From Dethiosulfovibrio peptidovorans DSM 11002 (GTDB taxonomy: Bacteria > Synergistota > Synergistia > Synergistales > Dethiosulfovibrionaceae), in assembly GCF_000172975.1 (NCBI RefSeq), contig NZ_ABTR02000001.1, positions 1,092,501 to 1,156,500 on the forward strand: a stretch of DNA of 64,000 bases. Direction: 5' to 3'. The notes beneath the pieces are model-generated. The model saw only the letters and a program-made list of their open reading frames with translations, made no database searches and was not told the origin of the DNA. Of this stretch, positions 1-64,000 are shown one piece after another (within the stretch, counting starts at the first letter, position 1; the number at the start of each line of letters is the position of its first letter). A program made the translations under genes and the position numbers.

Positions 1-54
1 TCCGGTAATTTTGAAACTTCGACGCCCTTCGAGTTTTTAGAAGCGCAGCCATGA
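1..54 (+). CDS. 3' end of a gene entering from the left (partial, unidentified)
   Basis: Frame 1 reads through from the first base to a TGA at 52-54, giving a 17-residue tail that ends PFEFLEAQP. The other two plus frames stop sooner. A strong terminator follows nine bases later, which fits the end of a plus-strand gene. The fragment is too short to assign a function. Confidence 0.4.
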   Translation, partial: SGNFETSTPFEFLEAQP

Positions 55-62
55 TAAATATG

Positions 63-101
63 CGGGAATCTCGATCTTATGTCGAGATTCCCGTTTTTTT
101 C
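63..101 (+). terminator. Intrinsic terminator
   Basis: A perfect 12-bp stem (CGGGAATCTCGA with TCGAGATTCCCG) with an 8-nt loop is followed by eight T's. It ends the plus-strand gene entering from the left and also separates it from the convergent AraC gene. Confidence 0.9.
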
Positions 102-172
102 TTGAAATACTTAAGCTCCGATCTTTTCCTCTGACGTTCCTCTTGTTCCGTTTACTTCGAGTTCTCTGTCGT

Positions 173-967
173 CTAAATCCCGATCATGTTTTTTACGTCC
201 TGTGCCGGAGGGGTTCCGAAAAGTCGTTTGTACTCCCGGCTGAACTGTGAGGGACTTTCGTATCCCACCTGAAACGCCGCCGTCGCTGCGTCCAGACGTT
301 CGGTAAGCATCAACCGTCTCGCCTCGTTCAGCCGGAGCCTCTTCTGGAACTGGAGAGGGCTCATGGCCGTTACGGATCGAAAATGGTGATGAAAGGTGGA
401 TTGGCTCATGCCCGATCGAGAGGCCAGTTCGTCCATCTTGATCTGATCCGCGAAGTTTCTCCTTAGCCACTCTATCGTGCTGGCTATGCTGTGGCTGTGG
501 TTTCCCGCCGTGACTATCCGTCTCAATTTGGGGCCCTGTTCACCGACAAGAAGCCGGTAGAATATCTCCCGTTTGATCATCAGGCCCAGCACCGGTAGAT
601 CCTCCGGTGATTTAAGCAAGTTCACCAATCGAAGAAAAGCCTCCAGCATGTTCGGAGTTGCCTCGCTGGCCTCAAGTACCTGGGCTACTACCGGAAGATC
701 CACCGAGGTTATCAAAAAATATCTGTCGTCGTATATATAGCTTTCCTCTCCCAGAAAGATCCGCTTTCTCCCCTGGGCTATCAGGCATATGCTGGAGTCC
801 ATCGTATAGCTCAACGGCTCGGTAGGGGAGTTCCCCCTTATGAGAACCAGTCCTGCGATCTCCGTTTCCAGTCGAGGCCGTGTCCTGGTTCGCCTGTCGA
901 TCTCCATGGCTAAAGCCCTCTGTATAGTATCTATCCGATCATCGCAAGATCTCGCCGTATCGCTCAT
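173..967 (-). CDS. AraC-family transcriptional regulator
   Basis: A 264-residue regulator. Residues about 20-160 resemble the AraC-type N-terminal arm/cupin domain (the 'LICLIAQGRKRIFLG' region). Residues about 165-260 form a double helix-turn-helix AraC DNA-binding domain, with the signatures MSQSTFHHHFRSVTAMSP and VGYESPSQFSREYKRLFG. The start at 967 follows a GGAGG site. It is divergent from the cupin / CMD-flavodoxin / aldo-keto reductase cluster and separated from it by about 270 bp, so it probably controls that cluster; this is inferred from position only. Homologues of this subfamily often sit next to oxidoreductase genes. The inducing ligand cannot be read from the sequence. Confidence 0.9.
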   Translation of the reverse strand: MSDTARSCDDRIDTIQRALAMEIDRRTRTRPRLETEIAGLVLIRGNSPTEPLSYTMDSSICLIAQGRKRIFLGEESYIYDDRYFLITSVDLPVVAQVLEASEATPNMLEAFLRLVNLLKSPEDLPVLGLMIKREIFYRLLVGEQGPKLRRIVTAGNHSHSIASTIEWLRRNFADQIKMDELASRSGMSQSTFHHHFRSVTAMSPLQFQKRLRLNEARRLMLTERLDAATAAFQVGYESPSQFSREYKRLFGTPPAQDVKNMIGI

Positions 968-1235
968 CCTTATTTTGTCCTCCCGTTTTCCCGAGTTCTT
1001 TCCGTCAAGATGGAACGCTCCGACCGAGAAATCAAGCTTTTCTCCGCCTTATCGCAGGATCAGGCAAGGAACGGACAGTATCTGTATATCGCCTATCTTT
1101 ACCCCGGGTGTATAAATCCTTTTTAGAGATGAGACGGATATCACGACGGATCGCCGTTTTGGGCATGGCATATCGTGAGACAGTAGAGGCTTTTAATAGT
1201 AAATGGAGGTAGACGCAGATAAGGAGGGCCTGAAT

Positions 1236-1643
1236 ATGAACGAGATAGAGGATCTGTTTCCCAGAGGCGGGGAGAACGCCGCTTACGCCAAGTATTTTCT
1301 CGGAAAGAGTTATCTGAACATGCTTTCACTGGAGGGCGTGGTCATAGGGAACGTAACCTTCGAGCCCGGTTGCCGCAATAACTGGCACGTCCATCACGCC
1401 AAGTCCGGTGGAGGACAGATACTGCTGTGTACCGCCGGTTATGGCTGGTATCAGGAGTGGGGAAAGCCCGCCAGAAAGCTGGCGCCCGGCGACGTGGTGA
1501 ACATACCGGCAGGCGTCAAGCACTGGCACGGAGCAGCCAAGGACAGCTGGTTCGCCCATGTAGCGGTCGAGGTGCCGGGGGAGGACTGTTCCAACGAATG
1601 GCTGGAGATCGTGGACGACGAGCAGTACGAAAAACTGGCCTAA
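1236..1643 (+). CDS. Cupin-domain protein
   Basis: A 135-residue single-domain cupin. Metal-binding cupin motif 1 is visible as NNWHVHHAKSGGGQILLC and motif 2 as PGDVVNIPAGVKHWHGA, so the His/His/Glu-type ligands are present apart from normal subfamily variation. An upstream in-frame ATG exists at 1203, but an AAGGAGGG site at 1221-1228 lies 7 nt before the ATG at 1236, so 1236 is the likely start. It is first in a plus-strand cluster with a CMD-like fragment and an aldo-keto reductase, an arrangement common in anaerobes for small-molecule redox or quinone detoxification. The substrate is unknown. Confidence 0.85.
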   Translation: MNEIEDLFPRGGENAAYAKYFLGKSYLNMLSLEGVVIGNVTFEPGCRNNWHVHHAKSGGGQILLCTAGYGWYQEWGKPARKLAPGDVVNIPAGVKHWHGAAKDSWFAHVAVEVPGEDCSNEWLEIVDDEQYEKLA

Positions 1644-1659
1644 AGGGAGGTACGGCAAT

Positions 1660-2166
1660 ATGGGCAAGGTGACCGCGGGAAAAGAAATGCTGGGGGATTT
1701 CGCCCCTCAGTTTGCGGGATTCAACGACGACGTGCTTTTCGGAGAGGTGTGGTCCAGGGAGGACAAGCTGGCCCCCAGGGAGAGGAGCATCGTCACCGTG
1801 TCGGCTCTTCTGTCCAGCGGAATTTTGGACAGTTCCCTCAAGTTTCACATCCAGAAGGCGAAGGACAATGGTGTGACGAAAGAGGAGATGGTTAAGGATA
1901 TGGGCCGATACGATGTTGTCCTTATAGGGTTCCCTATCTGGTGGTATGTAGCGCCGAGGATAATACAGACCTTTTTGGAGAGCTACGATTTTTCCGGTAA
2001 GAAAATCTCGCTTTTCGCGACCTCCGGGATGAGCGGGATGGGAGATACGCAGGAGATTCTTCGTTTGTCCTGTCCCGGTGCGGCCACTTGGGGTGCCGGA
2101 AGAAGATTTAGTGAGTCTGCCTCGGAGAGCGAGATCAATCGATGGGTAGGCAAGTCGAGTTTCTAA
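1660..2166 (+). pseudogene. Chimeric remnant: carboxymuconolactone-decarboxylase N-terminus joined to flavodoxin C-terminus
   Basis: An open frame of 168 residues made of two unrelated halves. Residues 1 to about 75 are the start of a CMD/AhpD-like protein (KLAPRERSIVTVSALLSSG, then LKFHIQKAKDNGVTKEE). CMD proteins should continue with the second half of the domain, including the catalytic region, but it is absent. From about residue 78 the sequence becomes the middle and end of a flavodoxin (YDVVLIGFPIWWYVAPRI, FSGKKISLFATSGMSGMG). The flavodoxin N-terminal FMN phosphate loop is missing. The simplest reading is an in-frame deletion that fused two neighbouring genes of the cluster. A working protein is unlikely because neither half is a complete fold. 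Confidence 0.75.
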
Positions 2167-2184
2167 ACAAAGGGGGGGATTGCG

Positions 2185-2439
2185 ATGAATAAAATGGCGT
2201 TTGTTTTAGTAGAGCTTTTGATGGTGTTTAGCCTTGCGACTTGCGGCAGCGCCTCGTCGTCCAGCCCTTCAACGTCGGAAAACCCTGCCACCGTAGACTC
2301 CGCCGCCTCCGGTCTGAGAGAGAGCGGCGAGCTCTTGAGAAAAGCCGCAGGAAACGGAAACTGGCTGGAGGGAAGACGTTTCTCCTCCGGGGTGAAAGAA
2401 GAAGAGATCCAGCCCTGGATTGAAGGATTGGGCTTGTAG
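2185..2439 (+). pseudogene. Remnant of a lipoprotein flavodoxin (signal peptide joined to C-terminal tail)
   Basis: This 84-residue frame begins with a lipoprotein-like signal (hydrophobic stretch, then FSLATCGSAS, a lipobox-like Cys at residue 21) and a Ser/Pro/Thr-rich linker. It ends with WLEGRRFSSGVKEEEIQPWIEGLGL-type sequence, the normal C-terminus of flavodoxins. Exported flavodoxin-like lipoproteins of anaerobes have about 150 residues of flavodoxin fold between these parts; here they are missing. It is read as a second internal-deletion remnant beside the CMD-flavodoxin chimera. A small functional lipoprotein cannot be excluded, since an AAGGGGGGG site precedes the ATG. Confidence 0.6.
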
Positions 2440-2466
2440 AAAGATTGCTTTGCGAGGTGTTTCGCT

Positions 2467-3327
2467 ATGATTTTTGAAGAGACTTACAGTTTATCCAACG
2501 GAGTGAAGATACCCAAACTGGGGTTGGGAACCTGGTTTATCCCCGACGATCAGGCCGCGGAGGCAGTCAGGCAGGCCGTCGAGCTGGGATATCGCCACAT
2601 GGACACGGCTCAGGCCTACGAGAACGAGGCAGGTGTAGCAGCTGGTGTGAAGAGCTGCGGGATAGAGAGGGAGAAGCTCTTCGTCACCAGCAAGGTGGCC
2701 GCCGAGCATAAGACCTATGAGACCGCGGCTTCGTCCATCGACGAGACCCTTTCCAGGATGGGGTTGGATTATCTGGACATGATGATAATACACAGTCCTC
2801 AGCCTTGGAACGAGTTTCGAGACGAAAAACGGTATTACGAGGAGAACAAGGCCGTCTGGCGGGCTTTGGAGGACGGCTATCGAGCCGGCAAGCTGAAGGC
2901 TATCGGAGTCTCCAACTTCCTCGTCGACGATCTGGAGAGCCTGCTGGCGGATTGCACCGTGAAGCCCATGGTCAATCAGATATTGGCCCACATCGGCAAT
3001 ACCCCCGAGGAACTGATGGCTTTCTGTGAAAAGAACGATATTTTGGTGGAGGCCTACGCTCCTATCGCTCACGGGGTTGCGCTTTGGAACCGGGAGCTGG
3101 TGGCGATAGCGGAAAAATACGGTATCACCGTTCCCCAGCTTTGCATCAAATACGTGTTGCAGCTGGGCACTTTCGCTCTTCCCAAGACGGCGACCCCAGC
3201 TCACATGGTGGACAACGCCAAGCTGGATTTTACCGTCACCGACGAGGATATAGGAATCCTGAAGAGGCTCTCCGACATGAAAGATTACGGAGAGTTCAGC
3301 TTCTTCCCTGTGTTCAGCGGCAAGTAA
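2467..3327 (+). CDS. Aldo/keto reductase
   Basis: A 286-residue aldo/keto reductase. The AKR TIM-barrel signatures are visible: LGLGTWFIPDDQ near residue 20, the catalytic block GYRHMDTAQAYENEAGV (Asp, Tyr), a Lys in VTSKVAAEH, and the His block YLDMMIIHSPQPW. The expected tetrad Asp-Tyr-Lys-His is therefore present. KAIGVSNF and the C-terminal coenzyme-binding region (LPKTATPAHMVDNAKL) fit NADPH binding. It is the last gene of the cluster under the AraC regulator and appears intact, unlike the two frames before it. The substrate is unknown; 2,5-diketogluconate-reductase-type annotation is usual for this family but not demonstrable here. Confidence 0.92.
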   Translation: MIFEETYSLSNGVKIPKLGLGTWFIPDDQAAEAVRQAVELGYRHMDTAQAYENEAGVAAGVKSCGIEREKLFVTSKVAAEHKTYETAASSIDETLSRMGLDYLDMMIIHSPQPWNEFRDEKRYYEENKAVWRALEDGYRAGKLKAIGVSNFLVDDLESLLADCTVKPMVNQILAHIGNTPEELMAFCEKNDILVEAYAPIAHGVALWNRELVAIAEKYGITVPQLCIKYVLQLGTFALPKTATPAHMVDNAKLDFTVTDEDIGILKRLSDMKDYGEFSFFPVFSGK

Positions 3328-3397
3328 CGACCTAGAATTTACCTGACGAACCTGGATTTATTCATCCAGCTAGTATTTCGAGGTTAAGGGAACGGTC

Positions 3398-3443
3398 GGA
3401 GGAGGTCCTCGGCTCTTGGCGGATCGGAGATTTCCTCCTTTTT
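3398..3443 (+). terminator. Probable terminator after aldo/keto reductase
   Basis: GGAGGA at 3398-3403 can pair with TCCTCC at 3433-3438, which is followed by a T-run. An outer inverted repeat, GTTAAGGGA (3383-3391) and TCCCTTAAC (3461-3469), surrounds it. The inner loop is long, so strength is uncertain. It lies between convergent genes. Confidence 0.4.
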
Positions 3444-3490
3444 GTGGACCGATAACCCTATCCCTTAACGTCTAACGTCGGCTACTAGGG

Positions 3491-4804
3491 CTATTTCCCC
3501 TTGATCGGTAAGGTAACCACCATCTTGGTTCCCCTCCTGCCTTCCCCGTCCTCAATGGATATCCTTCCTCCGTGGTAGTCCGTTACGTTCTTGGCTATGG
3601 CCAGGCCGAGGCCGCTTCCCATGGCCCTCTCCCCGTGATATCTGTAGAAACGGCGGAAGACCCTCTCCCTCTCCTGGTTTGGGATGCCCGGCCCCTCATC
3701 CTCTATCTCCAGGATAAGTGTCTGGCCTTCGCCTCTGACCTTCACCGTAACGGAGCTTTCTCGAGGCGAGTATTTGAGGGAGTTGTCGATCAGGCTGGAT
3801 ATCATCGTCTTGAGCCCGTATCGGTTTCCCCTCACTGTCACAGGTCTTATGGGTTCCAAGAGACGAAGGGATATGCGTTTCATCTCGAATGACGGCCCGT
3901 ATTCCGAGAGCACCGCCCTCAAGACGTGCATGATGTCTACGTCTTCGGTCTCCTTGCCTAAGGTCTCCTCCGTCCTGGAGATGGACAGGAGCTGATTGAC
4001 CATGGCCGTCGCCCGGCCGATGCCCTTTTTCATCTTTTTAAGCATGCGTCCCATCTCGGCCTCTTCAGGGACCTCCAATGTGTTCTGGATCTGCAGGTCC
4101 ACGGCTGTGAGAGGGGTCCTCAGCTCGTGGGCGGCGTCGGCGATGAAGCGCTTCTGTCTCCTGATGGAGTCATCCAGTCTGGCCAGAAGGGCGTTCAGCT
4201 CCACGACCAGGGGCATGATCTCCTCCGGCACCTCCGTCTCGTTCACCGGATCCAGCCTGGACGCCTTTCTACTGCGTATGCTGTCGCAGAGCTCTTTCAG
4301 AGGCTTGAAGCTTTTGTTCACTACCAGATATATCCATAAGGCCAGCACCGCCGCCAGGGATAGCAGGGATCCGGCGGTTTCCATGGCGATCATGATCACC
4401 GTCTGCCGTCGCTTGGAGATGGGCTGTGAGACCTGGATGTCCCTGCCCTTTCGGGACAGGACGTAGACCCTCCAGCCTTCCCCTTCTCCTGAGACGTGGG
4501 AGAATCCGGTCTTACCCACGGCCTCGACCTCGGCGGAAGGGTCTGTGCTGTAGATCAGTCGGCCTGATTTATCCCTGATCTGTATGACCGACGATATGGT
4601 CTCCTCCTCGAACCCGCTGGATGTGTCCAATTCCTTCGGTCGACCGTTAAGATGGGCGGCCAGGGCCGTCTGTTCCATCTGATAGTCCATGATCTCGTAG
4701 ATCTCCTCCCTTATGGCCAGGAAGAGAATCACCATGACCGCCGAGGAGCACAGTACGGTGCCGAGCACGAGTCCCCATAGGAGGGACCTCTTTATGGATT
4801 TCAT
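3491..4804 (-). CDS. Two-component sensor histidine kinase
   Basis: A 437-residue membrane kinase of the QseC/PmrB type. A transmembrane helix at about residues 10-33, a short periplasmic sensor (34-135), a second helix at about 140-162 and a HAMP-like linker are followed by the HisKA box FIADAAHELRTPLTAV with phospho-acceptor His226. The N box (LIDNSLKYSP), the G boxes (DEGPGIP, GSGLGLAIAKN) and the rest of the HATPase domain are complete. Its ATG overlaps the response-regulator stop by 4 nt, so the pair is translationally coupled at the end of an ArnT-like / glycosyltransferase / GtrA operon. By analogy with PmrAB it may sense envelope stress or cationic peptides; this is inference. Confidence 0.93.
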   Translation of the reverse strand: MKSIKRSLLWGLVLGTVLCSSAVMVILFLAIREEIYEIMDYQMEQTALAAHLNGRPKELDTSSGFEEETISSVIQIRDKSGRLIYSTDPSAEVEAVGKTGFSHVSGEGEGWRVYVLSRKGRDIQVSQPISKRRQTVIMIAMETAGSLLSLAAVLALWIYLVVNKSFKPLKELCDSIRSRKASRLDPVNETEVPEEIMPLVVELNALLARLDDSIRRQKRFIADAAHELRTPLTAVDLQIQNTLEVPEEAEMGRMLKKMKKGIGRATAMVNQLLSISRTEETLGKETEDVDIMHVLRAVLSEYGPSFEMKRISLRLLEPIRPVTVRGNRYGLKTMISSLIDNSLKYSPRESSVTVKVRGEGQTLILEIEDEGPGIPNQERERVFRRFYRYHGERAMGSGLGLAIAKNVTDYHGGRISIEDGEGRRGTKMVVTLPIKGK

Positions 4805-5472
4805 CGTTTTTTATCCATGAGGTATCCGAATCCACGAACGTTCTTTACGATGTCCGTCCCCAGCTTTTCCCTCAGGTTGTGTATGTGCACCTGTATGGCG
4901 TTGCTCTCCACGTCCTTTTCCCATCCGTAGAGGGAGGCCTCCAGTCTTTCTCTGGACAGGACGATCCCTACGTTCTCCACGAAGGTCGTCAGCAGCACGT
5001 ACTCGCTGTGGGAGAGGCGGACCTCCCGGCCGTCCTTTGACACCCTTTTCGTAGCCGGGTCTATCTCCAGATCTGCGATCCGTATCGTCGGTGAGCTATC
5101 CCCTCTGACCCGTCTGGCGAGAGCCCTTATCCTGGCGGAAAGCTCCTCCAGCTCGAAGGGCTTGACCATGTAATCGTCGGCCCCGTTGTCCAGTCCGTTT
5201 ATTCGGTTCGGCACTGTGTCCCAGGCCGTGAGTATGATGACGGGGAGCCTGTTCCCCCCGTCCCTCATCTTCTGAAGCAGCTCCAGCCCCGATCCGTCGG
5301 GAAGGCCCAGGTCCAGGATCATCATGGAGAAGTTCTCCAGGTCCAGGGCCGTTGCAGCCGACTCCATGTCCCGGACCCAGTCGACGGTGTAGCCTCTTCT
5401 GGAGAGTCCCTCCTGTATCTCCTCCCCTATCATGCCGTCGTCCTCTACGATCAGGATTCGAATTTTCATCAC
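4801..5472 (-). CDS. OmpR/PhoB-family response regulator
   Basis: A 223-residue regulator. The receiver domain (1 to about 120) has the acidic pair in VEDDG, phospho-acceptor Asp54 in MILDLGLPDGSG, the Thr of ILTAWD and the Lys of VKPFE. The C-terminal winged helix (about 130-220) has LSHSEYVLLTTFVENVG and HIHNLREKLG. It partners the downstream kinase (4-nt overlap) and lies 3 nt after gtrA in the same operon. The envelope-modifying enzymes and their probable regulator therefore share one transcript, which allows autoregulation. The next Met also gives a full-length protein. Confidence 0.95.
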   Translation of the reverse strand: MMKIRILIVEDDGMIGEEIQEGLSRRGYTVDWVRDMESAATALDLENFSMMILDLGLPDGSGLELLQKMRDGGNRLPVIILTAWDTVPNRINGLDNGADDYMVKPFELEELSARIRALARRVRGDSSPTIRIADLEIDPATKRVSKDGREVRLSHSEYVLLTTFVENVGIVLSRERLEASLYGWEKDVESNAIQVHIHNLREKLGTDIVKNVRGFGYLMDKKR

Positions 5473-5475
5473 CCC

Positions 5476-5874
5476 TCATGAGTCGGAGGGCATCGTCTCC
5501 TTAAAGGCGATTCCCTTCATCAGAAAATAGAACGCTATCGTGTAGCACGCACCGGATACGACCTGGGAGAGCGTCCCATTTAGCCCAATCAATCTGACGG
5601 CGGCGATCAGCACCGCCAGGTTTAAGGCGTAGGCTGCGGCGAAGGAGCCCAGAAACAGGACGATCTCTCTTCCCAGATTGCCTCGGCTTCTGAAGTTCCC
5701 GTATTTGTTCAGTATAAAGGATACCGCCAGTCCAATCCCGTATCCTGCTCCGTTCCCGATCACGTAGTCGACGTCGAAGAAGTCCGTTAGAAGAAATATC
5801 ACCGAGAAGCAGATCGCCGTGTTTGTCACCCCGATGATGCAGTATCTCAGAAAGTGGGTTCCCCTCAACGCCAT
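5476..5874 (-). CDS. GtrA-family membrane protein (polyprenyl-phosphate sugar flippase-like)
   Basis: A 132-residue protein with four predicted membrane helices (LRYCIIGVTNTAICFSVIF; VIGNGAGYGIGLAVSFILN; VLFLGSFAAAYALNLAVLI; VVSGACYTIAFYFLM), including the NTAICF / FILNKYGNF signature of the GtrA/DPMS family. The frame is open further upstream, but the ATG at 5874 gives the normal family start and overlaps the end of the glycosyltransferase by 10 nt. GtrA proteins are thought to flip undecaprenyl-phosphate-linked sugars made by a partner GT2 enzyme, which is exactly the gene immediately upstream. Confidence 0.85.
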   Translation of the reverse strand: MALRGTHFLRYCIIGVTNTAICFSVIFLLTDFFDVDYVIGNGAGYGIGLAVSFILNKYGNFRSRGNLGREIVLFLGSFAAAYALNLAVLIAAVRLIGLNGTLSQVVSGACYTIAFYFLMKGIAFKETMPSDS

Positions 5875-6674
5875 GATCTCATAGCCGTTCCCCGAATAGG
5901 GGACGATTTTGTCACGATCGGGGGCAGCATGCGGTAACGATGGAATATGAGTACCAGATCCGTCAGTGACCTCAGCTTGCCCGCTAAATCCATCTTCGAT
6001 CCCGGTATCTCCCTCCACGATCTGAGGGGAACCTCGCAGATCAATTTCTTCGTTCTCTCCCTGCCGTAAAGTCGGAGCACCCTGGCAAAGATCTCAACGT
6101 CGAATCCCCATGAACTGATGAATGGATCCTGGAAGATTCTTTCCGCTAGGGACCTTTCGAACAGTTTTGCCCCGCACTGGGTTTCCCTAAAGCCCAGCCC
6201 TAGCACCAGGGATGCGAGAGCCGCGAAGACTCGGCCCTCAAGGTCTCTGAGGACGCTTCTCTCAATGGACGCCCCCATTCGCCTGATTCTGGATCCGCTG
6301 GCGACCGCGAATGAATCGTTTTCCCTCAGGATGTGGCGGAAGGAATCTATCTCGTCCAGCGGGGTAGCCAGATCGGCGTCCCAGAACCCCACATATCTTG
6401 CCGTTGCCGTGCGTTTCAAGGTGAAGTTTATGCCGGAACGGACTGCCTCGGCCTTTCCCGAGTTCCTATTAAGGTGCAAAGCCGTCGTCTGACGGGGAAA
6501 ACCCGAGCGCATCGGTTCCAGCCTCGCCCATGTGTTGTCCTGGCTGCCGTCGTCCACGAAGCAGAATCCGGTGTCCTCGTGGGACCTGAGGTATTTCCGG
6601 AAGGCGTCCAGGTTCAGACGTCGTCCTTCGTTGAAGCATGGGACTATTATCCAGGTTCCTATTCCGTTTTTCAT
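5865..6674 (-). CDS. GT2 glycosyltransferase, polyprenyl-phosphate glycosyltransferase (ArnC/DPM1-like)
   Basis: A 269-residue GT-A fold enzyme. The N-terminus WIIVPCFNEGRRL, the acidic CFVDDGSQDNTW motif and the catalytic DADLATPLDEI motif are those of dolichyl/undecaprenyl-phosphate sugar transferases. The frame is open for 70 codons upstream, but the ATG at 6674 overlaps the stop of the ArnT-like gene as ATGA and starts exactly where the family starts. It is expected to transfer a sugar from a nucleotide donor to undecaprenyl phosphate on the cytoplasmic face, feeding the GtrA flippase and the ArnT-like transferase. The sugar identity is not evident. Confidence 0.88.
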   Translation of the reverse strand: MKNGIGTWIIVPCFNEGRRLNLDAFRKYLRSHEDTGFCFVDDGSQDNTWARLEPMRSGFPRQTTALHLNRNSGKAEAVRSGINFTLKRTATARYVGFWDADLATPLDEIDSFRHILRENDSFAVASGSRIRRMGASIERSVLRDLEGRVFAALASLVLGLGFRETQCGAKLFERSLAERIFQDPFISSWGFDVEIFARVLRLYGRERTKKLICEVPLRSWREIPGSKMDLAGKLRSLTDLVLIFHRYRMLPPIVTKSSPIRGTAMRSWR

Positions 6675-8380
6675 CTTATATCGCTCCCCCTTGAGAGTCG
6701 AGCGTCGGGCCTTTCGGAGAATCGCCGGTTGGACAAAAGGACCTTCCCCACAGGCATTTGCAGCGAATAGACCGAAGGGGCCAGGAGGGACCTGAGCTTG
6801 GACAGATCGTCGCATTCGGCCACTAGAAAGACCTTTTTTTGTTTTCGCCACAGAGCCCGGAGTCCTTCGTCGTCTAAGAACCACGACCTGTCCTTTTCAT
6901 GGGCATCACCGAAATCCATATCCTGAGAGTGGGATGTGAGGACGACCCTCTGGCCGAGATAGAACGGCAGTCCCTGGTCGAACCCGCCGTATTGAACTAC
7001 CGAGTCTCCCTGCGATCTGTAGCGGCCGATGAATTCGGCCACGGTCCTGGAACTGTGGTTCGAGGCGTACACTGAGCCCAGCCCCACGGAACAGACGCCG
7101 TTGAGAAGCCCCACTATGCCTAGGACCACGACGACCTTCTCCATGTTCCCCGGCGGATTCGACAAGTAGACCACGGCCAGGGACCCTCCCCAGAGGATTA
7201 ATGCATCGGGAAAGGACCATCTGGCGATGCTCCAGAAGGGGTACTCTCCGTAGAAGAACGGGAGCGCTGCCAGGGCTATGCCATAGACCAGAAGGAGCGA
7301 CACGGTGAAGATGGTTGCAAGAGAGTTCTTCCCCTCGTGGTTCTCTCGGATGCGCGAGTCTATTTCCCTGCCGATGACGACCGAGAGGGGCGGAAAGGCT
7401 GGTAGGATATAAGGAATGAGCTTCGACCCGGAGAGAGAGAAGAACAGAACTGTGAAGGCCGCCCAGATCCACATAAAAGCCTCTCCTTTCCTTTCCTTCA
7501 GAGATTCTATGACCTTTCCCGCGTCGAAAAGGGAGAGCATGGACCGTAGAAGGAAACCGGTCCAGGGGAGAAGGCCGATCAGCACGATTGGCAGAAAGAA
7601 CCAGATCGGTTCGTATCTGTTGTCCGCCGTGGTCAGGTAGCGGATAAAATGCTGCCTGATAAAGAAGTAGTCGAAGAAATCGGGATTCCTTTCGCATACG
7701 GCTAAAAACCACGGCAGGGAGATAGCCAGCGACGCTCCGGACCACCTCAGGGAAAACATGCGGCCGAGCGCCCGTCGGTCGACTGTGACGATAGCCCAGA
7801 TCACAGCCGTACCGACAGGAATCACTACGCCTATAAGGCCCTTCGCAAGTATGCCGGCAGCCATGCTGACGTAAAAGGCGGGAAGCCATCGTCGGTTCCC
7901 TCTTTGAACCATGTAGAATCCAGCCATAGACGCGGTGACGCAGGACGTCAGGACCATGTCGGTTATGACCACGTGTGCCAAGGCGAAGAATAGAAGCGAG
8001 GAGCCCAGCACGATGGACGATATGTAGCCGGTCCTTTTCCCCCAGGTCGCCGAGGCCACTAGATACACGAGCCATATCGTGATGATTCCGCATATTGCCG
8101 GACCGAGACGTGCCGCCAGCTCGTTTTGGCCGAAAAGGCGGAACAGCATGGCGGTCAGCCAATAGGAGAGAGGCGGCTTGTCGAAGAATTTCGTGAAGTT
8201 GAGGTGAGGCGTCACGAAGTCGCCTGTAGCCAGCATCTCCCTGGCTACCTCGGCGTATCGTCCCTCGTCGGGATCCAGCAGTCCGTTCCAGTTCAAGGTT
8301 AGAAAGTAGACCACCGGGATACACAGCAGGGTCGTGATCAGGATCTTCGCGATCCTCTTTTCTCTTGCATCGTCGATCAT
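6671..8380 (-). CDS. ArnT-like GT39/83 glycosyltransferase (polyprenyl-phosphate-sugar dependent)
   Basis: A 569-residue polytopic enzyme. The first loop carries the conserved DPDEGRYAEVAREML motif of ArnT/PMT enzymes, followed by FDKPPLSYWLTAML and many hydrophobic helices up to about residue 430. The C-terminal part is a soluble periplasmic domain (about 430-569). ArnT moves an aminoarabinose from undecaprenyl phosphate to lipid A; this enzyme may modify lipid A or another envelope glycolipid or protein. It opens a five-gene minus-strand operon with the GT2 enzyme, GtrA and a two-component pair. No genes for aminoarabinose synthesis are in this window, so the donor sugar is unknown. Confidence 0.88.
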   Translation of the reverse strand: MIDDAREKRIAKILITTLLCIPVVYFLTLNWNGLLDPDEGRYAEVAREMLATGDFVTPHLNFTKFFDKPPLSYWLTAMLFRLFGQNELAARLGPAICGIITIWLVYLVASATWGKRTGYISSIVLGSSLLFFALAHVVITDMVLTSCVTASMAGFYMVQRGNRRWLPAFYVSMAAGILAKGLIGVVIPVGTAVIWAIVTVDRRALGRMFSLRWSGASLAISLPWFLAVCERNPDFFDYFFIRQHFIRYLTTADNRYEPIWFFLPIVLIGLLPWTGFLLRSMLSLFDAGKVIESLKERKGEAFMWIWAAFTVLFFSLSGSKLIPYILPAFPPLSVVIGREIDSRIRENHEGKNSLATIFTVSLLLVYGIALAALPFFYGEYPFWSIARWSFPDALILWGGSLAVVYLSNPPGNMEKVVVVLGIVGLLNGVCSVGLGSVYASNHSSRTVAEFIGRYRSQGDSVVQYGGFDQGLPFYLGQRVVLTSHSQDMDFGDAHEKDRSWFLDDEGLRALWRKQKKVFLVAECDDLSKLRSLLAPSVYSLQMPVGKVLLSNRRFSERPDARLSRGSDIR

Positions 8381-8542
8381 ATTGTCCTCCAGATTTTATT
8401 TGTCCGTTCTCTTTTGGCATCTGCCTCGGGGCGGTGGCCCCGTTAGAGGAAAACTATAGGACGAAAAACTTAAGAGAACCTTATGGGCTAGATCGGTGGT
8501 CTCTCTACAGGTGCCTTTTCCCCCGTCTGGCTAATTTGCCCC

Positions 8543-8570
8543 TTGACATTTCCCGATAACCCCGTAAAAT
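8543..8570 (+). promoter_or_regulatory. Promoter of the aromatic biosynthesis operon
   Basis: Consensus -35 TTGACA at 8543-8548, a 16-nt spacer, then -10 TAAAAT at 8565-8570. It lies about 50 bp before the leader-peptide start and about 325 bp before aroF, leaving room for the attenuator. Confidence 0.8.
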
Positions 8571-8623
8571 GCATCGACAATACAGCACGATAAAATTATC
8601 CGACGACGAAAGGAGGGATACCC

Positions 8624-8773
8624 GTGACGGAACGAGCTAAGAACCAGCCGATAGTCTCCATCTCCATCGATAGTTCTTACTCCTATAGCTTTACCGACGG
8701 CCAGTGGCGCTATTACGCCAGTGGTCTCAGCTCGCATGGAAATCCGTCATCGGGACCTGCTGCCGTCGGGTAG
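8624..8773 (+). CDS. Leader peptide of the aromatic operon (Tyr/Phe/Trp attenuator)
   Basis: A 49-codon frame with a GTG start 5 nt after a strong AGGAGGGA site (8611-8618). Between codons 19 and 31 it has Tyr19, Tyr21, Phe23, Trp28, Tyr30 and Tyr31 (SYSYSF...WRYY): six aromatic codons in thirteen, in an operon that makes aromatic amino acids. It is followed by a strong intrinsic terminator (8816-8857) and then aroF. This is the layout of classical ribosome-stalling attenuation as in the trp and pheA leaders: stalling at Tyr codons when charged tRNA is scarce would favour an antiterminator. The alternative antiterminator pairing was not worked out. The peptide itself probably has no other function. 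Confidence 0.82.
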   Translation: MTERAKNQPIVSISIDSSYSYSFTDGQWRYYASGLSSHGNPSSGPAAVG

Positions 8774-8815
8774 ACCCTCCACAGGAGGGATATCGCAATA
8801 AAGGTAGCCTTAAAG

Positions 8816-8857
8816 GGCCGGAATCCGGATTTTTCATCCGGGCTCCGGCCTTTTTTT
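8816..8857 (+). terminator. Attenuator terminator upstream of aroF
   Basis: GGCCGGA (8816-8822) pairs with TCCGGCC (8844-8850), and CCGGAT (8825-8830) with ATCCGG (8836-8841), separated by a 2-nt internal loop. A run of seven T's follows. It sits 43 nt after the leader-peptide stop and 38 nt before aroF. A smaller hairpin, CCCTCC-ACA-GGAGGG (8775-8789), lies between the peptide stop and the terminator. Confidence 0.88.
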
Positions 8858-8895
8858 ATTCGATTTTTTTAATTATCTGACGGGAGGTCACGAAT

Positions 8896-9936
8896 ATGAT
8901 AGTCGTCCAAATGAACGAACGGAGTTCAAGTCTAGATATAGCCAGGGTCTGCGACCATCAGGAGCGCAGGGGAATGCAGATAAGGGTGGTGCCGGGACGC
9001 AGGGGTAGCACCATAGTCTGCGAGGGACATTCCGAGACTGACCTGGAGCTTAAAAAACTTCCCTCCGTGAAGGCGGTTTCGCGGACGAACTGTCCCTACC
9101 CTCTGGCGAGCCTGGAGGTGTCGGGGCCTCAGGGCCCGGTCGAGGTAGGTCGAGGGCTCTCCATCGGCGGAGGTTCCGTGGCGGTCATGGCAGGGCCATG
9201 TTCGGTGGAGAGCCGGGAGCAGCTTCTCGAGACGGCCAGGGGAGTGGCGTCCTCCGGGGCCTCTGTGCTCAGGGGAGGGGCCTTCAAGCCCCGGTCGAAC
9301 CCCTATTCCTTCCAGGGACTGGGCAGCCAGGGAATAGACCTCCTCCTGGAGGCCAGGGAGGATACCGGGCTTCCCATAGTCACGGAGGTCATGTCGCCGG
9401 AGGACGTTGAGTGGCTGGCCCCTCAGGTGGACATCCTCCAGGTGGGAACCAGGAGCATGCAGAACTTCCCCTTGCTCAAGGCGTTGGGACGGGTGGACAC
9501 TCCGGTACTCCTCAAGAGAGGGATGGCCTCCACCGTGGACGAATGGCTTCAGGCGGCGGAGTACATACTGGCCGGAGGAAACTCCCGGGTGATCCTGTGC
9601 GAGAGGGGAATAAGAAGCTTCGACAAGAGCACCAGAAACACTCTGGATCTGAGCATAGTACCTCTGGTCAAATCCCTGACCCATCTTCCCGTGGTGGTGG
9701 ACCCGAGCCACGCCACCGGCAAGAGGCACCTGGTGGCTCCCATGAGCTTGGCGGCCCTGGCGGCAGGAGCTGACGGCCTCATAGTGGAGGTTCACTCTCG
9801 GCCTGAGGAGGCCCTCTGCGACGGCCCCCAGTCGCTGGACCTTCCTGCCTTCGACGGGCTGATGAACCGGATCTCCCGACTTATGGATGCTTTGGAACCG
9901 GAGGAATCAGAATGGGGCTTGAAGGTCGCCATGTAG
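8896..9936 (+). CDS. aroF: 3-deoxy-7-phosphoheptulonate (DAHP) synthase, AroF/AroAI-beta type
   Basis: A 346-residue enzyme condensing phosphoenolpyruvate with erythrose 4-phosphate, the first step to chorismate. Residues 1 to about 70 form a ferredoxin-like N-terminal domain of the Thermotoga type, typically a site for feedback control by Tyr or Phe. The TIM-barrel core follows with VMAGPCSVESREQL, RGGAFKPRSNPYSFQGLG, the Lys of VLLKRGMAST, ILCERGIRSFD and VVVDPSHATGKR, which together carry the PEP- and metal-binding residues. It is the first gene of the operon, directly after the leader-peptide attenuator, and overlaps the start of tyrA by 25 nt. Regulation is therefore probably double: attenuation and allosteric. 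Confidence 0.96.
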   Translation: MIVVQMNERSSSLDIARVCDHQERRGMQIRVVPGRRGSTIVCEGHSETDLELKKLPSVKAVSRTNCPYPLASLEVSGPQGPVEVGRGLSIGGGSVAVMAGPCSVESREQLLETARGVASSGASVLRGGAFKPRSNPYSFQGLGSQGIDLLLEAREDTGLPIVTEVMSPEDVEWLAPQVDILQVGTRSMQNFPLLKALGRVDTPVLLKRGMASTVDEWLQAAEYILAGGNSRVILCERGIRSFDKSTRNTLDLSIVPLVKSLTHLPVVVDPSHATGKRHLVAPMSLAALAAGADGLIVEVHSRPEEALCDGPQSLDLPAFDGLMNRISRLMDALEPEESEWGLKVAM

Positions 9937-10781
9937 GGATCGTCGGACTGGGGCTTATGGGGGGCTCCCTAGCCGGGAGGCTAACGTCCTGGGGACGGTG
10001 CGCCTCGGTTGCCGCCTGGGATCGAGACCCCTCAGCCCTGGACCTGGGGGAATCAATGGGGCTCTTCACCTACAGAGCCCCCTCGTTGGAGAGGCTGACG
10101 GCAAGGTCTCAGGTCCTTGTTCTGGCGGTTCCGGTGGAGCTCATGGTTCCCGTCTCTCTTTCGGCGGTTCCCTTCGGCGACGGACTGGAGGCGGTGATGG
10201 ACCTCTCCAGCGTGAGGGGATACCTTCACCGGACCCTCGGGCGTATATGGGGCAAAAGGCATCTGGGCTTTCACCCAATGGCCGGCAAGGAGACCGGAGG
10301 GGTGGAAAACGCCTCGCCGGACCTCGTAGAGGGGGCCACGATCGCCCTCGTTTCGGGATCCGACGTCGAAGAGAAGGCGGTGTCCCTGGCGGAGGAGATG
10401 GCGGCGATCCTCGGGGCTTCGACCCTATGCATGGATCCGGACGAACACGACGAGACGGTTGCCTGGATTAGCCATCTTCCCATGGTTCTGGCTTCGGCAC
10501 TGGCTCTCGGAGCTGGAGAGGCAATGGAGAGGCTTCCCGGGATCTCGAAGATGGCTGCGGGAGGCTTCAGGGACACCTCCCGGGTGGCGTCCGGACCTTC
10601 CTGGCTGACGGCCTCGGTCCTGGAACACAACGAAAAACTGGTGCCGGCTATTCGCCGGACCGTGAAGATTCTGGAGGCCTTTATCGACGCATCTCCCGAG
10701 GAAGCTCTTCGAGGGGCGGCTCGAGCGGCCCGATACAGGGAAGCCGTTTTGGCTGGCCCGTCTAAGGAGGAAAAGAGATGA
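9912..10781 (+). CDS. tyrA: Prephenate dehydrogenase
   Basis: A 289-residue NAD(P)-dependent oxidoreductase making 4-hydroxyphenylpyruvate from prephenate (tyrosine branch). The Rossmann fingerprint VGIVGLGLMGGSLAGRL is at residues 8-24. HLGFHPMAGKETGGVENA contains the conserved His of the catalytic region, and the helical C-terminal dimerisation domain runs from about residue 170 (HDETVAWISHLPMVLA). It overlaps aroF by 25 nt and aroA by 4 nt (ATGA), so it is tightly coupled. Its presence, with no prephenate dehydratase in this operon, fits the Tyr-rich leader peptide. Confidence 0.94.
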   Translation: MGLEGRHVGIVGLGLMGGSLAGRLTSWGRCASVAAWDRDPSALDLGESMGLFTYRAPSLERLTARSQVLVLAVPVELMVPVSLSAVPFGDGLEAVMDLSSVRGYLHRTLGRIWGKRHLGFHPMAGKETGGVENASPDLVEGATIALVSGSDVEEKAVSLAEEMAAILGASTLCMDPDEHDETVAWISHLPMVLASALALGAGEAMERLPGISKMAAGGFRDTSRVASGPSWLTASVLEHNEKLVPAIRRTVKILEAFIDASPEEALRGAARAARYREAVLAGPSKEEKR

Positions 10782-12061
10782 CTAGATCCATAAACGGCAG
10801 AATTGAGGTGCCTGGAGATAAATCAATCTCCCACAGGGTAGGTATCCTCGGAGCTCTGTCCAGCCGGGGAATAGAGGTTACCAACTTCTCTTCCGGAGCG
10901 GACTGCGCCAGCACTCTGGACTGCGTGGAGAAGCTTGGCTGCTCGGTTGAGCGACATGGAGACAGGGTTAAGGTCGCCAGAGGAGAGGGCATAGCCGAGG
11001 CGTCCCGTACGCTGGACGCCGGGAACTCCGGCACCACGGCCAGATTGCTCTGCGGACTGTTGGCCGGGGTGCCAGGTACCTTCTCGGTGCTTACCGGAGA
11101 CGACAGTCTGCAGCGCCGTCCCATGAGCAGAATCGTAGATCCCCTCAGGGTTCTGGGGGCCAGAATAGACGGCCGAGACGGAGGCAAGAGGCTTCCCCTC
11201 TCCATAAGGGGAACCAGACTGACCGGAGGCCAGTACGTTCTGCCGATGGCGAGCGCCCAAGTCAAGAGCGCCCTGTTGCTGGCGGGACTCTCAGCCCAGG
11301 GCAGCGTGACGGTCGTGGAGCCCCTGCCGACCAGGGACCATACGGAGATAATGCTGGAGCATCTGGGGGTTCCCATAAGGAGGGACGGGGACTCGGTCAC
11401 GGTATATCCTTTCGACGACCTTCCCGGAGGATCCTGGAGGGTACCGGGAGACTTCTCCTCAGCGGCCTTCTGGATCGTAGCGGCTGCGATATGCTCCGAC
11501 TCGTCGGTCCGGCTCTCCGGAGTGGGATTGAACCCCACCAGGACAGGGCTGTTGGAGGTCCTTAGGTCCATGGGGCTGGACTGCTCTGTGGAGAACGAGA
11601 GCGCCCAAGGAGGCGAGCCGGTCGGGGACCTGATCGTCAGAAGCTCCTCCCTTCGTTCCGTATCGGTAGGGTCCGACATGGTTCCGTCCATGGTCGACGA
11701 GCTGCCATTGCTGGCAGTGGCAGCCACACAGGCGGAGGGAACCACCGAGATAAGAGGGGCGGGAGAGCTCAGGGTAAAGGAGTGCGACCGCATCGCCGCA
11801 GTGGCCGAGGGATTGAGGGCTATGGGAGCGGATATAACCGAGCACGACGATGGCTGGACCATCCCGGGATCCCAGAAGCTCCGTGGTGCCAGGGTGGACA
11901 GCAGAGGGGACCACCGTATAGCCATGGCCATGGCGGTGGCTGGACTGGCGGCTGACGGGCCTGTGGAGATACTTGGCTCCGACTGCGTCTCCATCTCCTA
12001 CCCCGAGTTCTTCTCTCAGCTGGAGGAACTCTCCGACGACCTCGTTCCGACGAGAGGCTGA
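10778..12061 (+). CDS. aroA: 5-enolpyruvylshikimate-3-phosphate synthase
   Basis: A 427-residue EPSP synthase, of normal length, transferring enolpyruvyl from PEP to shikimate 3-phosphate. Key motifs are PGDKSISHRVGILGALS near residue 11, LDAGNSGTTARLLCGLLAG (PEP-binding) near residue 80, LQRRPMSRI near residue 110, VPGDFSSAAFWIVAAA, and the active-site segments DELPLLAVAA and RGDHRIAMAMAVA. It starts inside the tyrA stop (ATGA) and has a GGAGG site. It is followed by aroC after 8 nt. Confidence 0.97.
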   Translation: MTRSINGRIEVPGDKSISHRVGILGALSSRGIEVTNFSSGADCASTLDCVEKLGCSVERHGDRVKVARGEGIAEASRTLDAGNSGTTARLLCGLLAGVPGTFSVLTGDDSLQRRPMSRIVDPLRVLGARIDGRDGGKRLPLSIRGTRLTGGQYVLPMASAQVKSALLLAGLSAQGSVTVVEPLPTRDHTEIMLEHLGVPIRRDGDSVTVYPFDDLPGGSWRVPGDFSSAAFWIVAAAICSDSSVRLSGVGLNPTRTGLLEVLRSMGLDCSVENESAQGGEPVGDLIVRSSSLRSVSVGSDMVPSMVDELPLLAVAATQAEGTTEIRGAGELRVKECDRIAAVAEGLRAMGADITEHDDGWTIPGSQKLRGARVDSRGDHRIAMAMAVAGLAADGPVEILGSDCVSISYPEFFSQLEELSDDLVPTRG

Positions 12062-12069
12062 CCGGGACC

Positions 12070-13239
12070 ATGGCTATCCGTTTTCTCACAGGAGGCGAAT
12101 CCCACGGAAGAGGGCTCGTCACTATCGTCGAGGGACTTCCGGCCGGACTGGAGCTACCCAAGGACCTGCTGGAGTCCGAGCTGGCCCGAAGGCGGAGAGG
12201 ATGGGGAAGAGGCCCCAGAATGGCCCTGGAAAGGGATCGTCTGGAGGTGTGGGGCGGCCTGAGAGACGGCGTGACCACCGGGGCGCCTCTGTCGATCTGT
12301 CTGGAGAACACCGAGTGGGAGTCTTGGAGAGGAGCTCTGGATCCCCATGACGTGGATCCGGAGAAGGCGGAGAAGAAGCGAATCGACTGTCCCAGACCGG
12401 GCCACTCGGACCTGGTCGGAGGTATCAAATACGGACACTCGGACATGAGGAACGTGCTGGAGCGCTCCAGCGCCAGATCCACCGCCGCCTTGACCCTGGC
12501 CGGGACCGTAGCCCGGGCTCTTCTCGAGAGGCTTGGGATAACCGTCAGGGGAGCGGTCACCTCCATAGGAGGGGTCGCCATAGAGGATCCTCTGTCGGAG
12601 GAAGAGTGGACCAGAGCCGAGACTTCCGATCTCGGCTGCCCTAGAGAGGCGGACGAGAAAGCCCTGATATCCCGGATCTCCAAGGCTAAGGAAGAGGGCG
12701 ACTCTTTAGGAGGAACCTTTCTGGTGTCTCTTCGCGGTATGCCCGTAGGGGTCGGGTCCTACGTGGAGTGGGATCGACGTCTGGACGGTAAGCTGGCCGG
12801 GGCGGTTATGTCCATACCGGCCATAAAGGGAGTGGAGATAGGCGGAGGGTTCAACCTCGCGGCACTTCCCGGCAGCCTGGTTCACGACGAGATCTCGATG
12901 GAGGACGGAAAGATAGTCCGTCTATCGAACAGAGCCGGCGGCCTCGAGGGGGGTATGACCAACGGCCAGGACGTTTTGGTGCGGGCGGCGATGAAGCCCA
13001 TCCCCACCATGAGAAAGCCTCTGAGGTCGGTGGATCTGGCCAGAGGTGAGAATACCATGGCCCACTTCGAGAGGAGCGACAGCTGCGCGGTTCCCGCCGC
13101 CTGCGTCGTGGGAGAGGCCATGGTGGCCTGGGTGGCCGCCTCTGCCCTCACGGAAAGGTTCGGAGGAGACGTTATGGAGGACCTGGAGCGTAGGGTCTCG
13201 GAACTTCGTCTGGAGACAGGGAGGGATCGTCGTGGGTAG
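12070..13239 (+). CDS. aroC: Chorismate synthase
   Basis: A 389-residue enzyme that eliminates phosphate from EPSP to form chorismate, using reduced FMN. The N-terminal signature FLTGGESHGRGLVTIVEGLPAG, the ERSSARSTAALTLAG segment (family form ERxSAR) and the C-terminal GxENTMAHFERSDSCAVPAACVVGEAM stretch are all present. Length matches the bacterial family. Its 3' end overlaps the GTG start of aroKB by 8 nt. Confidence 0.97.
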   Translation: MAIRFLTGGESHGRGLVTIVEGLPAGLELPKDLLESELARRRRGWGRGPRMALERDRLEVWGGLRDGVTTGAPLSICLENTEWESWRGALDPHDVDPEKAEKKRIDCPRPGHSDLVGGIKYGHSDMRNVLERSSARSTAALTLAGTVARALLERLGITVRGAVTSIGGVAIEDPLSEEEWTRAETSDLGCPREADEKALISRISKAKEEGDSLGGTFLVSLRGMPVGVGSYVEWDRRLDGKLAGAVMSIPAIKGVEIGGGFNLAALPGSLVHDEISMEDGKIVRLSNRAGGLEGGMTNGQDVLVRAAMKPIPTMRKPLRSVDLARGENTMAHFERSDSCAVPAACVVGEAMVAWVAASALTERFGGDVMEDLERRVSELRLETGRDRRG

Positions 13240-14794
13240 AGGAGAGCTGGTTTTTCTCGGAGGGTTCATGGGATCCGGAAAGACCTCGGTGGGCCAGAGG
13301 CTGGCCGAGGCAGTGGGACTTCCCTTCGTGGATCTGGACAAGGCCATAGAGCTTAGGGCCGGGGCCTCCGTGGCGGAGATATTCGCCTCTCAGGGGGAGG
13401 AAGGCTTCCGCAGGCTCGAGGCCCAGTCGCTTAGAGAGATATCGGACCTCGAACGGTGCATAGTCGCCCTGGGCGGCGGTGCCCTGAAGGATCCGAAGGG
13501 TCGGGAGCTCATCCGCAAAAAAGGCAGACTTGTGATACTGGACGCTTCGGCGGATACGGTAAAAAACAGGGTGGCGGCCCAGCCGGGACAGAGGCCTCTT
13601 CTGAAGATGGAGAACCTTGAGGATCTCTGGGAGAAAAGGCGTCCCCTTTACAGCGACGGCGACCTGAGAGTTGAGACGGATCATCTTAACGTCTCTCAGG
13701 TGGCGGAGGCGATCCGGGAGGGGTTATCCCTTCCATTGAAGGGCGACTGCGATCAGAGGATCCTCGGGGACGAGAGGACCGGCCTGGTGGTGGTAGGCCA
13801 GGGAGTGCTGTCGAAACTTCCGGAGCTTCTCGGCCGGACCGATACCTATGTGGTGGCCGACTCCATGACAGGACCTCTCTTCGAGCCGGTGGTAGGCCAG
13901 ACAAGGGGGCGTTCGGTGCTTCCCAGAGGCGAGGACGCCAAGACCATGGAGGTGGTGGAAGGACTGTACGACGACTTTCTCTCCGTTGGTATGGACCGGG
14001 GCGACGTGGTGTTGGCCCTGGGCGGCGGCTGTGTGGGAGACGTGGCCGGATTCGCCGCCGCTACCTGGATGAGGGGAATAGAGCTTGTCCAGTGTCCCAC
14101 CACCCTTTTGGCCCAGGTGGACAGCTCCATAGGAGGCAAGGTCGGGGTGAACCTGCCTCAGGGAAAGAACCTCGTCGGAGCCTTCCATCGTCCGAAAATA
14201 GTCCTTTCCGACGTGAACTGTCTTACCTCCCTTTCCTGGAAGGACTACCGCCAGGGACTGGGAGAGGTGGTCAAGTACGGTCTCGGAGAGGATCCCGAGC
14301 TTTTCGATCTTCTGGAGAGAAACGTCGGAGGCCTTCTGCGCCGCGATCCCGGTTTGCTGGTGGAGGTTGTGGCCCGGTGTGTCTCCATAAAACTCGACCT
14401 GGTTTCTCGGGACGAAAGGGAGCACGATGTCAGGACCAGACTCAACCTGGGACACACGGTGGCCCACGGTCTGGAGGCTGCCTCGGGATATCGCGACTGG
14501 AGCCACGGAGACGCAGTGGCCGTCGGAATGGTCGTGGCGACCGAGCTCTCCTGTCGATTGGGAGAGTGCGACAGGCACAGATTGGACAGGCTTAACCGGC
14601 TTCTGACGGATCTGAGGTTACCTCGCCGTCCCGATCGACCCTGGCCCGACCTGGAGCGCCATATCGCCAGAGACAAGAAGTTCAGAAAAGGCAGCCCCAG
14701 GCTGGTGCTTCCCAGAAGCGACGAGGTCTCCTTCGTATGGGAGGGCCCCATCGAAGAGCTGAGAAGAGCCTACGAAGAGGTCTACAGATCCTAG
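13232..14794 (+). CDS. aroKB: Bifunctional shikimate kinase / 3-dehydroquinate synthase
   Basis: A 520-residue fusion. Residues 1 to about 165 are shikimate kinase, with the P-loop GGFMGSGKTSVGQRL, VDLDKAIELRAG and GGGALK. Residues about 180-520 are 3-dehydroquinate synthase, with LALGGGCVGDVAGFAAATWMRG, PTTLLAQVDSSIGGKVGVN, GLGEVVKYGL and LNLGHTVAHGLE, covering NAD- and metal-binding residues. The same AroK-AroB fusion order is known from Thermotoga and relatives. The GTG at 13232 has a GGGAGGGA site (13219-13226) and overlaps aroC; a longer frame open upstream is read-through in the aroC shadow. The operon thus covers four chorismate steps plus tyrA; aroD/aroQ and aroE must be elsewhere. 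Confidence 0.95.
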   Translation: MGRGELVFLGGFMGSGKTSVGQRLAEAVGLPFVDLDKAIELRAGASVAEIFASQGEEGFRRLEAQSLREISDLERCIVALGGGALKDPKGRELIRKKGRLVILDASADTVKNRVAAQPGQRPLLKMENLEDLWEKRRPLYSDGDLRVETDHLNVSQVAEAIREGLSLPLKGDCDQRILGDERTGLVVVGQGVLSKLPELLGRTDTYVVADSMTGPLFEPVVGQTRGRSVLPRGEDAKTMEVVEGLYDDFLSVGMDRGDVVLALGGGCVGDVAGFAAATWMRGIELVQCPTTLLAQVDSSIGGKVGVNLPQGKNLVGAFHRPKIVLSDVNCLTSLSWKDYRQGLGEVVKYGLGEDPELFDLLERNVGGLLRRDPGLLVEVVARCVSIKLDLVSRDEREHDVRTRLNLGHTVAHGLEAASGYRDWSHGDAVAVGMVVATELSCRLGECDRHRLDRLNRLLTDLRLPRRPDRPWPDLERHIARDKKFRKGSPRLVLPRSDEVSFVWEGPIEELRRAYEEVYRS

Positions 14795-14873
14795 GTCTTC
14801 TGGCAAACTTACCGCCTCCGTTGTATCATGATGGCCTTGCATATACAGGCAGTCATCGAAGGAAGTGGTTTTT

Positions 14874-16106
14874 ATGATAGCAGATAGATACGACGCTTTT
14901 TTTCTCGACCTTGACGGGGTCGTCTATGTGGGAGATCGTCAGACCAACGGCGCCGCCTCGGCTCTGGACAGGCTCCGTTCCATGGGCAAGGACATTCGGT
15001 TTCTCACCAATAACCCCACCGACGGAAGCGAGATAGTTCGTCGATTGAAGGAGTTGGGGATAGAGGCAAAGGAGGAAGAGGTGGTCACCTCCGGTACCGC
15101 CACCGCCCGAGTGCTGGCCGACAGGGGCATCGGCCCTGTGTGGGTGCTGGGCCACGGTGGACTGAGAAAGGCCATGACCGACGCGAAACTCTCCCTTGCG
15201 GAGGCCCCGCCATGCGAGGCGGTCGTGGTGGGATGGGACGACGACGTCACCTTGGGACAGATCCGGCGGGCCGCTCTGGCGATCCGACAGGGGGCTCTCT
15301 TCGTCGCCACCAATGAGGACCCCACCTATCCCAGTTCGGAAGGCATTCTTTCCGGCGTTGGGGTTGTGGTGGACGCACTCATTGCCGGAAGCGGAACCAG
15401 ACCCCTCTCGGTGGGCAAACCTTGGACCGCCATGTTCGAGCAGGCTAGGAGGACCCTGGCTCCGGGAAAACGTGCCGTAATGATCGGTGATACCCCTTAC
15501 GTGGACGTCCTGGGAGCTCACAGGGCCGGTATAGACGCCATACTAATGGGATCCGCCGAGACCTATCCCGGCAAGTTGGACTTTAGAAATCCGGACGGAC
15601 GGATAGACAAATTAGGCGATCTGTTCGACGACGCGATCTCCATGGGAGTCTGGGACTCTCCCACCTACCCTTGGCCCGAGTCGGTTGAGCCGGGAGTGGC
15701 CGGGGTGGTCCTGGACGAATCGGGCAGAGTCCTTCTGATGCGTCGCTCCGATAACGGACGATGGGGCATCCCCTCGGGGCACGTCGAGCCCGGCGAGACC
15801 GTGCAGACCGCCGTGGTCAGGGAGATCCGTGAGGAGACGGGACTGGAGGTGGAGGTCGAGGAGCTGATAGGCCTCTACTCCGATCCGGTGTCGCAGGTGA
15901 TAACTTATCCGGACAGTCGCATTTGCCATTTCGTGACCAGCTGTTTCCTCTGCCGAGTAATGGGTGGCTCTCTGATCACCTCCGGCCCCGAGACGCTGGA
16001 CGCCGGTTTCTTCGATCCTCATGATTTGCCGGAGCCTCTGATGTCCATGCACCCCAGATGGCTTGCCGACGCGCTGGCCCCTTCCGGAAGACCTTTCGTG
16101 AGATAG
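14874..16106 (+). CDS. HAD-family phosphatase (NagD-like) fused to a NUDIX hydrolase
   Basis: A 410-residue two-domain protein. Residues 1 to about 265 are a HAD type-IIA phosphatase (NagD / p-nitrophenylphosphatase-like): the DxD nucleophile motif is Asp12/Asp14 in FFLDLDGVVYVGD, then FLTNN, and the acidic VMIGDTPYVDVLGA motif. Residues about 270-400 are a NUDIX domain with a complete Nudix box (GHVEPGE...REIREETGL). Both enzymes act on phosphate esters of small molecules, so a housecleaning or nucleotide-salvage role is plausible; the substrate is unknown. An in-frame GTG at 14865 is possible, but the ATG at 14874 has better spacing from GAAGGA. It is monocistronic and follows the aro operon after 79 nt. 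Confidence 0.88.
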   Translation: MIADRYDAFFLDLDGVVYVGDRQTNGAASALDRLRSMGKDIRFLTNNPTDGSEIVRRLKELGIEAKEEEVVTSGTATARVLADRGIGPVWVLGHGGLRKAMTDAKLSLAEAPPCEAVVVGWDDDVTLGQIRRAALAIRQGALFVATNEDPTYPSSEGILSGVGVVVDALIAGSGTRPLSVGKPWTAMFEQARRTLAPGKRAVMIGDTPYVDVLGAHRAGIDAILMGSAETYPGKLDFRNPDGRIDKLGDLFDDAISMGVWDSPTYPWPESVEPGVAGVVLDESGRVLLMRRSDNGRWGIPSGHVEPGETVQTAVVREIREETGLEVEVEELIGLYSDPVSQVITYPDSRICHFVTSCFLCRVMGGSLITSGPETLDAGFFDPHDLPEPLMSMHPRWLADALAPSGRPFVR

Positions 16107-16145
16107 CCGTAGAGGTCTACATCTTTAAATTGGGAGATAGTAAAA

Positions 16146-16345
16146 ATGACGGATTTTGTTAGACTTGATGACCTCAAACAAAAACTTGATTCCTATCGTC
16201 CGCGTGGAACGGGCCGCTCGTGTGCATGCTGATTTCGTGAAAATCCATCCTTTCGTGGGCAACGGCAGGACATCGAGGCTGCTCATGAACCTGGAGTTGA
16301 TGAAAAGCGGCTTTCCACCGGTTGTCCTACCTGGCCTTTTTCAGT
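16146..16345 (+). pseudogene. Fic-family protein remnant (middle deleted, frameshifted)
   Basis: The start reads [19 protein letters not shown], a typical Fic-protein N-terminus, then the frame changes near 16203. It resumes in another frame as [27 protein letters not shown] and continues [13 protein letters not shown], the Fic active-site helix and following strand. Well over 100 residues between the two parts are missing. The Fic motif itself is one residue short (family HPFxD/EGNGR, here HPFVGNGR), so the catalytic acidic residue is gone. The remnant abuts the end of the next pseudogene. Confidence 0.85.
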
Positions 16346-16351
16346 ACGGTT

Positions 16352-16991
16352 CTACTTCAGGCCGTTGTAGATGATAACAAGTATGGCCGCGGGGGCCACC
16401 ACCCTGAGGATCCAGGTCCAGGGGAAGAGCAGGGCGAAGAGGCGGCTGCCGTCGTTGGTGACCTCTTTTTTCATCCTGTCCCCTACTACCCATCCTGCGA
16501 ACAGACAGATCAGTATGCCGCAGGTAGTGAGTAGCAGGTTGTTGCAGAGCCAGTCCAGGCCGTCCAGAAAGCCCATGCCGAGAGAGAGGGAGTAGAAGGC
16601 CTGTCCCAGGGCGTCTATGACGGTTGCTCCCGTGACCTTGGAGAAGTCCGGCTTGAGATAGAAGGCCATTCCCTCCGCGGCTCCGGAAGGCTACTATCAA
16701 GCCGAGCCATCCGACGATAGGCCAGGCTCCGCCCTTGAGCTTGCGAAAGGCCCCGACGGAGTTTCTCTTGGACGCCCTGCCTATGGCGAACTCGGCCAGC
16801 ATGACCGAGGCGCCGATGCAGAACACCATGGCGAGGTAGATTATGAGAAAGGCCGCTCCTCCGTTTTTACCCGTTACGTAGGGAAAACGCCATATGTTTC
16901 CCAATCCCACCGCTGATCCTGCCGCGGCGAGCATGAATCCCATTCGGCTTCCCCATTGCTCTCTTTCGGTTCCATTGCCGTTTCCACTCAA
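16352..16991 (-). pseudogene. Sodium-dependent (NSS/SNF) amino-acid transporter, internally deleted
   Basis: The first 100 residues are a normal NSS start (WGSRMGFMLAAAGSAVGLGNIWRFPY, carrying the Na+ and substrate-binding unwound helix 1). After WLGLIVAF the frame shifts. A second frame continues with KPDFSKVTGATVIDALGQAFYSLSLGMG (helix 5-6 region), then jumps without a break to FLDGLDWLCNNLLLTTCG, which belongs near helices 10-11, and ends at a stop at 16352. Family members are about 450-500 residues; two deletions have removed most of the core. The start (TTG at 16991) still has an AGGAGGT site and an upstream attenuator. Confidence 0.9.
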
Positions 16992-17071
16992 TTGTAAAAC
17001 CTCCTAGGTGATGTAGTGATATCCAAGACGAATGGTCCTTACGGAAGACCTGCGTTTATAGATGTGCCGAT

Positions 17072-17104
17072 AAAAAAAGGCCGGGATCTCGTAAGATCCC
17101 GGCC
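17072..17104 (-). terminator. Attenuator-like terminator upstream of the NSS transporter
   Basis: An 11-bp perfect stem, GGCCGGGATCT (17079-17089) with AGATCCCGGCC (17094-17104). The seven A's at 17072-17078 become a U-tract on the minus strand. It lies between a short leader frame (17126-17224) and the transporter start at 16991. Confidence 0.85.
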
Positions 17105-17125
17105 TGAAGTGCGGTCAGCTTTTGT

Positions 17126-17224
17126 TTAAACGCCGACGGAAGCTCCAGGATAGGACCTGCAGCTAATAACTAGGCTCATGACTATGGTCGCCGATGCGAC
17201 TTTAAAATCGGTAAAACGGTTCAA
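17126..17224 (-). CDS. Putative leader peptide before the NSS transporter
   Basis: A 32-codon frame starting TTG at 17224, 6 nt after AGGAGGA, and ending TAA at 17126. The middle is rich in branched-chain residues (ATIVMSLVIS) and the tail reads CRSYPGASVGV. It has its own good promoter (17266-17294) and is followed 22 nt later by a strong terminator, then the transporter remnant. This copies the aroF leader layout, and both peptides end in a Gly/Pro/Ala/Val-Gly tail (GPAAVG and PGASVGV). It is likely an attenuation leader; the amino acid sensed is uncertain. Confidence 0.6.
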   Translation of the reverse strand: MNRFTDFKVASATIVMSLVISCRSYPGASVGV

Positions 17225-17265
17225 AGCAAGTCCTCCTCTCTTTTGGGCGTCTTGGATTATGGGGT

Positions 17266-17294
17266 ATTGTAGACACTAAAGCGAAGTTTGGCAA
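17266..17294 (-). promoter_or_regulatory. Promoter for the NSS leader transcript
   Basis: Reading the minus strand: -35 TTGCCA (17294-17289), 17-nt spacer, -10 TACAAT (17271-17266). The expected transcription start is about 35 nt before the leader TTG. Confidence 0.75.
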
Positions 17295-17323
17295 GAGGGA
17301 GTTTTATCCTCTTGGATGCCATG

Positions 17324-18442
17324 CTAGCCTCTTTCTCTCAGATATTCCTCCAAGATCTCACAGCATTTGGAAAAGTCCTTACGTCCCAGGCCGATTCGGA
17401 AGTGGTTTTCGTCGACCCCGAACACCGATCCTGGCAGGACCATGAGGCTTTTCTTCTCCACGACGTGGGTGAAAAAATCCTCTGCCGGGAAGTCTCCGTT
17501 CAGCACTGGAAAGCCTATGGATCCGGCCATCGGAGGAATCCAGCGGAACAGGTCCTCGTGTTTACCGAAGAACTCCGCCGCGGTTACGCCGTTTTCCGCC
17601 ACTATCTTTCTGCAACGTTCCATCAGATCGTCGGCACATCTCAGGGCCATGATGGACAGGAGTTCCGACGGGGCGGAGCCGCATATCGTGGTGTAGTCTC
17701 TCAGGCAGGTCACCTTTTCCATCAGGTCGTGGTCGGTGCAGGCAAGCCACCCCATCCTCAGCCCCGGCAGTCCGTACGACTTGGAAAGTCCCGAAAGGCT
17801 TACGGCCTTGGGGTATATCTCCGCCGCTGATGGCAGCCGAAGCCCCGCGGTCGGTTCCAGCCCCCGATACATCTCGTCGGAGAAGACCCATATTCCCCTC
17901 TCTTCCGCCAGGCTCAGTATCCTTCGGAACTCCTCCTTCGTGGGCTGGAATCCCGTGGGGTTATGGGGAAAGTTGACAACCAGCAGCTTGGTCTCCGGTT
18001 TAAAAAGCGACTCCAGGCGCTTCAGGTCCAGTTTCCAGCGGTTCTCCTCCAGCACGATGGGCCATTCGGACACTGTGCATCCTATCGACCTTGGAATCTC
18101 AAGCAGCGACTGATATATAGGCGACAGGGCTATCACGTGGTCTCCCTGTTCCAGAAGGGCGTTCATCGCCAGAAATATGCCCTCCTCCGGAACCAGAGTT
18201 ATCAGGTTCTCCGGACCGATCCCGTCATAGCGATCGGCGATTCCAGCCAGCAGGTCCGGATGCCCCTTGGGCTCGGTGTAGTTGAGGCGCAGATCTTTCC
18301 AGGCCTCCATCGTCTCGTCGCCCCCGAGGGCCATCAGTTCGGCGACGGTCATGCTCTCGCAGTCCGAGGCGCTCATTATATGTTTCGCCGAGAATTCGTA
18401 CCTGGCGAAATACCGCTCCAGCTTGAACGAGCGTATCTTCAA
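17324..18442 (-). CDS. Class I/II PLP-dependent aminotransferase
   Basis: A 372-residue fold-type I aminotransferase. Visible motifs are LVVNFPHNPTGFQPT (cofactor-binding Asn), IWVFSDEMYRG (Asp/Tyr contacting PLP), SLSGLSKSYGLPGLRMGWL (Schiff-base Lys in SKSYG) and the C-terminal FRIGLGRKDF with the substrate-carboxylate Arg. The specific amino acid is not evident; it belongs to the aspartate/aromatic-type superfamily. It is transcribed alone toward the NSS leader. Positions 17827-17860 are identical to spacer 9 of the type I-C array in this window. Confidence 0.92.
   Translation of the reverse strand: MKIRSFKLERYFARYEFSAKHIMSASDCESMTVAELMALGGDETMEAWKDLRLNYTEPKGHPDLLAGIADRYDGIGPENLITLVPEEGIFLAMNALLEQGDHVIALSPIYQSLLEIPRSIGCTVSEWPIVLEENRWKLDLKRLESLFKPETKLLVVNFPHNPTGFQPTKEEFRRILSLAEERGIWVFSDEMYRGLEPTAGLRLPSAAEIYPKAVSLSGLSKSYGLPGLRMGWLACTDHDLMEKVTCLRDYTTICGSAPSELLSIMALRCADDLMERCRKIVAENGVTAAEFFGKHEDLFRWIPPMAGSIGFPVLNGDFPAEDFFTHVVEKKSLMVLPGSVFGVDENHFRIGLGRKDFSKCCEILEEYLRERG
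17827..17860 (+). other. Self protospacer (perfect match to CRISPR spacer 9)
   Basis: The 34 bases match spacer 9 (26611-26644) at every position and lie inside the aminotransferase gene, on its non-coding strand. The three bases 5' of the match are CCG, not the TTC (or TTT/CTC) expected for type I-C targeting, which would explain why the cell survives an apparently complete effector. Confidence 0.97.
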
Positions 18443-18508
18443 ATGAATCAGCTCCTTGTCGTTTCAAGATTCTTAGATCACTTTAGCCGTTGAATAGGGG
18501 AGACGCAA

Positions 18509-19309
18509 GTGAAATCGAAGAGCGATGGTGTATCATCGATGACTCTGGACGTCGACGGTTTTTTCGACAGGTTCTTCGGTCCTGAGGGCAACGATACGGA
18601 CCACTCTTTCGTAGCGGTCGAAAAAGGAGCGCCTGTCGGGCTGATATTGGGTGGTGTCAGGCGATTCGACGGATATCGAAACATGAGGTGCGGTACTCTA
18701 TGCGTTCCTCCCGAGATTCGGGGAACCGGGATCAGTGGACGTCTTTTCGAGCTTTTTCTGGAGAACGCGATGGAGATAGGGTGCGAACGTCTCAGCCTGG
18801 AGGTCCTGGCGGACAACGAAAGAGCCATCAGGTTTTACGAGAGGCGAGGCTACGAGAGGAAGAACAAGCTGCTTTACTTCGGCAGGTCGACGGGAAATAT
18901 GATTGATAGTCCTTCTCGTCCCCCCGTCGGCGTCGATGTGGTGGAGACGGATGTCTCGATCGCGAGGGAATGTCGAGAGGGTATTCCCTCGGTCCATATC
19001 AACTGGCAGAACGAGGCGGATTATTTTTGTTCCGATAGGACCTCCCGGTGTTTCACCGCATACGAAGGGGGCGAGATGATCGGTGCGACGGTGATATCAG
19101 GCTCGGGAAAGGTCTATTTCCTCTGGGTGTCGGATTCTTGCAGGAGGGAGGGAATAGGACGGAATCTCCTCTACCGTGGGGTCGATGCGGTCCGCCCGGA
19201 AAAGCTGAGCATCAGTATGCCAGATAACATAGATATCCGTCCTTTCCTAGATGAAACGGGCTTCGTCAAGGAGTCGGTAGAACAGTACGAGATGTTCAGG
19301 ATGGTTTAG
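18509..19309 (+). CDS. GNAT-family N-acetyltransferase (two GNAT-like halves)
   Basis: A 266-residue protein starting GTG at 18509. The first half has the acetyl-CoA loop VPPEIRGTGISGRLFELF and ERLSLEVLADNERAIRFYERRGY, a complete motif A/B pair. The second half (about 150-266) repeats a weaker GNAT pattern (VYFLWVSDSCRREGIGRNLLYRG). It is thus a tandem GNAT protein; the second copy may be structural. The substrate is unknown. It is divergent from the aminotransferase, with only 66 bp between the starts, so the two may share a regulatory region. Confidence 0.85.
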   Translation: MKSKSDGVSSMTLDVDGFFDRFFGPEGNDTDHSFVAVEKGAPVGLILGGVRRFDGYRNMRCGTLCVPPEIRGTGISGRLFELFLENAMEIGCERLSLEVLADNERAIRFYERRGYERKNKLLYFGRSTGNMIDSPSRPPVGVDVVETDVSIARECREGIPSVHINWQNEADYFCSDRTSRCFTAYEGGEMIGATVISGSGKVYFLWVSDSCRREGIGRNLLYRGVDAVRPEKLSISMPDNIDIRPFLDETGFVKESVEQYEMFRMV

Positions 19310-19369
19310 CAGGGAGAGGCGACGGGGAGCGAAGAATTTCTTCTGATTTTCCTAGCATTGTTATTTGTC

Positions 19370-19397
19370 TTGACATGAGAAAAAACAGATGTATTAT
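19370..19397 (+). promoter_or_regulatory. Promoter upstream of the type I-C cas operon
   Basis: Consensus -35 TTGACA at 19370-19375, 16-nt spacer, -10 TATTAT at 19392-19397. The predicted transcript would cross the repeat-like element at 19523-19624 before reaching cas3 at 19656. Confidence 0.75.
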
Positions 19398-19502
19398 CAG
19401 AATAGTGCCATCGGCTTTTCAGCGATAAAGATTTTGGGGGAGAGGTTTATCTGAAGAGATGGAGTCGTCGACCCCCATAATAAAAACGCAGGAGATCCTT
19501 GG

Positions 19503-19524
19503 TTTAAAGTATTATGTTATGAGT
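19503..19524 (+). promoter_or_regulatory. Candidate target site of the crRNA-like element
   Basis: TTT at 19503-19505 is followed by AAAGTATTATGTTATGAGT. Against the pseudo-spacer beginning at 19553 (AAAGTCTTATGTTATGCGT), 17 of the first 19 bases agree; the mismatches are at positions 6 and 17. Position 6 is normally flipped out and ignored in type I R-loops. A TTT triplet is a plausible weak PAM for type I-C. Confidence 0.6.
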
Positions 19525-19624
19525 CGGGTCGATAAAGCCCGTGGATTGAAGCAAAGTCTTATGTTATGCGTATTGTGTCGATTACCTCTTAAAACGCCCT
19601 GTTGGGTTTGAAGAGGTAATCGAC
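19523..19624 (+). ncRNA. Candidate crRNA-like regulatory RNA in the cas leader (degenerate repeat + pseudo-spacer)
   Basis: Bases 19523-19552 form a 30-nt degenerate copy of the array repeat: they start GTCG, have a short stem (CGGG/CCCG) where the true repeat has its hairpin, and end CGTGGATTGAAGC against CGTGGATTGAAAC. Directly after it, 19553 onward forms a pseudo-spacer resembling a sequence 47 bp upstream. A second weak repeat-like block (GCCCTGTTGGGTTTGAAG) follows. A 14-bp inverted repeat, GTCGATTACCTCTT (19577-19590) with AAGAGGTAATCGAC (19611-19624), could stabilise the 3' end. The layout matches CreR/CreA-type RNAs known from other CRISPR systems, which guide Cas complexes to repress a promoter through partial matches. 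Function is inference; the repeat resemblance is direct. Confidence 0.6.
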
Positions 19625-19655
19625 GAAAAGAACTCTTTCATAGACGAAGGGACTG

Positions 19656-22235
19656 ATGTCCATGGTTTTAAAGGATCGTCTTGTCAGATACTTGGCTCAC
19701 GTCAGAGGCGGAGATGGATGGGAACAGCCGCTAATGGACCATTTGAGAAATGTCGGAAGGTTGAGCGAGAGCTTTGCAGGGAAAATTGGATTAGGCGATG
19801 CGGGAAAGATGATCGGTCTTCTCCATGACTTAGGTAAATACAGTAGCTCATTCCAGAACTACCTGCTTTCGTCCTCGGGAAAGATTAATCCCGACAGCGA
19901 GGAATATATGGATCCCTTCTCCAAAAAAGGCAAGATAGATCACTCTACGGCTGGGGCCAAGTTTATATGGGAAAAGCTCCGAGGGGTAGGTAAATGCGGA
20001 CAGGGAGAGGTCTGCGCTCAGATTATGGCTCTGTGTATCGCCTCCCATCACAGTGGCATGATCGACTGTCTTTCAAAGGACGATAAGCTGGTTTTCTGGG
20101 ACAGAATGGACAAACCCGACGAAGGTACTCGCTACTCTGAGTGTTTGTCGGCAATGGAGAATGATCTGAAGACCCTTTTGAACGAGAGTCTCGATGACTC
20201 TAAAGTAAATTCGATGGTGAACAGTTTTTTTAGTTATCTGAACAAAACCGCCAGGTTTTCTACCGGCGAAAAATATGGTTTTTCCACAATTGGGGCCTTC
20301 AACCTGGGAATGACAGCCAGATTTCTCCTCAGTTGTCTGGTGGATGCCGACAGAATCGACAGCGCCGAGTTCGAGGATCCCAGTAGAAAAAAAGAACGTC
20401 TGAGACGACGTGATTTCGACTGGCAAACGGGAATAGACCGATTGGAGAGAGTCCTGGATTCCTATAAGCAGGATAGCCAGGTCAACGAGATAAGGCGTCG
20501 GATATCCGACGAGTGCCTCAAAAGGGCCGATGATCCCCAAGGAATATATACCCTATCAGTACCCACCGGCGGAGGGAAGACACTGCTCAGTCTAAGATAC
20601 GCCATGCGACATGCCTTACATCATGATCTACATCGAATCATATACGTAGTTCCTTTCACATCCATCATAGAGCAGAACGCCCAGGAAGTTCGATCGATTC
20701 TCGAGGGAGAAGGCGACGCCTTTCCCTGGGTGTTGGAACATCATTCCAATATAGAACCGGAAAGACAGACCTGGAGTTACAAGCTGGCGGCGGAAAACTG
20801 GGATTGCCCAGTGGTGTTTACCACTATGGTCCAGTTTCTTGAGACCCTCTTCAGAGGAGGTAATAGCAGGGTTCGACGTATGCATATGTTGGCGAAGAGC
20901 ATACTAGTGTTCGATGAAATACAGTCTTTGCCCATAAAGTGTACCCATTTATTTTGCAACGCCCTTAATTTTCTGGTGGAACAGGCTGGGAGCACTGCGG
21001 TTCTCTGCACGGCTACTCAGCCTACCTTGGATAGGCTCTCCTCTCTAGGGAATCCGGGGTTGGCGGAAAAAGGAGAGCTTCATATGGCCGAAAACAGCGA
21101 GCTCGTATCGGATAAAACCTCTCTTTTCGACGATCTTAGGAGAGTCAGCATCAGGAATCTATCTAGGCCCGGGGGCTGGAGCAAAGAGGAGATCGGAGAT
21201 CTAGCACTGAAAAGGCTGGAAGATTTTGGCAATTGTCTGGTCGTGGTCAATACGAAGACCTGGGCGAAGAGGCTTTTCGAGTATTGCTCCTCAGAGACGG
21301 AAGCGGAGGTGACATTCCATCTCAGCACCGGTCAGTGTCCGGCCCATCGTAAAGAATGTTTATCCGTGATACGCAAGAGGTTGATCGAGGGGAAAAGGGT
21401 TTTGTGTATAAGCACCCAGCTTATAGAGGCAGGGGTGGACGTGGATTTCGGGGCGGTAATACGTTTTATAGCGGGATTGGATTCCATAGCGCAGGCCGCA
21501 GGCCGTTGCAACCGACACGGTGAGTTACGCGATTTCGAGGGAGTTCCAATGATGGGAGACGTCTCTATTGTAAATCCGTCAGAGGAAAAAATTTCCACCC
21601 TCAAAGATATTCTCATCGGTCAGGAAAAGACCAAACGGATTTTAAGTGAGTACAAGGAAGAACATAAACATGAGCTTAAGACATGTGAGGCTACGGATTA
21701 CAGTGGACTATTGGATCCGATCACTCTATACAGGTACTTCGATTATTTCTTTTTCGAACGGACTGACGAGATGGGCTACAACTTCAGCGGTAAAGGTGGT
21801 CGGGACGATAACCTGTTGAATCTGCTCTCTTTGAACGATAGAAGTGGTTTGGCCGAGTTCAATGTTAATAGAAAAAACACTGGTAAGGCCCCTCTGTTGT
21901 TGCAGTCGTTTAAGTACGCAGGAGAAATTTTTAGAGCTATAGATGCCCCGACCAATTCTGTTATATGTCCTTACGGCGAAGGCGAGAAGTTGATCTCGAA
22001 GCTGTGTTCTTTGTCGATAGGATTCGAGTTTGAAGAATACGGAGCTCTTTTAAGGAGGGCTCAGCAATATAGCGTAAACGTGTTTCCAAACGTGTGGAAA
22101 AGGCTCTGTAACGCGGGAGCCGTTCACGAAATTCAAGAAGGAGAGGGAGTGTTCTACCTTGATAAAACCTTCTACAACTCCGATTTTGGTCTTTGCCTCG
22201 AGCAGGACGCCCCTATGGAGCCGTTGATATCATGA
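19656..22235 (+). CDS. cas3: Cas3 nuclease-helicase, type I-C
   Basis: An 859-residue protein. The N-terminal HD nuclease has LMDHLRNVGRLS, LLHDLGKYSSSFQNYL and IASHHSG (metal ligands present). The SF2 helicase follows with Walker A VPTGGGKTLLSLRYAM near residue 305, the DExD-box LVFDEIQSLP, STQLIEAGVDVDF and QAAGRCNRHGE (motif VI). All catalytic motifs are intact, so the effector should be able to degrade targets. It degrades DNA unwound at Cascade-bound targets. It heads the cas3-cas5c-cas8c-cas7c operon and shares an ATGA overlap with cas5c. Confidence 0.97.
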   Translation: MSMVLKDRLVRYLAHVRGGDGWEQPLMDHLRNVGRLSESFAGKIGLGDAGKMIGLLHDLGKYSSSFQNYLLSSSGKINPDSEEYMDPFSKKGKIDHSTAGAKFIWEKLRGVGKCGQGEVCAQIMALCIASHHSGMIDCLSKDDKLVFWDRMDKPDEGTRYSECLSAMENDLKTLLNESLDDSKVNSMVNSFFSYLNKTARFSTGEKYGFSTIGAFNLGMTARFLLSCLVDADRIDSAEFEDPSRKKERLRRRDFDWQTGIDRLERVLDSYKQDSQVNEIRRRISDECLKRADDPQGIYTLSVPTGGGKTLLSLRYAMRHALHHDLHRIIYVVPFTSIIEQNAQEVRSILEGEGDAFPWVLEHHSNIEPERQTWSYKLAAENWDCPVVFTTMVQFLETLFRGGNSRVRRMHMLAKSILVFDEIQSLPIKCTHLFCNALNFLVEQAGSTAVLCTATQPTLDRLSSLGNPGLAEKGELHMAENSELVSDKTSLFDDLRRVSIRNLSRPGGWSKEEIGDLALKRLEDFGNCLVVVNTKTWAKRLFEYCSSETEAEVTFHLSTGQCPAHRKECLSVIRKRLIEGKRVLCISTQLIEAGVDVDFGAVIRFIAGLDSIAQAAGRCNRHGELRDFEGVPMMGDVSIVNPSEEKISTLKDILIGQEKTKRILSEYKEEHKHELKTCEATDYSGLLDPITLYRYFDYFFFERTDEMGYNFSGKGGRDDNLLNLLSLNDRSGLAEFNVNRKNTGKAPLLLQSFKYAGEIFRAIDAPTNSVICPYGEGEKLISKLCSLSIGFEFEEYGALLRRAQQYSVNVFPNVWKRLCNAGAVHEIQEGEGVFYLDKTFYNSDFGLCLEQDAPMEPLIS

Positions 22236-22963
22236 GATATGACATGCCTAAAAACAGTCTCAGCTTTTTGTTGTGGGGAAGATATGCTATGTTCACCGAC
22301 CCTATAACGAGGATAGGTGGAGAAAAGTGCTCGTATCATATCCCCACTTACGAGGCTCTGAAGGGAGTCCTCAAGTCGATATATTGGAAGCCAACGATAA
22401 TTTGGTATGTCGATAAGGTTAGGGTGATGAGCTCTTTTCGCACTCAGACAAAGGGTACCAAGCCTCTTAAGTGGGGTGGTGGAAACGATTTGTCCATATA
22501 TACCTTTCTACATGAAGTTTCGTACCAGGTAGTGGCCCATTTCGAGTGGAACGAACACAGACCTGAACTGGCCGGTGACCGTATAGACGGAAAGCATTAC
22601 AACATAGCTAAGCGATCTCTGGATCGAGGGGGTAGGCAGGATGTCTTTCTAGGGACCAGAGATTGCCAGGGGTACGTGGAGCCATGTGTTTTCGGCGAAG
22701 GGCCGGGAGATTATGACGATCTGGACGAACTGGCCTTTGGTCTGATGTTCCATGGTTTCGACTACCCCGACGAGACGGGAGAGGAGAAGCTGTACAGTCG
22801 TTTCTGGTATCCGGTTATGGAGAAAGGAATAGTGACCTTCCCCCGTCCGGAGAACTGCCCGGTGAAGAGATATATCCGTCCTATGGAGCCAAAGTCTTTC
22901 TCTGAGGGGAATAATTTCCGGAACGTGGATGAAGAGGAGCATTGCCATGAGCTGGATGGGTAA
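22232..22963 (+). CDS. cas5c: Cas5c, crRNA-processing subunit of type I-C Cascade
   Basis: A 243-residue Cas5d/c-family protein. LLWGRYAMFTDPITRIGGEKCSYHIPTYEALKGVL is the family N-terminus. In type I-C, which lacks Cas6, Cas5c cuts the pre-crRNA repeat and stays on the 5' handle. It starts at the ATG overlapping the cas3 stop; an upstream in-frame extension lies within cas3 and is not used. It overlaps cas8c by 17 nt. Confidence 0.95.
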   Translation: MRYDMPKNSLSFLLWGRYAMFTDPITRIGGEKCSYHIPTYEALKGVLKSIYWKPTIIWYVDKVRVMSSFRTQTKGTKPLKWGGGNDLSIYTFLHEVSYQVVAHFEWNEHRPELAGDRIDGKHYNIAKRSLDRGGRQDVFLGTRDCQGYVEPCVFGEGPGDYDDLDELAFGLMFHGFDYPDETGEEKLYSRFWYPVMEKGIVTFPRPENCPVKRYIRPMEPKSFSEGNNFRNVDEEEHCHELDG

Positions 22964-24983
22964 ACTTTACGATACCTATGAAAGAGCTATGGAATTGAAC
23001 CTCCCCCAAGAGGAAAAGCCGATCCCGGAGGGACACGTAGTTCAAAATGCTCACATAAACATAGTCCTAGATAGCGAGGGGAATTTCAAGCGAGCCAGCG
23101 TGATCGGGAAAGTCCCGGTGGTCCTACCGGCGACTGAAAAATCCGCTGGTAGAACCAGTGGAGAGGCCCCCCATCCTTTGGCTGACAAACTGCAATATGT
23201 GGCAGGTGACTATGCTGAACTTGGAGGTAAAAAACCCTCGTATTTTGATGGATATCTGGAGCAGCTTAAAAATTGGCGTGATTTTTTAAAGGATCATAAG
23301 GATATCGCATTTTCAAAGGTTAACGCAGTGTATAGTTACGTTGGTAAAGGATGTGTAATAGACGATCTCGTGAAAGAAAGCGTGGTCTGGCTGGATTCGA
23401 AGGGAAAGCTGGCCTGTAGTACAGATCAACTTTCCGATGAGGATCAAAAGAAGGCTTCTTTATTGAGGTTTTTGCCTAAAGAGAAGGGAGAATTCGAACA
23501 AGGAAGTGCCTTAGTGTGTTGGACCGTAGAGATCTCCCATGATCTCCAATCCAACACATGGAAAGATTTAGAGATTCAGCGAGCCTGGAGGGATTATTTA
23601 TTGTCCCAGGAAACGATTAAGGGCTTGTGCTATGTGACAGGAAAAGATGTTGCCATAGCCCTAAATCATCCGGCGAGGCTTCGTAATTCCGGAGACAAAG
23701 CAAAACTCATATCGAGCAACGATAAGGACGGTTTTACGTTTCGAGGAAAGTTTTTCGATAGTAAAAAAACTATCGAGAAAGAGGGCTATCAGGCAGCCAA
23801 CGTAGGGAGTTCTGTCTCTCAAAGGGCCCACAGCGCTCTCCGCTGGCTCATAGATAGGCAGGGTTTCAAGAATGGAGATCAGATTGTTATTGCCTGGGCA
23901 ATTAGCGGAAAAAAAGTTCCACCTCCGATGGAGTCTCTGCCGGAGTTTGATTTCGATGATCTAGGAGAAGGGGCATGCGAGACCTCCGATGTGGACATAA
24001 GGGACATGAGTCCTGATCTGTCCTCCGATCTTGGGCAGGGGTTTGCCAGAAAGCTGACTCTCTATATGAATGGTTATAGAAGTTCTCTTTCTCCCGACGA
24101 GTCTGTGGTCATAATGTCCATCGATTCGGCCACGCCTGGAAGAATGGGCATCACATACTACAGAGAGTGCTTTGCCCATGAATATGTGGATAGAGTCGCC
24201 CAATGGCATTCTGACTTCGCCTGGCTTCAGAGAAAGGGCGATGGAGGAACTGGAAGAGGCAAATATGAGGATTGGGAGGAATTCGCCCCAGCTCCTCCTC
24301 TTATAGTCGGTTGTTCATACGACGAGTCTTTGAAGGGGAACACGAAGTTCAAGGGATTCACCTACGAGAGGATTTTGCCAGCGATAGTGGAGTCCAGAAA
24401 TATCCCCTACGACATAGTCGCTTCATCAGTTCGAAAAGCATGTGCTCCTAGGCGAGCCTCTAAAAAAGGTGGAGCTGATTACAAGGAGTGGGAGAAAACT
24501 TTAGGTGTCGCCTGTGCCCTTTACAGGGGCTTTTTCAGGCGACATGAGAATACAGACAAAAGGAGGTATTACCCCGTGGGATTGGATGTTGAGAACAGAT
24601 CGAGAAGTTACCTTTTCGGGCGACTTCTTGCGATCGCCGATGGAATAGAGAGTTTTGCTCTTATCAAGTCCAATGAGACCAGACCAACATCAGCAGAAAG
24701 GTTAATGCAGCGTTTTGCCAGTCATCCCTGTTCGACCTGGAGGACCATAGAACTCTCCCTTCAACCCTATATGCAGAGGCTTTTGCGTAGCGGTCATGGC
24801 GGATTTATAACCAACAGGAAAAGGGATCTCGACTCGGTGATGGAGCTTTTCGACGGTGCGGATTTCTCCAGCGATGCCCCTCTGGAAGGGGAGTTTCTGC
24901 TGGGTTTTCATTGTCAAAGGCTGGAATTGCTTAGAAAAAAAGATAAATCGGCTACCGATAATAGCGAGGGAGGGAACAAGTAA
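22947..24983 (+). CDS. cas8c: Cas8c (Csd1), large subunit of type I-C Cascade
   Basis: A 678-residue Csd1-family protein, the PAM-recognising large subunit, with the WMGKLYDTYERAMEL start, a central DAxPGRMGITYYRE-like stretch and a helical C-terminus (about 500-678) whose internal translation gives the small subunit Cas11c in characterised I-C systems. The ATG at 22947 has GAGGAG 7-8 nt upstream, better placed than the in-frame ATG at 22929. It overlaps the cas5c 3' end and shares one base with cas7c (TAATG). Confidence 0.94.
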   Translation: MSWMGKLYDTYERAMELNLPQEEKPIPEGHVVQNAHINIVLDSEGNFKRASVIGKVPVVLPATEKSAGRTSGEAPHPLADKLQYVAGDYAELGGKKPSYFDGYLEQLKNWRDFLKDHKDIAFSKVNAVYSYVGKGCVIDDLVKESVVWLDSKGKLACSTDQLSDEDQKKASLLRFLPKEKGEFEQGSALVCWTVEISHDLQSNTWKDLEIQRAWRDYLLSQETIKGLCYVTGKDVAIALNHPARLRNSGDKAKLISSNDKDGFTFRGKFFDSKKTIEKEGYQAANVGSSVSQRAHSALRWLIDRQGFKNGDQIVIAWAISGKKVPPPMESLPEFDFDDLGEGACETSDVDIRDMSPDLSSDLGQGFARKLTLYMNGYRSSLSPDESVVIMSIDSATPGRMGITYYRECFAHEYVDRVAQWHSDFAWLQRKGDGGTGRGKYEDWEEFAPAPPLIVGCSYDESLKGNTKFKGFTYERILPAIVESRNIPYDIVASSVRKACAPRRASKKGGADYKEWEKTLGVACALYRGFFRRHENTDKRRYYPVGLDVENRSRSYLFGRLLAIADGIESFALIKSNETRPTSAERLMQRFASHPCSTWRTIELSLQPYMQRLLRSGHGGFITNRKRDLDSVMELFDGADFSSDAPLEGEFLLGFHCQRLELLRKKDKSATDNSEGGNK

Positions 24984-25822
24984 TGAGCTTGAGCAAGAAA
25001 ATTGATTTTGCCTTGGTATTCTCTGTCGATAGAGCCAATCCTAACGGTGATCCTCTTAACGGCAATCGCCCCAGAATTGACTACGAAGGATACGGAGAGG
25101 TTTCCGATGTGTGTCTCAAACGAAAGATACGAGATCGCTTGGTGGAGGATGGATATTCTATATTCGTGCAGTCGGATCAGAAAAAGATAGATGGCATGCC
25201 TAGTTTGAGGAAGCGTGCGGAGTCGGCGGATTTCGGTTTAGGCAAGGAGGCTTTTGATTCCAAAAAGACGAAGGCAGAGGATTTTGTTAAAAAAGCCTGT
25301 GGAAAATGGTTAGACGTGAGGACGTTTGGACAGCTTTTCGCTTTTGGGAACGATAACAAAGGAGGAGTGTCCATCCCTATACGTGGTCCTATGACGATTC
25401 AGTCTGCCTTTTCCGTAGAGCCTGTCTCTGTTGCAAGTATACAGATCACAAAAAGTGTAAGCGGAGATGGGGATGGCTCGAAAAGAGGCTCCGATACGAT
25501 GGGGATGAAACATCGGGTCGATCATGGAATATACGTGACCTACGGTGCGATCAGCCCTCAGTTGGCGGAGAGAACTGGCTTCAGCGATGAGGATGCCGAA
25601 GTGATAAAAAGAGTTCTTCCCAAGATTTTCGAGGGTGACGCCTCTTCCGCTAGGCCAGAGGGATCTATGTCTGTCATAAAAGTTCTCTGGTGGGAGCATT
25701 CTTCAAAGATGGGAAGCTTTTCCTCAGCAAAAGTGCACGGAACCTTGACGGTGAACCCCGATGGGTCCTATGAAGTAGATTCTTTAGAGGGTATTTCTCT
25801 TGAGGAGATAGACGGTTTTTAA
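24983..25822 (+). CDS. cas7c: Cas7c (Csd2), backbone subunit of type I-C Cascade
   Basis: A 279-residue Cas7 RAMP protein: DFALVFSVDRANPNGDPLNGNRPR at the start and GVSIPIRGPMTIQSAFSVEP, SDTMGMKHRVDHGIYVTYGAI in the core are Csd2 hallmarks. It polymerises along the crRNA spacer. It is the last gene of the effector operon; the array leader follows directly, instead of the cas4 gene expected in typical I-C loci. Confidence 0.95.
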   Translation: MSLSKKIDFALVFSVDRANPNGDPLNGNRPRIDYEGYGEVSDVCLKRKIRDRLVEDGYSIFVQSDQKKIDGMPSLRKRAESADFGLGKEAFDSKKTKAEDFVKKACGKWLDVRTFGQLFAFGNDNKGGVSIPIRGPMTIQSAFSVEPVSVASIQITKSVSGDGDGSKRGSDTMGMKHRVDHGIYVTYGAISPQLAERTGFSDEDAEVIKRVLPKIFEGDASSARPEGSMSVIKVLWWEHSSKMGSFSSAKVHGTLTVNPDGSYEVDSLEGISLEEIDGF

Positions 25823-26053
25823 CGAATCGCGAACTATAAGCGAGCAATGTCGGGAGTTTGGCTGAATTGGTTTGATCTCCCGTAGCTGTCTGTATAAATG
25901 TAAAGTTGAGTTGAAAAAGAGGTTCGCGATTCAGAGTTTGCAGTGGTCGGAAGCTTTTTTGCAGAGATTTTAAAGGTCGATAGGCTGAAGTGCTTGGAGA
26001 TTCGCAAAAAAAGCTCAGTAATCCTGGCGATACGAACGATTGAGAAGGACGCT
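25823..26053 (+). promoter_or_regulatory. Leader of the type I-C CRISPR array
   Basis: 231 bp without a gene between cas7c and repeat 1. It is more AT-rich than the neighbouring genes. The final bases before repeat 1 are GAGAAGGACGCT. The degenerate repeat at the far end of the array confirms that this side is leader-proximal. No clear terminator was seen after cas7c, so effector-operon transcription may enter the array. Confidence 0.7.
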
Positions 26054-28180
26054 GTCGCTCCCTCACGGGAGCGTGGATTGAAACCCTTTGGGATATCCAT
26101 GGTAAGGATGGGGTCCCCGTCGCTCCCTCACGGGAGCGTGGATTGAAACCCCTCCTCGGGTATGCTACAGGCCCCCGATTTTCGTCGCTCCCTCACGGGA
26201 GCGTGGATTGAAACCTTAAGGAGGCAAGACCCCATGAATAACACGGCAGTCGCTCCCTCACGGGAGCGTGGATTGAAACTCGAGCTCAAGCGGCTAAGTC
26301 TTGGCGATCTCATGTCGCTCCCTCACGGGAGCGTGGATTGAAACTTTAATACATAAACCCTCTCAAGATTTCCGGGTAGGTCGCTCCCTCACGGGAGCGT
26401 GGATTGAAACCGAAGATACGCGCGGCATCGGCGGCGTCCATGCCCGAGTCGCTCCCTCACGGGAGCGTGGATTGAAACCGTCTGGACATTCGGGCTGTAT
26501 CCCCCGTACCCTGAGTCGCTCCCTCACGGGAGCGTGGATTGAAACCCCGCTTAGCAGGAGCTTCCCAGTTATCGTCTTGGTCGCTCCCTCACGGGAGCGT
26601 GGATTGAAACCTGATGGCAGCCGAAGCCCCGCGGTCGGTTCCAGGTCGCTCCCTCACGGGAGCGTGGATTGAAACTCCGACGCCGCCCTGGAACACTCGA
26701 ACTCGAAGGTCGCTCCCTCACGGGAGCGTGGATTGAAACCACTCAGGCAGTCCGCCAAACGGACACCGAGAGTGTCGCTCCCTCACGGGAGCGTGGATTG
26801 AAACTGCGGTTGCACATGATAGGGGGTTACGAGGATGCGGGTCGCTCCCTCACGGGAGCGTGGATTGAAACCTCTCTGTGGAGGAAGATAGACAGGTCCA
26901 GCGCGGGTCGCTCCCTCACGGGAGCGTGGATTGAAACGCCGGAGATGGGGCCACCCTATCGTGGTCACATCGTCGCTCCCTCACGGGAGCGTGGATTGAA
27001 ACCCTCGAAAAAGCTGGCCACAAACGACGTGGCCGCGTCGCTCCCTCACGGGAGCGTGGATTGAAACCCTCGAAAAAGCTGGCCACAAACGACGTGGCCG
27101 CGTCGCTCCCTCACGGGAGCGTGGATTGAAACTTTAAGTGAGAGAGGAAGTCCGAGGCCGCCGCCCGGTCGCTCCCTCACGGGAGCGTGGATTGAAACGC
27201 TCCCTCAGGCGAGGGATGAGGCGAAAAAAATAGTCGCTCCCTCACGGGAGCGTGGATTGAAACTTATTACGAGAGTTCCAATGTCCTTGCTGCCTCACGT
27301 CGCTCCCTCACGGGAGCGTGGATTGAAACTCTATCACTTGCCCTTGCCCAGGGATAACTTCTAGTCGCTCCCTCACGGGAGCGTGGATTGAAACTGATGG
27401 CTACAGAGAGGATTTTCGGTCTGTCATGAGTCGCTCCCTCACGGGAGCGTGGATTGAAACCTTCCGTGGCAAAAAACACCGCTGGATTATAACGTCGCTC
27501 CCTCACGGGAGCGTGGATTGAAACACCTGGTACGCAGAAGAGCTGTCTGTACAGACTGGTCGCTCCCTCACGGGAGCGTGGATTGAAACATCGATAAGTC
27601 CTGCTCGCTTTCCTGCAACCGACAGTCGCTCCCTCACGGGAGCGTGGATTGAAACCCCAGCCTCAGCCAACGCCTCAGCCCCTGGGCTCAAGTCGCTCCC
27701 TCACGGGAGCGTGGATTGAAACCCGTAGTCGCTGATAGATGCAGGGATCTGATATGGTCGCTCCCTCACGGGAGCGTGGATTGAAACCCGTAAGAAAAGC
27801 TTTTAAGCGCATCGCCCCAGGAGTCGCTCCCTCACGGGAGCGTGGATTGAAACATCGTTACAACACGACAGCAAGCGAAGTGATAATGTCGCTCCCTCAC
27901 GGGAGCGTGGATTGAAACTGGTCGAGAGATAAGAGAAAGAAGGAAGGCATTAGGTCGCTCCCTCACGGGAGCGTGGATTGAAACTCTGATTCTCTCAGGA
28001 AGAAAGCAACTCTTATCGTGTCGCTCCCTCACGGGAGCGTGGATTGAAACAATAGTTGGCTTGCTCTAGCGTCAGCGACACCTCGTCGCTCCCTCACGGG
28101 AGCGTGGATTGAAACAGGACCTCGTACACGTTGTCCGGGGTCATGACTCGTCGCTCCCTCACGGGAGCGTGGGGTAAGAC
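26054..28180 (+). CRISPR. Type I-C CRISPR array, 33 repeats / 32 spacers
   Basis: A 31-nt repeat beginning GTCGCTCCCTCACGGG and ending AGCGTGGATTGAAAC, with a 7-bp hairpin (CGCTCCC/GGGAGCG), occurs 33 times; 32 copies are perfect. Spacers are 33-37 nt, mostly 34-35. The last repeat (28150-28180) is degenerate, with its 3' end changed to TGGGGTAAGAC, marking the leader-distal end, so transcription is on the plus strand. Spacer 9 (26611-26644) is a perfect match to the aminotransferase gene at 17827-17860. Spacers 15 (27003-27036) and 16 (27068-27101) are identical. Short open frames across the array (repeated 'RSLTGAWIET') are artefacts of the repeats. Confidence 0.99.
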
Positions 28181-28227
28181 ACAGATCAAAATAATGGTTA
28201 GAAACAAAAAATAGAGGAGGTGATCTC

Positions 28228-28896
28228 TTGTTTTCCGAGGAAGAGCTCCTTCCAATCTCAGGATTGCAGCATCTAGCTTTTTGCGAACGTCAATGTGCTT
28301 TGATTCACTTGGAGCGAGTATGGGAGGAAAACATCTTTACTTCTGAAGGACGGATTCTACATGAAAAGGCTCATACGGAAGAAGTTGAGATCAGAGATGG
28401 AATTCGAATTGCTAGATCGTTGCCTTTAAAATCTCTTTCATATGGTTTGGTTGGGATTGCAGATGTGGTGGAATTTCATCCGACCTGTTCTAGAGAGGGG
28501 GTACTCTTATCGGGATTGGCTGGTAGGTGGTTCCCCTATTCTGTGGAATATAAGAGAGGGCGTAGAAAAAAGGGCCCCAGCGATAAGATACAGCTTTGCT
28601 CACAGGCGTTGTGTCTGGAGGAGATGTTGAATGTGGATATTCCAGAGGGAGCTCTTTTTTACGGTAAAAGTAGAAGGAGACTTGTTGTCTTAATCGATAA
28701 AAAGTTACGGAATCTTACGCTGAGTTTTATTAAAAAATTTAGAGATCTCCTTGCTGAAGGAATAACTCCTAAAGGGGATTACGAACCTAAATGTGATAGT
28801 TGCTCATTGAAAGAAATTTGTCTGCCTCAAATTAGAAACTCCGCTTTAAGTCTCTCTCGGTACTTAAATTCGTTTTTTGAGGAGGATGACTGTTGA
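28228..28896 (+). CDS. cas4: Cas4 (adaptation nuclease)
   Basis: A 222-residue Cas4 of the I-C type with RecB-like fold. The N-terminal FCERQCALIH Cys and the C-terminal CDSCSLKEIC cluster provide the four iron-sulfur ligands. VGIADVVEFH and the YSVEYKRGRRKK block (catalytic Glu and Lys) form the nuclease core. Start TTG at 28228 behind a very strong GAGGAGGTGATC site (28214-28225). It trims and orients prespacers by PAM. It lies 47 nt after the last repeat and overlaps cas1 by 4 nt. This part of the locus is clearly more AT-rich than the effector genes. Confidence 0.95.
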   Translation: MFSEEELLPISGLQHLAFCERQCALIHLERVWEENIFTSEGRILHEKAHTEEVEIRDGIRIARSLPLKSLSYGLVGIADVVEFHPTCSREGVLLSGLAGRWFPYSVEYKRGRRKKGPSDKIQLCSQALCLEEMLNVDIPEGALFYGKSRRRLVVLIDKKLRNLTLSFIKKFRDLLAEGITPKGDYEPKCDSCSLKEICLPQIRNSALSLSRYLNSFFEEDDC

Positions 28897-29921
28897 AAAA
28901 GCTATTGAATACTCTTTTTGTAATGACTCAAGGGGCATACCTAGCTAAAAAGGGAGAGACCGTTGTCGTCAAAGTCGAAAGGGAGGAACGTCTTCGACTC
29001 CCTATTCACAATCTTGAGGGTATCTGTTGTTTTGGAAACGTTTCCTGCAGTCCTTTTCTCATGGGTCTTTGCGGAGAGCGAGGTGTAGGTTTATCGTTCT
29101 TCTCCGAGAGTGGTCGGTTTATGGCTCGTTCGATCGGTGCGATTTCCGGTAATGTTCTACTAAGGAAGGCTCAGTATCGGCTTTCGGAAGATGGTGACAA
29201 CTCAGCAAAATTAGCGAGAAATATGATAGTAGCCAAGATAGCTAACTGTCGCACCTCCATAAGGAGAGGTGTAAGAGATGCCCATGTTCTAGATAATAGG
29301 ACCCTGGAGACGTGTTCCGATAGGTTGACAGTTATTTTAGCGGAGTTGAAAAAAACGATGGATTTAGCTTCTCTTAGAGGAAAAGAAGGGGAGGCTGCTA
29401 GGGCATATTTTTCCGCCTTTGGCAATTTGATAACCTCTCAAGCTGAGGATTTCTCCTTCCATGGCAGAAACCGCAGGCCTCCGCAGGATAACGTGAACGC
29501 GTTGTTGTCATTTGTATATACATTGTTGTGTCACGATGTCTCAAACGCTCTTGAAGGTGTGGGCTTGGATCCGCAGGTGGGTTTTCTGCACAGAGATAGA
29601 CCAGGGAGAGCGAGTCTTGCTTTGGATTTGATGGAGGAACTGCGTCCCCTTATTGCAGATCGTCTTGTTCTCTCGCTCATAAATAGAAGGCAGGTTTCTC
29701 CTAGCGGTTTTATCGTTAGAGAAAGCGGCGGAGTGATAATGGACGAACAGACTCGGAAAAAAGTTTTAGGTGCATATCAAAAGAGGAAACAGGATGAATT
29801 TCGCCATCCTTTTCTGGATGAAAAGATCTCGCTGGGGCTTTTGCCTTACTGTCAGTCGCTCCTGTTGGCTCGTTTTTTGAGAGGAGATCTGCCGGAATAT
29901 CCGCCGTTGAGATGGCGGTAG
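28893..29921 (+). CDS. cas1: Cas1 integrase
   Basis: A 342-residue Cas1 of type I-C: LLNTLFVMTQGAYLAKKGE start, the catalytic Glu region (GKEGEAARAYFSAF), the His region (VGFLHRDRPGRASLALDLME) and the Asp-containing C-terminal helical domain (LVLSLINRRQ). Start is TTG overlapping the cas4 stop. It integrates new spacers with Cas2. It appears complete. Confidence 0.97.
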   Translation: MKKLLNTLFVMTQGAYLAKKGETVVVKVEREERLRLPIHNLEGICCFGNVSCSPFLMGLCGERGVGLSFFSESGRFMARSIGAISGNVLLRKAQYRLSEDGDNSAKLARNMIVAKIANCRTSIRRGVRDAHVLDNRTLETCSDRLTVILAELKKTMDLASLRGKEGEAARAYFSAFGNLITSQAEDFSFHGRNRRPPQDNVNALLSFVYTLLCHDVSNALEGVGLDPQVGFLHRDRPGRASLALDLMEELRPLIADRLVLSLINRRQVSPSGFIVRESGGVIMDEQTRKKVLGAYQKRKQDEFRHPFLDEKISLGLLPYCQSLLLARFLRGDLPEYPPLRWR

Positions 29922-29942
29922 CCACCGAAGGGAGTTTTTGTC

Positions 29943-30233
29943 GTGATGGTATTGGTCACCTATGATGTTAATACCGTATCCGTTGCCGGTCAGAGAAGGC
30001 TGCGTCATGTTGCTAAATTATGCGAAAACTATGGACAAAGGGTGCAGAATTCGGTTTTCGAGTGTCTGGTAGATCCAACTCAGTGGGTTCAACTTAAAAA
30101 TGGTTTGGTGAAGTTGATAGATGATGAGAAAGATAGTTTGCGGTTTTATTTCTTAGGGGCTAATTGGAGAAGGCGAGTAGAGCATATCGGAACGAGGCCC
30201 GGCTATGATCCGGAGGGCTCTCTCATAGTCTGA
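29943..30233 (+). CDS. cas2: Cas2
   Basis: A 96-residue Cas2 with the ferredoxin fold signature VLVTYDVNT (catalytic Asp) and VQNSVFECLVD. Start is GTG at 29943 or the adjacent ATG at 29946. It forms the Cas1-Cas2 integration complex. The last about 40 bp (GYDPEGSLIV-stop) are duplicated, with changes, 0.9 kb downstream as part of the tandem duplication that made the two solute-binding genes. Confidence 0.95.
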   Translation: MMVLVTYDVNTVSVAGQRRLRHVAKLCENYGQRVQNSVFECLVDPTQWVQLKNGLVKLIDDEKDSLRFYFLGANWRRRVEHIGTRPGYDPEGSLIV

Positions 30234-30260
30234 TCTTGCCGTGTGTCGAGAGGGAATATT

Positions 30261-30290
30261 TTGACTACTGATCGAGATGAATAGTATAAT
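30261..30290 (+). promoter_or_regulatory. Promoter of solute-binding gene copy 1
   Basis: -35 TTGACT (30261-30266), 18-nt spacer, -10 TATAAT (30285-30290). The same element is present in copy 2. Confidence 0.75.
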
Positions 30291-30326
30291 GATAAAAGTA
30301 AAAAATATACTTTAGGAGGGATCGCT

Positions 30327-31079
30327 TTGGCGTATCTGAAAAAGTTAGTGCTCTCGGTTTTATTCGTATGTCTTACGGCCGGTAGTGTTTTTGCCGTCGG
30401 AGTGGACGACATCCGCTTCATGACAGAGGAGTATCCTCCTTTCAACATGAAAGGAGACGACGGAGTCGCTACCGGAATAGCTGTGGACGTTTTGGTCGAG
30501 ATGTTCAAGAGGGTGGGTTCTTCCAAGACCGCCAAGGACGTGGAGGTGCTGCCTTGGGCCAGGGGCTATAAGGAAATTCAGTCGACCCCGAATACCAGCC
30601 TTTTCTGTATGACTCGCTCTGAGGAAAGAGAGCCGTTATTCAAGTGGGTTGGTCCGATCGCTTCCACCAGGGTTGTAGCGACCGCCTTAAAAAGCAAGGG
30701 TATAACCGTCGGGACCGTCGCCGATCTGGCCGATCTCTCCGCTGGGGTTATAAAGGACGATATAGGTGACCAGTTGGCGGAAAAAGCGGGAATCAAAAAG
30801 ATAGATAGAACTGCCAACAACGACCAGAACATAAAAAAGCTTAACTCCGGCAGGGTGGACATCTGGATTTACGAGGAGAACGTGGCTCTTTGGCAGCTCA
30901 AGGACATGGGGTTCGATCCGGCCGATTATGAAACCGTATATGTTTTGGAGGCCGGACGTCTGGACTACGCCTTCCACAAGGACACCGACCAGGCCCTTAT
31001 AGATCAACTTCAGAAGGTGCTGGACGAGATGAAGGCCGACGGATCCTATCAGGCGATAGTGGACAAATATCTGCGCTGA
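30327..31079 (+). CDS. Periplasmic solute-binding protein (SBP_bac_3), copy 1
   Basis: A 250-residue secreted protein. An N-terminal signal peptide (LKKLVLSVLFVCLTAGSVFA, cleavage after about residue 23) is followed by a type-II periplasmic binding fold of the polar amino-acid family: DDIRFMTEEYPPFNM, then GIAVDVLVEMFKRVG and VDIWIYEENVALWQLK. No permease or ATPase gene is adjacent, so it acts as an orphan receptor or pairs with a distant transporter. The TTG at 30327 follows AGGAGGG at 30314-30320. It is about 80% alike by eye to copy 2 at 31230. Confidence 0.9.
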   Translation: MAYLKKLVLSVLFVCLTAGSVFAVGVDDIRFMTEEYPPFNMKGDDGVATGIAVDVLVEMFKRVGSSKTAKDVEVLPWARGYKEIQSTPNTSLFCMTRSEEREPLFKWVGPIASTRVVATALKSKGITVGTVADLADLSAGVIKDDIGDQLAEKAGIKKIDRTANNDQNIKKLNSGRVDIWIYEENVALWQLKDMGFDPADYETVYVLEAGRLDYAFHKDTDQALIDQLQKVLDEMKADGSYQAIVDKYLR

Positions 31080-31092
31080 TCCCCTGAAATAA

Positions 31093-31136
31093 GGACCGAG
31101 TTCCGGCTATGATCCAAAGGGATCCCTCATCGTCCG
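31093..31136 (+). pseudogene. cas2 3'-end remnant carried in the duplication
   Basis: Reads SGYDPKGSLIVR in the cas2 frame, against GYDPEGSLIV-stop at the true cas2 end; the stop codon TGA has become CGA. It precedes copy 2 at the same relative position that the cas2 end precedes copy 1, so the duplicated unit began inside cas2. Confidence 0.85.
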
Positions 31137-31164
31137 ATGTAGTTGTGTCTCGAGAGGGAATGTT

Positions 31165-31194
31165 TTGACTATGTATCGTAATCGATAGTATAAC
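31165..31194 (+). promoter_or_regulatory. Promoter of solute-binding gene copy 2
   Basis: -35 TTGACT (31165-31170), 18-nt spacer, -10 TATAAC (31189-31194); a duplicate of the copy 1 promoter with one -10 change. Confidence 0.7.
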
Positions 31195-31229
31195 AATTAA
31201 GTGGCAAATATCCTTAAGGAGGGATCGCT

Positions 31230-31982
31230 TTGGCGTATCTGAAAAAGTTCGTGCTCTCGGTTTTATTCGTGTGTCTTGCGGCCGGCAGCGTTTTCGCAGT
31301 CGGAGTGGACGATATTCGTTTCATGACCGAGGAACTGCCGCCATACAACATGAAGGGCGACGATGGAGTCGCTACCGGAATAGCTGTGGATGTCCTGGCA
31401 GAGATATTCAAGAGGGAGGGTTCTTCCAAAACCGCCAAGGATGTGGAGGTGTTGCCCTGGGCCAGAGGCTACAAGGAGGTTCAATCGACCCCTAACACCT
31501 GTCTTTTCAGCATGACCTATACCGACGAGAGAAAACCCATGTTCAAGTGGGTGGGTCCTCTGGCAGCTTCCAGGACGGCGGTCGTCGCCCTCAGGAGCAA
31601 GGGCATAAAAGTCGGCTCCGAGGCCGATCTTGCCGATCTTTCCGCCGGGGTCATAAAGGAGGACATAGGCGATATCCTGGCCCGTAAGGTCGGAATGACC
31701 AAGGTGGAGATAGCGGCCAACAACCTTCAGAACGTCAAGAAACTGAACTCTGGTCGAATCGATGTTTGGGTCTACGAGGAAAGCGTCGCTCAGTGGCAAC
31801 TCAAGGATATGGGGTTCGATCCGGCGGACTACGAGACAGTCTTCGCCTTGAGCGAGAGCCACCTTTACTACGCCTTCCACAAGGACACAGACCAAACCCT
31901 TATAGACCGACTTCAGAAGGTGCTGGACGAAATGAAGGCTGACGGATCCTACCAGGCGATATTGGACAAATATTTACGTTGA
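31230..31982 (+). CDS. Periplasmic solute-binding protein (SBP_bac_3), copy 2
   Basis: A 250-residue paralogue of the preceding gene with the same signal peptide, TTG start and AGGAGGG site. Differences cluster in the ligand-binding lobes (EELPPYNM for EEYPPFNM, SMTYTDERKPMF for CMTRSEEREPLF, ALSESHLYYAFHKD for VLEAGRLDYAFHKD), which suggests that the copies may have diverged in ligand preference. It is followed by a strong terminator. Both copies appear functional. Confidence 0.9.
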   Translation: MAYLKKFVLSVLFVCLAAGSVFAVGVDDIRFMTEELPPYNMKGDDGVATGIAVDVLAEIFKREGSSKTAKDVEVLPWARGYKEVQSTPNTCLFSMTYTDERKPMFKWVGPLAASRTAVVALRSKGIKVGSEADLADLSAGVIKEDIGDILARKVGMTKVEIAANNLQNVKKLNSGRIDVWVYEESVAQWQLKDMGFDPADYETVFALSESHLYYAFHKDTDQTLIDRLQKVLDEMKADGSYQAILDKYLR

Positions 31983-32000
31983 TCTCCTGACATACGAGCA

Positions 32001-32031
32001 GAGGGGGTTCGATACGACCCCCTCGTTTTTT
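32001..32031 (+). terminator. Terminator after solute-binding gene copy 2
   Basis: GAGGGGGT (32001-32008) pairs with ACCCCCTC (32017-32024), followed by GTTTTTT. Copy 1 lacks this terminator. Confidence 0.85.
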
Positions 32032-32059
32032 ATGGGAGACCGTTATAAAATGGTAGCAC

Positions 32060-32088
32060 TTGCAAGTCAATTGATTTTCGAGTATAAT
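32060..32088 (+). promoter_or_regulatory. Promoter of GNAT gene
   Basis: -35 TTGCAA (32060-32065), 17-nt spacer, -10 TATAAT (32083-32088), 33 bp before the start codon at 32121. Confidence 0.8.
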
Positions 32089-32120
32089 GACAAGGATACA
32101 AAACTGAAAGGAGTGGTTTT

Positions 32121-32657
32121 TTGTATTTAGAAGAAACTTCCAAACTGCCTCGCAAAGTCGTTGAAAATCTGGACGGAGACATCGGTAACCTGAAGGTTTA
32201 TCTGGTTCAGGACTACAACGTCAACCTGTTGAAGAGAATGGTGAACTTCGGCCTCGGCATATTCGGAGATTTGGGTATGGACGAGTGGGGATTGGTGCCT
32301 CAGATACGTCATGGAAACGTCTTCGTCCTCAAGGAAGAGGACAAAAAGAGAATAATAGGCCTCGCCATCCTGATGAGGGACTGGGAGGATCAGGAGAAGT
32401 GCTACCTTTTCGACTACGCCATATCCGAGGATCTTCAGGGTCAGGGATTGGGCTATTATTTCCTCAAGGCTATAGTGAGGAACCTCAGAGACCAGGATTT
32501 CACCAAGATGGGCCTGACGGTAGACACGGAAAACGATCCTGCCATAAAGCTGTACAAGGACAAAATGGGTTTCGAGATAGTCGGAGAGAACAAGGACGAG
32601 TATGGAGAGGGCCATCACCGTTACATCATGGAGCTGCCCTTCGATAAGGTAAAATAA
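32121..32657 (+). CDS. GNAT-family N-acetyltransferase
   Basis: A 178-residue single-domain GNAT protein with TTG start. RRIIG-type strand (KRIIGLAILMRDW), the acetyl-CoA loop SEDLQGQGLGYYFLKAIV (Q/RxxGxG/A pattern) and LTVDTENDPAIKLYKDKMGFEIVG are the canonical motifs A and B. The substrate is unknown. It is monocistronic, with its own promoter and a palindrome downstream. Confidence 0.88.
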   Translation: MYLEETSKLPRKVVENLDGDIGNLKVYLVQDYNVNLLKRMVNFGLGIFGDLGMDEWGLVPQIRHGNVFVLKEEDKKRIIGLAILMRDWEDQEKCYLFDYAISEDLQGQGLGYYFLKAIVRNLRDQDFTKMGLTVDTENDPAIKLYKDKMGFEIVGENKDEYGEGHHRYIMELPFDKVK

Positions 32658-32731
32658 CCGAATAGGTAAACTACGTTTCGTCCTGTTTGGACGTTGCGAT
32701 TTAAAACTTGGTTTGTCAAAACAAGTGTAAA

Positions 32732-32763
32732 ACGTAGGGGCGATTCGTGAATCGCCCCTACGT
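32732..32763. repeat. REP/MITE-like palindrome
   Basis: A 15-bp perfect inverted repeat, ACGTAGGGGCGATTC (32732-32746) and GAATCGCCCCTACGT (32749-32763), with a 2-nt loop. The GTAGGGGCG...CGCCCCTAC core resembles short palindromic repeats scattered through many bacterial genomes. It may also terminate the GNAT transcript. It lies about 45 bp from the IS element end. Confidence 0.6.
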
Positions 32764-32807
32764 CTAATTTATCCTTTCCCCTTCTCGTAAGGCGGTACTG
32801 TCCAGTA

Positions 32808-34216
32808 TGTTTCGCACATTAATATTTGACTCAGCAGGCCCATATAGGGCTATGTTCGGTTTTTAAGGCTTTCTGTGTCAGCTTACGATGGCATTATTTT
32901 CTTGCTCCAGTATCTGTTCTCTGAGATGCTCCATGTTCATGTAGGCTCTCTTACCCCACTGGGTGGAAGCTACATGCCTGACTCTGGCGGATACCAGCAT
33001 CAGGGCCGATTCCCCGTCGGGGAAGTTGCCCACGACCTTTGTCCTTCGACGAATCTCTCGGTTCAGTCGTTCCAGAGAATTGTTGGTTCTGAGCCGCTTC
33101 CAGTGTTCCGAGGGAAAATGGAAGTAGCTCAGGGTCTCCTCGTAGCCTTCCTGGACGATCTTGGCGGCTTTCTGAAGTTTCATGGCCTTCAGCTTTTCGA
33201 CCACGGCTTCAGCTTTTTCTCTGGCTGCTTTCAGGTCTTCCTGGTTGTGTATCGCCTTCAGCATCAGGCTTACTTCTCGTGCCTTCCCCTTCGGGACGGC
33301 ACTGTAGACGTTGCGGTAGAAATGAACTATGCAACGTTGCCACAGAGCTTCAGGGAAGAAATGGGGTAGGGTTTCCAAGAGCCCCATGCTTTTATCGGAG
33401 GTGACGAGACGGACCCCTTTCAGGCCTCTTTCTTTAAGATGCCTCAGGAAGGAGGACCAGCTTTCCTTGTCCTCTCGGCTGCCTTCGCATACGCCCAGAA
33501 CCTCTCTATAGCCCATCTGGTTGACCCCTATGGCTATAAGTATCGAGACGTTATGGACCTCGCCTCCCCAGCTCTTTTTGAGCCAGATACCGTCAAGAAA
33601 CACGTAGGGATGCTCACCCCTGATAGGACGGTTTCTCCACTCGTCGATTCTGCCGTAGATCTTCTTGTTTAGATCGCTTACGGTAGATGGGCTTATCCGG
33701 GTTCCCCAGAGGGCCTCGGTGATGTCCTCGACCCTGCGGACCGAGACTCCGGCCAGGTACATCTCCACCAGGGCCTCTTCCACCGAGCTTTCACGGCGAC
33801 GGTAACGTTCGATGATCGCAGTCTCGAAGGGGAGTTTACGGAGCTTCGGAACCTTCAGCTGCACCTCACCGGCTTTGGTCTGAAGCTTCCTGCTGTAATA
33901 GCCGGCACGGGTGTCCAGACGGTCCGGGGTACGTTCGTAACGACCGGCCTGGCAGATTGCGTCCGCCTCGGCATCCAGCAACGAGTTCAGGGTATCCTCT
34001 ACGGTTCCCTTCACTATCCGATCCAGATGGGAACGGATCTCCTGTTCGTCGATCCTTATGATCTTGGAATCACCCTTTGTCTTCCCGGTGTTATCTGTGG
34101 TATCGTACATTTGCGGTAGCCCTCCCTCGGGACAATATGTTTTTGGCTTTGTCACCTAAAACATAACCCTTGTGGGGGCTACTGCCAAGTTTTACCTCAA
34201 GTAAATGTGCGAAAGA
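32808..34216. mobile_element. IS256-family insertion sequence
   Basis: The ends carry an 11-bp perfect inverted repeat, TTTCGCACATT (32810-32820) and AATGTGCGAAA (34204-34214), with weaker similarity further in (GGGTTATGTT against GGCTATGTTC). It encloses one intact transposase gene on the minus strand. No convincing 8-bp target duplication was seen (CTGTCCAG left, TTGTACGT right), so exact ends are approximate or the flanks have changed. It sits 10 bp from the stop of the downstream reductase gene without truncating it visibly. Confidence 0.85.
32878..34110 (-). CDS. IS256-family transposase
   Basis: A 410-residue Mutator-like DDE transposase: first Asp in PYVFLDGIWLKKS, second in RLVTSDKSMGLLETL, the QRCIVHFYRNV block, and the Glu in ERLNREIRRRTKVVGNFPD. 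A longer frame starts at 34155, but the ATG at 34110 has a GAGGGAGGG site at proper distance and gives the usual length. No frameshift or stop, so it may be active. Confidence 0.95.
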   Translation of the reverse strand: MYDTTDNTGKTKGDSKIIRIDEQEIRSHLDRIVKGTVEDTLNSLLDAEADAICQAGRYERTPDRLDTRAGYYSRKLQTKAGEVQLKVPKLRKLPFETAIIERYRRRESSVEEALVEMYLAGVSVRRVEDITEALWGTRISPSTVSDLNKKIYGRIDEWRNRPIRGEHPYVFLDGIWLKKSWGGEVHNVSILIAIGVNQMGYREVLGVCEGSREDKESWSSFLRHLKERGLKGVRLVTSDKSMGLLETLPHFFPEALWQRCIVHFYRNVYSAVPKGKAREVSLMLKAIHNQEDLKAAREKAEAVVEKLKAMKLQKAAKIVQEGYEETLSYFHFPSEHWKRLRTNNSLERLNREIRRRTKVVGNFPDGESALMLVSARVRHVASTQWGKRAYMNMEHLREQILEQENNAIVS

Positions 34217-34225
34217 TATTGTACG

Positions 34226-35908
34226 TTATCCGTAAGGCCAGCCCATCATTCCGCCTTCGAGAATGGCCACCTTGTGGAATCCCTTGGATCGGAGTACCGT
34301 TAGAGCATCCCAACCCCGGAGAGAGATCTTGCAGAAGGCGATAATCTCCTTGTCTTTAGGAAGTTCTTCCACTCGAGTCCAGAGGGCTCCCAGAGGAATG
34401 TGCACCTGGTTTTCGTAAGGCAGCTTGCCCTGAAGCTTGATCTCTCCTTCGGTCCGCACGTCCAGAAGCACGCAATCTTCTCCTCTGTCCATTTTTGCCG
34501 CCAGTTCCCGGGGAGAATAGGAGGTCATGAGTCCCTCCATTTTGTTCCGCAGCACGTTGGCGGTTTGGGTCATGGGGTCGAGGGCCGTGGCATAGGGGGG
34601 AGCATAGGCAAAATCCGTATCCGCCAGGTCATCCACCGTAAGCCCTCCGGTAACGGCGGTAACCAGACCGTCAAGCCGCTTGTCCACCGCTCCGGGGCCG
34701 AAGATCTGCCCTCCCAGGAGGCGTTTGGTATTTTTGTCCGCCACGAGCTTGATTACCATCCAGGCCGCTCCTGGCATGAAGTGCGGTTTGTCCGGAGCCG
34801 TAACCGTCACTGAAATGGGGTCGAACCCTTCCTTGCGGGCCTGGTGCTCGTTAAAACCGGTACGCCCCACGGTGTACTCGAAAAACTTCATGATCGCCGT
34901 ACCGAGAACGCCCTTGAAGGTGCTTCCGCGCCCCAAAATGTTATCTGCGATCACCCGACCTTCCCGGTTAGCGGAGGATCCCATGGGCTGACGAACGCCC
35001 TTTCCCGTAAGAATATGGCGAACTTCTACACAATCCCCTCCGGCATAAATGTTGGGATCACTGGTACGCATATATTCGTCTACCGCCACGCCGCCCGAGG
35101 AACCGATGTCGAGCCCCGTTTCCTCGGCTAGGTGAATGTTTGGACGCACTCCGATGGCGAGGAGCACCATGTCGGCGGGAATGGTCCGCTGATCTGTCTT
35201 TACCCCGGTGAGCACCGAATCCTGCCCGAGGATTTCCAGGACCTTTTCGTTACCGTAGAAGTGTACACCCTTGGCCTTGAGTTCTCTCAGGAGGCGAGAG
35301 CCGAATTCTTCATCCAGCATGTTCGGCAAGGGCCAGGAGAGGAGATCTACTACGGAAACTTCGATATCTCGGGCCACCAGGGCCTCCACCACCTCCATGC
35401 CGATAAGCCCCGCTCCCACCACTACGGCGCGTTTCACGTTGCCGTTATCGATGGCGGCACGCATGGCCAAGGCATCGCTCAAGGTCCAGAGGGTAAAAAC
35501 CGTACCGAGCTCGATCCCCGGAAGATCGGGCTTGATGGGAGATCCACCGGTAGCGATGACTAGATCGTCATAGGGGAAGCGCTTTTCCACGGCCAGCTCG
35601 AGATCCACCGCCACGACTTCTTTCTTTTCCCGGTCGATACAGGTAGCCATGTGCCGGGTAAGCACGTCTATTTTTTTGACGTTGAGGAAATAACTTTCAT
35701 CCCGCACCACTCCCACGGGAGTGCACATGAGCTCCTTGTATTCCTTTACGATTCCCTCGATGTAGTAGGGAAGACCGCACCCTGCATAGCTGAGATAGGG
35801 TCCCTTTTCCAAAATAAGAATTTCCGCCTCCGGATCCAGCCGCCTGAGACGGGCCGCAGTCTTTCCTCCGCAGGCTACGCCACCGATAACGACAATTTTC
35901 TTGCTCAC
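34226..35908 (-). CDS. FAD-dependent pyridine nucleotide-disulfide oxidoreductase with rhodanese domain (CoA-disulfide reductase-like)
   Basis: A 560-residue protein. The N-terminal FAD-binding fold (KKIVVIGGVACGGKTAAR), the single redox Cys44 in YLSYAGCGLPYYI as in CoA-disulfide reductases and Nox enzymes, a second NAD-binding motif (AVVVGAGLIGMEVVEAL) and the dimerisation domain up to about 450 are complete. A C-terminal rhodanese domain (about 465-560) has an active-site-like loop FCKISLRGWDA. Such fusions reduce CoA disulfide, per/polysulfide or act as NADH oxidases; in a sulfur-reducing anaerobe a polysulfide role would fit (inference). Confidence 0.9.
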   Translation of the reverse strand: MSKKIVVIGGVACGGKTAARLRRLDPEAEILILEKGPYLSYAGCGLPYYIEGIVKEYKELMCTPVGVVRDESYFLNVKKIDVLTRHMATCIDREKKEVVAVDLELAVEKRFPYDDLVIATGGSPIKPDLPGIELGTVFTLWTLSDALAMRAAIDNGNVKRAVVVGAGLIGMEVVEALVARDIEVSVVDLLSWPLPNMLDEEFGSRLLRELKAKGVHFYGNEKVLEILGQDSVLTGVKTDQRTIPADMVLLAIGVRPNIHLAEETGLDIGSSGGVAVDEYMRTSDPNIYAGGDCVEVRHILTGKGVRQPMGSSANREGRVIADNILGRGSTFKGVLGTAIMKFFEYTVGRTGFNEHQARKEGFDPISVTVTAPDKPHFMPGAAWMVIKLVADKNTKRLLGGQIFGPGAVDKRLDGLVTAVTGGLTVDDLADTDFAYAPPYATALDPMTQTANVLRNKMEGLMTSYSPRELAAKMDRGEDCVLLDVRTEGEIKLQGKLPYENQVHIPLGALWTRVEELPKDKEIIAFCKISLRGWDALTVLRSKGFHKVAILEGGMMGWPYG

Positions 35909-36094
35909 ACGCTCTCACTCCTATCGATATCTGAAATTGGATGTACCTCGGTATCTATTGCTCGTATACCATACAGGGTATAGTGTGCGTCTTTTTTCGC
36001 TTTTGCGCAACCCGAAAATAGTTTTTATCGAAAAGGGGCTGCTTTTTCTTTTCGGAAAAATGGGACAGATCGTAAAGATGTTCAAAAAAAGTTC

Positions 36095-36301
36095 CTAAGG
36101 CACCGTAGGCCCGGAGAACCTTTTTTCGAACCCCTCTTTGAGCTTGCTGAAATCCAGGGCCTCCCGGGTACACCCTGAGGTGTTATCCTTGGGATAAAAG
36201 TAAAGCACCAGCCATTTTCCAGCGTAATCTCCCAGAGATACTTGCTCTCCTCGAGAATCCGGAAGCGAAATTTCCGGAGCCTTCGTTCCTTCTTCTACCA
36301 T
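36095..36301 (-). pseudogene. Truncated Bcp-type peroxiredoxin
   Basis: From the ATG at 36301 the frame reads VEEGTKAPEISLPDSRGE, then LVLYFYPKDNTSGCTREALDF, the peroxidatic-Cys region of Bcp peroxiredoxins, up to KLKEGFEKRF, and then stops. In the adjacent frame KKVLRAYGALG follows, which is the late KVLEAYGVWG segment of the same family. About 40 residues between them are missing, with a frame change and no normal C-terminus. It is read as an internal-deletion pseudogene. The family normally reduces peroxides. Confidence 0.75.
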
Positions 36302-36388
36302 GTCCTCTTCTTTCCATGCGGTGTACAGCAACCCTAGCCCAACTAGAGATCCACCACCACGACTTTTTTCTTTTCCTGGCTGGAGTGA

Positions 36389-36416
36389 TTGAATAGTTAT
36401 CACGAATAAGTATAGA
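36389..36416 (+). promoter_or_regulatory. Possible panCD promoter
   Basis: -35 TTGAAT (36389-36394), 16-nt spacer, -10 TATAGA (36411-36416), about 95 bp before the panC start. Confidence 0.4.
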
Positions 36417-36509
36417 TTATTCAGGTTGCTCGGCGGTTGCGTAGTCCGGCTTTTGGAACTATATTATCACCGTGATTTTGGAGAGAAGCACCTCGAAGGA
36501 GTGGGTACA

Positions 36510-37358
36510 TTGGTTTCAATTATACGCAAACCGAAGGAAATGTCGGCTTTCGTCCTGGAACGCCGCAGGGCGGGGCAGTCCGTCGGCCTGGTCCCCACCA
36601 TGGGGTATCTGCACGACGGCCATATGTCGCTGGTGAAGAAGAGCATGATAGAGAACGACGTCACGGTTGTCTCCCTTTTCGTAAACCCGATACAGTTCTG
36701 TCCCGGAGAGGATCTGGAGAGCTATCCCAGAGACGAGGAGAAGGACCTAGCCCTACTGGCCGCAGCGGGGGCCGACGTGCTTTTCGCCCCCAGAGCGGAG
36801 GATATGTATCTTCCGGGACACTCGGTCTATGTGGACGAGACTGCCTTGAGCCTCCCTCTGTGCGGAGGGTCCCGGCCGGGCCACTTTAAAGGAGTCTGCA
36901 CCGTGGTGCTGAAGCTTTTCAACATAGTCCGTCCCGACAGGGCTTATTTCGGCATGAAGGATTACCAGCAGCTTCAGGTGCTTCGCAGGATGGTCCGTGA
37001 TCTGAACGTTCCGGTGGACATAAGGCCCTGCCCTCTGATAAGAGAGGATGACGGTCTGGCCCTCAGCAGCAGAAACGCCTATCTGTCGGAAGAAGAGCGG
37101 AGATCCGCCCTGGCCCTGTCTCGGTCTCTGGCGAAGGCGAAGGAGGCTTTCGAGGGGGGAGAACGCTCGGCATCGGTTCTGAGGGGGCTGGTCCGGTCGG
37201 TACTGTCCGAGGAAGAGGCCCTCGAGCCTGAATACGTCGAGGTGAGGGACGCCTACGAGCTGTCCGAGGTGGAATCGATCTGCGATCCCGCCGTGATCGC
37301 TCTCGCCGTAAGGGTCGGTCGAACCAGGTTGATAGATAACGTCGTGTTGGGAGGGTGA
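36510..37358 (+). CDS. panC: Pantothenate synthetase
   Basis: A 282-residue enzyme joining pantoate and beta-alanine with ATP. Motifs: LVPTMGYLHDGHMSLV (HIGH-type), SLFVNPIQFCPGEDLESYPR, RPGHFKGVCTVVLKLFN, FGMKDYQQLQVLRRM and LALSSRNAYLS. The frame is open to 36426, but a TTG at 36510 with GAAGGAG upstream gives the family's normal start and length. It is followed after 4 nt by panD, forming a two-gene unit for pantothenate/CoA supply. Confidence 0.96.
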   Translation: MVSIIRKPKEMSAFVLERRRAGQSVGLVPTMGYLHDGHMSLVKKSMIENDVTVVSLFVNPIQFCPGEDLESYPRDEEKDLALLAAAGADVLFAPRAEDMYLPGHSVYVDETALSLPLCGGSRPGHFKGVCTVVLKLFNIVRPDRAYFGMKDYQQLQVLRRMVRDLNVPVDIRPCPLIREDDGLALSSRNAYLSEEERRSALALSRSLAKAKEAFEGGERSASVLRGLVRSVLSEEEALEPEYVEVRDAYELSEVESICDPAVIALAVRVGRTRLIDNVVLGG

Positions 37359-37362
37359 TAGA

Positions 37363-37749
37363 GTGTTTTTACAGATGTTGAAGTGCAAGCTCCACGGAGC
37401 GATAGTGACCGAGGCCAACCTGGAGTACCAGGGGAGCATATCCATAGACAGGGACTTCATAGACCAGGCGGGTTTCCTGATCGGAGAGAAGGTCCTGGTG
37501 GCGGACATGGCCTCGGGCAACCGTTTCGAGACCTACGTCATAGAGGCCCCCAGGGGAAGCGGCGAGATCTGCCTGAACGGGGCGGCTGCACGGCTGGGCA
37601 CTGTGGGGGACCGGGTCATAGTGATGGCCTGGTGCCTAATGGACGTCAAGGAGGCGGCTTCTCACAGGGCCAAGGTCGTCAAGATCGGTCCGGACGGAGC
37701 CGTCGAGAAGGTCTTCGATATGGACAGAGGGGACGGGAACGAGCTCTAG
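37363..37749 (+). CDS. panD: Aspartate 1-decarboxylase proenzyme
   Basis: A 128-residue PanD. LKCKLHGAIVTEANLEYQGSISID contains the Gly-Ser self-cleavage site (GS at about residues 24-25), which creates the pyruvoyl group. NGAAARLGTVGDRVIVMAW is the conserved C-terminal segment. GTG start. It makes beta-alanine for PanC. Its stop overlaps the end of the convergent pentapeptide gene by 4 nt. Confidence 0.96.
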   Translation: MFLQMLKCKLHGAIVTEANLEYQGSISIDRDFIDQAGFLIGEKVLVADMASGNRFETYVIEAPRGSGEICLNGAAARLGTVGDRVIVMAWCLMDVKEAASHRAKVVKIGPDGAVEKVFDMDRGDGNEL

Positions 37750-38348
37750 ACGATCTTTATTCCCAGTCTTACTGCCAGATCCACCGCCTGTAGAGCGCTC
37801 ACCTTAGCTCCTCGGAGCTCCGAGAAGGTGTCGGAGAAGGCTATCCCGTCTATGTTACAGTCCGAGAGGTCCAGGTTTTTAAGGGCCGTCTTGAAGAAGC
37901 TGACCCCGGAGAAGTTCACCTTGGACAGGGCGACCTTTTTGAATCTGACCTCTGAAAAGAAGGCGTCTTTGAAGTCGCACTCCTTCACGGTGCAGTTTTC
38001 CCAGAAAGTCTCCACGTAGTTGGAGTAGCTGAAGATACCTCCGGTCAGGGATAGTTCCTTGAAGGAGCTTCTGTCGAAAGAGCTGCCCAGGGCCTTGCAG
38101 TCTGTTAGTCTGGCGTTTTTCCAATAGCTTCTGCCCAGTTTGCAGTTGGATAGGTCGCAGTTTTTGAGCTCCACATCGTAGAGGCCGATGTTCTCCATGT
38201 CGCAGCCCGAGAGGGTGCAGTTGGTCAGACGGACCGACTCTATACGCAGCCCCGAGAGATTCAGATCCTCCAGACATTCCCCCTCAAAGGTTGCCTCTCC
38301 TATGTAGTCGTCCGTCTCTCTAGCCCGTTCTATGGCTTGTGCCAGCAT
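37746..38348 (-). CDS. Pentapeptide-repeat protein
   Basis: A 200-residue protein built almost entirely of A(D/N)LXX-like repeats (LEDLNLSGLRIESVRLTNCTL, CDMENIGLYDVELKNCDLSNC, and so on), predicted to form a right-handed quadrilateral beta-helix. An unusual number of repeats have Cys at the central position. The ATG at 38348 has GGGAGG upstream, preferred over an earlier in-frame start. No fused domain. Pentapeptide proteins include gyrase-protecting DNA mimics, but the function here is unknown. Confidence 0.85.
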   Translation of the reverse strand: MLAQAIERARETDDYIGEATFEGECLEDLNLSGLRIESVRLTNCTLSGCDMENIGLYDVELKNCDLSNCKLGRSYWKNARLTDCKALGSSFDRSSFKELSLTGGIFSYSNYVETFWENCTVKECDFKDAFFSEVRFKKVALSKVNFSGVSFFKTALKNLDLSDCNIDGIAFSDTFSELRGAKVSALQAVDLAVRLGIKIV

Positions 38349-38394
38349 ATTAAGACCTCCCGTCTGAATTTCGAAATTAAGTTTACTGTAATTT

Positions 38395-38435
38395 AAAGGT
38401 GTCCGCAAGGCTTTTTCAGCCGTGCGGACACCTTT
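38395..38435. terminator. Long inverted repeat / bidirectional terminator
   Basis: 13-bp perfect arms, AAAGGTGTCCGCA (38395-38407) and TGCGGACACCTTT (38423-38435), with a short T/A tract on both sides. It lies between the divergent pentapeptide and EamA genes, an odd place for a terminator. It could be a regulatory or repeat element. Confidence 0.55.
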
Positions 38436-38537
38436 ATCTATGTGATCGTAATCCCTATGGCTTGTGACCTGGCTTAAGGTGTAGAATGACGGAGATTATC
38501 GAACGTTAGAGTCTTCGGTCTTTGGGGAGGGGTGAAT

Positions 38538-39440
38538 ATGGACGGAGATAGTTCGGTCCGGTCGGGATCGGCCATAGTGCTCCTGGCCGCTGTGTTCTGG
38601 GGCACCACCGGAACCCTTCAGGCCCTGGCTCCCGAGGGGGCGTCTCCTCTGGTCGTAGGTGTCCTCAGGATGACCCTGGGAGGGTTGTTTTTGGCGGCTT
38701 TCGTGCTTTTCAGATATGGATCCGATGCTCTTACCGGAAGATGGCCCTGGAAAACCCTTTTAATGGCGTCCTCCAGCATGGCGGTGTACCAGCTGTTCTT
38801 TTTTTCCGCCGTCCTGAGAACCGGGGTTGCAGTGGGCACCATGGTCACCATAGGCAGTTCCCCCATATTGGCCGGACTTCTGGCCAGGGCGGTTCTGAGA
38901 GAGCCTCTGACCCCCAGATGGGCCGTGGCGACGGTGTCGGCCATAGGGGGATGCGTCCTGCTGTCCCTCGGCGACGGAGCGGTCCGGGTGGACATAGTAG
39001 GCGTGTTTCTGGCGGTCGGGGCCGGGGCGTCCTACGGATTCATAGGGTTGGGGATGAAACAGCTTCAGAGGACCAGAAATCCTCTAGCGGTCATAGCCGC
39101 CGCCATGTTGGGAGGGGCCGTTCTGGGCTCTCCTCTGTTTTTGTTCCATCCGCTTGCTTGGCTCGCCACGGTTCGGGGGGCTTCGGTGGCCTTGGCCCTC
39201 GGCTTGGTCGGAACGGCGATCCCCTACGGTATGTTCTCCGTGGCATTAACCATGATACCCATCTCGACGGCCTGTACCCTGACCCTCATGGAGCCCTTGA
39301 CCGCCTCTTTGCTGGGAGTCTTTCTATTGGGCGAGATCCTGGGGGTCAGATCTTTTGCGGGGATAGCCCTCATTTTCACCGGGATAATGATACTGTCTCT
39401 GCCGGACGGTATGTCGAGAAAAAAGGAGGAGAGATCTTGA
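38538..39440 (+). CDS. EamA/DMT-family transporter
   Basis: A 300-residue membrane protein with ten hydrophobic helices in two EamA repeats (about 10-140 and 150-290). LAAVFWGTTGTLQALAPEGASPL is a typical EamA start. The family exports amino acids or other metabolites; the substrate is unknown. The ATG at 38538 has GGGGAGGGG upstream. Its stop overlaps the TTG start of a LysE-type exporter, so two exporters are co-translated. Confidence 0.88.
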   Translation: MDGDSSVRSGSAIVLLAAVFWGTTGTLQALAPEGASPLVVGVLRMTLGGLFLAAFVLFRYGSDALTGRWPWKTLLMASSSMAVYQLFFFSAVLRTGVAVGTMVTIGSSPILAGLLARAVLREPLTPRWAVATVSAIGGCVLLSLGDGAVRVDIVGVFLAVGAGASYGFIGLGMKQLQRTRNPLAVIAAAMLGGAVLGSPLFLFHPLAWLATVRGASVALALGLVGTAIPYGMFSVALTMIPISTACTLTLMEPLTASLLGVFLLGEILGVRSFAGIALIFTGIMILSLPDGMSRKKEERS

Positions 39441-40036
39441 GCGAGATAGATATGGCGGCGCTTATTCCCTACGTTTTCATCACGACCTTCACCCCTGGTC
39501 CGAACAACGTCAGCTCCGCCGCCATGGCGGCGAAGTTCGGACTGAGGAGAACCTGGAGCTATACGTTGGGAATCGCCTCCGGGGTTTTTTTGTTGATGAT
39601 CCTGGGAGGGTCTCTTTCCGGTTTCCTGATGGAGTTGGTCCCCAAGCTCGAGGGGACCATGAAGTGGATCGGAGCAGCCTACATAGTCTGGCTGGCCTGG
39701 GGACTGGTTCGGGAGGTCCCCCACGAGGGCGGCTCCTCCGGGGGTGAGGGAGGTTTCTTCAAGGGGATGGCCCTTCAGTGCGTCAACGTCAAGGTGATGA
39801 TATACTGCCTGACCCTGTACTCGGTGTTTCTAAGGCCTCTGTTGGCCAGGCCTCTGCCTGTGCTGATGTCCGCCCTCTTTCTGGCTGTGGTCTGTTTTTC
39901 CTCGGTGGTCCTTTGGGCCCTGTTCGGAGTCGGGATAGAGAGCTTTCTCGGAAGTCCCGGCAGGCGCAGGGCCCTTAACTATTTTTTCGCGGCCATGTTG
40001 GTCATGACCGCTCTTCAGGTGGCCGAGTTGATATGA
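39437..40036 (+). CDS. LysE/RhtB-family translocator
   Basis: A 199-residue membrane protein with six helices. ITTFTPGPNNVSSAAMAAKFG is the hallmark LysE motif near the N-terminus, and GFFKGMALQCVNVKVMIYCL matches the second conserved block. It is expected to export amino acids. TTG start overlapping the upstream stop (TTGA), with AAGGAGGAGA before it. It converges on and overlaps by 22 nt the hypothetical minus-strand gene. Confidence 0.88.
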   Translation: MSEIDMAALIPYVFITTFTPGPNNVSSAAMAAKFGLRRTWSYTLGIASGVFLLMILGGSLSGFLMELVPKLEGTMKWIGAAYIVWLAWGLVREVPHEGGSSGGEGGFFKGMALQCVNVKVMIYCLTLYSVFLRPLLARPLPVLMSALFLAVVCFSSVVLWALFGVGIESFLGSPGRRRALNYFFAAMLVMTALQVAELI

Positions 40037-41013
40037 ACGTCCGGTCTGGCGATGTGCCGAACCTCGTCGCAGAACCAGTCGTAGATGGTCTCCTTGGGGG
40101 TCTTTATGCCTCTGAGGGCCTCTACGCTGGTTCCCAGCAGGAAAATAGGGCGGCTTGGCTCTATGAGGTCCATCGCCGACGGCTTGAGCCCCGACTCCAG
40201 CCTGTTTAGCTGCTCGTCGTCGTCGGTCACCAGAAGCACCATAGTCCAGTTTTCCTGGTCCTCCGTGTCGATGTCGGCCCATCCGGGAATATATATCCGT
40301 CTCTGTCCCAGCATGAACAGCTCTATCTGCCCCAGTCCTGTCACGGCGGCCTTTAGGTCGTCGGGGTCCTTCACCCTCAGGCAGAAGAGTCGGTCCGTGT
40401 TCTGAAGCCTGAATCTGTCTTCCGGTGCGGTCTCCGTCGTCCTGTAGTGGTCGAAGTCGTATCCGCTTCTTAACATAAGGTCCACCGTCAGGTTGCCCGT
40501 AGGGGCTCCGGTTCTCTCTACCCAGTCGGCTAATCCTCTTTCCCCCGGAATGGGCTCTTCTCTGGCGGAAACTCCCCAGAAGGGAAAGGTGTCCATAAGA
40601 TCCTTCACCGAGGGATGTTCGGGCCATAGATAGCGGAATCTGCCGTTCTCCTCGGTGAATAGCTCCTCCCCTTTCAGGTAGGGTACGACGGGGAACTTCT
40701 CCGCTATGGTAAACTCCTTCAGCCCCCACCGCCCCAGGAAAGCCTTCTCCAAAAGCAGATTGAGCCTGTTTCTCCAAAGAGCCGTGGCAGGGTCGGTGTC
40801 GGCCATGGGTTTCAGCGGTATTCCCATCTCGGAGGCTAACTTGTCCCTCTCGGCCAGCCCCTCTTCGGTAAGTATCATTCCGCCTCCTGCCGGTCTGAAG
40901 AGTCCTTGGTCCGCTAAAGTCTCCAGGTTGTCCGGCTCGTTGCCTGCGAGAAGGACAGTCTCTTCGTCCCAGCAGATGGCTTCCCCTTCGAACAGAAGAG
41001 TCAGGTGGGTCAT
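40015..41013 (-). CDS. Conserved hypothetical protein
   Basis: A 332-residue soluble protein, rich in acidic residues, without signal peptide or membrane helix. I do not recognise a domain. Segments such as GQRRIYIPGWADIDTEDQENWTM, PSRPIFLLGTSVEALRGIKTPKETIYDWFC and an N-terminal ALLFEGEAICWDEET-like region are not matched to a known motif. The ATG at 41013 (MTHLTLLFEG) has a nearby AAGGAG site; the upstream extension is low-complexity basic sequence and is not chosen. Confidence 0.7.
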   Translation of the reverse strand: MTHLTLLFEGEAICWDEETVLLAGNEPDNLETLADQGLFRPAGGGMILTEEGLAERDKLASEMGIPLKPMADTDPATALWRNRLNLLLEKAFLGRWGLKEFTIAEKFPVVPYLKGEELFTEENGRFRYLWPEHPSVKDLMDTFPFWGVSAREEPIPGERGLADWVERTGAPTGNLTVDLMLRSGYDFDHYRTTETAPEDRFRLQNTDRLFCLRVKDPDDLKAAVTGLGQIELFMLGQRRIYIPGWADIDTEDQENWTMVLLVTDDDEQLNRLESGLKPSAMDLIEPSRPIFLLGTSVEALRGIKTPKETIYDWFCDEVRHIARPDVHINSAT

Positions 41014-41082
41014 GGCGTAAGATCTCCTTCCTGGTGGGCTGTATCTCCTCTTTCGATTATATATTCCCTTTATTATAAACAC

Positions 41083-41110
41083 AAAGGAGGGGCCTTTTGG
41101 CCCCTCCTTT
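41083..41110. terminator. Terminator after OPT transporter
   Basis: A perfect 12-bp stem, AAAGGAGGGGCC (41083-41094) with GGCCCCTCCTTT (41099-41110), and TTTT loop. It lies 22 bp after the OPT stop on the minus strand and also upstream of the hypothetical gene. Confidence 0.8.
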
Positions 41111-41132
41111 AGGTGTCTTGTTTTTAGTCGTC

Positions 41133-43100
41133 TTAGTCCGCTTCGGCGGCGCAGCACTTTCTGTACATATAGAGAGCCAGCACCATGAAAAGAGCCAGTC
41201 CGCCGATTCCGCTAGCCGAGAGAGGCCCGCCGACGGCGATCTTGTCCGCCACTCCGACGTAGGCCAGGAAGGCGGCCAGAAGACCCACCAAAGCGTCTCC
41301 TGCGACGAAGCCCGAGCTGATTAGCATCCCCGTCTCCAGGGCGGGCTTGTGTTTCTCGTGTCCCTTGGGGAACTTCTTCATTACTGCCTCTCTGATGAGG
41401 GATCCGAAGAAGATCGGCACGGAGAGATGGACAGGAAGATACAGGCCGATGCCGAAGGGGAGAACCGGGATCTGGACCAGCCTGGCGCAGAGTCCCAAAG
41501 CCGCTCCGATCCAAACCAGGGACCAGGGCAGGTCTCCCTGGAATATCCCCTGGACGACCATGGCCATCAGCCCTGCCTGAGGAGCCGGGAGCTCCTTGGA
41601 GCCGAAGCCGTAGGTACTGTCCAGCATTATCAGGACGAGCCCTATCACCAGCGCGGCGGCGACGGTTCCGATCATCTCCCCGATCTGCTGATATTTGGGG
41701 GTAGCTCCGACGAGGAATCCGGTCTTGAGGTCCTGAGACATATCTCCGGCGCAGGCCAGGGCGATGCAGACCACCGATCCCGCCGTGAGGCTAGCAAGTA
41801 TTCCCTCTATGCCGGAGATCCCACCGAGTTTGACCAGAATGGCCGTTAACAGAAGAGTTGCTATGGTCATTCCGGACACCGGGTTGTTGGAGCTTCCGAC
41901 CAGACCGACGATCCGGCTGGAGACCGTCACGAAGAAGAAGCCGAAGACGACCACCGCTATGGCGGACACGATTCTGGCGATGGTGTTGTCTATGGGAAGC
42001 ACGAAGAGCATGGATACGGCTACAAGAAGGGATCCCCATGTCACGATCTTTCCGGGGAGGTCTTGCTGAGTCCTTCTCTCCGGCGTTCCGTCGTCGTTCT
42101 TGGAGCGTTTCATAATGGCCTTGAAGCTGCTGATGATAGTGGGAAGTGCCTCCACGAAACTGAGAAGCCCTCCGAAGGCCACCGCTCCGGCTCCGACGTA
42201 GCGGATGTACTTGTTCCATATTCCCCACACTCCGAGCTCCGACACGGCCGTAGCAGCCGGGAAGATGGCATCAGTCGAGTGTCTTCCGAAGAACTCTATT
42301 AGGGGGATGACTCCCAGCCAGGCGACCACGCCTCCTACGAGCATTATGGTGGCTATTCTGCGACCGACGATGAAGCCAACTCCCATGAGGGACGGGAATA
42401 TGTCGGCGCCTATGTGTGCTCCGGTGAAGCCCTTGATGCCCCACTCGATCTCCTCGGGGAAGATCTTCATTCCCGCTTGGGCGAAACGATATACTCCTGC
42501 CAAGCCTAGGGATGCGAACAAGGTCTTGGCCGGGGCTCCTCCAACCTCCCCCGCCACTAGGACCTCGGCGCAGGCCGCACCCTCGGGGTAGGGGATGTTC
42601 CCATGTTCCTTTACGATCAGGAAGCGCCGCAGGGGGATCATGAATAGCAGCCCCAGAAGCCCTCCCAGGGCGGACATCAGGGTTACGGTGATCAGCTTGG
42701 GGGGCACCAGCTGAGGGTTGGTCCGGGCCAGTATGTAGAGGGCCGGCACTGTGAAGATAACCCCCGCCGCCAGAGACTCGCCGGAGGACGCTATGGTCTG
42801 GACGATGTTGTTCTCCAGGATGGTCCCCTTCTTGAGGATTCCCCTCATTATACCCATCGATATTACCGCCGCCGGTATGGACGCCGAGACTGTCATACCG
42901 ACCTTGAGACCCAGATAGGCGTTGGCCGCTCCCAGGACGATGGAAAGGATAAAGCCGAGAGAGATGGCCCTGAAGGTCAGTTCCGGGATCTTCTTATCCG
43001 ACGATACATAGGGCGGATATTGATCCCCGTCCATCACCTCGTAGGCCTCTTCGGGTAGCCTGCGAATAGGCTCTTTCTTCGTTTCTTCCGAAGTACTCAA
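41133..43100 (-). CDS. OPT-family oligopeptide transporter
   Basis: A 655-residue polytopic protein with about 15 hydrophobic helices. The family N-terminal block (AISLGFILSIVLGAANAYLGLKVGMTVSASIPAAVISMG) and IPYPEGAACAEVLVAGE are typical of bacterial OPT proteins. It is expected to take up peptides using the ion gradient. It is divergent from the secreted C69 dipeptidase, consistent with a peptide-feeding lifestyle. It ends with YMYRKCCAAEAD. Confidence 0.94.
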   Translation of the reverse strand: MSTSEETKKEPIRRLPEEAYEVMDGDQYPPYVSSDKKIPELTFRAISLGFILSIVLGAANAYLGLKVGMTVSASIPAAVISMGIMRGILKKGTILENNIVQTIASSGESLAAGVIFTVPALYILARTNPQLVPPKLITVTLMSALGGLLGLLFMIPLRRFLIVKEHGNIPYPEGAACAEVLVAGEVGGAPAKTLFASLGLAGVYRFAQAGMKIFPEEIEWGIKGFTGAHIGADIFPSLMGVGFIVGRRIATIMLVGGVVAWLGVIPLIEFFGRHSTDAIFPAATAVSELGVWGIWNKYIRYVGAGAVAFGGLLSFVEALPTIISSFKAIMKRSKNDDGTPERRTQQDLPGKIVTWGSLLVAVSMLFVLPIDNTIARIVSAIAVVVFGFFFVTVSSRIVGLVGSSNNPVSGMTIATLLLTAILVKLGGISGIEGILASLTAGSVVCIALACAGDMSQDLKTGFLVGATPKYQQIGEMIGTVAAALVIGLVLIMLDSTYGFGSKELPAPQAGLMAMVVQGIFQGDLPWSLVWIGAALGLCARLVQIPVLPFGIGLYLPVHLSVPIFFGSLIREAVMKKFPKGHEKHKPALETGMLISSGFVAGDALVGLLAAFLAYVGVADKIAVGGPLSASGIGGLALFMVLALYMYRKCCAAEAD

Positions 43101-43240
43101 AAAAATTCCTCCTTTAATAATTAAGACTGTTGATCAAAGTCAAAACTATCTTCTTACTGGTATAATAAGCAGTCAAGGTTTTGTGTTCTATTGTCGGGAT
43201 ATGTAAACTTTGATTCGTCTTTGTCTGTCTTTTGGCTATT

Positions 43241-43268
43241 TTGCGTCGGCGTCGATTGGGCATATAAT
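43241..43268 (+). promoter_or_regulatory. Promoter of the C69 dipeptidase
   Basis: -35 TTGCGT (43241-43246), 16-nt spacer, -10 TATAAT (43263-43268), about 50 bp before the GTG start. A second possible promoter with an extended -10 (TGGTATAAT, 43158-43166) lies further upstream. Confidence 0.6.
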
Positions 43269-43319
43269 GAAGCGCAATCCGAATATAATTTTTAATTTTC
43301 GAAACAAAGAGGGGTTGTC

Positions 43320-45044
43320 GTGAAGAAGTTTACGGTGTCGGCTGTGTTTGTCGTTTTCCTGTTGACCTTGCTGACCGTTTCGTCCGCTACTGGCTGTACG
43401 ACTATGCTGATTAGCAAGGGGGCGACGGAGGACGGGTCGGTCGTGGTGTCTCACTCGGACGATAACGATCTCATGGATCAGAGGATCATCTACGTTCCGG
43501 CCATGGATCACGAGGAGGGGGCGGTACGATCGATATATTGCTCCGGGGCTGCTATGGGGGAGTTCCCCGAGTATCGTTGTTTCCTATATCCTCGGATGGT
43601 CACAGATGATAGGGGTCCTGCCTATATGGGAGAAGAGCCATCTATCGCCCTCGGGACCATTCCTCAGGTTCCCCATACCTACGCCTATTTCGACGGCAAC
43701 TACGGCATAATGAACGAGCATCAGCTGATGTTCGGCGAGTGTACCGACGGGGCCAAGATCACGGCCAAGCCCGAGCCGGGTAAGAGGATCTTCTACTCAT
43801 CCGAGCTCTCTCGGGTGGCGCTGGAAAGGTGTCGTACCGCCAGAGAGGCCATAGCCCTCATGGGATCTCTCATAGAGGAATACGGCTACTACGGAACCGG
43901 CGAGACCCTTCCCGTGGCCGACACGGAAGAGGGATGGATAATGGAGATAGCCCCGTCTCCCGAGGGAACCGGCGGGCTGTGGGTTGCCAAGAGAGTGCCG
44001 GACGGAGAGATGTTCGTCGGTGCCAACGAGTTTCGCATCCGAGAGGTGGACCGGGACGATCCGGACATGATGGTGGGGAAGGAGCTCTTTCCCGTGGCAA
44101 AGAAGCATGGCTGGTGGAAGCCCTCCGACGGGCCTCTGGACTGGCTCAGGACCGTTAGCCTTGGGGAGTACAACCATCCGTACTACTCCCTGCGTCGGGT
44201 CTGGCGGGCCTTCTCCCTGGCCGCTCCCTCCCTGGGGCTGTCTCCCTGGGTAGAGGACGGATACACGAAGGCCTATCCTTTCTCGATCAAGCCGGATGAA
44301 AAACTGTCGGTCCGTGACGTCATGGCCATACATCGAGACCGTTACGAGGGCACCGAGTTCGACCTGACCAAGGGAGTGGCGGCGGGTCCTTTTGGATATC
44401 CCGACCGCTTCTACGGACCATACGACGGCAAGGGCGATGTGGGAGACCCGAAACGCAAGCTCGACGGAGCCTGGGAGCGTCCTATCTCTGTGACCTACTG
44501 CGGCTATGCCTTCGTAAACCAGGCCAGGGGGTGGCTCCCCGATCCTATAGGAGGGATAATGTGGCTAGGGCTGGACAAACCGGCAGATACGGTGTTCATG
44601 CCTTTCTTCGTAGGTGTGGAGTCTCTTCCGGATTCGGTGGCAAACTGCGACACTTCGCTGTTCAGCAGAGACAGTGCCTGGTGGGCCTTCAACTTCGTCT
44701 CCAACTGGGCGGGACTCAGATACGACGCCATCCACGGCGACATAGTCTCCCGCCGTAAGGCTCTGGAGAGCGGTTTCCTCGAAAAGCTCAAAGAGATCGA
44801 AAAAGAGGCGATGGAGATAAATCGAAAGAATCCGGAGGAATTGGCCGATTTTCTGACCTCTTTCTGCGACGAAAACGCCGGTCGGACCGTGGACGGCTGG
44901 TGGGATTTCTCCGAAGAGCTTATAGTGAAGTACGACGACGGGTTCATAAACGTGGGCCAGATGGGAACCCAGGCGGGCTATCCCATGGAGTGGCTGAAGA
45001 CCACCTCGTGGCCCGAAGGACCTACGGAGTACGGGAAGCGTTGA
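43320..45044 (+). CDS. Secreted C69-family dipeptidase
   Basis: A 574-residue protein with a signal peptide (KKFTVSAVFVVFLLTLLTVSSAT) followed directly by Cys26 in GCTTMLISKGATEDGS, which would be the N-terminal nucleophile after cleavage, as in C69/Ntn peptidases. VVVSHSDDND, NYGIMNEHQLMFGEC and EEGWIMEIAPSPEGTGGLWVAKRVPDGEMFVGANEFRI are family blocks. It likely hydrolyses peptides in the periplasm or outside, feeding the neighbouring OPT transporter. GTG start behind AAGAGGGG. Confidence 0.94.
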   Translation: MKKFTVSAVFVVFLLTLLTVSSATGCTTMLISKGATEDGSVVVSHSDDNDLMDQRIIYVPAMDHEEGAVRSIYCSGAAMGEFPEYRCFLYPRMVTDDRGPAYMGEEPSIALGTIPQVPHTYAYFDGNYGIMNEHQLMFGECTDGAKITAKPEPGKRIFYSSELSRVALERCRTAREAIALMGSLIEEYGYYGTGETLPVADTEEGWIMEIAPSPEGTGGLWVAKRVPDGEMFVGANEFRIREVDRDDPDMMVGKELFPVAKKHGWWKPSDGPLDWLRTVSLGEYNHPYYSLRRVWRAFSLAAPSLGLSPWVEDGYTKAYPFSIKPDEKLSVRDVMAIHRDRYEGTEFDLTKGVAAGPFGYPDRFYGPYDGKGDVGDPKRKLDGAWERPISVTYCGYAFVNQARGWLPDPIGGIMWLGLDKPADTVFMPFFVGVESLPDSVANCDTSLFSRDSAWWAFNFVSNWAGLRYDAIHGDIVSRRKALESGFLEKLKEIEKEAMEINRKNPEELADFLTSFCDENAGRTVDGWWDFSEELIVKYDDGFINVGQMGTQAGYPMEWLKTTSWPEGPTEYGKR

Positions 45045-45071
45045 TCTGACGATAGGGAAAGGGTGGTTCGG

Positions 45072-46010
45072 ATGGAGAGAGTGGATATGCCCATAACCGG
45101 CATATGTTCTTTCGGCAAATATCCCATCTGCGGGGATGCGGATGGGATCGAGGCGGATATGGCGGTGCTTGGCGTGCCTTACGATCTGGGCGTTGGCTTT
45201 CTCAGCGGTACCAGGCTGGGCCCGAGAAGGATAAGGGAGGCCTCGACCCAGTACGCCAGGGGTTCCAGAGGGTTCTACGATCCCGAGCTGGACGAGGTCT
45301 TTCTGGGCGATCCCTGGAAGATAGTGGACTGCGGCGACGCCGATATGGTCCAGGGCGATATGGAGGGCTCTCTCGCCAACGTGGAGGACTCGGTCAGGAG
45401 GATCCTCCGCAGGAAGGCCACCCCTGTGGTGCTCGGAGGCGACCATTCCATATCGATACCGGTCGGTCGCGCCCTTAGCGAGCTGGGCGGCACGGTAGGG
45501 GTGATACAGCTGGACGCCCACTTGGATTGGTCCATGGCTCCCGGAGGTCAGAGATTCGGCAACGGCAGCCCTATGAGGCGTATGTCCGAGATGGACCACA
45601 TAGGCCCCATGACTCAGATAGGACTGAGAGGTGTCGGAAGCAGCCGGAAAGAGGATTTCGACGACGCCAGAGAGTACGGCAGCAGGCTGGTGACCGCGTC
45701 GGAGGTCCGAAGGATCGGCCCCGAGGCGGTGGTGGATGCCATCCCCGAGGCAGACCGCTACTACGTTACGGTGGATATCGACGTTTTCGACATCTCCCTG
45801 GTAACAGGCACCGGTTCCCCCATGCCGGCGGGGCTATACTATCAAGAGGTGGCAGCCATTCTGAGGGGCATAGCCAGGAGATTCGACGTGGCCTGTCTCG
45901 ATCTGGTTGAGGTGGCACCTCAGTACGACCCGTCCGGTGCCACCTGCCGCATCGCCGCTATGACCCTGTTGGAATTCATGGGGCACATATTGAAGAGACG
46001 GGAAGGGTAA
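45072..46010 (+). CDS. Agmatinase/arginase-family ureohydrolase
   Basis: A 312-residue ureohydrolase. The binuclear manganese ligands are present: His in VVLGGDHSISIP, the Asp/His cluster in VIQLDAHLDW, and Asp residues in YVTVDIDVFDISL. The C-terminal LDLVEVAPQYDPSGATCRIAAMTL is the family Glu block. Agmatinase (polyamine route) or a guanidino-acid hydrolase is likely; subfamily substrate cannot be fixed. The ATG at 45072 is preferred to a GTG at 45063 because of spacing from AGGGTGG. Confidence 0.9.
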   Translation: MERVDMPITGICSFGKYPICGDADGIEADMAVLGVPYDLGVGFLSGTRLGPRRIREASTQYARGSRGFYDPELDEVFLGDPWKIVDCGDADMVQGDMEGSLANVEDSVRRILRRKATPVVLGGDHSISIPVGRALSELGGTVGVIQLDAHLDWSMAPGGQRFGNGSPMRRMSEMDHIGPMTQIGLRGVGSSRKEDFDDAREYGSRLVTASEVRRIGPEAVVDAIPEADRYYVTVDIDVFDISLVTGTGSPMPAGLYYQEVAAILRGIARRFDVACLDLVEVAPQYDPSGATCRIAAMTLLEFMGHILKRREG

Positions 46011-46035
46011 ATTTAGTTTATCTACGGAGGTATTC

Positions 46036-46746
46036 ATGAATATAAAAATAGGATCCGACGTTTTCGAGAGGTTTAAGGGGTACCGCAGAGCGGTGGTCCT
46101 GGTGAAGGGAGCGGACAACAGGGGAGAGGACGATAGCCTGACGGCGAAGCTCAGATCCGCCGAGGCGGACGTAAGGGAGAGGTCCGATCTGGCCGACTAC
46201 AAGGAGATCCCCCGTATAGCCTCGTGGCGCGAGGTCTTCCGATCCATGGGCATCAACCCGAACAAGTATCCCCCCTCGGTTGCCAACCTGATAAAGAGGA
46301 CCGGCAAGGGAACCGATCTTCCCTTCGTGAACAAGCTGGTGTGCATCTTCAACGTCATAAGCCTGAGGTATATGGTTCCCTGCGGAGGTGACGACCTCTC
46401 GGTGGTTACCGGAGATCTTCGGCTGGACGTGGCGTCCGGAACGGAGGATTACGTTCCCCTGGGCAAGCCTGACGTTCTGGAGCATCCGGACGAAGGGGAG
46501 ATAATCTACTTCGACGACGGCAACCGAGACGTCTTCTGCCGCGCCTGGTGCTGGAAGAACGGGGACAGAAGCAAGATAACCGAGACGACTACCGACGTGG
46601 CCATAAACGTGGAGGGGATGCCTCCCGTCTCTTTGGAGGATCTGAAAGCGATAGGGGACGAGTTGGCCGAGATGGTCCGGGAACACTGCGGAGGCGACGT
46701 CTCGGTCCACATACTGGACGACGAGGACGACAGCCTTGAGATATAG
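46036..46746 (+). CDS. B3/B4 (PheRS beta-like) tRNA-binding domain protein
   Basis: A 236-residue stand-alone B3/B4 domain, as found in the beta subunit of phenylalanyl-tRNA synthetase and in free-standing proteins proposed to edit mischarged tRNA. Supporting segments are IASWREVFRSMGINPNKYPPSVANLIKR, LPFVNKLVCIFNVISLRYMVPCGGDDL, YFDDGNRDVFCRAWCWKNGDRSKIT and TDVAINVEGM. The start has GGAGG at 46025-46029. Its stop overlaps the start of the next gene. Confidence 0.85.
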   Translation: MNIKIGSDVFERFKGYRRAVVLVKGADNRGEDDSLTAKLRSAEADVRERSDLADYKEIPRIASWREVFRSMGINPNKYPPSVANLIKRTGKGTDLPFVNKLVCIFNVISLRYMVPCGGDDLSVVTGDLRLDVASGTEDYVPLGKPDVLEHPDEGEIIYFDDGNRDVFCRAWCWKNGDRSKITETTTDVAINVEGMPPVSLEDLKAIGDELAEMVREHCGGDVSVHILDDEDDSLEI

Positions 46747-47287
46747 TTTACCGGCGGTTCTCACGGCGGTCTGTCTGCTTATGGGAACTCCTCTGTTTGC
46801 CGAGACCGTGGCGGAGTATCGCTCCAGAGAGTATCCCGATATGGACGAAATGGCTTCGGTGGTTTTGGACTCTTTGGGGACGATCTCCACATGGGAGAAA
46901 CTTTTCGTAGACCGTCTCTCTACCTTGACTCGGGAAAGTCAGAAAGAGTACGCTACCAAATTGGCACTGGATGGTAGGATTACCCAGGACGATCTGGCTC
47001 GACTTCCGGTCGGTATAACCCTGCCCGAAGATCCGGCGGAGATACTGGCTCTTCTTACCGAGCACGCCAGGGCGGATTACTGGCCCGGGTTTTACAGACG
47101 GCACAGACTGACGGTCCACATGAAGCTCCATCATTGGATGGATACGGCTGAGCGGAGATACGACGATCCGGAGTTCTGCAAAAAACTGATAGATATATTC
47201 TTCAAGATGGTGGACGGCGAGTACGATGGCCCCATGGAACTGGAATATCATCCGACCAGCAGAGACCTTCATAAAGCGGCGGATTGA
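46736..47287 (+). CDS. Secreted hypothetical protein
   Basis: A 183-residue protein with a signal peptide (MRYSLPAVLTAVCLLMGTPLFA, probable cleavage after about residue 22). The mature part is helical and charged, with no motif I recognise; HMKLHHWMDTAERRYDDPEFCKKLIDIFFKMVDGEYDG is its most conserved-looking stretch. The TTG start lies inside the 3' end of the B3/B4 gene and needs coupled translation. It is followed by a terminator. Confidence 0.65.
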   Translation: MRYSLPAVLTAVCLLMGTPLFAETVAEYRSREYPDMDEMASVVLDSLGTISTWEKLFVDRLSTLTRESQKEYATKLALDGRITQDDLARLPVGITLPEDPAEILALLTEHARADYWPGFYRRHRLTVHMKLHHWMDTAERRYDDPEFCKKLIDIFFKMVDGEYDGPMELEYHPTSRDLHKAAD

Positions 47288-47311
47288 TCTGAGAATTTAG
47301 GTGAAATGTAG

Positions 47312-47347
47312 AAAAGGGAGTGTCCTGAGTTTTCAGGGGCTCCTTTT
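47312..47347 (+). terminator. Terminator after the secreted hypothetical gene
   Basis: A two-part stem (AAAAGG with CCTTTT, and CCTGA with TCAGG) followed by T-rich sequence. The inner bulge is unequal, so it is moderate in strength. Confidence 0.65.
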
Positions 47348-47426
47348 TTATTTTTTTGCGATATTGATCCTTGATTTTAAGGTTCTTGGTGGTATGGTGT
47401 TTTAGGGTGGCTCAGAGGTGAAGTCT

Positions 47427-47543
47427 ATGGCTTTTATCGACGACGAGCTGTTTTCTTACTGGGGAAAATTCGAGGGGGATCGATGGCATCCCTTGATCTA
47501 TCACTGTTTAGACGTGGCGGTGGTGGCTCTCCGCTGGCTAAAC
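47427..47543 (+). pseudogene. Type I-E cas3 5'-end fragment
   Basis: The first 39 residues read LFSYWGKFEGDRWHPLIYHCLDVAVVALRWL, the N-terminus of type I-E Cas3 with the first HD-domain His. An AGAGGTG site precedes the ATG at 47427. The gene is then cut off and runs directly into cas1 sequence in another frame. Helicase and most of the HD domain are absent, as are the Cascade genes cse1, cse2, cas7, cas5 and cas6e that should follow. Confidence 0.85.
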
Positions 47544-47806
47544 AATACGGCGTTAGATGGGACGGCCGTCGATACGATCATCGAAACGCCTCGGAGGCTG
47601 ATTCGTCGAATGTCTTTAAGTTCGAGACGGTCGTTCCTGTGGCCTTTCGGATAGCCGGTCAGAGCCCGGAGGATCCGGAAGGAGAGGTCCGTAGAGCCTG
47701 TCGCGACGTATTCCGTCAGACGAAGATCCTTAGGCGAGAGCCTGTGGATTATTGTGGTCTTTTGCTAAGCCGTTATACCCCTCAAGATGTGTCGAAAAAT
47801 ACCTTA
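47534..47806 (+). pseudogene. Type I-E cas1-cas2 fused fragments
   Basis: In one frame: LAKQYGVRWDGRRYD (compare E. coli Cas1 LAKQYGVTWNGRRYD), then after a deletion KFETVVPVAFRIAG and EVRRACRDVFRQTKIL (E. coli KFDTVVPKAFEIA and EVRLACRDIFRSSKTL). After a second deletion comes RREPVDYCGLLLSRYTPQDV, corresponding to the Cas2e C-terminus (E. coli RRTPVDLDGLRLVSFLP). The order cas1-cas2-array is preserved, but Cas1's catalytic region and most of Cas2 are lost. Confidence 0.88.
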
Positions 47807-47835
47807 TAAGGGGTTTTTCGCAGAAGAAAAAGAGG

Positions 47836-47923
47836 GTTCCCCACACACGTGGGGATGAACCGTCCAGATTCAACGGCGGATTTCGATCGATTATGAGTTC
47901 CCCACGCACGTGGGGATGAACCG
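47836..47923 (+). CRISPR. Vestigial type I-E CRISPR array (2 repeats, 1 spacer)
   Basis: Repeats at 47836-47862 and 47897-47923 begin GTTCCCCAC and end GTGGGGATGAACCG, differing at one internal base (ACACACG/ACGCACG). The period is 61 bp, as in type I-E arrays. One spacer of about 33 nt lies between. The repeat family is unrelated to the I-C array at 26 kb and belongs with the broken cas3/cas1/cas2 fragments just upstream. Confidence 0.92.
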
Positions 47924-47944
47924 TAAAGGGGTCTCGTTATAAAT

Positions 47945-47977
47945 GGAGCCCGACAGACGTGTGATCTGTCGGGCTCC
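47945..47977. terminator. Hairpin, possible terminator of the HicAB relic
   Basis: 13-bp perfect arms, GGAGCCCGACAGA (47945-47957) and TCTGTCGGGCTCC (47965-47977), with a 7-nt loop. There is only a weak T-rich tail on either side. Confidence 0.5.
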
Positions 47978-47985
47978 TGTGTCGA

Positions 47986-48172
47986 CTATGGGCGTGGACG
48001 TGGCGCGGAGTCGATTTTCAGCGTCTCCTTTATCGCGTTCTGAAGGAGGCTGGAATAGTTGATTTTCGCCTCGTCCGCCTTGGCTTTGAGCCACATAGGA
48101 ATGGTGGTGGCCTCCTTTCACATCGACCAGTCTCCATCCGTCTTTTGCTGTATCTATATTGTACACGTGCAT
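47986..48172 (-). pseudogene. HicAB toxin-antitoxin relic (middle deleted)
   Basis: From the ATG at 48172 the minus strand reads DTAKDGWRLVDVKGGHHHSYV, matching the HicA core (KDGW.LVR.KGSHH with its catalytic His). In a different frame the same DNA continues MWLKAKADEAKINYSSLLQNAIKETL, the ribbon-helix-helix C-terminus typical of HicB antitoxins. The HicA C-terminus and HicB N-terminus are missing. The relic lies beside the type I-E relic. Confidence 0.7.
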
Positions 48173-48399
48173 TTATACGTGTTAAACATGGGGCAGGTAG
48201 TAAATAACAAAACGGAGGAGGTCTCCACACACGTGAAGACTACGGTGTCAGGTCAGGGAGGAAAGATGTACTCACTTCTGGCAAGGACTACGTTTTTTTA
48301 ATCGATCCAGATTAGAGGTTTTTTCCTGTTTTTTGGCTATATCCCTCGACCCTTTGTGAGATGTACTCTCAATGTATACGTATATAAGGAGGTCATCTC

Positions 48400-49359
48400 A
48401 TGCACGTATTCGGTCCCGTGCCGTCTAGAAGGTTGGGGCGCAGCCTGGGGGTCAACCACATCCCCCCGAAGGTATGCAGCTATGCCTGCCGCTACTGTCA
48501 GTTGGGAAGCACCTTGAATATGTCCGTCGAGCGTCGGAACTTTTTCGATCCCTCGGCCATAGCGGCGGAGGTGGAGGCCAAGCTGGAGGATCTTAAAAAA
48601 TCTGGAGATCCGGTAGACTACCTGGCCTTCGTCCCCGACGGCGAACCTACCCTGGATCTGGGAATAGGAACGCTGGCCGAGAAGATAAAGGCCTTCGGGA
48701 TTCCCATAGCGGTGATATCCAACGCGTCTCTGATAGGAGATCCTGAGGTCCAAGAGGCGCTTCTGTTGTTCGACTGGGTCTCTCTCAAGGTGGACGGAGC
48801 CACCGAAGAAGTCTGGAAATTCGTCGACAGGCCCCATAAAAAACTCTCCTTCGACTCCATCCTGAAAGGGGTCGGGGATTTTGCCTCCTCCTACGAAGGC
48901 CATCTGGAGACCGAGACCATGCTTATAGCCGGAGGGAACGACGGCGACGAACAGCTCGAGGCCCTGGCGTCCTTTTTGGAGCCGGTTTCCCCTGCGGTGT
49001 GCCGACTTTCGTCTCCGACCCGTCCTCCCGCATGTCCAGACGTAGCCTGCGTCGACGAGGAAAGGCTGGCCGTAGCGACCGCCACCTTCCAGTCACACGG
49101 TTTGAATCCCATGATACTCAACGCCTACGAGGGCGACGATTTCACCAGAACTGGGGACGTCCGTGACGCCCTGCTGTCCATACTGTCGGTTCACCCGATG
49201 AAAGAGGCGGCTGTGGCCCGTTTCCTAGAGCAGGAGGGCGACGATCCTGATCTGGTGGAGCAGATGGTGGTGGACGGAGACGTGGTCAAGACCGACTGGA
49301 GAGGCGACGTCTTCTACGCCAGAAACCTCCGCAACGCCAAGGACAGGGAGAAATACTGA
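48400..49359 (+). CDS. Radical SAM protein (COG0731-like)
   Basis: A 319-residue radical SAM enzyme. The cluster motif CSYACRYCQLG (CxxxCxxC) is at about residues 26-33, preceded by FGPVPSRRLGRSLGVNHIPPK, typical of the COG0731 group. FVPDGEPTLDLGIG and the radical SAM barrel follow to about residue 210. The C-terminal 80 residues look like a small winged-helix domain (DALLSILSVHPMKEAAVARFLEQEG). The reaction is unknown. It starts behind AAGGAGG and shares one base with the next gene (TGATG). Confidence 0.88.
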   Translation: MHVFGPVPSRRLGRSLGVNHIPPKVCSYACRYCQLGSTLNMSVERRNFFDPSAIAAEVEAKLEDLKKSGDPVDYLAFVPDGEPTLDLGIGTLAEKIKAFGIPIAVISNASLIGDPEVQEALLLFDWVSLKVDGATEEVWKFVDRPHKKLSFDSILKGVGDFASSYEGHLETETMLIAGGNDGDEQLEALASFLEPVSPAVCRLSSPTRPPACPDVACVDEERLAVATATFQSHGLNPMILNAYEGDDFTRTGDVRDALLSILSVHPMKEAAVARFLEQEGDDPDLVEQMVVDGDVVKTDWRGDVFYARNLRNAKDREKY

Positions 49360-50390
49360 TGTCCAAGTTCTCCCGCTCCACCATGGAGAGGTCGGTCTAC
49401 GGGCCTCTCTCACGACAGATCGGCGATCCCTCCGTTTTGTTGGGAAGCCTTTTCGGAGAGGATGTGGCTTTGGTGGACACCGGAAGCGGTCTTGTGGCCT
49501 CCCACGTGGATCCCATAGTCGGAGCCTCCGAGGGTCTCGGTCGTCTGGCGGTTCACGTCGCCTGCAACGACATCGCCGCCGGAGGCATCCGTCCCAGATG
49601 GGCCCAGCTGCTGGTGCTGGTTCCGGACAAGGGCGACGAGGATATACTTAAAGACATAATGGAGGACGCGGTGAAGGCGGCCCAGGAAATCTCCGTCACC
49701 ATAGTGGGAGGCCATAGCGGTTACACCTCGGCCCTCTCCCGTCCTCTGGCGGCCGTGACCGCCTTCGGTTCCGCCGAGCCGGGACAGATGGTGTCCACCG
49801 GAGGCGCCTCCGAGGGAGATATTGTATGCGTCACCCGCGGGGTAGGGCTTGAAGGCACAGCCATACTGGCCTGGGATTACCCAGAGGAGTGTCGCTCGAA
49901 AGAGCTTCCCGAGGGGGACATCGCCGAGGCCCGATCTCTGGCCGATAAGCTTTCCGTCGTGGAGGAGGCCCTCAAACTGGCCTCTTTGGGGGCCACGGCC
50001 ATGCACGATCCCACCAGAGGGGGCGTTCTCGAGGCTATGTGCGAGATGGCCCAGGGAGCCGGTATGTCCTTTAGGATCGACGGCGACGCTTTACCGATAT
50101 CGGAGACGGTCGACCGTTTCTCCAGGGCCTTCGACTTCGATCCCATGAGGATGATCTCCTCTGGGGCATTGGTGGTTACCCTGCCAGGCGAAGCGGTGGA
50201 ACGGGCCGGTGCGGAGCTGGGATCCATCGCACCTCTTTATCCTGTGGGAGTGGTGGAGAGAGGTACGGGGGTGACGATAACGTCATCTTCGGGAGATCTG
50301 TTTTACGAAGGTCCCGAGCCCGACTTCGACGAACTGGCCAGGCTTCAGGCCTATCTCTCCTGTGAGAAACGGCAAAAGCTGGTACACTGA
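49359..50390 (+). CDS. AIR synthase-related protein (HypE/PurM superfamily)
   Basis: A 343-residue protein with the two-domain PurM/HypE ATP-binding fold: GEDVALVDTGSGLVASHVDPIVGA, AVHVACNDIAAGGIRPRWAQLLVLVP, TIVGGHSGYTSAL and MHDPTRGGVLEAMCEMA. It lacks the C-terminal cysteine expected of HypE, so it is not hydrogenase maturation HypE itself. Members activate an oxygen or amide with ATP. It is translationally coupled to the radical SAM gene, suggesting one pathway, which I cannot name. Confidence 0.85.
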   Translation: MSKFSRSTMERSVYGPLSRQIGDPSVLLGSLFGEDVALVDTGSGLVASHVDPIVGASEGLGRLAVHVACNDIAAGGIRPRWAQLLVLVPDKGDEDILKDIMEDAVKAAQEISVTIVGGHSGYTSALSRPLAAVTAFGSAEPGQMVSTGGASEGDIVCVTRGVGLEGTAILAWDYPEECRSKELPEGDIAEARSLADKLSVVEEALKLASLGATAMHDPTRGGVLEAMCEMAQGAGMSFRIDGDALPISETVDRFSRAFDFDPMRMISSGALVVTLPGEAVERAGAELGSIAPLYPVGVVERGTGVTITSSSGDLFYEGPEPDFDELARLQAYLSCEKRQKLVH

Positions 50391-50470
50391 GAAGGTACCC
50401 CGAAAGGACGGGGATAGGAACGGCGGTCCTCGTGCCGCTGCGGCCTTTGAAGGGGGAGATTCGTCAGATC

Positions 50471-50896
50471 ATGGATTACGATTACCGAGAGAAGAAGTCC
50501 GTTTTGATCTTGAACGCCAAGCTGAAGGTGGGGGTGGCCCTCACGGTTGCCGCTCATCTGGGCACTTCCATGGGGTTCCACGGAGAGGAACACATGGGAA
50601 GGGAATGGCTTTCCGATAAATCGGGAGTGAGGCATCGCGGTTTACCCCGCTATCCTCTGATGGTGTTCAAGGCCAAGGTTGCCCAGTTGAGGGAAGCTTT
50701 GAACAAGGCCCGGGAGACTCCGGAGCTTCTCGTCATAGACTGCCCCTCCATTTTGCTGGATACGGCTGGAGATGACGAGCTGGCTACGGCCCTGGAGGAG
50801 ATGAACGAACAGGACATCGACTACATGGGAATATTGATCCACGGTTCCAGAGACGTGGTCGACAGCATAACCGGCAAACTTAGACCTTGGTGGTAG
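50471..50896 (+). CDS. DUF2000-family protein
   Basis: A 141-residue protein resembling DUF2000, a family with a Pth2-like fold. Segments are KSVLILNAKLKVGVALTVAAHLG, YPLMVFKAKVAQLREALNKA and DIDYMGILIHGSRDVVDSITGKLRPWW. The ATG at 50471 is chosen because the similarity begins there; a GTG at 50432 is in frame. It is the last gene of the radical SAM / AIR-synthase group. The function is unknown. Confidence 0.75.
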   Translation: MDYDYREKKSVLILNAKLKVGVALTVAAHLGTSMGFHGEEHMGREWLSDKSGVRHRGLPRYPLMVFKAKVAQLREALNKARETPELLVIDCPSILLDTAGDDELATALEEMNEQDIDYMGILIHGSRDVVDSITGKLRPWW

Positions 50897-50915
50897 CTTC
50901 GTGAGGCGGTTAATA

Positions 50916-50949
50916 AAGAGGCCGGATTCCTCTGGGAATCCGGCCTCTT
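50916..50949. terminator. Strong bidirectional terminator
   Basis: A perfect 15-bp stem, AAGAGGCCGGATTCC (50916-50930) with GGAATCCGGCCTCTT (50935-50949), with TTTTT shortly after. It lies between the convergent DUF2000 and chemotaxis genes. Confidence 0.85.
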
Positions 50950-50969
50950 CGCCTTTTTAGCCGCTTTAA

Positions 50970-52982
50970 CTACTTTACGTCCAGAGCTCTCTGGGATCTC
51001 AGGCGGAAGTGGGCCACCGCCTTCTCCATGTCGTCGCTCAGGGAGACCAGTTCCTCCGCCGAACGAGCCATCATCTCCAGAGCCTGGCTCTCTTCCTCCA
51101 TACCGTGGGTGATGGATTTTAAAGCTTCCGCTATGTTTTTAGTGTTGGTCGATATGTGCTCCACTCCGGAGGCCATCTCCTGAGTGCTGGCCGACTGTTC
51201 CTCCGCTGCCGCCGCTATGGACTGGACATTCTCGGTTATACCGTTCATCCTCACGACCACCTGGGTGAAGACTTCCTTGGTCTCGTCGGTTCGCTTGACC
51301 AGTTCGTCTATCAGGGTGGCCGATCTTTCCTGGTCCGACGCGGCCGTCTTGGTTCTGTTGATTATCTCCTGGATGAGGGTGCCTACGTTCTGGGCCGCCT
51401 TGTTGCTTTCCTCCGCCAGCTTTCTAACCTCCTCGGCGACCACGGCGAATCCTCTGCCGTGTTCTCCCGCCCTAGCCGCTTCTATCGCGGCGTTAAGGGC
51501 CAGAAGGTTCGTCTGGTCCGCTATGGTGGTGATCGTCGTCACGAACTGGCCGATGGAGTCCACCGAGTCGTCCAGGCTCTTTATGGCGTCTCCGACCTTG
51601 GCTCCGGCGGAAGAGACATCGTCTATTACTGACACCATAGCCTCTAGGGCCTGAGTGCCCTTCTCCGCCTCGTGGGATGTGTTCTCCGCAGCCTCGCCGG
51701 CTTCCACAGCGTTCTGGGCTCCCGACTGGGCTCCCTCTGCTACCTCCGATATGCTGGCGTTGGTCTGTTCCACCGCGGAGGCGGTGTTTTGGGCCATCTC
51801 GTTGCCTCTGACCGTCTGCTCCAGGATCTGATCGGAGGTGGCGTTGGCTTCCTCGACGGCGGCGTTGACATCCTGGGCTCTGTCGAGAACGGTCCTTGCG
51901 CTCTCGTTGACCACCGACAACGCAGACGATATCTCGGACGTCATGGTGTCCACGGCCTGCCTTAGCTGTTTGAGCTCCTTTATACTGGAGCGGTCCTCTA
52001 TCGTTACGTCGAGGTCGCCCTTTGCTATCTTGTCCATGGCCTGTACGGCCTTCTCCACAGGGGTGGCTATGGATCTGGCTATGAAGAACGATACCACCGC
52101 TATCGCCAGGATCAACCCTAATGAGATCAGGGCTATGACGTTTCTCATGTAGATCACCGGGGCCGTGAATTCGTCCAGATAGGCCGACGTGAAAATCAGC
52201 CATCCGGTGTACTCCGAAGGTGCGTAGGCCGCCAGTTTGTCCTTGCCCTCGAAAGGGTATCTGGCTACGCCGCTAGCTCCACCAAGCCCTTTTTTTACGA
52301 TATCCACCAGGGCTTGCGGAATCAGCTTGCTTTCTACAGTTACGTCCAATGTTCCCTGGAACTCCTCATTGGGGTGCAGGACCATGAGTCCATCCTTGTC
52401 TAAAACGAAGATGTATCCCGTCTTCCCCCATGTAAATCCATTGACGGTATTTTGCAACGATTTCAACGGTATTCTGCCACAGAGAACCTGAGATGGGCTC
52501 GAGCTACCCTCGGCGAAAATGGGAGTGGCTACGACTACGACCATATCACCGGTCTTTTTGGACTTTAAAGGTTTGCTGATCGACGTTTCGCCGGTGGAGA
52601 GAGTGTTTCGGACGTAGTCTCTAGTGCTCAGGTCCAGGACGGTGCCGTCCTTATAGTGTGCCTGCCCGTCCTTGTCTACCACCCAAATCTCCTGTATCCC
52701 CGTGACCTCTACGTCGATCTCTTCGATGAGCTGCTTCTGTTTATCCCAGTTCAGAGATCTCATGGCAGAGCTAGATGACAGAAGGGCTACCGCGTTTACC
52801 TCTGCCTCTACGTAGTTGTCCACGATCTTGCCTATCGAGCTGGTCAGAGCTATTCCCTCTTTTTTCGCCGCGGTGGTCAGAGCCGTTCCGGATCTCTGAA
52901 TGGCCAGTATCCCCAGGGTTCCAAGACCTATGAGCCCCGTAAGGACGAACATCGCTATGAGTCTCCCCTTAAGTGTGTTCAT
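50970..52982 (-). CDS. Methyl-accepting chemotaxis protein (dCache sensor)
   Basis: A 670-residue transmembrane receptor. Helix 1 is at about 8-28. A large periplasmic dCache sensor (about 35-275) has the amino-acid-type pattern [37 protein letters not shown] and [19 protein letters not shown]. Helix 2 is at about 285-305. The HAMP domain ([26 protein letters not shown]) and the coiled-coil signalling domain with the conserved tip [20 protein letters not shown] follow. It ends RALDVK without a CheR-docking pentapeptide. Likely chemotaxis to a small metabolite. Monocistronic. Confidence 0.95.
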
Positions 52983-53181
52983 GTTGATCTCCCCTCCTGA
53001 TTATGGAACAATCCACCCTATTTATAATTATATAGGTCAAGAGAGGAAACGGTCTAGAGAGGTATTCGGATTATTATGTATGGGTATTTCGCATCGACTA
53101 GCTAGGTTTTCCTGCTATCCTAGCGTAGCCGCGCTGATCAGCAGGTTTTTACCTTGGTTTTTGTATTTTTGAACATCAAAA

Positions 53182-53209
53182 AAGACCTCGTTCTGTCAAA
53201 CGAGGTCTT
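53182..53209 (-). terminator. Terminator after AbrB-type gene
   Basis: AAGACCTCGTT (53182-53192) pairs with AACGAGGTCTT (53199-53209). The A-run at 53178-53183 gives the U-tract on the minus strand. Confidence 0.8.
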
Positions 53210-53225
53210 AGATTGCTTTCGTCTG

Positions 53226-53714
53226 TTATCTGCTCAGGTAGCGGGCCAGCAGAGGCACCACCATGAGTACCAGGGTTATCCTGCTGACGTGGAAGAGCAA
53301 TGCAAGCGGTGCGTTGGCATCGCTCTCGGTCGCTGCCAGTCCCAATCCGGAGAGCCCTCCCGGGGAGGATGCGAAAAGGGAGGTCAGTATGTCCATGCCG
53401 AAAAATCGAGATAGAGCAAGTGCCACCAATACGCCGAAACCTAACATCACCACCGAGTAGCCCATAGCCACCGGTATCATGCCCGGAAGGCTCTTGACCG
53501 AGCTTACGTCGGAGTTGAAGACTATGGCTCCGGCCACTAGAAGCTGGGATATCGCGCTGAGCCATCTGGAGCTTTCCATGTCGGGAGCGAAGGCTATCTT
53601 GACCGCCAGCCCGGCGATCATCCCTCCGACCATTATTCCCGACGGCATCCGGCAGAGATGGCCTATCAAGCCCCCCAAGGCTACGGCCCCCCATACCATG
53701 AAAACGTGGTTCAT
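53226..53714 (-). CDS. AbrB-duplication-type membrane protein, half length
   Basis: A 162-residue protein with four or five hydrophobic helices, including GALIGHLCRMPSGIMVGGMIAGLAVKIAF-like and LTSLFASSPGGLSGLGLAATESDANA segments. These are the hallmarks of the integral-membrane AbrB family, often misnamed 'ammonia monooxygenase' or 'AbrB regulator'. Typical members are about 350 residues with two such units; this one has a single unit, so it may dimerise or pair with another half. AGGAGG precedes the ATG. An upstream hairpin and a small membrane-protein gene precede it. Confidence 0.75.
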   Translation of the reverse strand: MNHVFMVWGAVALGGLIGHLCRMPSGIMVGGMIAGLAVKIAFAPDMESSRWLSAISQLLVAGAIVFNSDVSSVKSLPGMIPVAMGYSVVMLGFGVLVALALSRFFGMDILTSLFASSPGGLSGLGLAATESDANAPLALLFHVSRITLVLMVVPLLARYLSR

Positions 53715-53745
53715 ATCGGCGAACCCTCCTAGGTGAAAAACAGGG

Positions 53746-53774
53746 GAGGGGGCTCCCGTTTCAGAGGCCCCCTC
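53746..53774 (-). terminator. Hairpin between small membrane protein and AbrB-type gene
   Basis: GAGGGGGC (53746-53753) with GCCCCCTC (53767-53774). On the minus strand it is followed by CCCTGTTTTTC. It may end or attenuate transcription into the AbrB-type gene. Confidence 0.55.
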
Positions 53775-53792
53775 GTGAAGTACGGTATTTCT

Positions 53793-53906
53793 CTAGTTCT
53801 GATGTGCGTTCTGTCGAATAGTCCTGTATTTCTGAAGGATCTCTTTCCTCCAGAGCACGCAGGCCGACAGTATGAGATAGGCTACTACGAAATTGAAAGC
53901 CGACAA
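53793..53906 (-). CDS. Small membrane protein (37 residues)
   Basis: A TTG start at 53906 lies 7 nt after a near-perfect AAGGAGGGGG site. The product begins MSAFNFVVAYLILSACVLW, one membrane helix, and ends in a basic helical tail (RKEILQKYRTIRQNAHQN), so its orientation is probably tail-in. It precedes the AbrB-type half transporter on the same strand. It resembles small accessory subunits of transporters in layout. No homologue is recognised; expression is supported only by the ribosome-binding site and composition. Confidence 0.55.
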   Translation of the reverse strand: MSAFNFVVAYLILSACVLWRKEILQKYRTIRQNAHQN

Positions 53907-54011
53907 AGCGCCCCCTCCTTCCATGTAACATCGTCATCGCTTCAGACCAGTATAGAGCTACAAGTCTTGAAGGGCAAGGCTTACGGATCAAGAGGACAAG
54001 CCATGTAAAAT

Positions 54012-54051
54012 AAGATGTTTTTTATTCTGTTAAGCGCCTTAAAAACATCTT
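54012..54051 (-). terminator. Terminator after alcohol dehydrogenase
   Basis: AAGATGTTTTT (54012-54022) pairs with AAAAACATCTT (54041-54051), flanked by A/T-rich sequence that gives a U-rich tail on the minus strand. Confidence 0.7.
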
Positions 54052-54074
54052 GTTTTATTTGGTAGAATATTTAA

Positions 54075-55130
54075 CTATATCAAAACTACAGGTTTGATTA
54101 GGTCCTTGGGTTTGTCTTTCATCAAATAGAGGGCCTCTTCAATGTGATCAAATCCCTCGAAGGTGTGGGTGACTAGTGGTGCAAGATCTAGTTTGCCGAT
54201 GGAGACTAGGCGAGACAGTCTTTCCATCCTAAGTCGACCACCAGGCATAAGACCGCCGTTGATTGATTTATGTCCCATCCCAACGCCCCACTCTAAGCGG
54301 GGAATCTCGATAGTGTCTCCTGATCCCAGGTAGTTAACGTTGCCGATCTTTCCTCCTGGTCTGAGAGCTTTTATTGCTTCGGAAAAAGTATCGACTGTGC
54401 CTCCAGCTATAATTACTTTATCTACGCCTACTCCCTTGGTTAGTGCGAGAGCTTGTTCGCTTATAGAACCTTCTTTGTAGTTGATTAATTCAGTTGCCCC
54501 GTAAAATTTTGCAGCTTCTGTGCATTTAGGGCGTGTGCCTACGGCGTAGATATGAGCAGCGCCTTTCATGTTGGCTCCTGCTACGGCCATTAGACCCACT
54601 GGCCCTATCCCGATAACCAAAACGTTGTCTCCATATTGGATATCGGCTAGTTCTGCTCCGTGGAACCCTGTTGGGACCATATCTGAGAGCATTGGGGCAA
54701 GCTTTAAGTCCATACCCTTTGGAAGGTGTGCTAAATTTCCGTCAGCGTCGTTAACATGAAAGAAGTCGCTAAATAATCCGTCTTTCGTATTAGAGAACTT
54801 CCAGCCCTGAAGTATGCCATGTGAGTGCATAGCATATCCCCCTTGGGCCTCGAGAGAGTTCCAGTCTGGAGTTATCGCAGGTACAATAACCTTATCCCCT
54901 GGTTTGAAATCTTTGACAAGTTCGCCGACTTCTACTACTTCGGCTATCCCTTCGTGACCAAGGATCATGTTATGTCGTTCGCCGACCGCTCCTTCCCAGA
55001 CTGTATGAACATCCGATGTACACGGCGATATTGCCAAAGGTCGGCAAATAGCGTCCATAGGACCACATGTTGCTTTTTCTTTCTCAATCCAGCCTACTTC
55101 ACCTATTTTTAACATAGCGAAACCCTTCAT
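54075..55130 (-). CDS. Zinc-dependent (NADP-type) secondary alcohol dehydrogenase
   Basis: A 351-residue medium-chain dehydrogenase very close to the Thermoanaerobacter brockii secondary alcohol dehydrogenase (same MKGFAML...GEVGWIEKEK start and KDLIKPVV end). Catalytic zinc ligands Cys37 (SPCTSD), His59 (LGHEG) and an Asp near 150 (MLSDMV) are present. VLVIGIGPVGLMAVAGANMKGA is the nucleotide-binding loop, followed by AVGTRPKC as in NADP-preferring members. The gene is clearly more AT-rich than its neighbours, suggesting transfer from a Firmicute-like donor. A 10-bp inverted repeat sits just upstream. Confidence 0.95.
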   Translation of the reverse strand: MKGFAMLKIGEVGWIEKEKATCGPMDAICRPLAISPCTSDVHTVWEGAVGERHNMILGHEGIAEVVEVGELVKDFKPGDKVIVPAITPDWNSLEAQGGYAMHSHGILQGWKFSNTKDGLFSDFFHVNDADGNLAHLPKGMDLKLAPMLSDMVPTGFHGAELADIQYGDNVLVIGIGPVGLMAVAGANMKGAAHIYAVGTRPKCTEAAKFYGATELINYKEGSISEQALALTKGVGVDKVIIAGGTVDTFSEAIKALRPGGKIGNVNYLGSGDTIEIPRLEWGVGMGHKSINGGLMPGGRLRMERLSRLVSIGKLDLAPLVTHTFEGFDHIEEALYLMKDKPKDLIKPVVLI

Positions 55131-55151
55131 AGTATTCCTCCTTGGTTGTGT

Positions 55152-55185
55152 AGGTTATATTGATTTTAAATATTTAATATAACCT
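55152..55185. promoter_or_regulatory. Operator-like inverted repeat upstream of the alcohol dehydrogenase
   Basis: AGGTTATATT (55152-55161) and AATATAACCT (55176-55185), 10-bp perfect arms with a 14-nt A/T-rich centre, 22-55 bp before the start codon. It has no U-tract and is positioned to bind a regulator of adh transcription. Confidence 0.5.
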
Positions 55186-55406
55186 GGGCCATTGTTGCTC
55201 CGCTCTCTTTCGGAATTTTATGATACCACATCTTGCCTTTGGCTTGGTGAAAAATTTATCTTTTAACTCTGCTAAAATAGCACCATGGTGGTTTTGAATG
55301 TCAAGTTGAGTGTGTGCTTTTTGATTAGTCATGGTAAGCTTGGAATTCCGAAGGTAACATTATTCATGTTTTTGGACCTCGACTAATTTGATGAAAGATG
55401 CGTCTA

Positions 55407-56513
55407 TCAAGTGGTTATGTATAAGGCCACCTTCGCCATGGCCTCTAGTTTCGATATCTCCAGCGATTCCTCGTTGGTGTGGGCCCTCTGATATCCCAGG
55501 CCGAGGTTCACCGACGGCAGCCCTCCGTAGTTGAGCACGTTGGCGTCGCTGCCTCCTCCTGTAGAGGTGATCTTTGGTATCAGTCGGGCCGCTCTGACCG
55601 CCTCTACCGCCTTTACGACCACGGGGGCATCGGCCGGAAGGGAGTAGCCCGGGTATTTCTCCTCCACCTTCTCCTCCAGAGTGGCCCCGTATTCCGCGAT
55701 AGCCCGTTTCATGGTCGTCCTCATTTCCAGAACCTGCCTCTTCAGCTTGTCCTCCTTGAGGGACCTGGCCTCCGCTTTGGCCTCCACTCTGTCGCAGACC
55801 ACGTTGATGGCATGGCCTCCCTTGATCATCCCTACGTTGGCGGTGGTCTCCTCGTCTATGCGACCGATTCTTAGGGAGGCTATCCCTCTGGATGCCGCCT
55901 GTATGGCGTTGATGCCCTTTTCCGGAGCCACCCCGGCGTGGGCCGCCAGTCCTATTATCGTCCAGGTTATCGAGGTGGCGAAGGGGGCGGTGGTTATTAT
56001 CGATCCCGGCTCGGTAGAGCTGTCGAAGACGAAGGCCATGGAGGATTTAAGCTTCGAGAGATCCAACGCCTTGGATCCTAAAAGCCCCACCTCTTCCGAC
56101 ACGGTGAAGATAACCTCAATTCCCGGATGGTCGGCTCCGTCTTTGCTAGATGCTTCGATGGCCTCTAGAATTGCCGCGATTCCTGCTCTGTCGTCCGCTC
56201 CCAGGATGGTCGTGCCGTCGGAGTAGACCATCCCGTTTCTTACTATGGGTCTGGTGGGGTGGGAGAGCGGCACCGTGTCCATATGGGCCGTCAGGGCTAT
56301 CCAGTCCGTCCTTCCTTCGGAGGGATCCAATCGTGCCACTATATTTCCCTGTTCGCCTCCGGTTTTATCGGCGCCGTCGTCCACCGACACATCTAAACCC
56401 AGGTTTTTAAGTCGCCGAATAAGCGTCTTCGCTATGGCCCCCTCCCGCCCCGAAGGAGCGGTTATGCGGGCCAACTCGATGAAGCTCTTAAGGAGCCTGT
56501 CTTTATCGATCAT
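55407..56513 (-). CDS. M20-family peptidase (peptidase T-like)
   Basis: A 368-residue metallopeptidase. Zinc ligands and catalytic residues are visible: ALTAHMDTVPLS (His, Asp), TILGADDRAGIAAIL (bridging Asp), FTVSEEVGLLGSKALD (catalytic Glu-Glu), FVFDSS (Asp) and the C-terminal GYQRAHTNEE (His). The dimerisation lid (GLAAHAGVAPEKGINAI) is intact. It acts as a cytoplasmic aminotripeptidase or similar, fitting peptide use. Start ATG at 56513 behind GGGAGG; an earlier in-frame ATG is rejected. Confidence 0.92.
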   Translation of the reverse strand: MIDKDRLLKSFIELARITAPSGREGAIAKTLIRRLKNLGLDVSVDDGADKTGGEQGNIVARLDPSEGRTDWIALTAHMDTVPLSHPTRPIVRNGMVYSDGTTILGADDRAGIAAILEAIEASSKDGADHPGIEVIFTVSEEVGLLGSKALDLSKLKSSMAFVFDSSTEPGSIITTAPFATSITWTIIGLAAHAGVAPEKGINAIQAASRGIASLRIGRIDEETTANVGMIKGGHAINVVCDRVEAKAEARSLKEDKLKRQVLEMRTTMKRAIAEYGATLEEKVEEKYPGYSLPADAPVVVKAVEAVRAARLIPKITSTGGGSDANVLNYGGLPSVNLGLGYQRAHTNEESLEISKLEAMAKVALYITT

Positions 56514-56640
56514 ATCGGGTCCTCCCTTTCCGGTAGTTTTCCCCTCTTCTCGCTCGATAGGCGGCTTCAAGGACAGATTACCCCAAGGATAGCCAGGTTG
56601 AAAGGGTATAATGTATTATATTTGCTGGAGGTGATCTTCC

Positions 56641-57417
56641 TTGAGAGGCCGATCGTCGCTCGTCCTGTCTATGTTTCTGATATTATCCGCCTTTTCCTCG
56701 GAAGGTGCGATCCTTCGGGGTCGGGTCGTATCGGTTTTGGATGGGGATACCTTCGACGTTATGTGCGGTCGACGAAAGCTGAGGGTTCGCTGTCTTTTGA
56801 TGGATACTCCCGAGCTTCATCACCCCGTCAGAGGGATCGAGGAGTTCGGTCTAGAGGCCATGAAGGCCGCGGAGTCCATGATTTTCGGAAAGTCGGTCGT
56901 TCTGGATACCGCCGGAGTGGACCGTTACGGAAGGACCTTGGCCCACCTGTGGTATCGCGACGGCAAAGAGGACCGGGACCGGCTCCTAGCTGAGGAGCTA
57001 TGTCGTCTCGGTTTGGCTCAACCTCTTCTGATGGGAGACGATCTGACCTATTCCGACAGGGTCGAGCTGGCCTTGGATGAGGCCTGCTCGGAAGGCAACG
57101 GATTCTGGAGAGTTGCGCGTTCCAGGCTTTTTTCGCCTGGACAGATAAAATCGGAATTGACCTCCTTGAGGGGGCACTTCGTCGATGTCAGGTTGAGGGT
57201 TTCTCGAATTTACGACGGCCCTTCCCTTTGGAGGATATATTCCTCGGAGAGGGGATTCTCCGTCGCCGTGAGAAAAGAGGTTTTTCGAGGCATCTTGCCC
57301 GGTTACCTTTCTGAAGGGGTGGAGATAAGGGTGGTGGGAAAGGTTATGGCCGGTTATCATGGTGCGGAGATCTCGATCGGATCGGCCGTCCAGATCTCTC
57401 CTTCTCGCCATATATAG
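56641..57417 (+). CDS. Secreted thermonuclease (SNase)-like protein
   Basis: A 258-residue protein with a signal peptide (RSSLVLSMFLILSAFSSEGA). An SNase-fold domain follows at about 24-165: GRVVSVLDGDTFDV, VRCLLMDTPELHHP and VVLDTAGVDRYGRTLAHLWYRDGK contain the Asp/Arg-type active-site positions of the family. The last 90 residues form an additional beta-rich OB-like segment (VDVRLRVSRIYDGPSLWRIYSSERGFSVAV) not found in minimal nucleases. TTG start behind GGAGGTGATC. Probably a periplasmic nuclease or nucleic-acid-binding protein. Confidence 0.85.
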   Translation: MRGRSSLVLSMFLILSAFSSEGAILRGRVVSVLDGDTFDVMCGRRKLRVRCLLMDTPELHHPVRGIEEFGLEAMKAAESMIFGKSVVLDTAGVDRYGRTLAHLWYRDGKEDRDRLLAEELCRLGLAQPLLMGDDLTYSDRVELALDEACSEGNGFWRVARSRLFSPGQIKSELTSLRGHFVDVRLRVSRIYDGPSLWRIYSSERGFSVAVRKEVFRGILPGYLSEGVEIRVVGKVMAGYHGAEISIGSAVQISPSRHI

Positions 57418-57492
57418 TGGATAACATCTTTTCCAACGCTAATCCACGGGGGTTTTCACCGGTTATCCACAGGGTTATCCACTGTATCCACA
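57416..57492. promoter_or_regulatory. Cluster of DnaA-box-like sites
   Basis: Five matches to TTATCCACA within 77 bp: AGTGGATAA (57416-57424, reverse, one mismatch), TAATCCACG (57440-57448, two mismatches), TTATCCACA (57463-57471, perfect), TTATCCACT (57475-57483, one mismatch) and GTATCCACA (57484-57492, one mismatch). It lies between the thermonuclease gene and the large envelope gene, with no dnaA or dnaN nearby. Confidence 0.55.
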
Positions 57493-57510
57493 AAAATTGG
57501 GGGTAGAAAG

Positions 57511-60500
57511 ATGAAAAAAAGGGTATATTTCTCCCTTTTAGCAGGGATTATGCTTCTGGCGATATTGGCGTTCCGATGGGGTGGGGCCAAGGTCGTCGAT
57601 CTGATAGATAGGGGAATCCAAGACGGGGTCGCCTCGATGGGAGGGGCCTCCATGTCGATAGGATTTATCGACGGGAACCCCTTCAGTGGTTACCGTATTA
57701 CCTCTCTTCGGCTTATGGACCGATCGGGGGTCACGGTTGCGACGGTCCGATCTGTTACCGGTAAGCCGGATCTCAAGGCCCTGTTGAGTGGCAGAATCAG
57801 GTTGGCCTCCCTTGAGGTTGAGGGCGTTAGGGTCGAGGAGATGCTGCTTCCCGATCTCGTTTCCGAAACCGAGAGCGGCGGCGGGGAGGTCCCTCTGGAG
57901 ATAGGTCTGGTGACGGTGTCGGACTGCGGTCCCCTCTACGGTGGGGGATGGAGTTTGACCGAGCTGAGAGCCGTCGGCGACGGGATGTCCTGGAGCGGAT
58001 ACGTCCGGGGATCATGGCGTGAGGAGCCCCTGGACGGTGATTTCGAGTTCGACCTATCCGAGGGAGTGAGGATTCCGGCCGCGTCTATTCGCGGGGTCGG
58101 GGGGTCCCTTTCCTTTTCCGGCAGCTTATCTCCCGGGCTGGACGGTTCGGGCAGCCTGGAAGACCTCTCTATGGAGCGTTTAGGGGCGATACTGCCATCT
58201 CTCGAAGGAGCCGGCGTCAAAGGCAGGGCGAATCTACGGTATCGCCTTTTCGGGACGTTCTCGTCTCCCGTTTTGTCCGGCGACCTTCACTTCTCTGAAG
58301 GCGGTCTGGGAGAGCTGCCTCTGCCCGACGTTATGGGCGACGTGAGCTTCTCCGGCGGGGAGCTGTCTCTGTCCTCCTGTCGAATCGAGCTGGGAGAGGG
58401 AACCCTCTCGGGAGATATCTCGGTGGGGCTGATCTCAGAGGACCACCCTATCCAGGTCGATCTGGTGGCGACCGACGTCGATTTATCCTCCTTCTCCGGG
58501 GAGCTTCGGGATAAGGCGGTTTCGTTGGACGTAGGCTTTCTATCCATCGCCCTGAAGGGCCCTGCCGCGTCGCCTGTGGGCGAGATGAGCTTTCGGAAGG
58601 TCAGGGCCTTGAAAGGCGGCGGAGGCCTGACCGATATGTCGGGAAAAGTAACCATAAGGGAAGACGGAGGACTCGACGTTCTGGTCCGGTCGCCTTTGGC
58701 CGGAGGAAAGTTATCGGTGAAGGGGGCGGTCGACCTGGACGGCGGATCGGTGGATCTGTCGGCCTTGGCCGACAACGTGGACCTCTCGGAGTTGTCGTCC
58801 CTGACGGGGAATCGCCTTCCCGACGTGGAAGGAAAGATCGGGGCGGATATAAAGGTGTCCGGTCCGCTGGGAGCCCCATCGGCGGAGGGAAGACTTTTCT
58901 CCGATAAACTCGCTGTCTTCGGTGGTTCTCTGGGACGGACCGAGGGCAGCTTTCGATACGATAAGGGCCTTTTGAGAATCATCTCCCTCTCGTCGGAGAT
59001 AGGTTCCGGCAAGGTCACAGGAGGAGGCACGGTGGACCTCGAAAAGGGACCGTCCGTCCGTCTCGACGGAAAGCTTTCAGGTATCGCCGGGGCGTCGCTG
59101 GAAAAGGCTTTCCCCGCCGCCGGAGGGAATATGCCCGAAGGTGTCTTGGATGGCAGCTGGTCCTATCGATCCAAAGGGAGCGGAGGGCTTTTTAGCATGG
59201 ACCTCAGGTCCGGCAAACTGACCTTCGTCGAGGTGTTTCCCCTCGTGGGGTTCGAGGCCAAGGTATCTCTCGAGGGCGAGAGGCTGAAGATCGATAAGGT
59301 GGAAGCCGGGCTCTACGGAGGAAGACTTTCCCTGTCCGGGGCTGCCCCCCTGGCGGTAGGGGATATGGCGATCAAGGGATCCCTGTCCGGTCTGGACGGC
59401 TCGGTCCTCTTCGGAGCTATGGGTGGCCTGGAGGCTGCGGGCAAGATCGACGGCGAATTCTCCCTGTCCGGCTCCTACTCGTCTCCCAGGTTGGATTTCT
59501 CCGCCCGGACTGACAGGCTGGACCTGGAGAGCCTTCCCGTGGAGAAGCTGTCTCTGTCGTTGAAGAGCGGCAAGGATCGGATCGATGCCTCTCTCAAGGG
59601 ACTGATGGGTGGTTCCCCCCTCAAGGGCGGCGGATGGATTAGGCTGCCCTCGGGAAAGGATGCCGGTGCTCTCGACCTGGAGGCCTCGGTGAGGGGACTG
59701 GACATAAGGAGCATAATGCCGGAGGACATCGAGATGGGAGGGACCCTTTTCGGGAAGATTCACCTCTTAGGCCCTCTTAACAGGCCTAAACTGTACGCAC
59801 AGGGGAAGGCCCCCAGGCTTCAGGTGGGTAACATGGCCTTCGCCAGTGTCGACCTCGGAGGATTTCTGGGCAGGGACGACGACCTCTCCTTCCAGGCTTC
59901 CAGCCTCTTCGGAGACCGGCGGGTACAGGCATCCTGCGACGTGAAGCCTTACGACTCGGGCTGGGGGTTGGAGTTCGAAGCTTCCGGAGGCGACGTACTT
60001 CTGTCATCTCTGGCGCCGAACCTTGAGGGAGTTGTGGACGGCCGAGTGGACCTTAATATGTCTGGTTCCTGGAAAGACGGAAGGATCTCAGCCTCGGGCA
60101 ATGCCTCGTCTCGGGAGCTGTCGACCCATGGGATCAAGATCCGGTCGGTTTCTCTGCCTCTGAAGGTAGATGGCCCCTCCCTAAGGGTATCCGGCGGAAA
60201 GGCTGAGATGTACGGGGGCAGAGGAGACGTGGATCTATCGGTGGATCTTACTAGAAATTCCTGGAAGGGCAAGGTCGATGTGAAGGGTATCGACGTGAAG
60301 CCTCTTCTGGAGGACGGGGCCGATCTTCCCGGGACCATCTCGGGCGACGCCGACCTGAAGCTGGATCTATCCGGTGTCGCAGGGAGAGCCTTTCTCTTCA
60401 ACGTCACCGGCTTTCTCAGGGGGAGGTCGGTGGAGCTTATCGACTTCTCCGTGTTGAAGTCGGTCACCAAGGGAGCTCCTCTCAGGATCAAGGACCTGGC

Positions 60501-61083
60501 GGCAAGCTTCAACATAGACGGCCAGGAGCTGTACATACTTCCGGGAAGCAGAGCTTCCGCCTGGCCCGGTGACGATTTCTATCGATACCTCGACGTCAGC
60601 GGATCGGCCTGGAGGAGCGAGTCCGACTCTAAGGGGGGCAAAAGGGAATCTCTGGACCTGAGCTGCTCCGGAGAGGTTAACCTGAAGGCTCTCAACGCCC
60701 TTCTCGGAGCCATGAGAAGCCTCCTGGAGGCAACCATAGAGAACATCAAGGATCCCCGATCACTGGCTACGGACCTTCTGGCGGGAATAGTCGGGGGATA
60801 CTCTGCCAAAGACTTCAGAGAAATAAGTCTCCATGTGGGAGGGAGCTGGAATTCTCCGGTAATATCGGACCTCAAGATCGGGGATAAAGGCGGTATCGGA
60901 GGGCTCGGAACCGGCCTGCCGACCAACGGAAAGGGCAGCGAGACGAAGATAAGGATACAGATCGACATACCTACCGGAGAGGGCGGAGGAGAGGAGACCG
61001 ACGCCGGAGATCAGATGAAGCAGCAGATCCTGGAGAACCTGCTCAAACAGGTTATAGGCGACCAGGAGGATCCCACGGAGTGA
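57511..61083 (+). CDS. Very large TamB/AsmA-like envelope protein
   Basis: A 1190-residue protein with one N-terminal membrane anchor (YFSLLAGIMLLAILAF, about 6-22). A long run of beta-strand repeats follows (…LSGDISVGL…, …GGTVDLEKGPSVRLDGKLSG…, …GKIDGEFSLSGSYSSPRLDFSA…), typical of bridge-like lipid-transfer proteins of the AsmA/TamB superfamily. A C-terminal hydrophilic tail contains the TamB-like GxxxGLPTNGKGSETKIRIQIDIP stretch. Such proteins span the periplasm to move phospholipids or aid outer-membrane biogenesis, supporting a diderm cell. It stands alone, with no tamA next to it in this window. It is preceded by the DnaA-box cluster. Confidence 0.8.
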   Translation: MKKRVYFSLLAGIMLLAILAFRWGGAKVVDLIDRGIQDGVASMGGASMSIGFIDGNPFSGYRITSLRLMDRSGVTVATVRSVTGKPDLKALLSGRIRLASLEVEGVRVEEMLLPDLVSETESGGGEVPLEIGLVTVSDCGPLYGGGWSLTELRAVGDGMSWSGYVRGSWREEPLDGDFEFDLSEGVRIPAASIRGVGGSLSFSGSLSPGLDGSGSLEDLSMERLGAILPSLEGAGVKGRANLRYRLFGTFSSPVLSGDLHFSEGGLGELPLPDVMGDVSFSGGELSLSSCRIELGEGTLSGDISVGLISEDHPIQVDLVATDVDLSSFSGELRDKAVSLDVGFLSIALKGPAASPVGEMSFRKVRALKGGGGLTDMSGKVTIREDGGLDVLVRSPLAGGKLSVKGAVDLDGGSVDLSALADNVDLSELSSLTGNRLPDVEGKIGADIKVSGPLGAPSAEGRLFSDKLAVFGGSLGRTEGSFRYDKGLLRIISLSSEIGSGKVTGGGTVDLEKGPSVRLDGKLSGIAGASLEKAFPAAGGNMPEGVLDGSWSYRSKGSGGLFSMDLRSGKLTFVEVFPLVGFEAKVSLEGERLKIDKVEAGLYGGRLSLSGAAPLAVGDMAIKGSLSGLDGSVLFGAMGGLEAAGKIDGEFSLSGSYSSPRLDFSARTDRLDLESLPVEKLSLSLKSGKDRIDASLKGLMGGSPLKGGGWIRLPSGKDAGALDLEASVRGLDIRSIMPEDIEMGGTLFGKIHLLGPLNRPKLYAQGKAPRLQVGNMAFASVDLGGFLGRDDDLSFQASSLFGDRRVQASCDVKPYDSGWGLEFEASGGDVLLSSLAPNLEGVVDGRVDLNMSGSWKDGRISASGNASSRELSTHGIKIRSVSLPLKVDGPSLRVSGGKAEMYGGRGDVDLSVDLTRNSWKGKVDVKGIDVKPLLEDGADLPGTISGDADLKLDLSGVAGRAFLFNVTGFLRGRSVELIDFSVLKSVTKGAPLRIKDLAASFNIDGQELYILPGSRASAWPGDDFYRYLDVSGSAWRSESDSKGGKRESLDLSCSGEVNLKALNALLGAMRSLLEATIENIKDPRSLATDLLAGIVGGYSAKDFREISLHVGGSWNSPVISDLKIGDKGGIGGLGTGLPTNGKGSETKIRIQIDIPTGEGGGEETDAGDQMKQQILENLLKQVIGDQEDPTE

Positions 61084-61089
61084 TCGATT

Positions 61090-61143
61090 TAAATAAAAAG
61101 TCGGAGGGACCCTGAATTCAGGGTCCCTCCGACTTTTTATTTA
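61090..61143. terminator. 54-bp perfect palindrome, bidirectional terminator
   Basis: Perfect self-complementarity runs from 61090 to 61143, centred on GAATTC at 61114-61119, with A-rich and T-rich outer arms giving U-tracts in both directions. It separates the convergent TamB-like and parvulin genes. Confidence 0.9.
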
Positions 61144-61159
61144 TATTTGTTGTTGCGCT

Positions 61160-62053
61160 TTATTTCTTATCCGCCGACGCTTTCTTGAGTTCGGGGAGAA
61201 GAATCTCGACCTTGTAGGTCTTCTTCAGCTTATCCACGTACTCCGACAGGGTGTCCCTCTGCTTTTGCTGAAGAAGCTGCTGGCGGATTCCGTCTTTCAC
61301 CTCGTCGAAGGGCTGTTCGGAGGCGTCCTTATGGTCGGTCACCTTTATTATGTGGTAGCCGAACTGGGTTTTGACCGGATCGCTGATGTCTCCGATCTTG
61401 GTTGCGAAGGCGGCCTTCTCGAACTCAGGAACCATCTGTCCCTCGGTGAAGAAGCCCAGGTCTCCGCCTCTGGATTTGGAGGGGCAGTCCGAGTCCCTCT
61501 TGGCGGCGTCCTCGAAGCTGACTTTGCCGGCCAGGATATCCTTACGGATCTTGGTTGCCTCTTTTTTGGCCTTTTTCCACAGATCGTTTCCGGCGTCTTT
61601 GGAAACCTGTATCAGTATGTGGCTGGCTTTTACCGATTCGGGAACCTCGAAGGCAGCCTTGTGGTCGTCGTAAAACTTCTTGACCTCCTCGTCTGATACC
61701 TTGGCGCCGGAGAGGACCTTCTCCATAGCCATTCCGGCCAGGACTCTCTTTTCCAGCTCGGCCATGGTCTCTTTGTACTTCTCCGTCTCGGTCAGTTTGT
61801 TATCCTTCCCCCATAGGTAGAAGAGCACCGAGTCGGCCATGTCCTCCACCAGTGCCCTCTTGCCCTCGGGGGTGCCGAAGTAGGCTGCCTGGCTGGGCTG
61901 AGCTCCTGCCATCACCTCGTCGAAATCCGCCTGGGTGACCGTCTCGGGTCCTACCTTGGCGAGGATTTCGTCTTTTTTCTCGTCCGCCGCGAAAGCCGCA
62001 CCGCTGAGGGCGACCGTCAGTGTCAAAGCCAGTACGATGTTCTTTTTCTTCAC
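61160..62053 (-). CDS. Secreted peptidyl-prolyl isomerase (parvulin, SurA/PpiC/PrsA-like)
   Basis: A 297-residue protein: signal peptide (KKKNIVLALTLTVALSGAAFA), SurA-like N-terminal helical chaperone region (about 25-140), a parvulin domain (about 145-240) with VKASHILIQVS, AKRDSDCPSKSRGGDLGFFTEGQMVPEFEKAAF and TQFGYHIIKVTDHK, and a C-terminal helix. The parvulin signature is complete. It is expected to fold outer-membrane or secreted proteins in the periplasm. GTG at 62053 lies 9 nt after GGAGG, preferred to the TTG at 62068, which overlaps the ribosome site. Confidence 0.93.
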   Translation of the reverse strand: MKKKNIVLALTLTVALSGAAFAADEKKDEILAKVGPETVTQADFDEVMAGAQPSQAAYFGTPEGKRALVEDMADSVLFYLWGKDNKLTETEKYKETMAELEKRVLAGMAMEKVLSGAKVSDEEVKKFYDDHKAAFEVPESVKASHILIQVSKDAGNDLWKKAKKEATKIRKDILAGKVSFEDAAKRDSDCPSKSRGGDLGFFTEGQMVPEFEKAAFATKIGDISDPVKTQFGYHIIKVTDHKDASEQPFDEVKDGIRQQLLQQKQRDTLSEYVDKLKKTYKVEILLPELKKASADKK

Positions 62054-62204
62054 ATTCGTTACCTCCAAGAAAAAATATTTGCGTTCAGTAAACGTTTATA
62101 CCAGAAAAGAGGGCCTTGATCCATAGGCACATCTACGGAAAGGGAGCCTCCAAGCTTGACTGTCCTCTCCTGTGGCTGTTATTCTGCCATGGGAGGTGGT
62201 CCTA

Positions 62205-62456
62205 TTGATTCAGGTCGTTTCACTCTCTTGGGAGGAATTCAAGAGAGCTTTCGCTCACATCTTCAGGGAGGTTGACCATTTTCTGAAGGGGCTTACCGAG
62301 CATACCCTTTCCGCCAGGTGCCCCGAGTGGTGTCTACGGATAGACCACGATCGAGGCTGGATAATCTTCGACTACATGGGAAGAAAACCTCCGGAGAACC
62401 TGACCAGGCCCAAGGGGCCCCATCTTTTCAAGATAGAGGGATGCCCTTACCTGTAG
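62205..62456 (+). CDS. Small hypothetical protein
   Basis: An 83-residue frame with TTG start at 62205 following GGGAGGTGG. The sequence is SLSWEEFKRAFAHIFREVDHFL, then RCPEWCLRIDHDRGWIIFDYMGRKPPENL, and ends in IEGCPYL. It has no signal peptide. Paired Cys (CPEWC) and a C-terminal Cys could bind metal. It is followed by a terminator, which supports a real transcript. I do not recognise the family. Confidence 0.5.
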   Translation: MIQVVSLSWEEFKRAFAHIFREVDHFLKGLTEHTLSARCPEWCLRIDHDRGWIIFDYMGRKPPENLTRPKGPHLFKIEGCPYL

Positions 62457-62469
62457 ACCGCATTATTCG

Positions 62470-62500
62470 AAGCTCCCGGGAACAACCTCGGGAGCTTTCT
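62470..62500 (+). terminator. Terminator after small hypothetical gene
   Basis: AAGCTCCCG (62470-62478) pairs with CGGGAGCTT (62489-62497), followed by TCTTATT. Confidence 0.7.
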
Positions 62501-62584
62501 TATTGTCCGGTTCCCCTAGAGGTTTGACACCGTAACTCCACTTGGGTATTCTCAGGATAGAACATTTTAGAAAGCGGTGACGGC

Positions 62585-63262
62585 ATGGCCATAACTGAGC
62601 GTATAGAGGATTATCTGGAGACCGTTCTGGAGATAGAGCTGGAGGGCTCGGTTCCTTCAGTAACAGAGCTTGCATCCCGTCTGGGAGTCCGAAAGGCCAC
62701 GGTGGTCGTGGCTGTCCGCAAGATGGTCGACATAGGGCTTCTGGACCACCAGAGATACGGAAAGATCGAGCTCACCAGGAAGGGCAGGGAGAAGGCCCTG
62801 GAGACCTACAGAAGACACCAGCACATGACCTTTCTCTTCTCCGAGATTTTGGGGGTGGAGGATCCTATCGCGGAGGAGATGGCCTGTGCCGCCGAGCACT
62901 GTCTCGACTCTACCACCGAACGGCGTCTTGCCGCCTTTGTCGATTTCTGCTGTCGCTCCAAAGCCGAGGGGCGAGGTTGGATAGCGGCTATGGAGAAATT
63001 CGTCGCCTCGCCGGAACATCTCTCTATTCCCCTCACGATGCTTCTGCCGAGACAGAGGGCCAAGGTCCTTCGTATAACCGCCTCGGGCCCCAAGAGGACC
63101 GCCCTCAGGGATAGGAGGTTTCTGCCCGGAGAGGAGATAAAGAGGCTGGACGACGGCAGGGGAAAGGACGTCGAGGTCCGTCTGGGAGATCGAACCGAGG
63201 TCCTCGGAAGCCTGGATGCCCTGGCCATTTGGGTGATTCCGTCGGAGGACGGCGATGAATGA
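62585..63262 (+). CDS. DtxR/MntR-family metal-dependent regulator
   Basis: A 225-residue protein. The N-terminal winged helix (ITERIEDYLETVLEIE, VTELASRLGVRKATVVVAVRKMVDIGLLDHQRYGKIELT) and the metal-binding dimerisation domain (MTFLFSEILGVEDPIAEEMACAAEHCLDS) match DtxR/MntR. The C-terminal part (about 155-220, LTMLLPRQRAKVLRI…) resembles the SH3/FeoA domain. It normally represses metal transport genes when bound to Fe or Mn. It overlaps the ABC ATPase gene by 8 nt, an unusual partner. Confidence 0.88.
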   Translation: MAITERIEDYLETVLEIELEGSVPSVTELASRLGVRKATVVVAVRKMVDIGLLDHQRYGKIELTRKGREKALETYRRHQHMTFLFSEILGVEDPIAEEMACAAEHCLDSTTERRLAAFVDFCCRSKAEGRGWIAAMEKFVASPEHLSIPLTMLLPRQRAKVLRITASGPKRTALRDRRFLPGEEIKRLDDGRGKDVEVRLGDRTEVLGSLDALAIWVIPSEDGDE

Positions 63263-64000
63263 ACTTTCCGCTTTAAACGTCACCAAGAGTTTCGGCCCCT
63301 TCACAGCGGTGGACGATCTGTCTCTGACGGTCAAGGGAGGGACGATCCACGCAGTCGTCGGAGAGAACGGCGCAGGTAAATCCACCTTGATGAAGTGTCT
63401 CTACGGTATCTACCGACCCGACGGGGGAAGCTTCCGGATGGACGGCAAGCCTCTGTCCATAGGTTCCCCCAGGGACGCCATGGGATACGGCATAGGTATG
63501 GTGCATCAGCACTTCATGCTGGTGCCGTCCATGTCCGTCTGCCGTAACGTAGTTCTGGGCGACGAGCCTAAAAGAGGGATCGCCTTCGACCTGGACGGAG
63601 CCCGTACCAGGGTGGGAGAGCTGATCGACCGATACGAACTGGACATATCTCCGGACGTGCCGGTAGGACACCTCCCGGTGGGCCGACAGCAGCAGGTGGA
63701 GATACTCAAGCTCCTCTATCGTCGTGCGGAGATACTCGTATTCGACGAGCCGACGGCGGTTTTGTCTCCTAAGGAAGTCGACGGACTCTTCGAGACGATT
63801 CGAGGCTTCCGCGAGGAGGGACGGACCGTAATCTTCATAGCCCACAACCTGGGCGAGGTCCTTGAGATCTCCGACACCGTCTCCGTGATGAGAAAGGGAC
63901 GGCTGATAGACACCAAACCAGCCTCAAAGCTGGACAGGTCTTCCCTGGCCGAACTCATGGTAGGTCGCTCCATAGACATGCCATCGGTATCTGAAGCTCC
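63255..64000 (+). CDS. ABC transporter ATP-binding protein, BMP/sugar (nucleoside) type, partial at right edge
   Basis: Open from the ATG at 63255 to the window end (248 codons visible). Walker A is VVGENGAGKSTLMKCLYG near residue 36. The Q-loop is GIGMVHQHFMLVPSMSV, the signature is PVGRQQQVEILKLLYR, Walker B is ILVFDEPTAVLSPKEV, and the H-loop is VIFIAHN. MVHQHFMLV is characteristic of the YufO/NupO-type nucleoside importers, which carry two ATPase domains (about 500 residues); the second domain and permeases should follow. The MntR-type gene overlaps its start. Confidence 0.93.
   Translation, partial: MNELSALNVTKSFGPFTAVDDLSLTVKGGTIHAVVGENGAGKSTLMKCLYGIYRPDGGSFRMDGKPLSIGSPRDAMGYGIGMVHQHFMLVPSMSVCRNVVLGDEPKRGIAFDLDGARTRVGELIDRYELDISPDVPVGHLPVGRQQQVEILKLLYRRAEILVFDEPTAVLSPKEVDGLFETIRGFREEGRTVIFIAHNLGEVLEISDTVSVMRKGRLIDTKPASKLDRSSLAELMVGRSIDMPSVSEA

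Follow-up and report, generated by a model that had tools for sequence, protein, structure and literature searches.

A tyrosine- and phenylalanine-coding leader with a covarying antiterminator, a probable transcription attenuator of the aro operon in Synergistales

The aro operon of the anaerobe Dethiosulfovibrio peptidovorans DSM 11002 is preceded by a leader element that is very probably a ribosome-mediated transcription attenuator, controlling aroF-tyrA-aroA-aroC-aroKB through the supply of tRNA-Tyr and tRNA-Phe, as judged from comparative sequence analysis. The element lies in a 64-kb stretch of DNA, hereafter the window. Its leader codons, its terminator, a conserved hairpin termed P and a covarying antiterminator are established by comparison with related genomes; from these parts we infer ribosome stalling, its timing and the amino acids that count, with Tyr and Phe likely and Trp doubtful. 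The original prediction had placed the aro operon under ribosome-mediated attenuation, and the codons, the terminator and the antiterminator covarying in relatives support it, but its label of translational attenuation was wrong, the proper term being transcription attenuation. The leader region comprises the following features.

8543-8570, forward strand: sigma-70-type promoter TTGACA-16-TAAAAT, with 11 of 12 consensus bases in a consensus scan.
8609-8618, forward strand: Shine-Dalgarno sequence of the leader ORF, within GAAAGGAGGG, read from the sequence and kept in relatives.
8624-8773, forward strand: leader ORF of 49 codons plus TAG, read from the sequence, with start codon and core kept in relatives.
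8661-8670, forward strand: possible sequestering strand found by folding, pairing with about 8730-8740; the pairing is weak, lineage-specific and not conserved across the order.
8699-8726, forward strand: conserved hairpin P, supported by covariation, with arms GGCCAGUGGCG (8699-8709) and CGCCAGUGGUC (8716-8726) and a loop CUAUUA holding Tyr codons 30-31.
8736-8746, forward strand: antiterminator strand AUGGAAAUCCG, within the leader ORF (swap test 0/2000; covariation 0/500).
8826-8835, forward strand: antiterminator partner CGGAUUUUUC, the inner 5' arm and loop of the terminator (swap test and covariation).
8816-8857, forward strand: intrinsic terminator, stem 8816-8850 and T7 8851-8857, supported by folding and by covariation in 42 two-sided cells.

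The leader sits between a divergent glycosyltransferase gene and aroF. Its Shine-Dalgarno sequence, AAAGGAGGG, stands directly 5' of a GTG start at 8624, the TAG stop occupies 8771-8773 and the encoded peptide is MTERAKNQPIVSISIDSSYSYSFTDGQWRYYASGLSSHGNPSSGPAAVG, with aromatic codons at Tyr19, Tyr21, Phe23, Trp28, Tyr30 and Tyr31, that is, four Tyr, one Phe and one Trp within thirteen codons. Translation of the ORF is presumed from its ribosome site and kept start codon. The terminator ends 39 bases 5' of the aroF start (8896) and thus lies between the leader and the first structural gene, the arrangement of an attenuator; it was seen by folding and is absent from the list of terminators returned by a pattern scan. 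Sequence and folding show the promoter, ribosome site, 49-codon Tyr/Phe/Trp peptide and seven-T terminator of the original prediction to be exact to the base. Compared with shuffled sequences, the leader RNA has a folding energy 3.9 sd lower. We also asked how often such a combination arises by chance, taking ORFs of 15-90 codons that have at least six aromatic codons in a stretch of 13 and are followed, no more than 160 bases on, by a strong terminator: the leader was the sole such ORF in the 64-kb window, and the combination of ORF and terminator occurred in none of ten Markov copies of it.

Downstream, NCBIfam models identify the claimed gene set, a DAHP synthase, tyrA and three chorismate genes, as aroF, tyrA, aroA, aroC and a fused aroK-aroB.

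8896-9936, forward strand: aroF, type I-beta DAHP synthase, the first controlled gene (NCBIfam NF006421, TIGR01361).
9912-10781, forward strand: tyrA, prephenate dehydrogenase (best NCBIfam matches are prephenate dehydrogenases, under the curated cut-offs).
10778-12061, forward strand: aroA, 3-phosphoshikimate 1-carboxyvinyltransferase (TIGR01356).
12070-13239, forward strand: aroC, chorismate synthase (TIGR00033).
13046-14794, forward strand: aroK-aroB fusion, shikimate kinase and 3-dehydroquinate synthase (TIGR01357 and a PRK14021-type match over residues 72-579); the true start is probably near 13240.

Further 3' of aroKB, the ORF at 14865-16106 fuses a HAD-IIA phosphatase with a Nudix domain.

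Relatives were collected by an AroF search of 100 related genomes, which yielded loci from most of the order's families. Every intact aroF locus of the window's type that we read in Synergistales (L082-L111, one of them truncated) carries a promoter, a leader ORF and a terminator. The parts follow one order, promoter, ribosome site, start codon, leader ORF of about 46-80 codons, terminator and aroF, and a -35-like TTGACA stands at a comparable upstream distance in most of the relatives whose sequence upstream of aroF was read. Each leader has 6-13 aromatic codons, Tyr being prominent, and shares the peptide core [Y/F]n-F-T/S-x-G-Q-W-R-Y-Y-A-S-G, followed in most by R-G-N-P. In the alignment, the loop of hairpin P has 3- or 6-base insertions that are nearly always whole Tyr or Phe codons, as expected if selection acts on codons and not on RNA shape. 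Relatives thus keep both the aromatic codons and the terminator before aroF, whose absence had been named in advance as evidence against attenuation. A covariance model of the core, searched in 188 Synergistota genomes, found the element in 38 of them, with a single copy in the window's genome.

One relative, Thermovirga lienii, carries the aro operon and its leader on the 31.9-kb plasmid pTLIE01 (L174, CP003097.1), where a transposase gene lies about 5 kb 5' of the leader. Here the leader is annotated as the hypothetical protein Tlie_1900, so that the expectation that such small genes are missed by automatic annotation holds only in part.

Hairpin P and the antiterminator carry most of the comparative signal. 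P is formed in 25/25 relatives, with 89% of cells paired, and the antiterminator (8736-8746 with 8826-8835) has 91% of its pair cells formed across 25 sequences. Taken together, the two helices are 90% paired, a value that falls to 51% or less when they are slid by 1-3 columns; they show 26 two-sided changes, a number reached in 0/500 shuffles. Swapping antiterminator partners between species weakened the mean duplex from -18.2 to -14.4 kcal/mol, a cost of 3.7, and 0/2000 permutations reached the native mean. Examples of the pair are GUGGAAAUCCG/CGGAUUUCCAC, GUAGAGAUCCG/CGGGUUUCUAC and GGAGACCG/CGGUCUC. The terminator itself is 94% paired across relatives, with 42 cells changed on both sides. 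Covariation and the swap test therefore both point to an antiterminator mutually exclusive with the terminator, the alternative fold that the original prediction had proposed to look for by covariation in related genomes. Two local observations concern P: the motif CCAGTGG occurs twice, at 8702-8708 and 8718-8724, once per arm, giving a G-G mismatch in most species and G-C in L095, L098-L100 and L105-L109; and the stretch 8727-8737, which separates P from the conserved UGG of the antiterminator strand, varies in sequence but hardly in length. P might also serve as an RNA polymerase pause hairpin.

These pairings bear on whether the ORF is simply a small protein gene with its own terminator, unconnected to the control of aroF. 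A promoter, a ribosome site and a terminator of its own do speak for that, as does the annotation of the T. lienii copy as a hypothetical protein, but the terminator pairs and covaries with a stretch of the ORF itself, relatives do not conserve the C-terminal part of the peptide, and the element accompanies aroF, aroA or aroE; we regard this as the least credible reading.

Copies before aroA and aroE occur in one family, where the leader also precedes eight aroA loci and two aroE loci (L142-L150, L152), having been copied to separate transcription units. There, hairpin P is made of different helices in the same place, GACCAGGGA...CCCCUGGUC or GACCGUUGGU...GCCGACGGUC, and the antiterminator too has been remade from new sequence, for example CUGGAAACCG with CGGUUUCCAG. 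The core peptide becomes CDQGYYYPLV in aroA leaders and CDRWYYYADG in aroE leaders; the aroA leaders have lost the Trp codon from this core and retain Tyr and Phe, whereas aroE leaders retain Trp. The loss of Trp beside the retention of Tyr and Phe makes the latter two the likely signals and leaves Trp doubtful, and the invariant UGG of the aroF leaders also falls within a paired stem. The proposal that several amino acids are sensed by one peptide thus stands as likely for Tyr and Phe, whose codons are kept, and becomes doubtful for Trp. A single leader family placed over several operons, aroF, aroA and aroE, offers a natural experiment on which codons matter.

The same copies help to weigh two other ways of setting the terminator. 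A TnaC-style arrest peptide, in which the nascent leader and a free aromatic compound stall the ribosome, would account for the core F-T-x-G-Q-W-R-Y-Y-A-S-G shared by aroF leaders and for the encoding of Ala-Ser-Gly with different Ser codons in L105-L109. That core lies inside a paired stem, however, which alone could conserve it, and the aroA and aroE leaders differ in peptide at this place yet retain the Tyr/Phe codons and the RNA pairing, so we consider an arrest peptide improbable. Alternatively, a bound protein, small molecule or tRNA could set the terminator, as in a protein-binding leader, a riboswitch or a T-box, in which case the ORF would be incidental. The highly conserved sequence of P could be a binding site, but it differs in the aroA and aroE copies, no Rfam family including T-box matches the window or its relatives, and the ORF retains its ribosome site, its start codon and in-frame insertions of aromatic codons, making a bound ligand highly improbable. 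The Rfam search, which included Trp_leader and Phe_leader, gave no relevant match at the gathering score nor with E up to 5, and the T-box model had no match in the window or relatives; a T-box-like GGGTGGTGCCGGGAC at about 8984 was discarded, as it is aroF coding sequence and no T-box matches.

Under the favored model of ribosome-mediated attenuation, transcription would begin just 3' of 8570 and a ribosome would initiate on the 49-codon leader at 8624. Under shortage of charged tRNA-Tyr, and probably also of tRNA-Phe, the ribosome would stall on the aromatic codons, so that both the 5' leader region and hairpin P (8699-8726) stay open and 8736-8746 is left free. This strand would capture 8826-8835 once transcribed, so that the nascent terminator cannot zip and RNA polymerase reads into aroF. 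With plentiful amino acids, the ribosome would cross 8736-8746 to reach the stop at 8771 and the RNA behind it would refold; the strand would then be late for its partner, the terminator would form and transcription would end near 8857.

What keeps the strand from its partner in the unstalled case is less plain from the RNA. Hairpin P is universal yet has no overlap with the antiterminator strand. A conserved upstream helix sequestering that strand was sought by ensemble folding and duplex swaps, which turned up lineage-specific pairings alone; for such upstream pairings 17/5000 permutations were as good, and single sequences were mostly no better than shuffled ones. The leader stop codon lies 24 bases 3' of the antiterminator strand, so a ribosome parked at the stop would leave the strand uncovered, unlike in trpL. 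We tried equilibrium folding as proof of the switch and rejected it: the full terminator wins at equilibrium in almost all sequences, even with the antiterminator strand free. The switch must therefore be kinetic, the strand capturing its partner before the 3' arm emerges. In transcripts ending in the terminator loop and with the 5' part masked, as it would be by a stalled ribosome, the mean antiterminator probability is 0.85; masking raises it from 0.53 to 0.85 for the window sequence and from about 0 to 0.8-0.9 for L093 and L103. Our preferred explanation is that ribosome passage over 8736-8746 during terminator synthesis would keep the strand away when no stalling occurs.

Aromatic leaders are not restricted to this motif. 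Synergistota aroF genes that lack it mostly carry another aromatic leader, and two further families, unrelated in sequence, stand before divergent aroF genes: MMNVSFFAAEYYYFYFFGASRKVILCCQKADR (L162, L164, L166 and L170, from the same family as the window) and MLKFSGFDFAGFYYFYCYTRNKSD... (L157, L158, L161 and L165). Some aroF copies with no convincing leader, such as L155 and L160, directly adjoin the preceding coding region.

We further examined aroF loci from other phyla. A short ORF with at least seven aromatic codons in 12 precedes 31 of 73 such loci; among shuffled segments the figure is 0.5%, and among other segments 0.6%. Because the loci were sampled for their resemblance to the window's AroF and many of them are related, the counts do not represent independent events. 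Among these ORFs, picked for their aromatic content, a terminator-like hairpin lies 3' of 29/33 aromatic leaders versus 1/165 shuffles. In the 30 testable leaders, pairing between the stretch that follows the aromatic codons and the terminator of the same leader has a mean of -20.0 kcal/mol, versus -15.0 with the terminators of others (0/3000 permutations), and the pairing strand is mostly inside the ORF. The other-phyla leaders that were scanned had no Rfam match. An aromatic ORF and terminator before a type I-beta DAHP synthase were seen in Desulfuromonadales, Syntrophus, Clostridia, Acidobacteriota and Rokubacteria (L002-L081, e.g., L059, L072, L073, L065, L069, L061). It is a tentative proposal, nearly an even call, that mixed Phe/Tyr(/Trp) attenuators are a widespread and mostly undescribed control of type I-beta DAHP synthase in at least five phyla (Synergistota, Desulfobacterota, Bacillota, Acidobacteriota and Rokubacteria), with an ORF-internal antiterminator strand just after the aromatic codons capturing the terminator loop and 5' arm, and that they act as general sensors of aromatic supply rather than of one amino acid. 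Should this hold across phyla, control of DAHP synthase by a preceding aromatic leader peptide would be a common regulatory solution missing from Rfam.

Ribosome-mediated attenuation by aromatic leader peptides is known from trpL and pheL. The Synergistales element resembles these E. coli leaders (Rfam Trp_leader and Phe_leader) in having a leader peptide with control codons, an antiterminator and an intrinsic terminator; unlike them, each tied to one amino acid, it has no Rfam match. In E. coli trpL and pheL the antiterminator strand lies 3' of the leader stop, whereas in the Synergistales element it lies inside the ORF.

Closer in arrangement and function, and in these only, is Corynebacterium glutamicum aroR, a transcription attenuator with Phe and Tyr codons before a DAHP synthase gene, aroF; its Phe-Tyr-Phe leader is reported to respond to Phe and not to Tyr (Neshat et al., 2014, per PMC11802643; also PMC4046766). 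The Synergistales leaders differ in their 6-13 aromatic codons, larger aro operon, conserved hairpin P, copies before aroA and aroE, and phylum. In Acholeplasma, the uORFC-13-1 motif likewise puts a uORF, complete with promoter, ribosome site and intrinsic terminator, ahead of aroF and has at least one Phe codon (PMC8632094), but it is genus-restricted and the text describing it gives no antiterminator. A survey of five genomes, including the T. lienii chromosome, shows in Fig. 6b two candidate uORFs, linked to shikimate genes, whose peptides contain Phe and Tyr (PMC6429828) and which are possibly relatives of the Synergistales element; the T. lienii accession surveyed there is the chromosome, whereas the aro operon is on pTLIE01. 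Attenuation of clusters joining DAHP synthase and tyrA also features in the purely computational predictions by Merino of putative attenuators before tyrA supraoperons, whose entries examined in Table 7 of PMC1173090 are other taxa; that article does not describe leader peptides. The novelty first claimed was thus overstated, with aroR known (PMC11802643) and further shikimate-linked uORF candidates published (PMC6429828, PMC8632094). The Synergistales element is a new leader family, absent from Rfam, that would work by an already known type of mechanism, and it provides a concrete model, backed by covariation, of how the whole chorismate pathway may be controlled in a phylum whose regulation is little known.

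Follow-up and report, generated by a model that had tools for sequence, protein, structure and literature searches.

Shmakov et al. 2023 reportedly surveyed CRISPR repeats that stand alone in cas loci and whose spacers match cas promoters in part, and the element described here resembles those in being a candidate standalone CRISPR-derived regulatory element in a cas locus. The primary CreR study of Liu et al. 2023 is said to have covered types I-B, I-E and V-A. CreR RNAs are crRNA-like and regulate cas genes in type I and V-A systems (PMC12737573), CreA of CreTA modules is a degenerate ectopic repeat that guides Cascade via a partial match (PMC9458426), and Racr are solitary phage repeats serving as decoys, RacrIC1 included (PMC10651486). 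In type I-C systems, gene repression needs no Cas3 activity, binding by Cascade being sufficient (PMC10865793, PMC7913775).

The 64-kb stretch of DNA analysed here (the window) carries, in the leader of a type I-C cas operon, an element that as judged from its sequence probably encodes a crRNA-like guide and CreR-type autorepressor of that operon (rough probability 0.8), and that would add type I-C in Synergistota to the known CreR-type autorepressors. As in CreR, a solitary degenerate repeat is followed by a guide partly matching the cognate cas promoter or leader, and autorepression without cleavage would be expected by analogy. Unlike CreR, the system is type I-C, so that Cas5c instead of Cas6 must process the guide; the guide lies within the cas leader with its target downstream of the promoter, and what comes after it is a hairpin, neither a second repeat nor a terminator. 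The element shares with CreA a degenerate repeat outside the array and a partial match by which Cascade would be guided, but its target is the cas leader and not a toxin promoter: no toxin turned up between promoter and cas3, no listed ORF of at least 80 aa intervenes between the element and cas3, and the only genomic site with PAM plus seed is the one in the cas leader. With Racr it has in common a solitary I-C-type repeat outside an array, but whereas those are phage-borne decoys, it sits in the host cas leader and its guide has a target.

The operon, on the + strand, has the order cas3-cas5c-cas8c-cas7 and is a complete type I-C system by NCBIfam models: cas3 at its start (19656..22235; cas3_HD exceeded its cut-off, the Cas3 helicase core fell slightly short of its own), cas5c, encoding the subunit that cleaves type I-C repeats (22193..22963; TIGR01876, 245 bits; ORF as listed, the true start may be further in), cas8c (22929..24983; TIGR01863, 297 bits; ORF as listed) and cas7 (Csd2; 24983..25822; TIGR02589, 319 bits). 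The Cas5c, Cas8c and Cas7 models and the Cas3 HD domain, all above cut-off, bear out the subtype given in the preliminary description. The CRISPR array follows on the same strand (26054..28181; 33 repeats of 31 nt, the last degenerate, spacers of 33-37 nt). Two adjacent array units share the same spacer (26972-27101; duplicated repeat-spacer unit), and another spacer (26611-26644) is identical at 34/34 positions to 17827-17860, in a host aminotransferase-like gene upstream of the operon; the PAM-side flank of this protospacer is CCG, not TTC, which may account for tolerance of the self-matching spacer. Further downstream are two neighbouring similar 250-aa ORFs of the solute-binding-protein type (30327-31982; tandem duplication, period about 903 bp) and, a few kb beyond cas2, a probable transposase gene on the - strand (32878-34155; 425 aa, IS256/mutator-like by eye).

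The degenerate repeat (19523..19552, + strand) reads directly as the 30-nt sequence GTCGGGTCGATAAAGCCCGTGGATTGAAGC, the array repeat being GTCGCTCCCTCACGGGAGCGTGGATTGAAAC. In the folded array repeat, 2 unpaired nt precede a 7-bp stem, which an 11-nt tail follows; the pseudo-repeat takes the same register, with 2 nt, a 5-bp stem (19525-19529/19537-19541) and an 11-nt tail, so that the copy with short hairpin and 3' handle proposed earlier was found in both sequence and fold. This tail, the handle TGGATTGAAGC (19542-19552), differs from the array handle at 1 base, and within 1 mismatch of the 12-nt handle GTGGATTGAAAC, position 19541 is the sole non-array site in the 64-kb window. Type I-C Cas5d/Cas5c leaves an 11-nt 5' handle (PMC5965380), and the predicted cut in the pseudo-repeat therefore falls at 19541/19542; by fold and handle, the element, although outside the array, is a predicted substrate of the cognate processing enzyme Cas5c. 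Rfam gave no match at the pseudo-repeat element, and the array itself gave only weak CRISPR-repeat matches.

The handle runs into a pseudo-spacer (19553..19576, + strand), the predicted guide, with its seed at the 5' end. Direct reading confirmed the seed-end match reported in the preliminary description: AAAGTCTTATGTTATGCGT (19553-19571) agrees with the protospacer-like target AAAGTATTATGTTATGAGT (19506..19524, + strand), 47 bp upstream, at 17/19 positions, with mismatches at 6 and 17. No further site for the guide 19-mer was found in the window at up to 5 mismatches, and the 2.58-Mb window genome (G000) and a same-genus genome (G003) each have a single copy of the PAM plus seed (TTYAAAGTNTTATG). 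Pairing stops at about position 19, too short for interference given array spacers of 33-37 nt; a complete R-loop would extend to about 19540. The target is flanked by TTT (19503..19505, + strand), TTC in G003. The type I-C consensus PAM is TTC (PMC7913775), and both TTC and TTT are PAM consensus sequences in the Neisseria lactamica I-C system (PMC10865793); of the two, the window has the weaker, TTT. In crRNA bound by Cascade, one base in every six is flipped out (PMC5965380); position 6 has a reduced effect in vivo (PMC5904413) and little weight for Cascade binding (PMC5904413, PMC5965380), in line with the earlier claim that type I complexes ignore this mismatch; the window mismatch at 17 is not at a multiple of 6.

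A promoter scan of 19200-19760 gave one + strand match, TTGACA-16-TATTAT at 19370..19397 (11/12 consensus). Because it is the only promoter-like site on that strand, the guide and the cas genes appear to share one transcript. The strong promoter upstream of the element, part of the earlier proposal, was recovered, but some 100 bp separate it from the target, which is further downstream, inside the predicted transcribed leader rather than on the promoter, and any repression would therefore be a roadblock. Directly after the 24-nt guide stretch a 15-bp hairpin begins (19576..19625, + strand), and the fold of 19519-19630 has a z of -4.7 against shuffles. The hairpin may, according to the fold model, define or protect the 3' end of a small RNA; it begins GTCG and contains GGTTTGAAG, and was considered as a second repeat but judged not convincing. 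A terminator scan of the leader found none, and the hairpin is without a T run; a guide embedded in the cas leader without a terminator is peculiar to the window, as is a target some 100 bp past the only recognisable promoter. Several points weigh against autorepression here: a target so far past the promoter is a weaker repression site than the promoter itself, the window lacks the second repeat or terminator by which a separate small RNA could form, its PAM is TTT and not TTC, the mismatch at 17 is off the six-base period, and the close comparison covers a single relative.

The leader alignment with related Synergistota, suggested at the outset, was favourable. G003, one same-genus genome, has the operon at 96% Cas3 identity and the same upstream gene, and keeps the promoter unchanged. 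Across 19503-19625, no base differs among the 88 in target positions 1-15, stems, handle, spacer and hairpin stems, as against 8 of the 35 in PAM, target tail and loops (probability of this split about 2e-5, hand estimate). The pseudo-repeat loop differs at 4/7 bases and the loop of the 15-bp hairpin at 2 bases, with both stems and the handle unchanged.

For the comparison across lineages, 129 non-redundant regions lying upstream of cas3, taken from Synergistota and from other bacteria, were scanned on both strands for a TTGAAAC-like handle (up to 1 mismatch) followed by a 16-nt guide with a TTC- or TTT-flanked match. All 16 guide positions were counted, 6 and 12 included, because a scan ignoring these two would bias the mismatch test; a wider search for solitary handles across long loci was too permissive and its results were set aside. 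The best match among all 129 regions was the window itself (15/16), and a repeat handle, guide and PAM-flanked target were found ahead of cas3 in five more Synergistota: L101 (G137), L122 (G127) and L116 (G040), each 14/16, L112 (G114), 13/16, of the same family as the window and with a second repeat, and L106 (G153), 12/16. Cas5c and Cas8c models confirmed type I-C for G137, G127, G114 and G040; the contig of G153 ends within cas3, and its subtype is presumed to be I-C. Where an array of the same genome was found, the handle resembles it: in G137 TTAGTTGAAAC compares with CTAGTTGAAAC in the array, to which the handle conforms in TAGTTGAAAC, and in G127 TTTGTTGAAAC compares with TGAGTTGAAAC. 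The targets cover the -35 box and spacer of a promoter-like site in L101 and L122, lie between -35 and -10 in L106, and fall just past the -10 box in L112 and L116. The repeats of L112 form a two-repeat mini-array 250-420 bp before cas3, on the opposite strand, with a spacer matching the cas leader. All six guide/target pairs have unrelated spacer sequences, each aimed at its own cas promoter or leader, and the Cas8c proteins are about 20-40% identical; the pairs were therefore set independently or have long diverged. Guide-target pairing is thus kept in one same-genus relative and recurs in five independent analogues.

Most Synergistota cas3 loci examined had no such element by the handle-guide-target scan, and about 87 non-Synergistota regions gave no convincing guide/target pair. 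Two candidates were excluded as unproven: L130 (G197, Riflebacteria), 105-240 bp before cas3, with a handle-like ATTGAGAC and a TTC-flanked 13/16 match (mismatches 4, 9, 13) but a guide without a repeat-like hairpin, and L140 (G308, from the class to which the Desulfosarcina genome G188 also belongs), with a solitary I-C repeat and an A-rich guide (mismatches 9, 13, 15). In L140, about 150-400 bp ahead of cas3, the repeat is found downstream of a 24-codon ORF that has a ribosome-binding-like site, and the guide matches best on the upstream side of this ORF, a possible, unproven CreTA-like module. A canonical solitary repeat in L024 had no target in the 300 bp examined.

The position of the element in a transcribed leader lacking a terminator, with the same-register stem and 11-nt handle, would also suit a mere Cas5c cleavage site, by which Cas5c trims its own messenger, lowering or stabilising it, the direct repeat being unimportant. 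We regard this as unlikely: it leaves the PAM-flanked guide-target match and its conservation unexplained, together with the five other pairs, in which guides do not overlap their targets and either precede terminator-like hairpins or sit on the opposite strand.

Pairs with at least 14/16 matches were present in 4/129 regions, compared with 0.08 per dinucleotide-shuffled set (maximum 1 in 60 sets), and those with at least 13/16 in 7 regions, compared with 0.55 (maximum 3). Within positions 1-15, mismatches fall at 6 in the window, 12 in L101, 6, 7 and 12 in L106, 6, 12 and 13 in L112, 6 and 12 in L116, and 9 and 12 in L122. For these six pairs, which were selected by a repeat-like handle, 9/12 mismatches are thus at 6 or 12, as against 13% in shuffles (P = 2e-6); for all matches of at least 13/16 irrespective of handle, the count is 7/15 (P = 0.0018). 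This pattern is predicted by no operator or relic explanation. It bears on the very improbable reading of the direct repeat AAAGT(A/C)TTATGTTATG as an operator pair for a protein regulator beside a coincidental handle, for which two near-identical leader sites 47 bp apart would be suitable, as a regulator may bind twice. Besides the clustering at 6 and 12, such a pair would leave unaccounted for that the second copy starts exactly where the CRISPR handle ends, that the PAM is on the other copy, that TTYAAAGTNTTATG has no further copy in the genome, and that the same architecture appears in other lineages with unrelated sequences. Least probable of all is a functionless relic, namely the decayed end of a former CRISPR array or leader, which a degenerate, single-copy repeat would fit, but not a spacer matching its own leader instead of foreign DNA, G003 differences that avoid stems, handle, spacer and seed target, or recurrence in other Synergistota.

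The mismatches at 6 and 12 and the recurrent PAM-flanked pairs thus speak for a CreR-type autorepressor rather than for a protein operator or the relic of an array, and the self-limiting I-C circuit of the preliminary description gains support from G003 and the five unrelated Synergistota pairs, expression, processing and repression being its inferred parts. The autorepressor would work as follows. The leader would be transcribed from the predicted promoter at 19370, and Cas5c would cut at the base of the pseudo-repeat stem, leaving the 11-nt handle on the pseudo-spacer. Cas5c-Cas8c-Cas7 would load this guide RNA and bind from 19506 onward, behind TTT or TTC. Since about 19 paired nt would not suffice for Cas3 to cleave, the bound complex would only block RNA polymerase in the leader, with lower cas transcription and less of its own guide as the presumed outcome. 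By analogy with CreR, array crRNAs would compete for Cascade, such that plentiful crRNAs or a blocked Cascade would ease repression. An R-loop reaching about 19540 would cover pseudo-repeat DNA, so the guide would limit its own synthesis. More tentatively, since the cas messenger carries the guide in its own leader, a single cut by Cas5c could both free the guide and sever the cas mRNA leader, a second negative feedback linked to the Cascade roadblock on DNA; we consider this possible rather than probable.

With the pattern at 6 and 12, Cascade guides could be tested for at any type I locus from sequence alone, and thanks to the leader-embedded form two plasmids would be enough to ask in a simple way if a CRISPR complex is able to control the messenger that encodes it. 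The self-control of cas genes by RNA guides would be extended to type I-C in Synergistota, for which none was described in the literature searched and an earlier I-C report is possible. Six unrelated pairs with one architecture suggest that this control arose or was re-targeted repeatedly.
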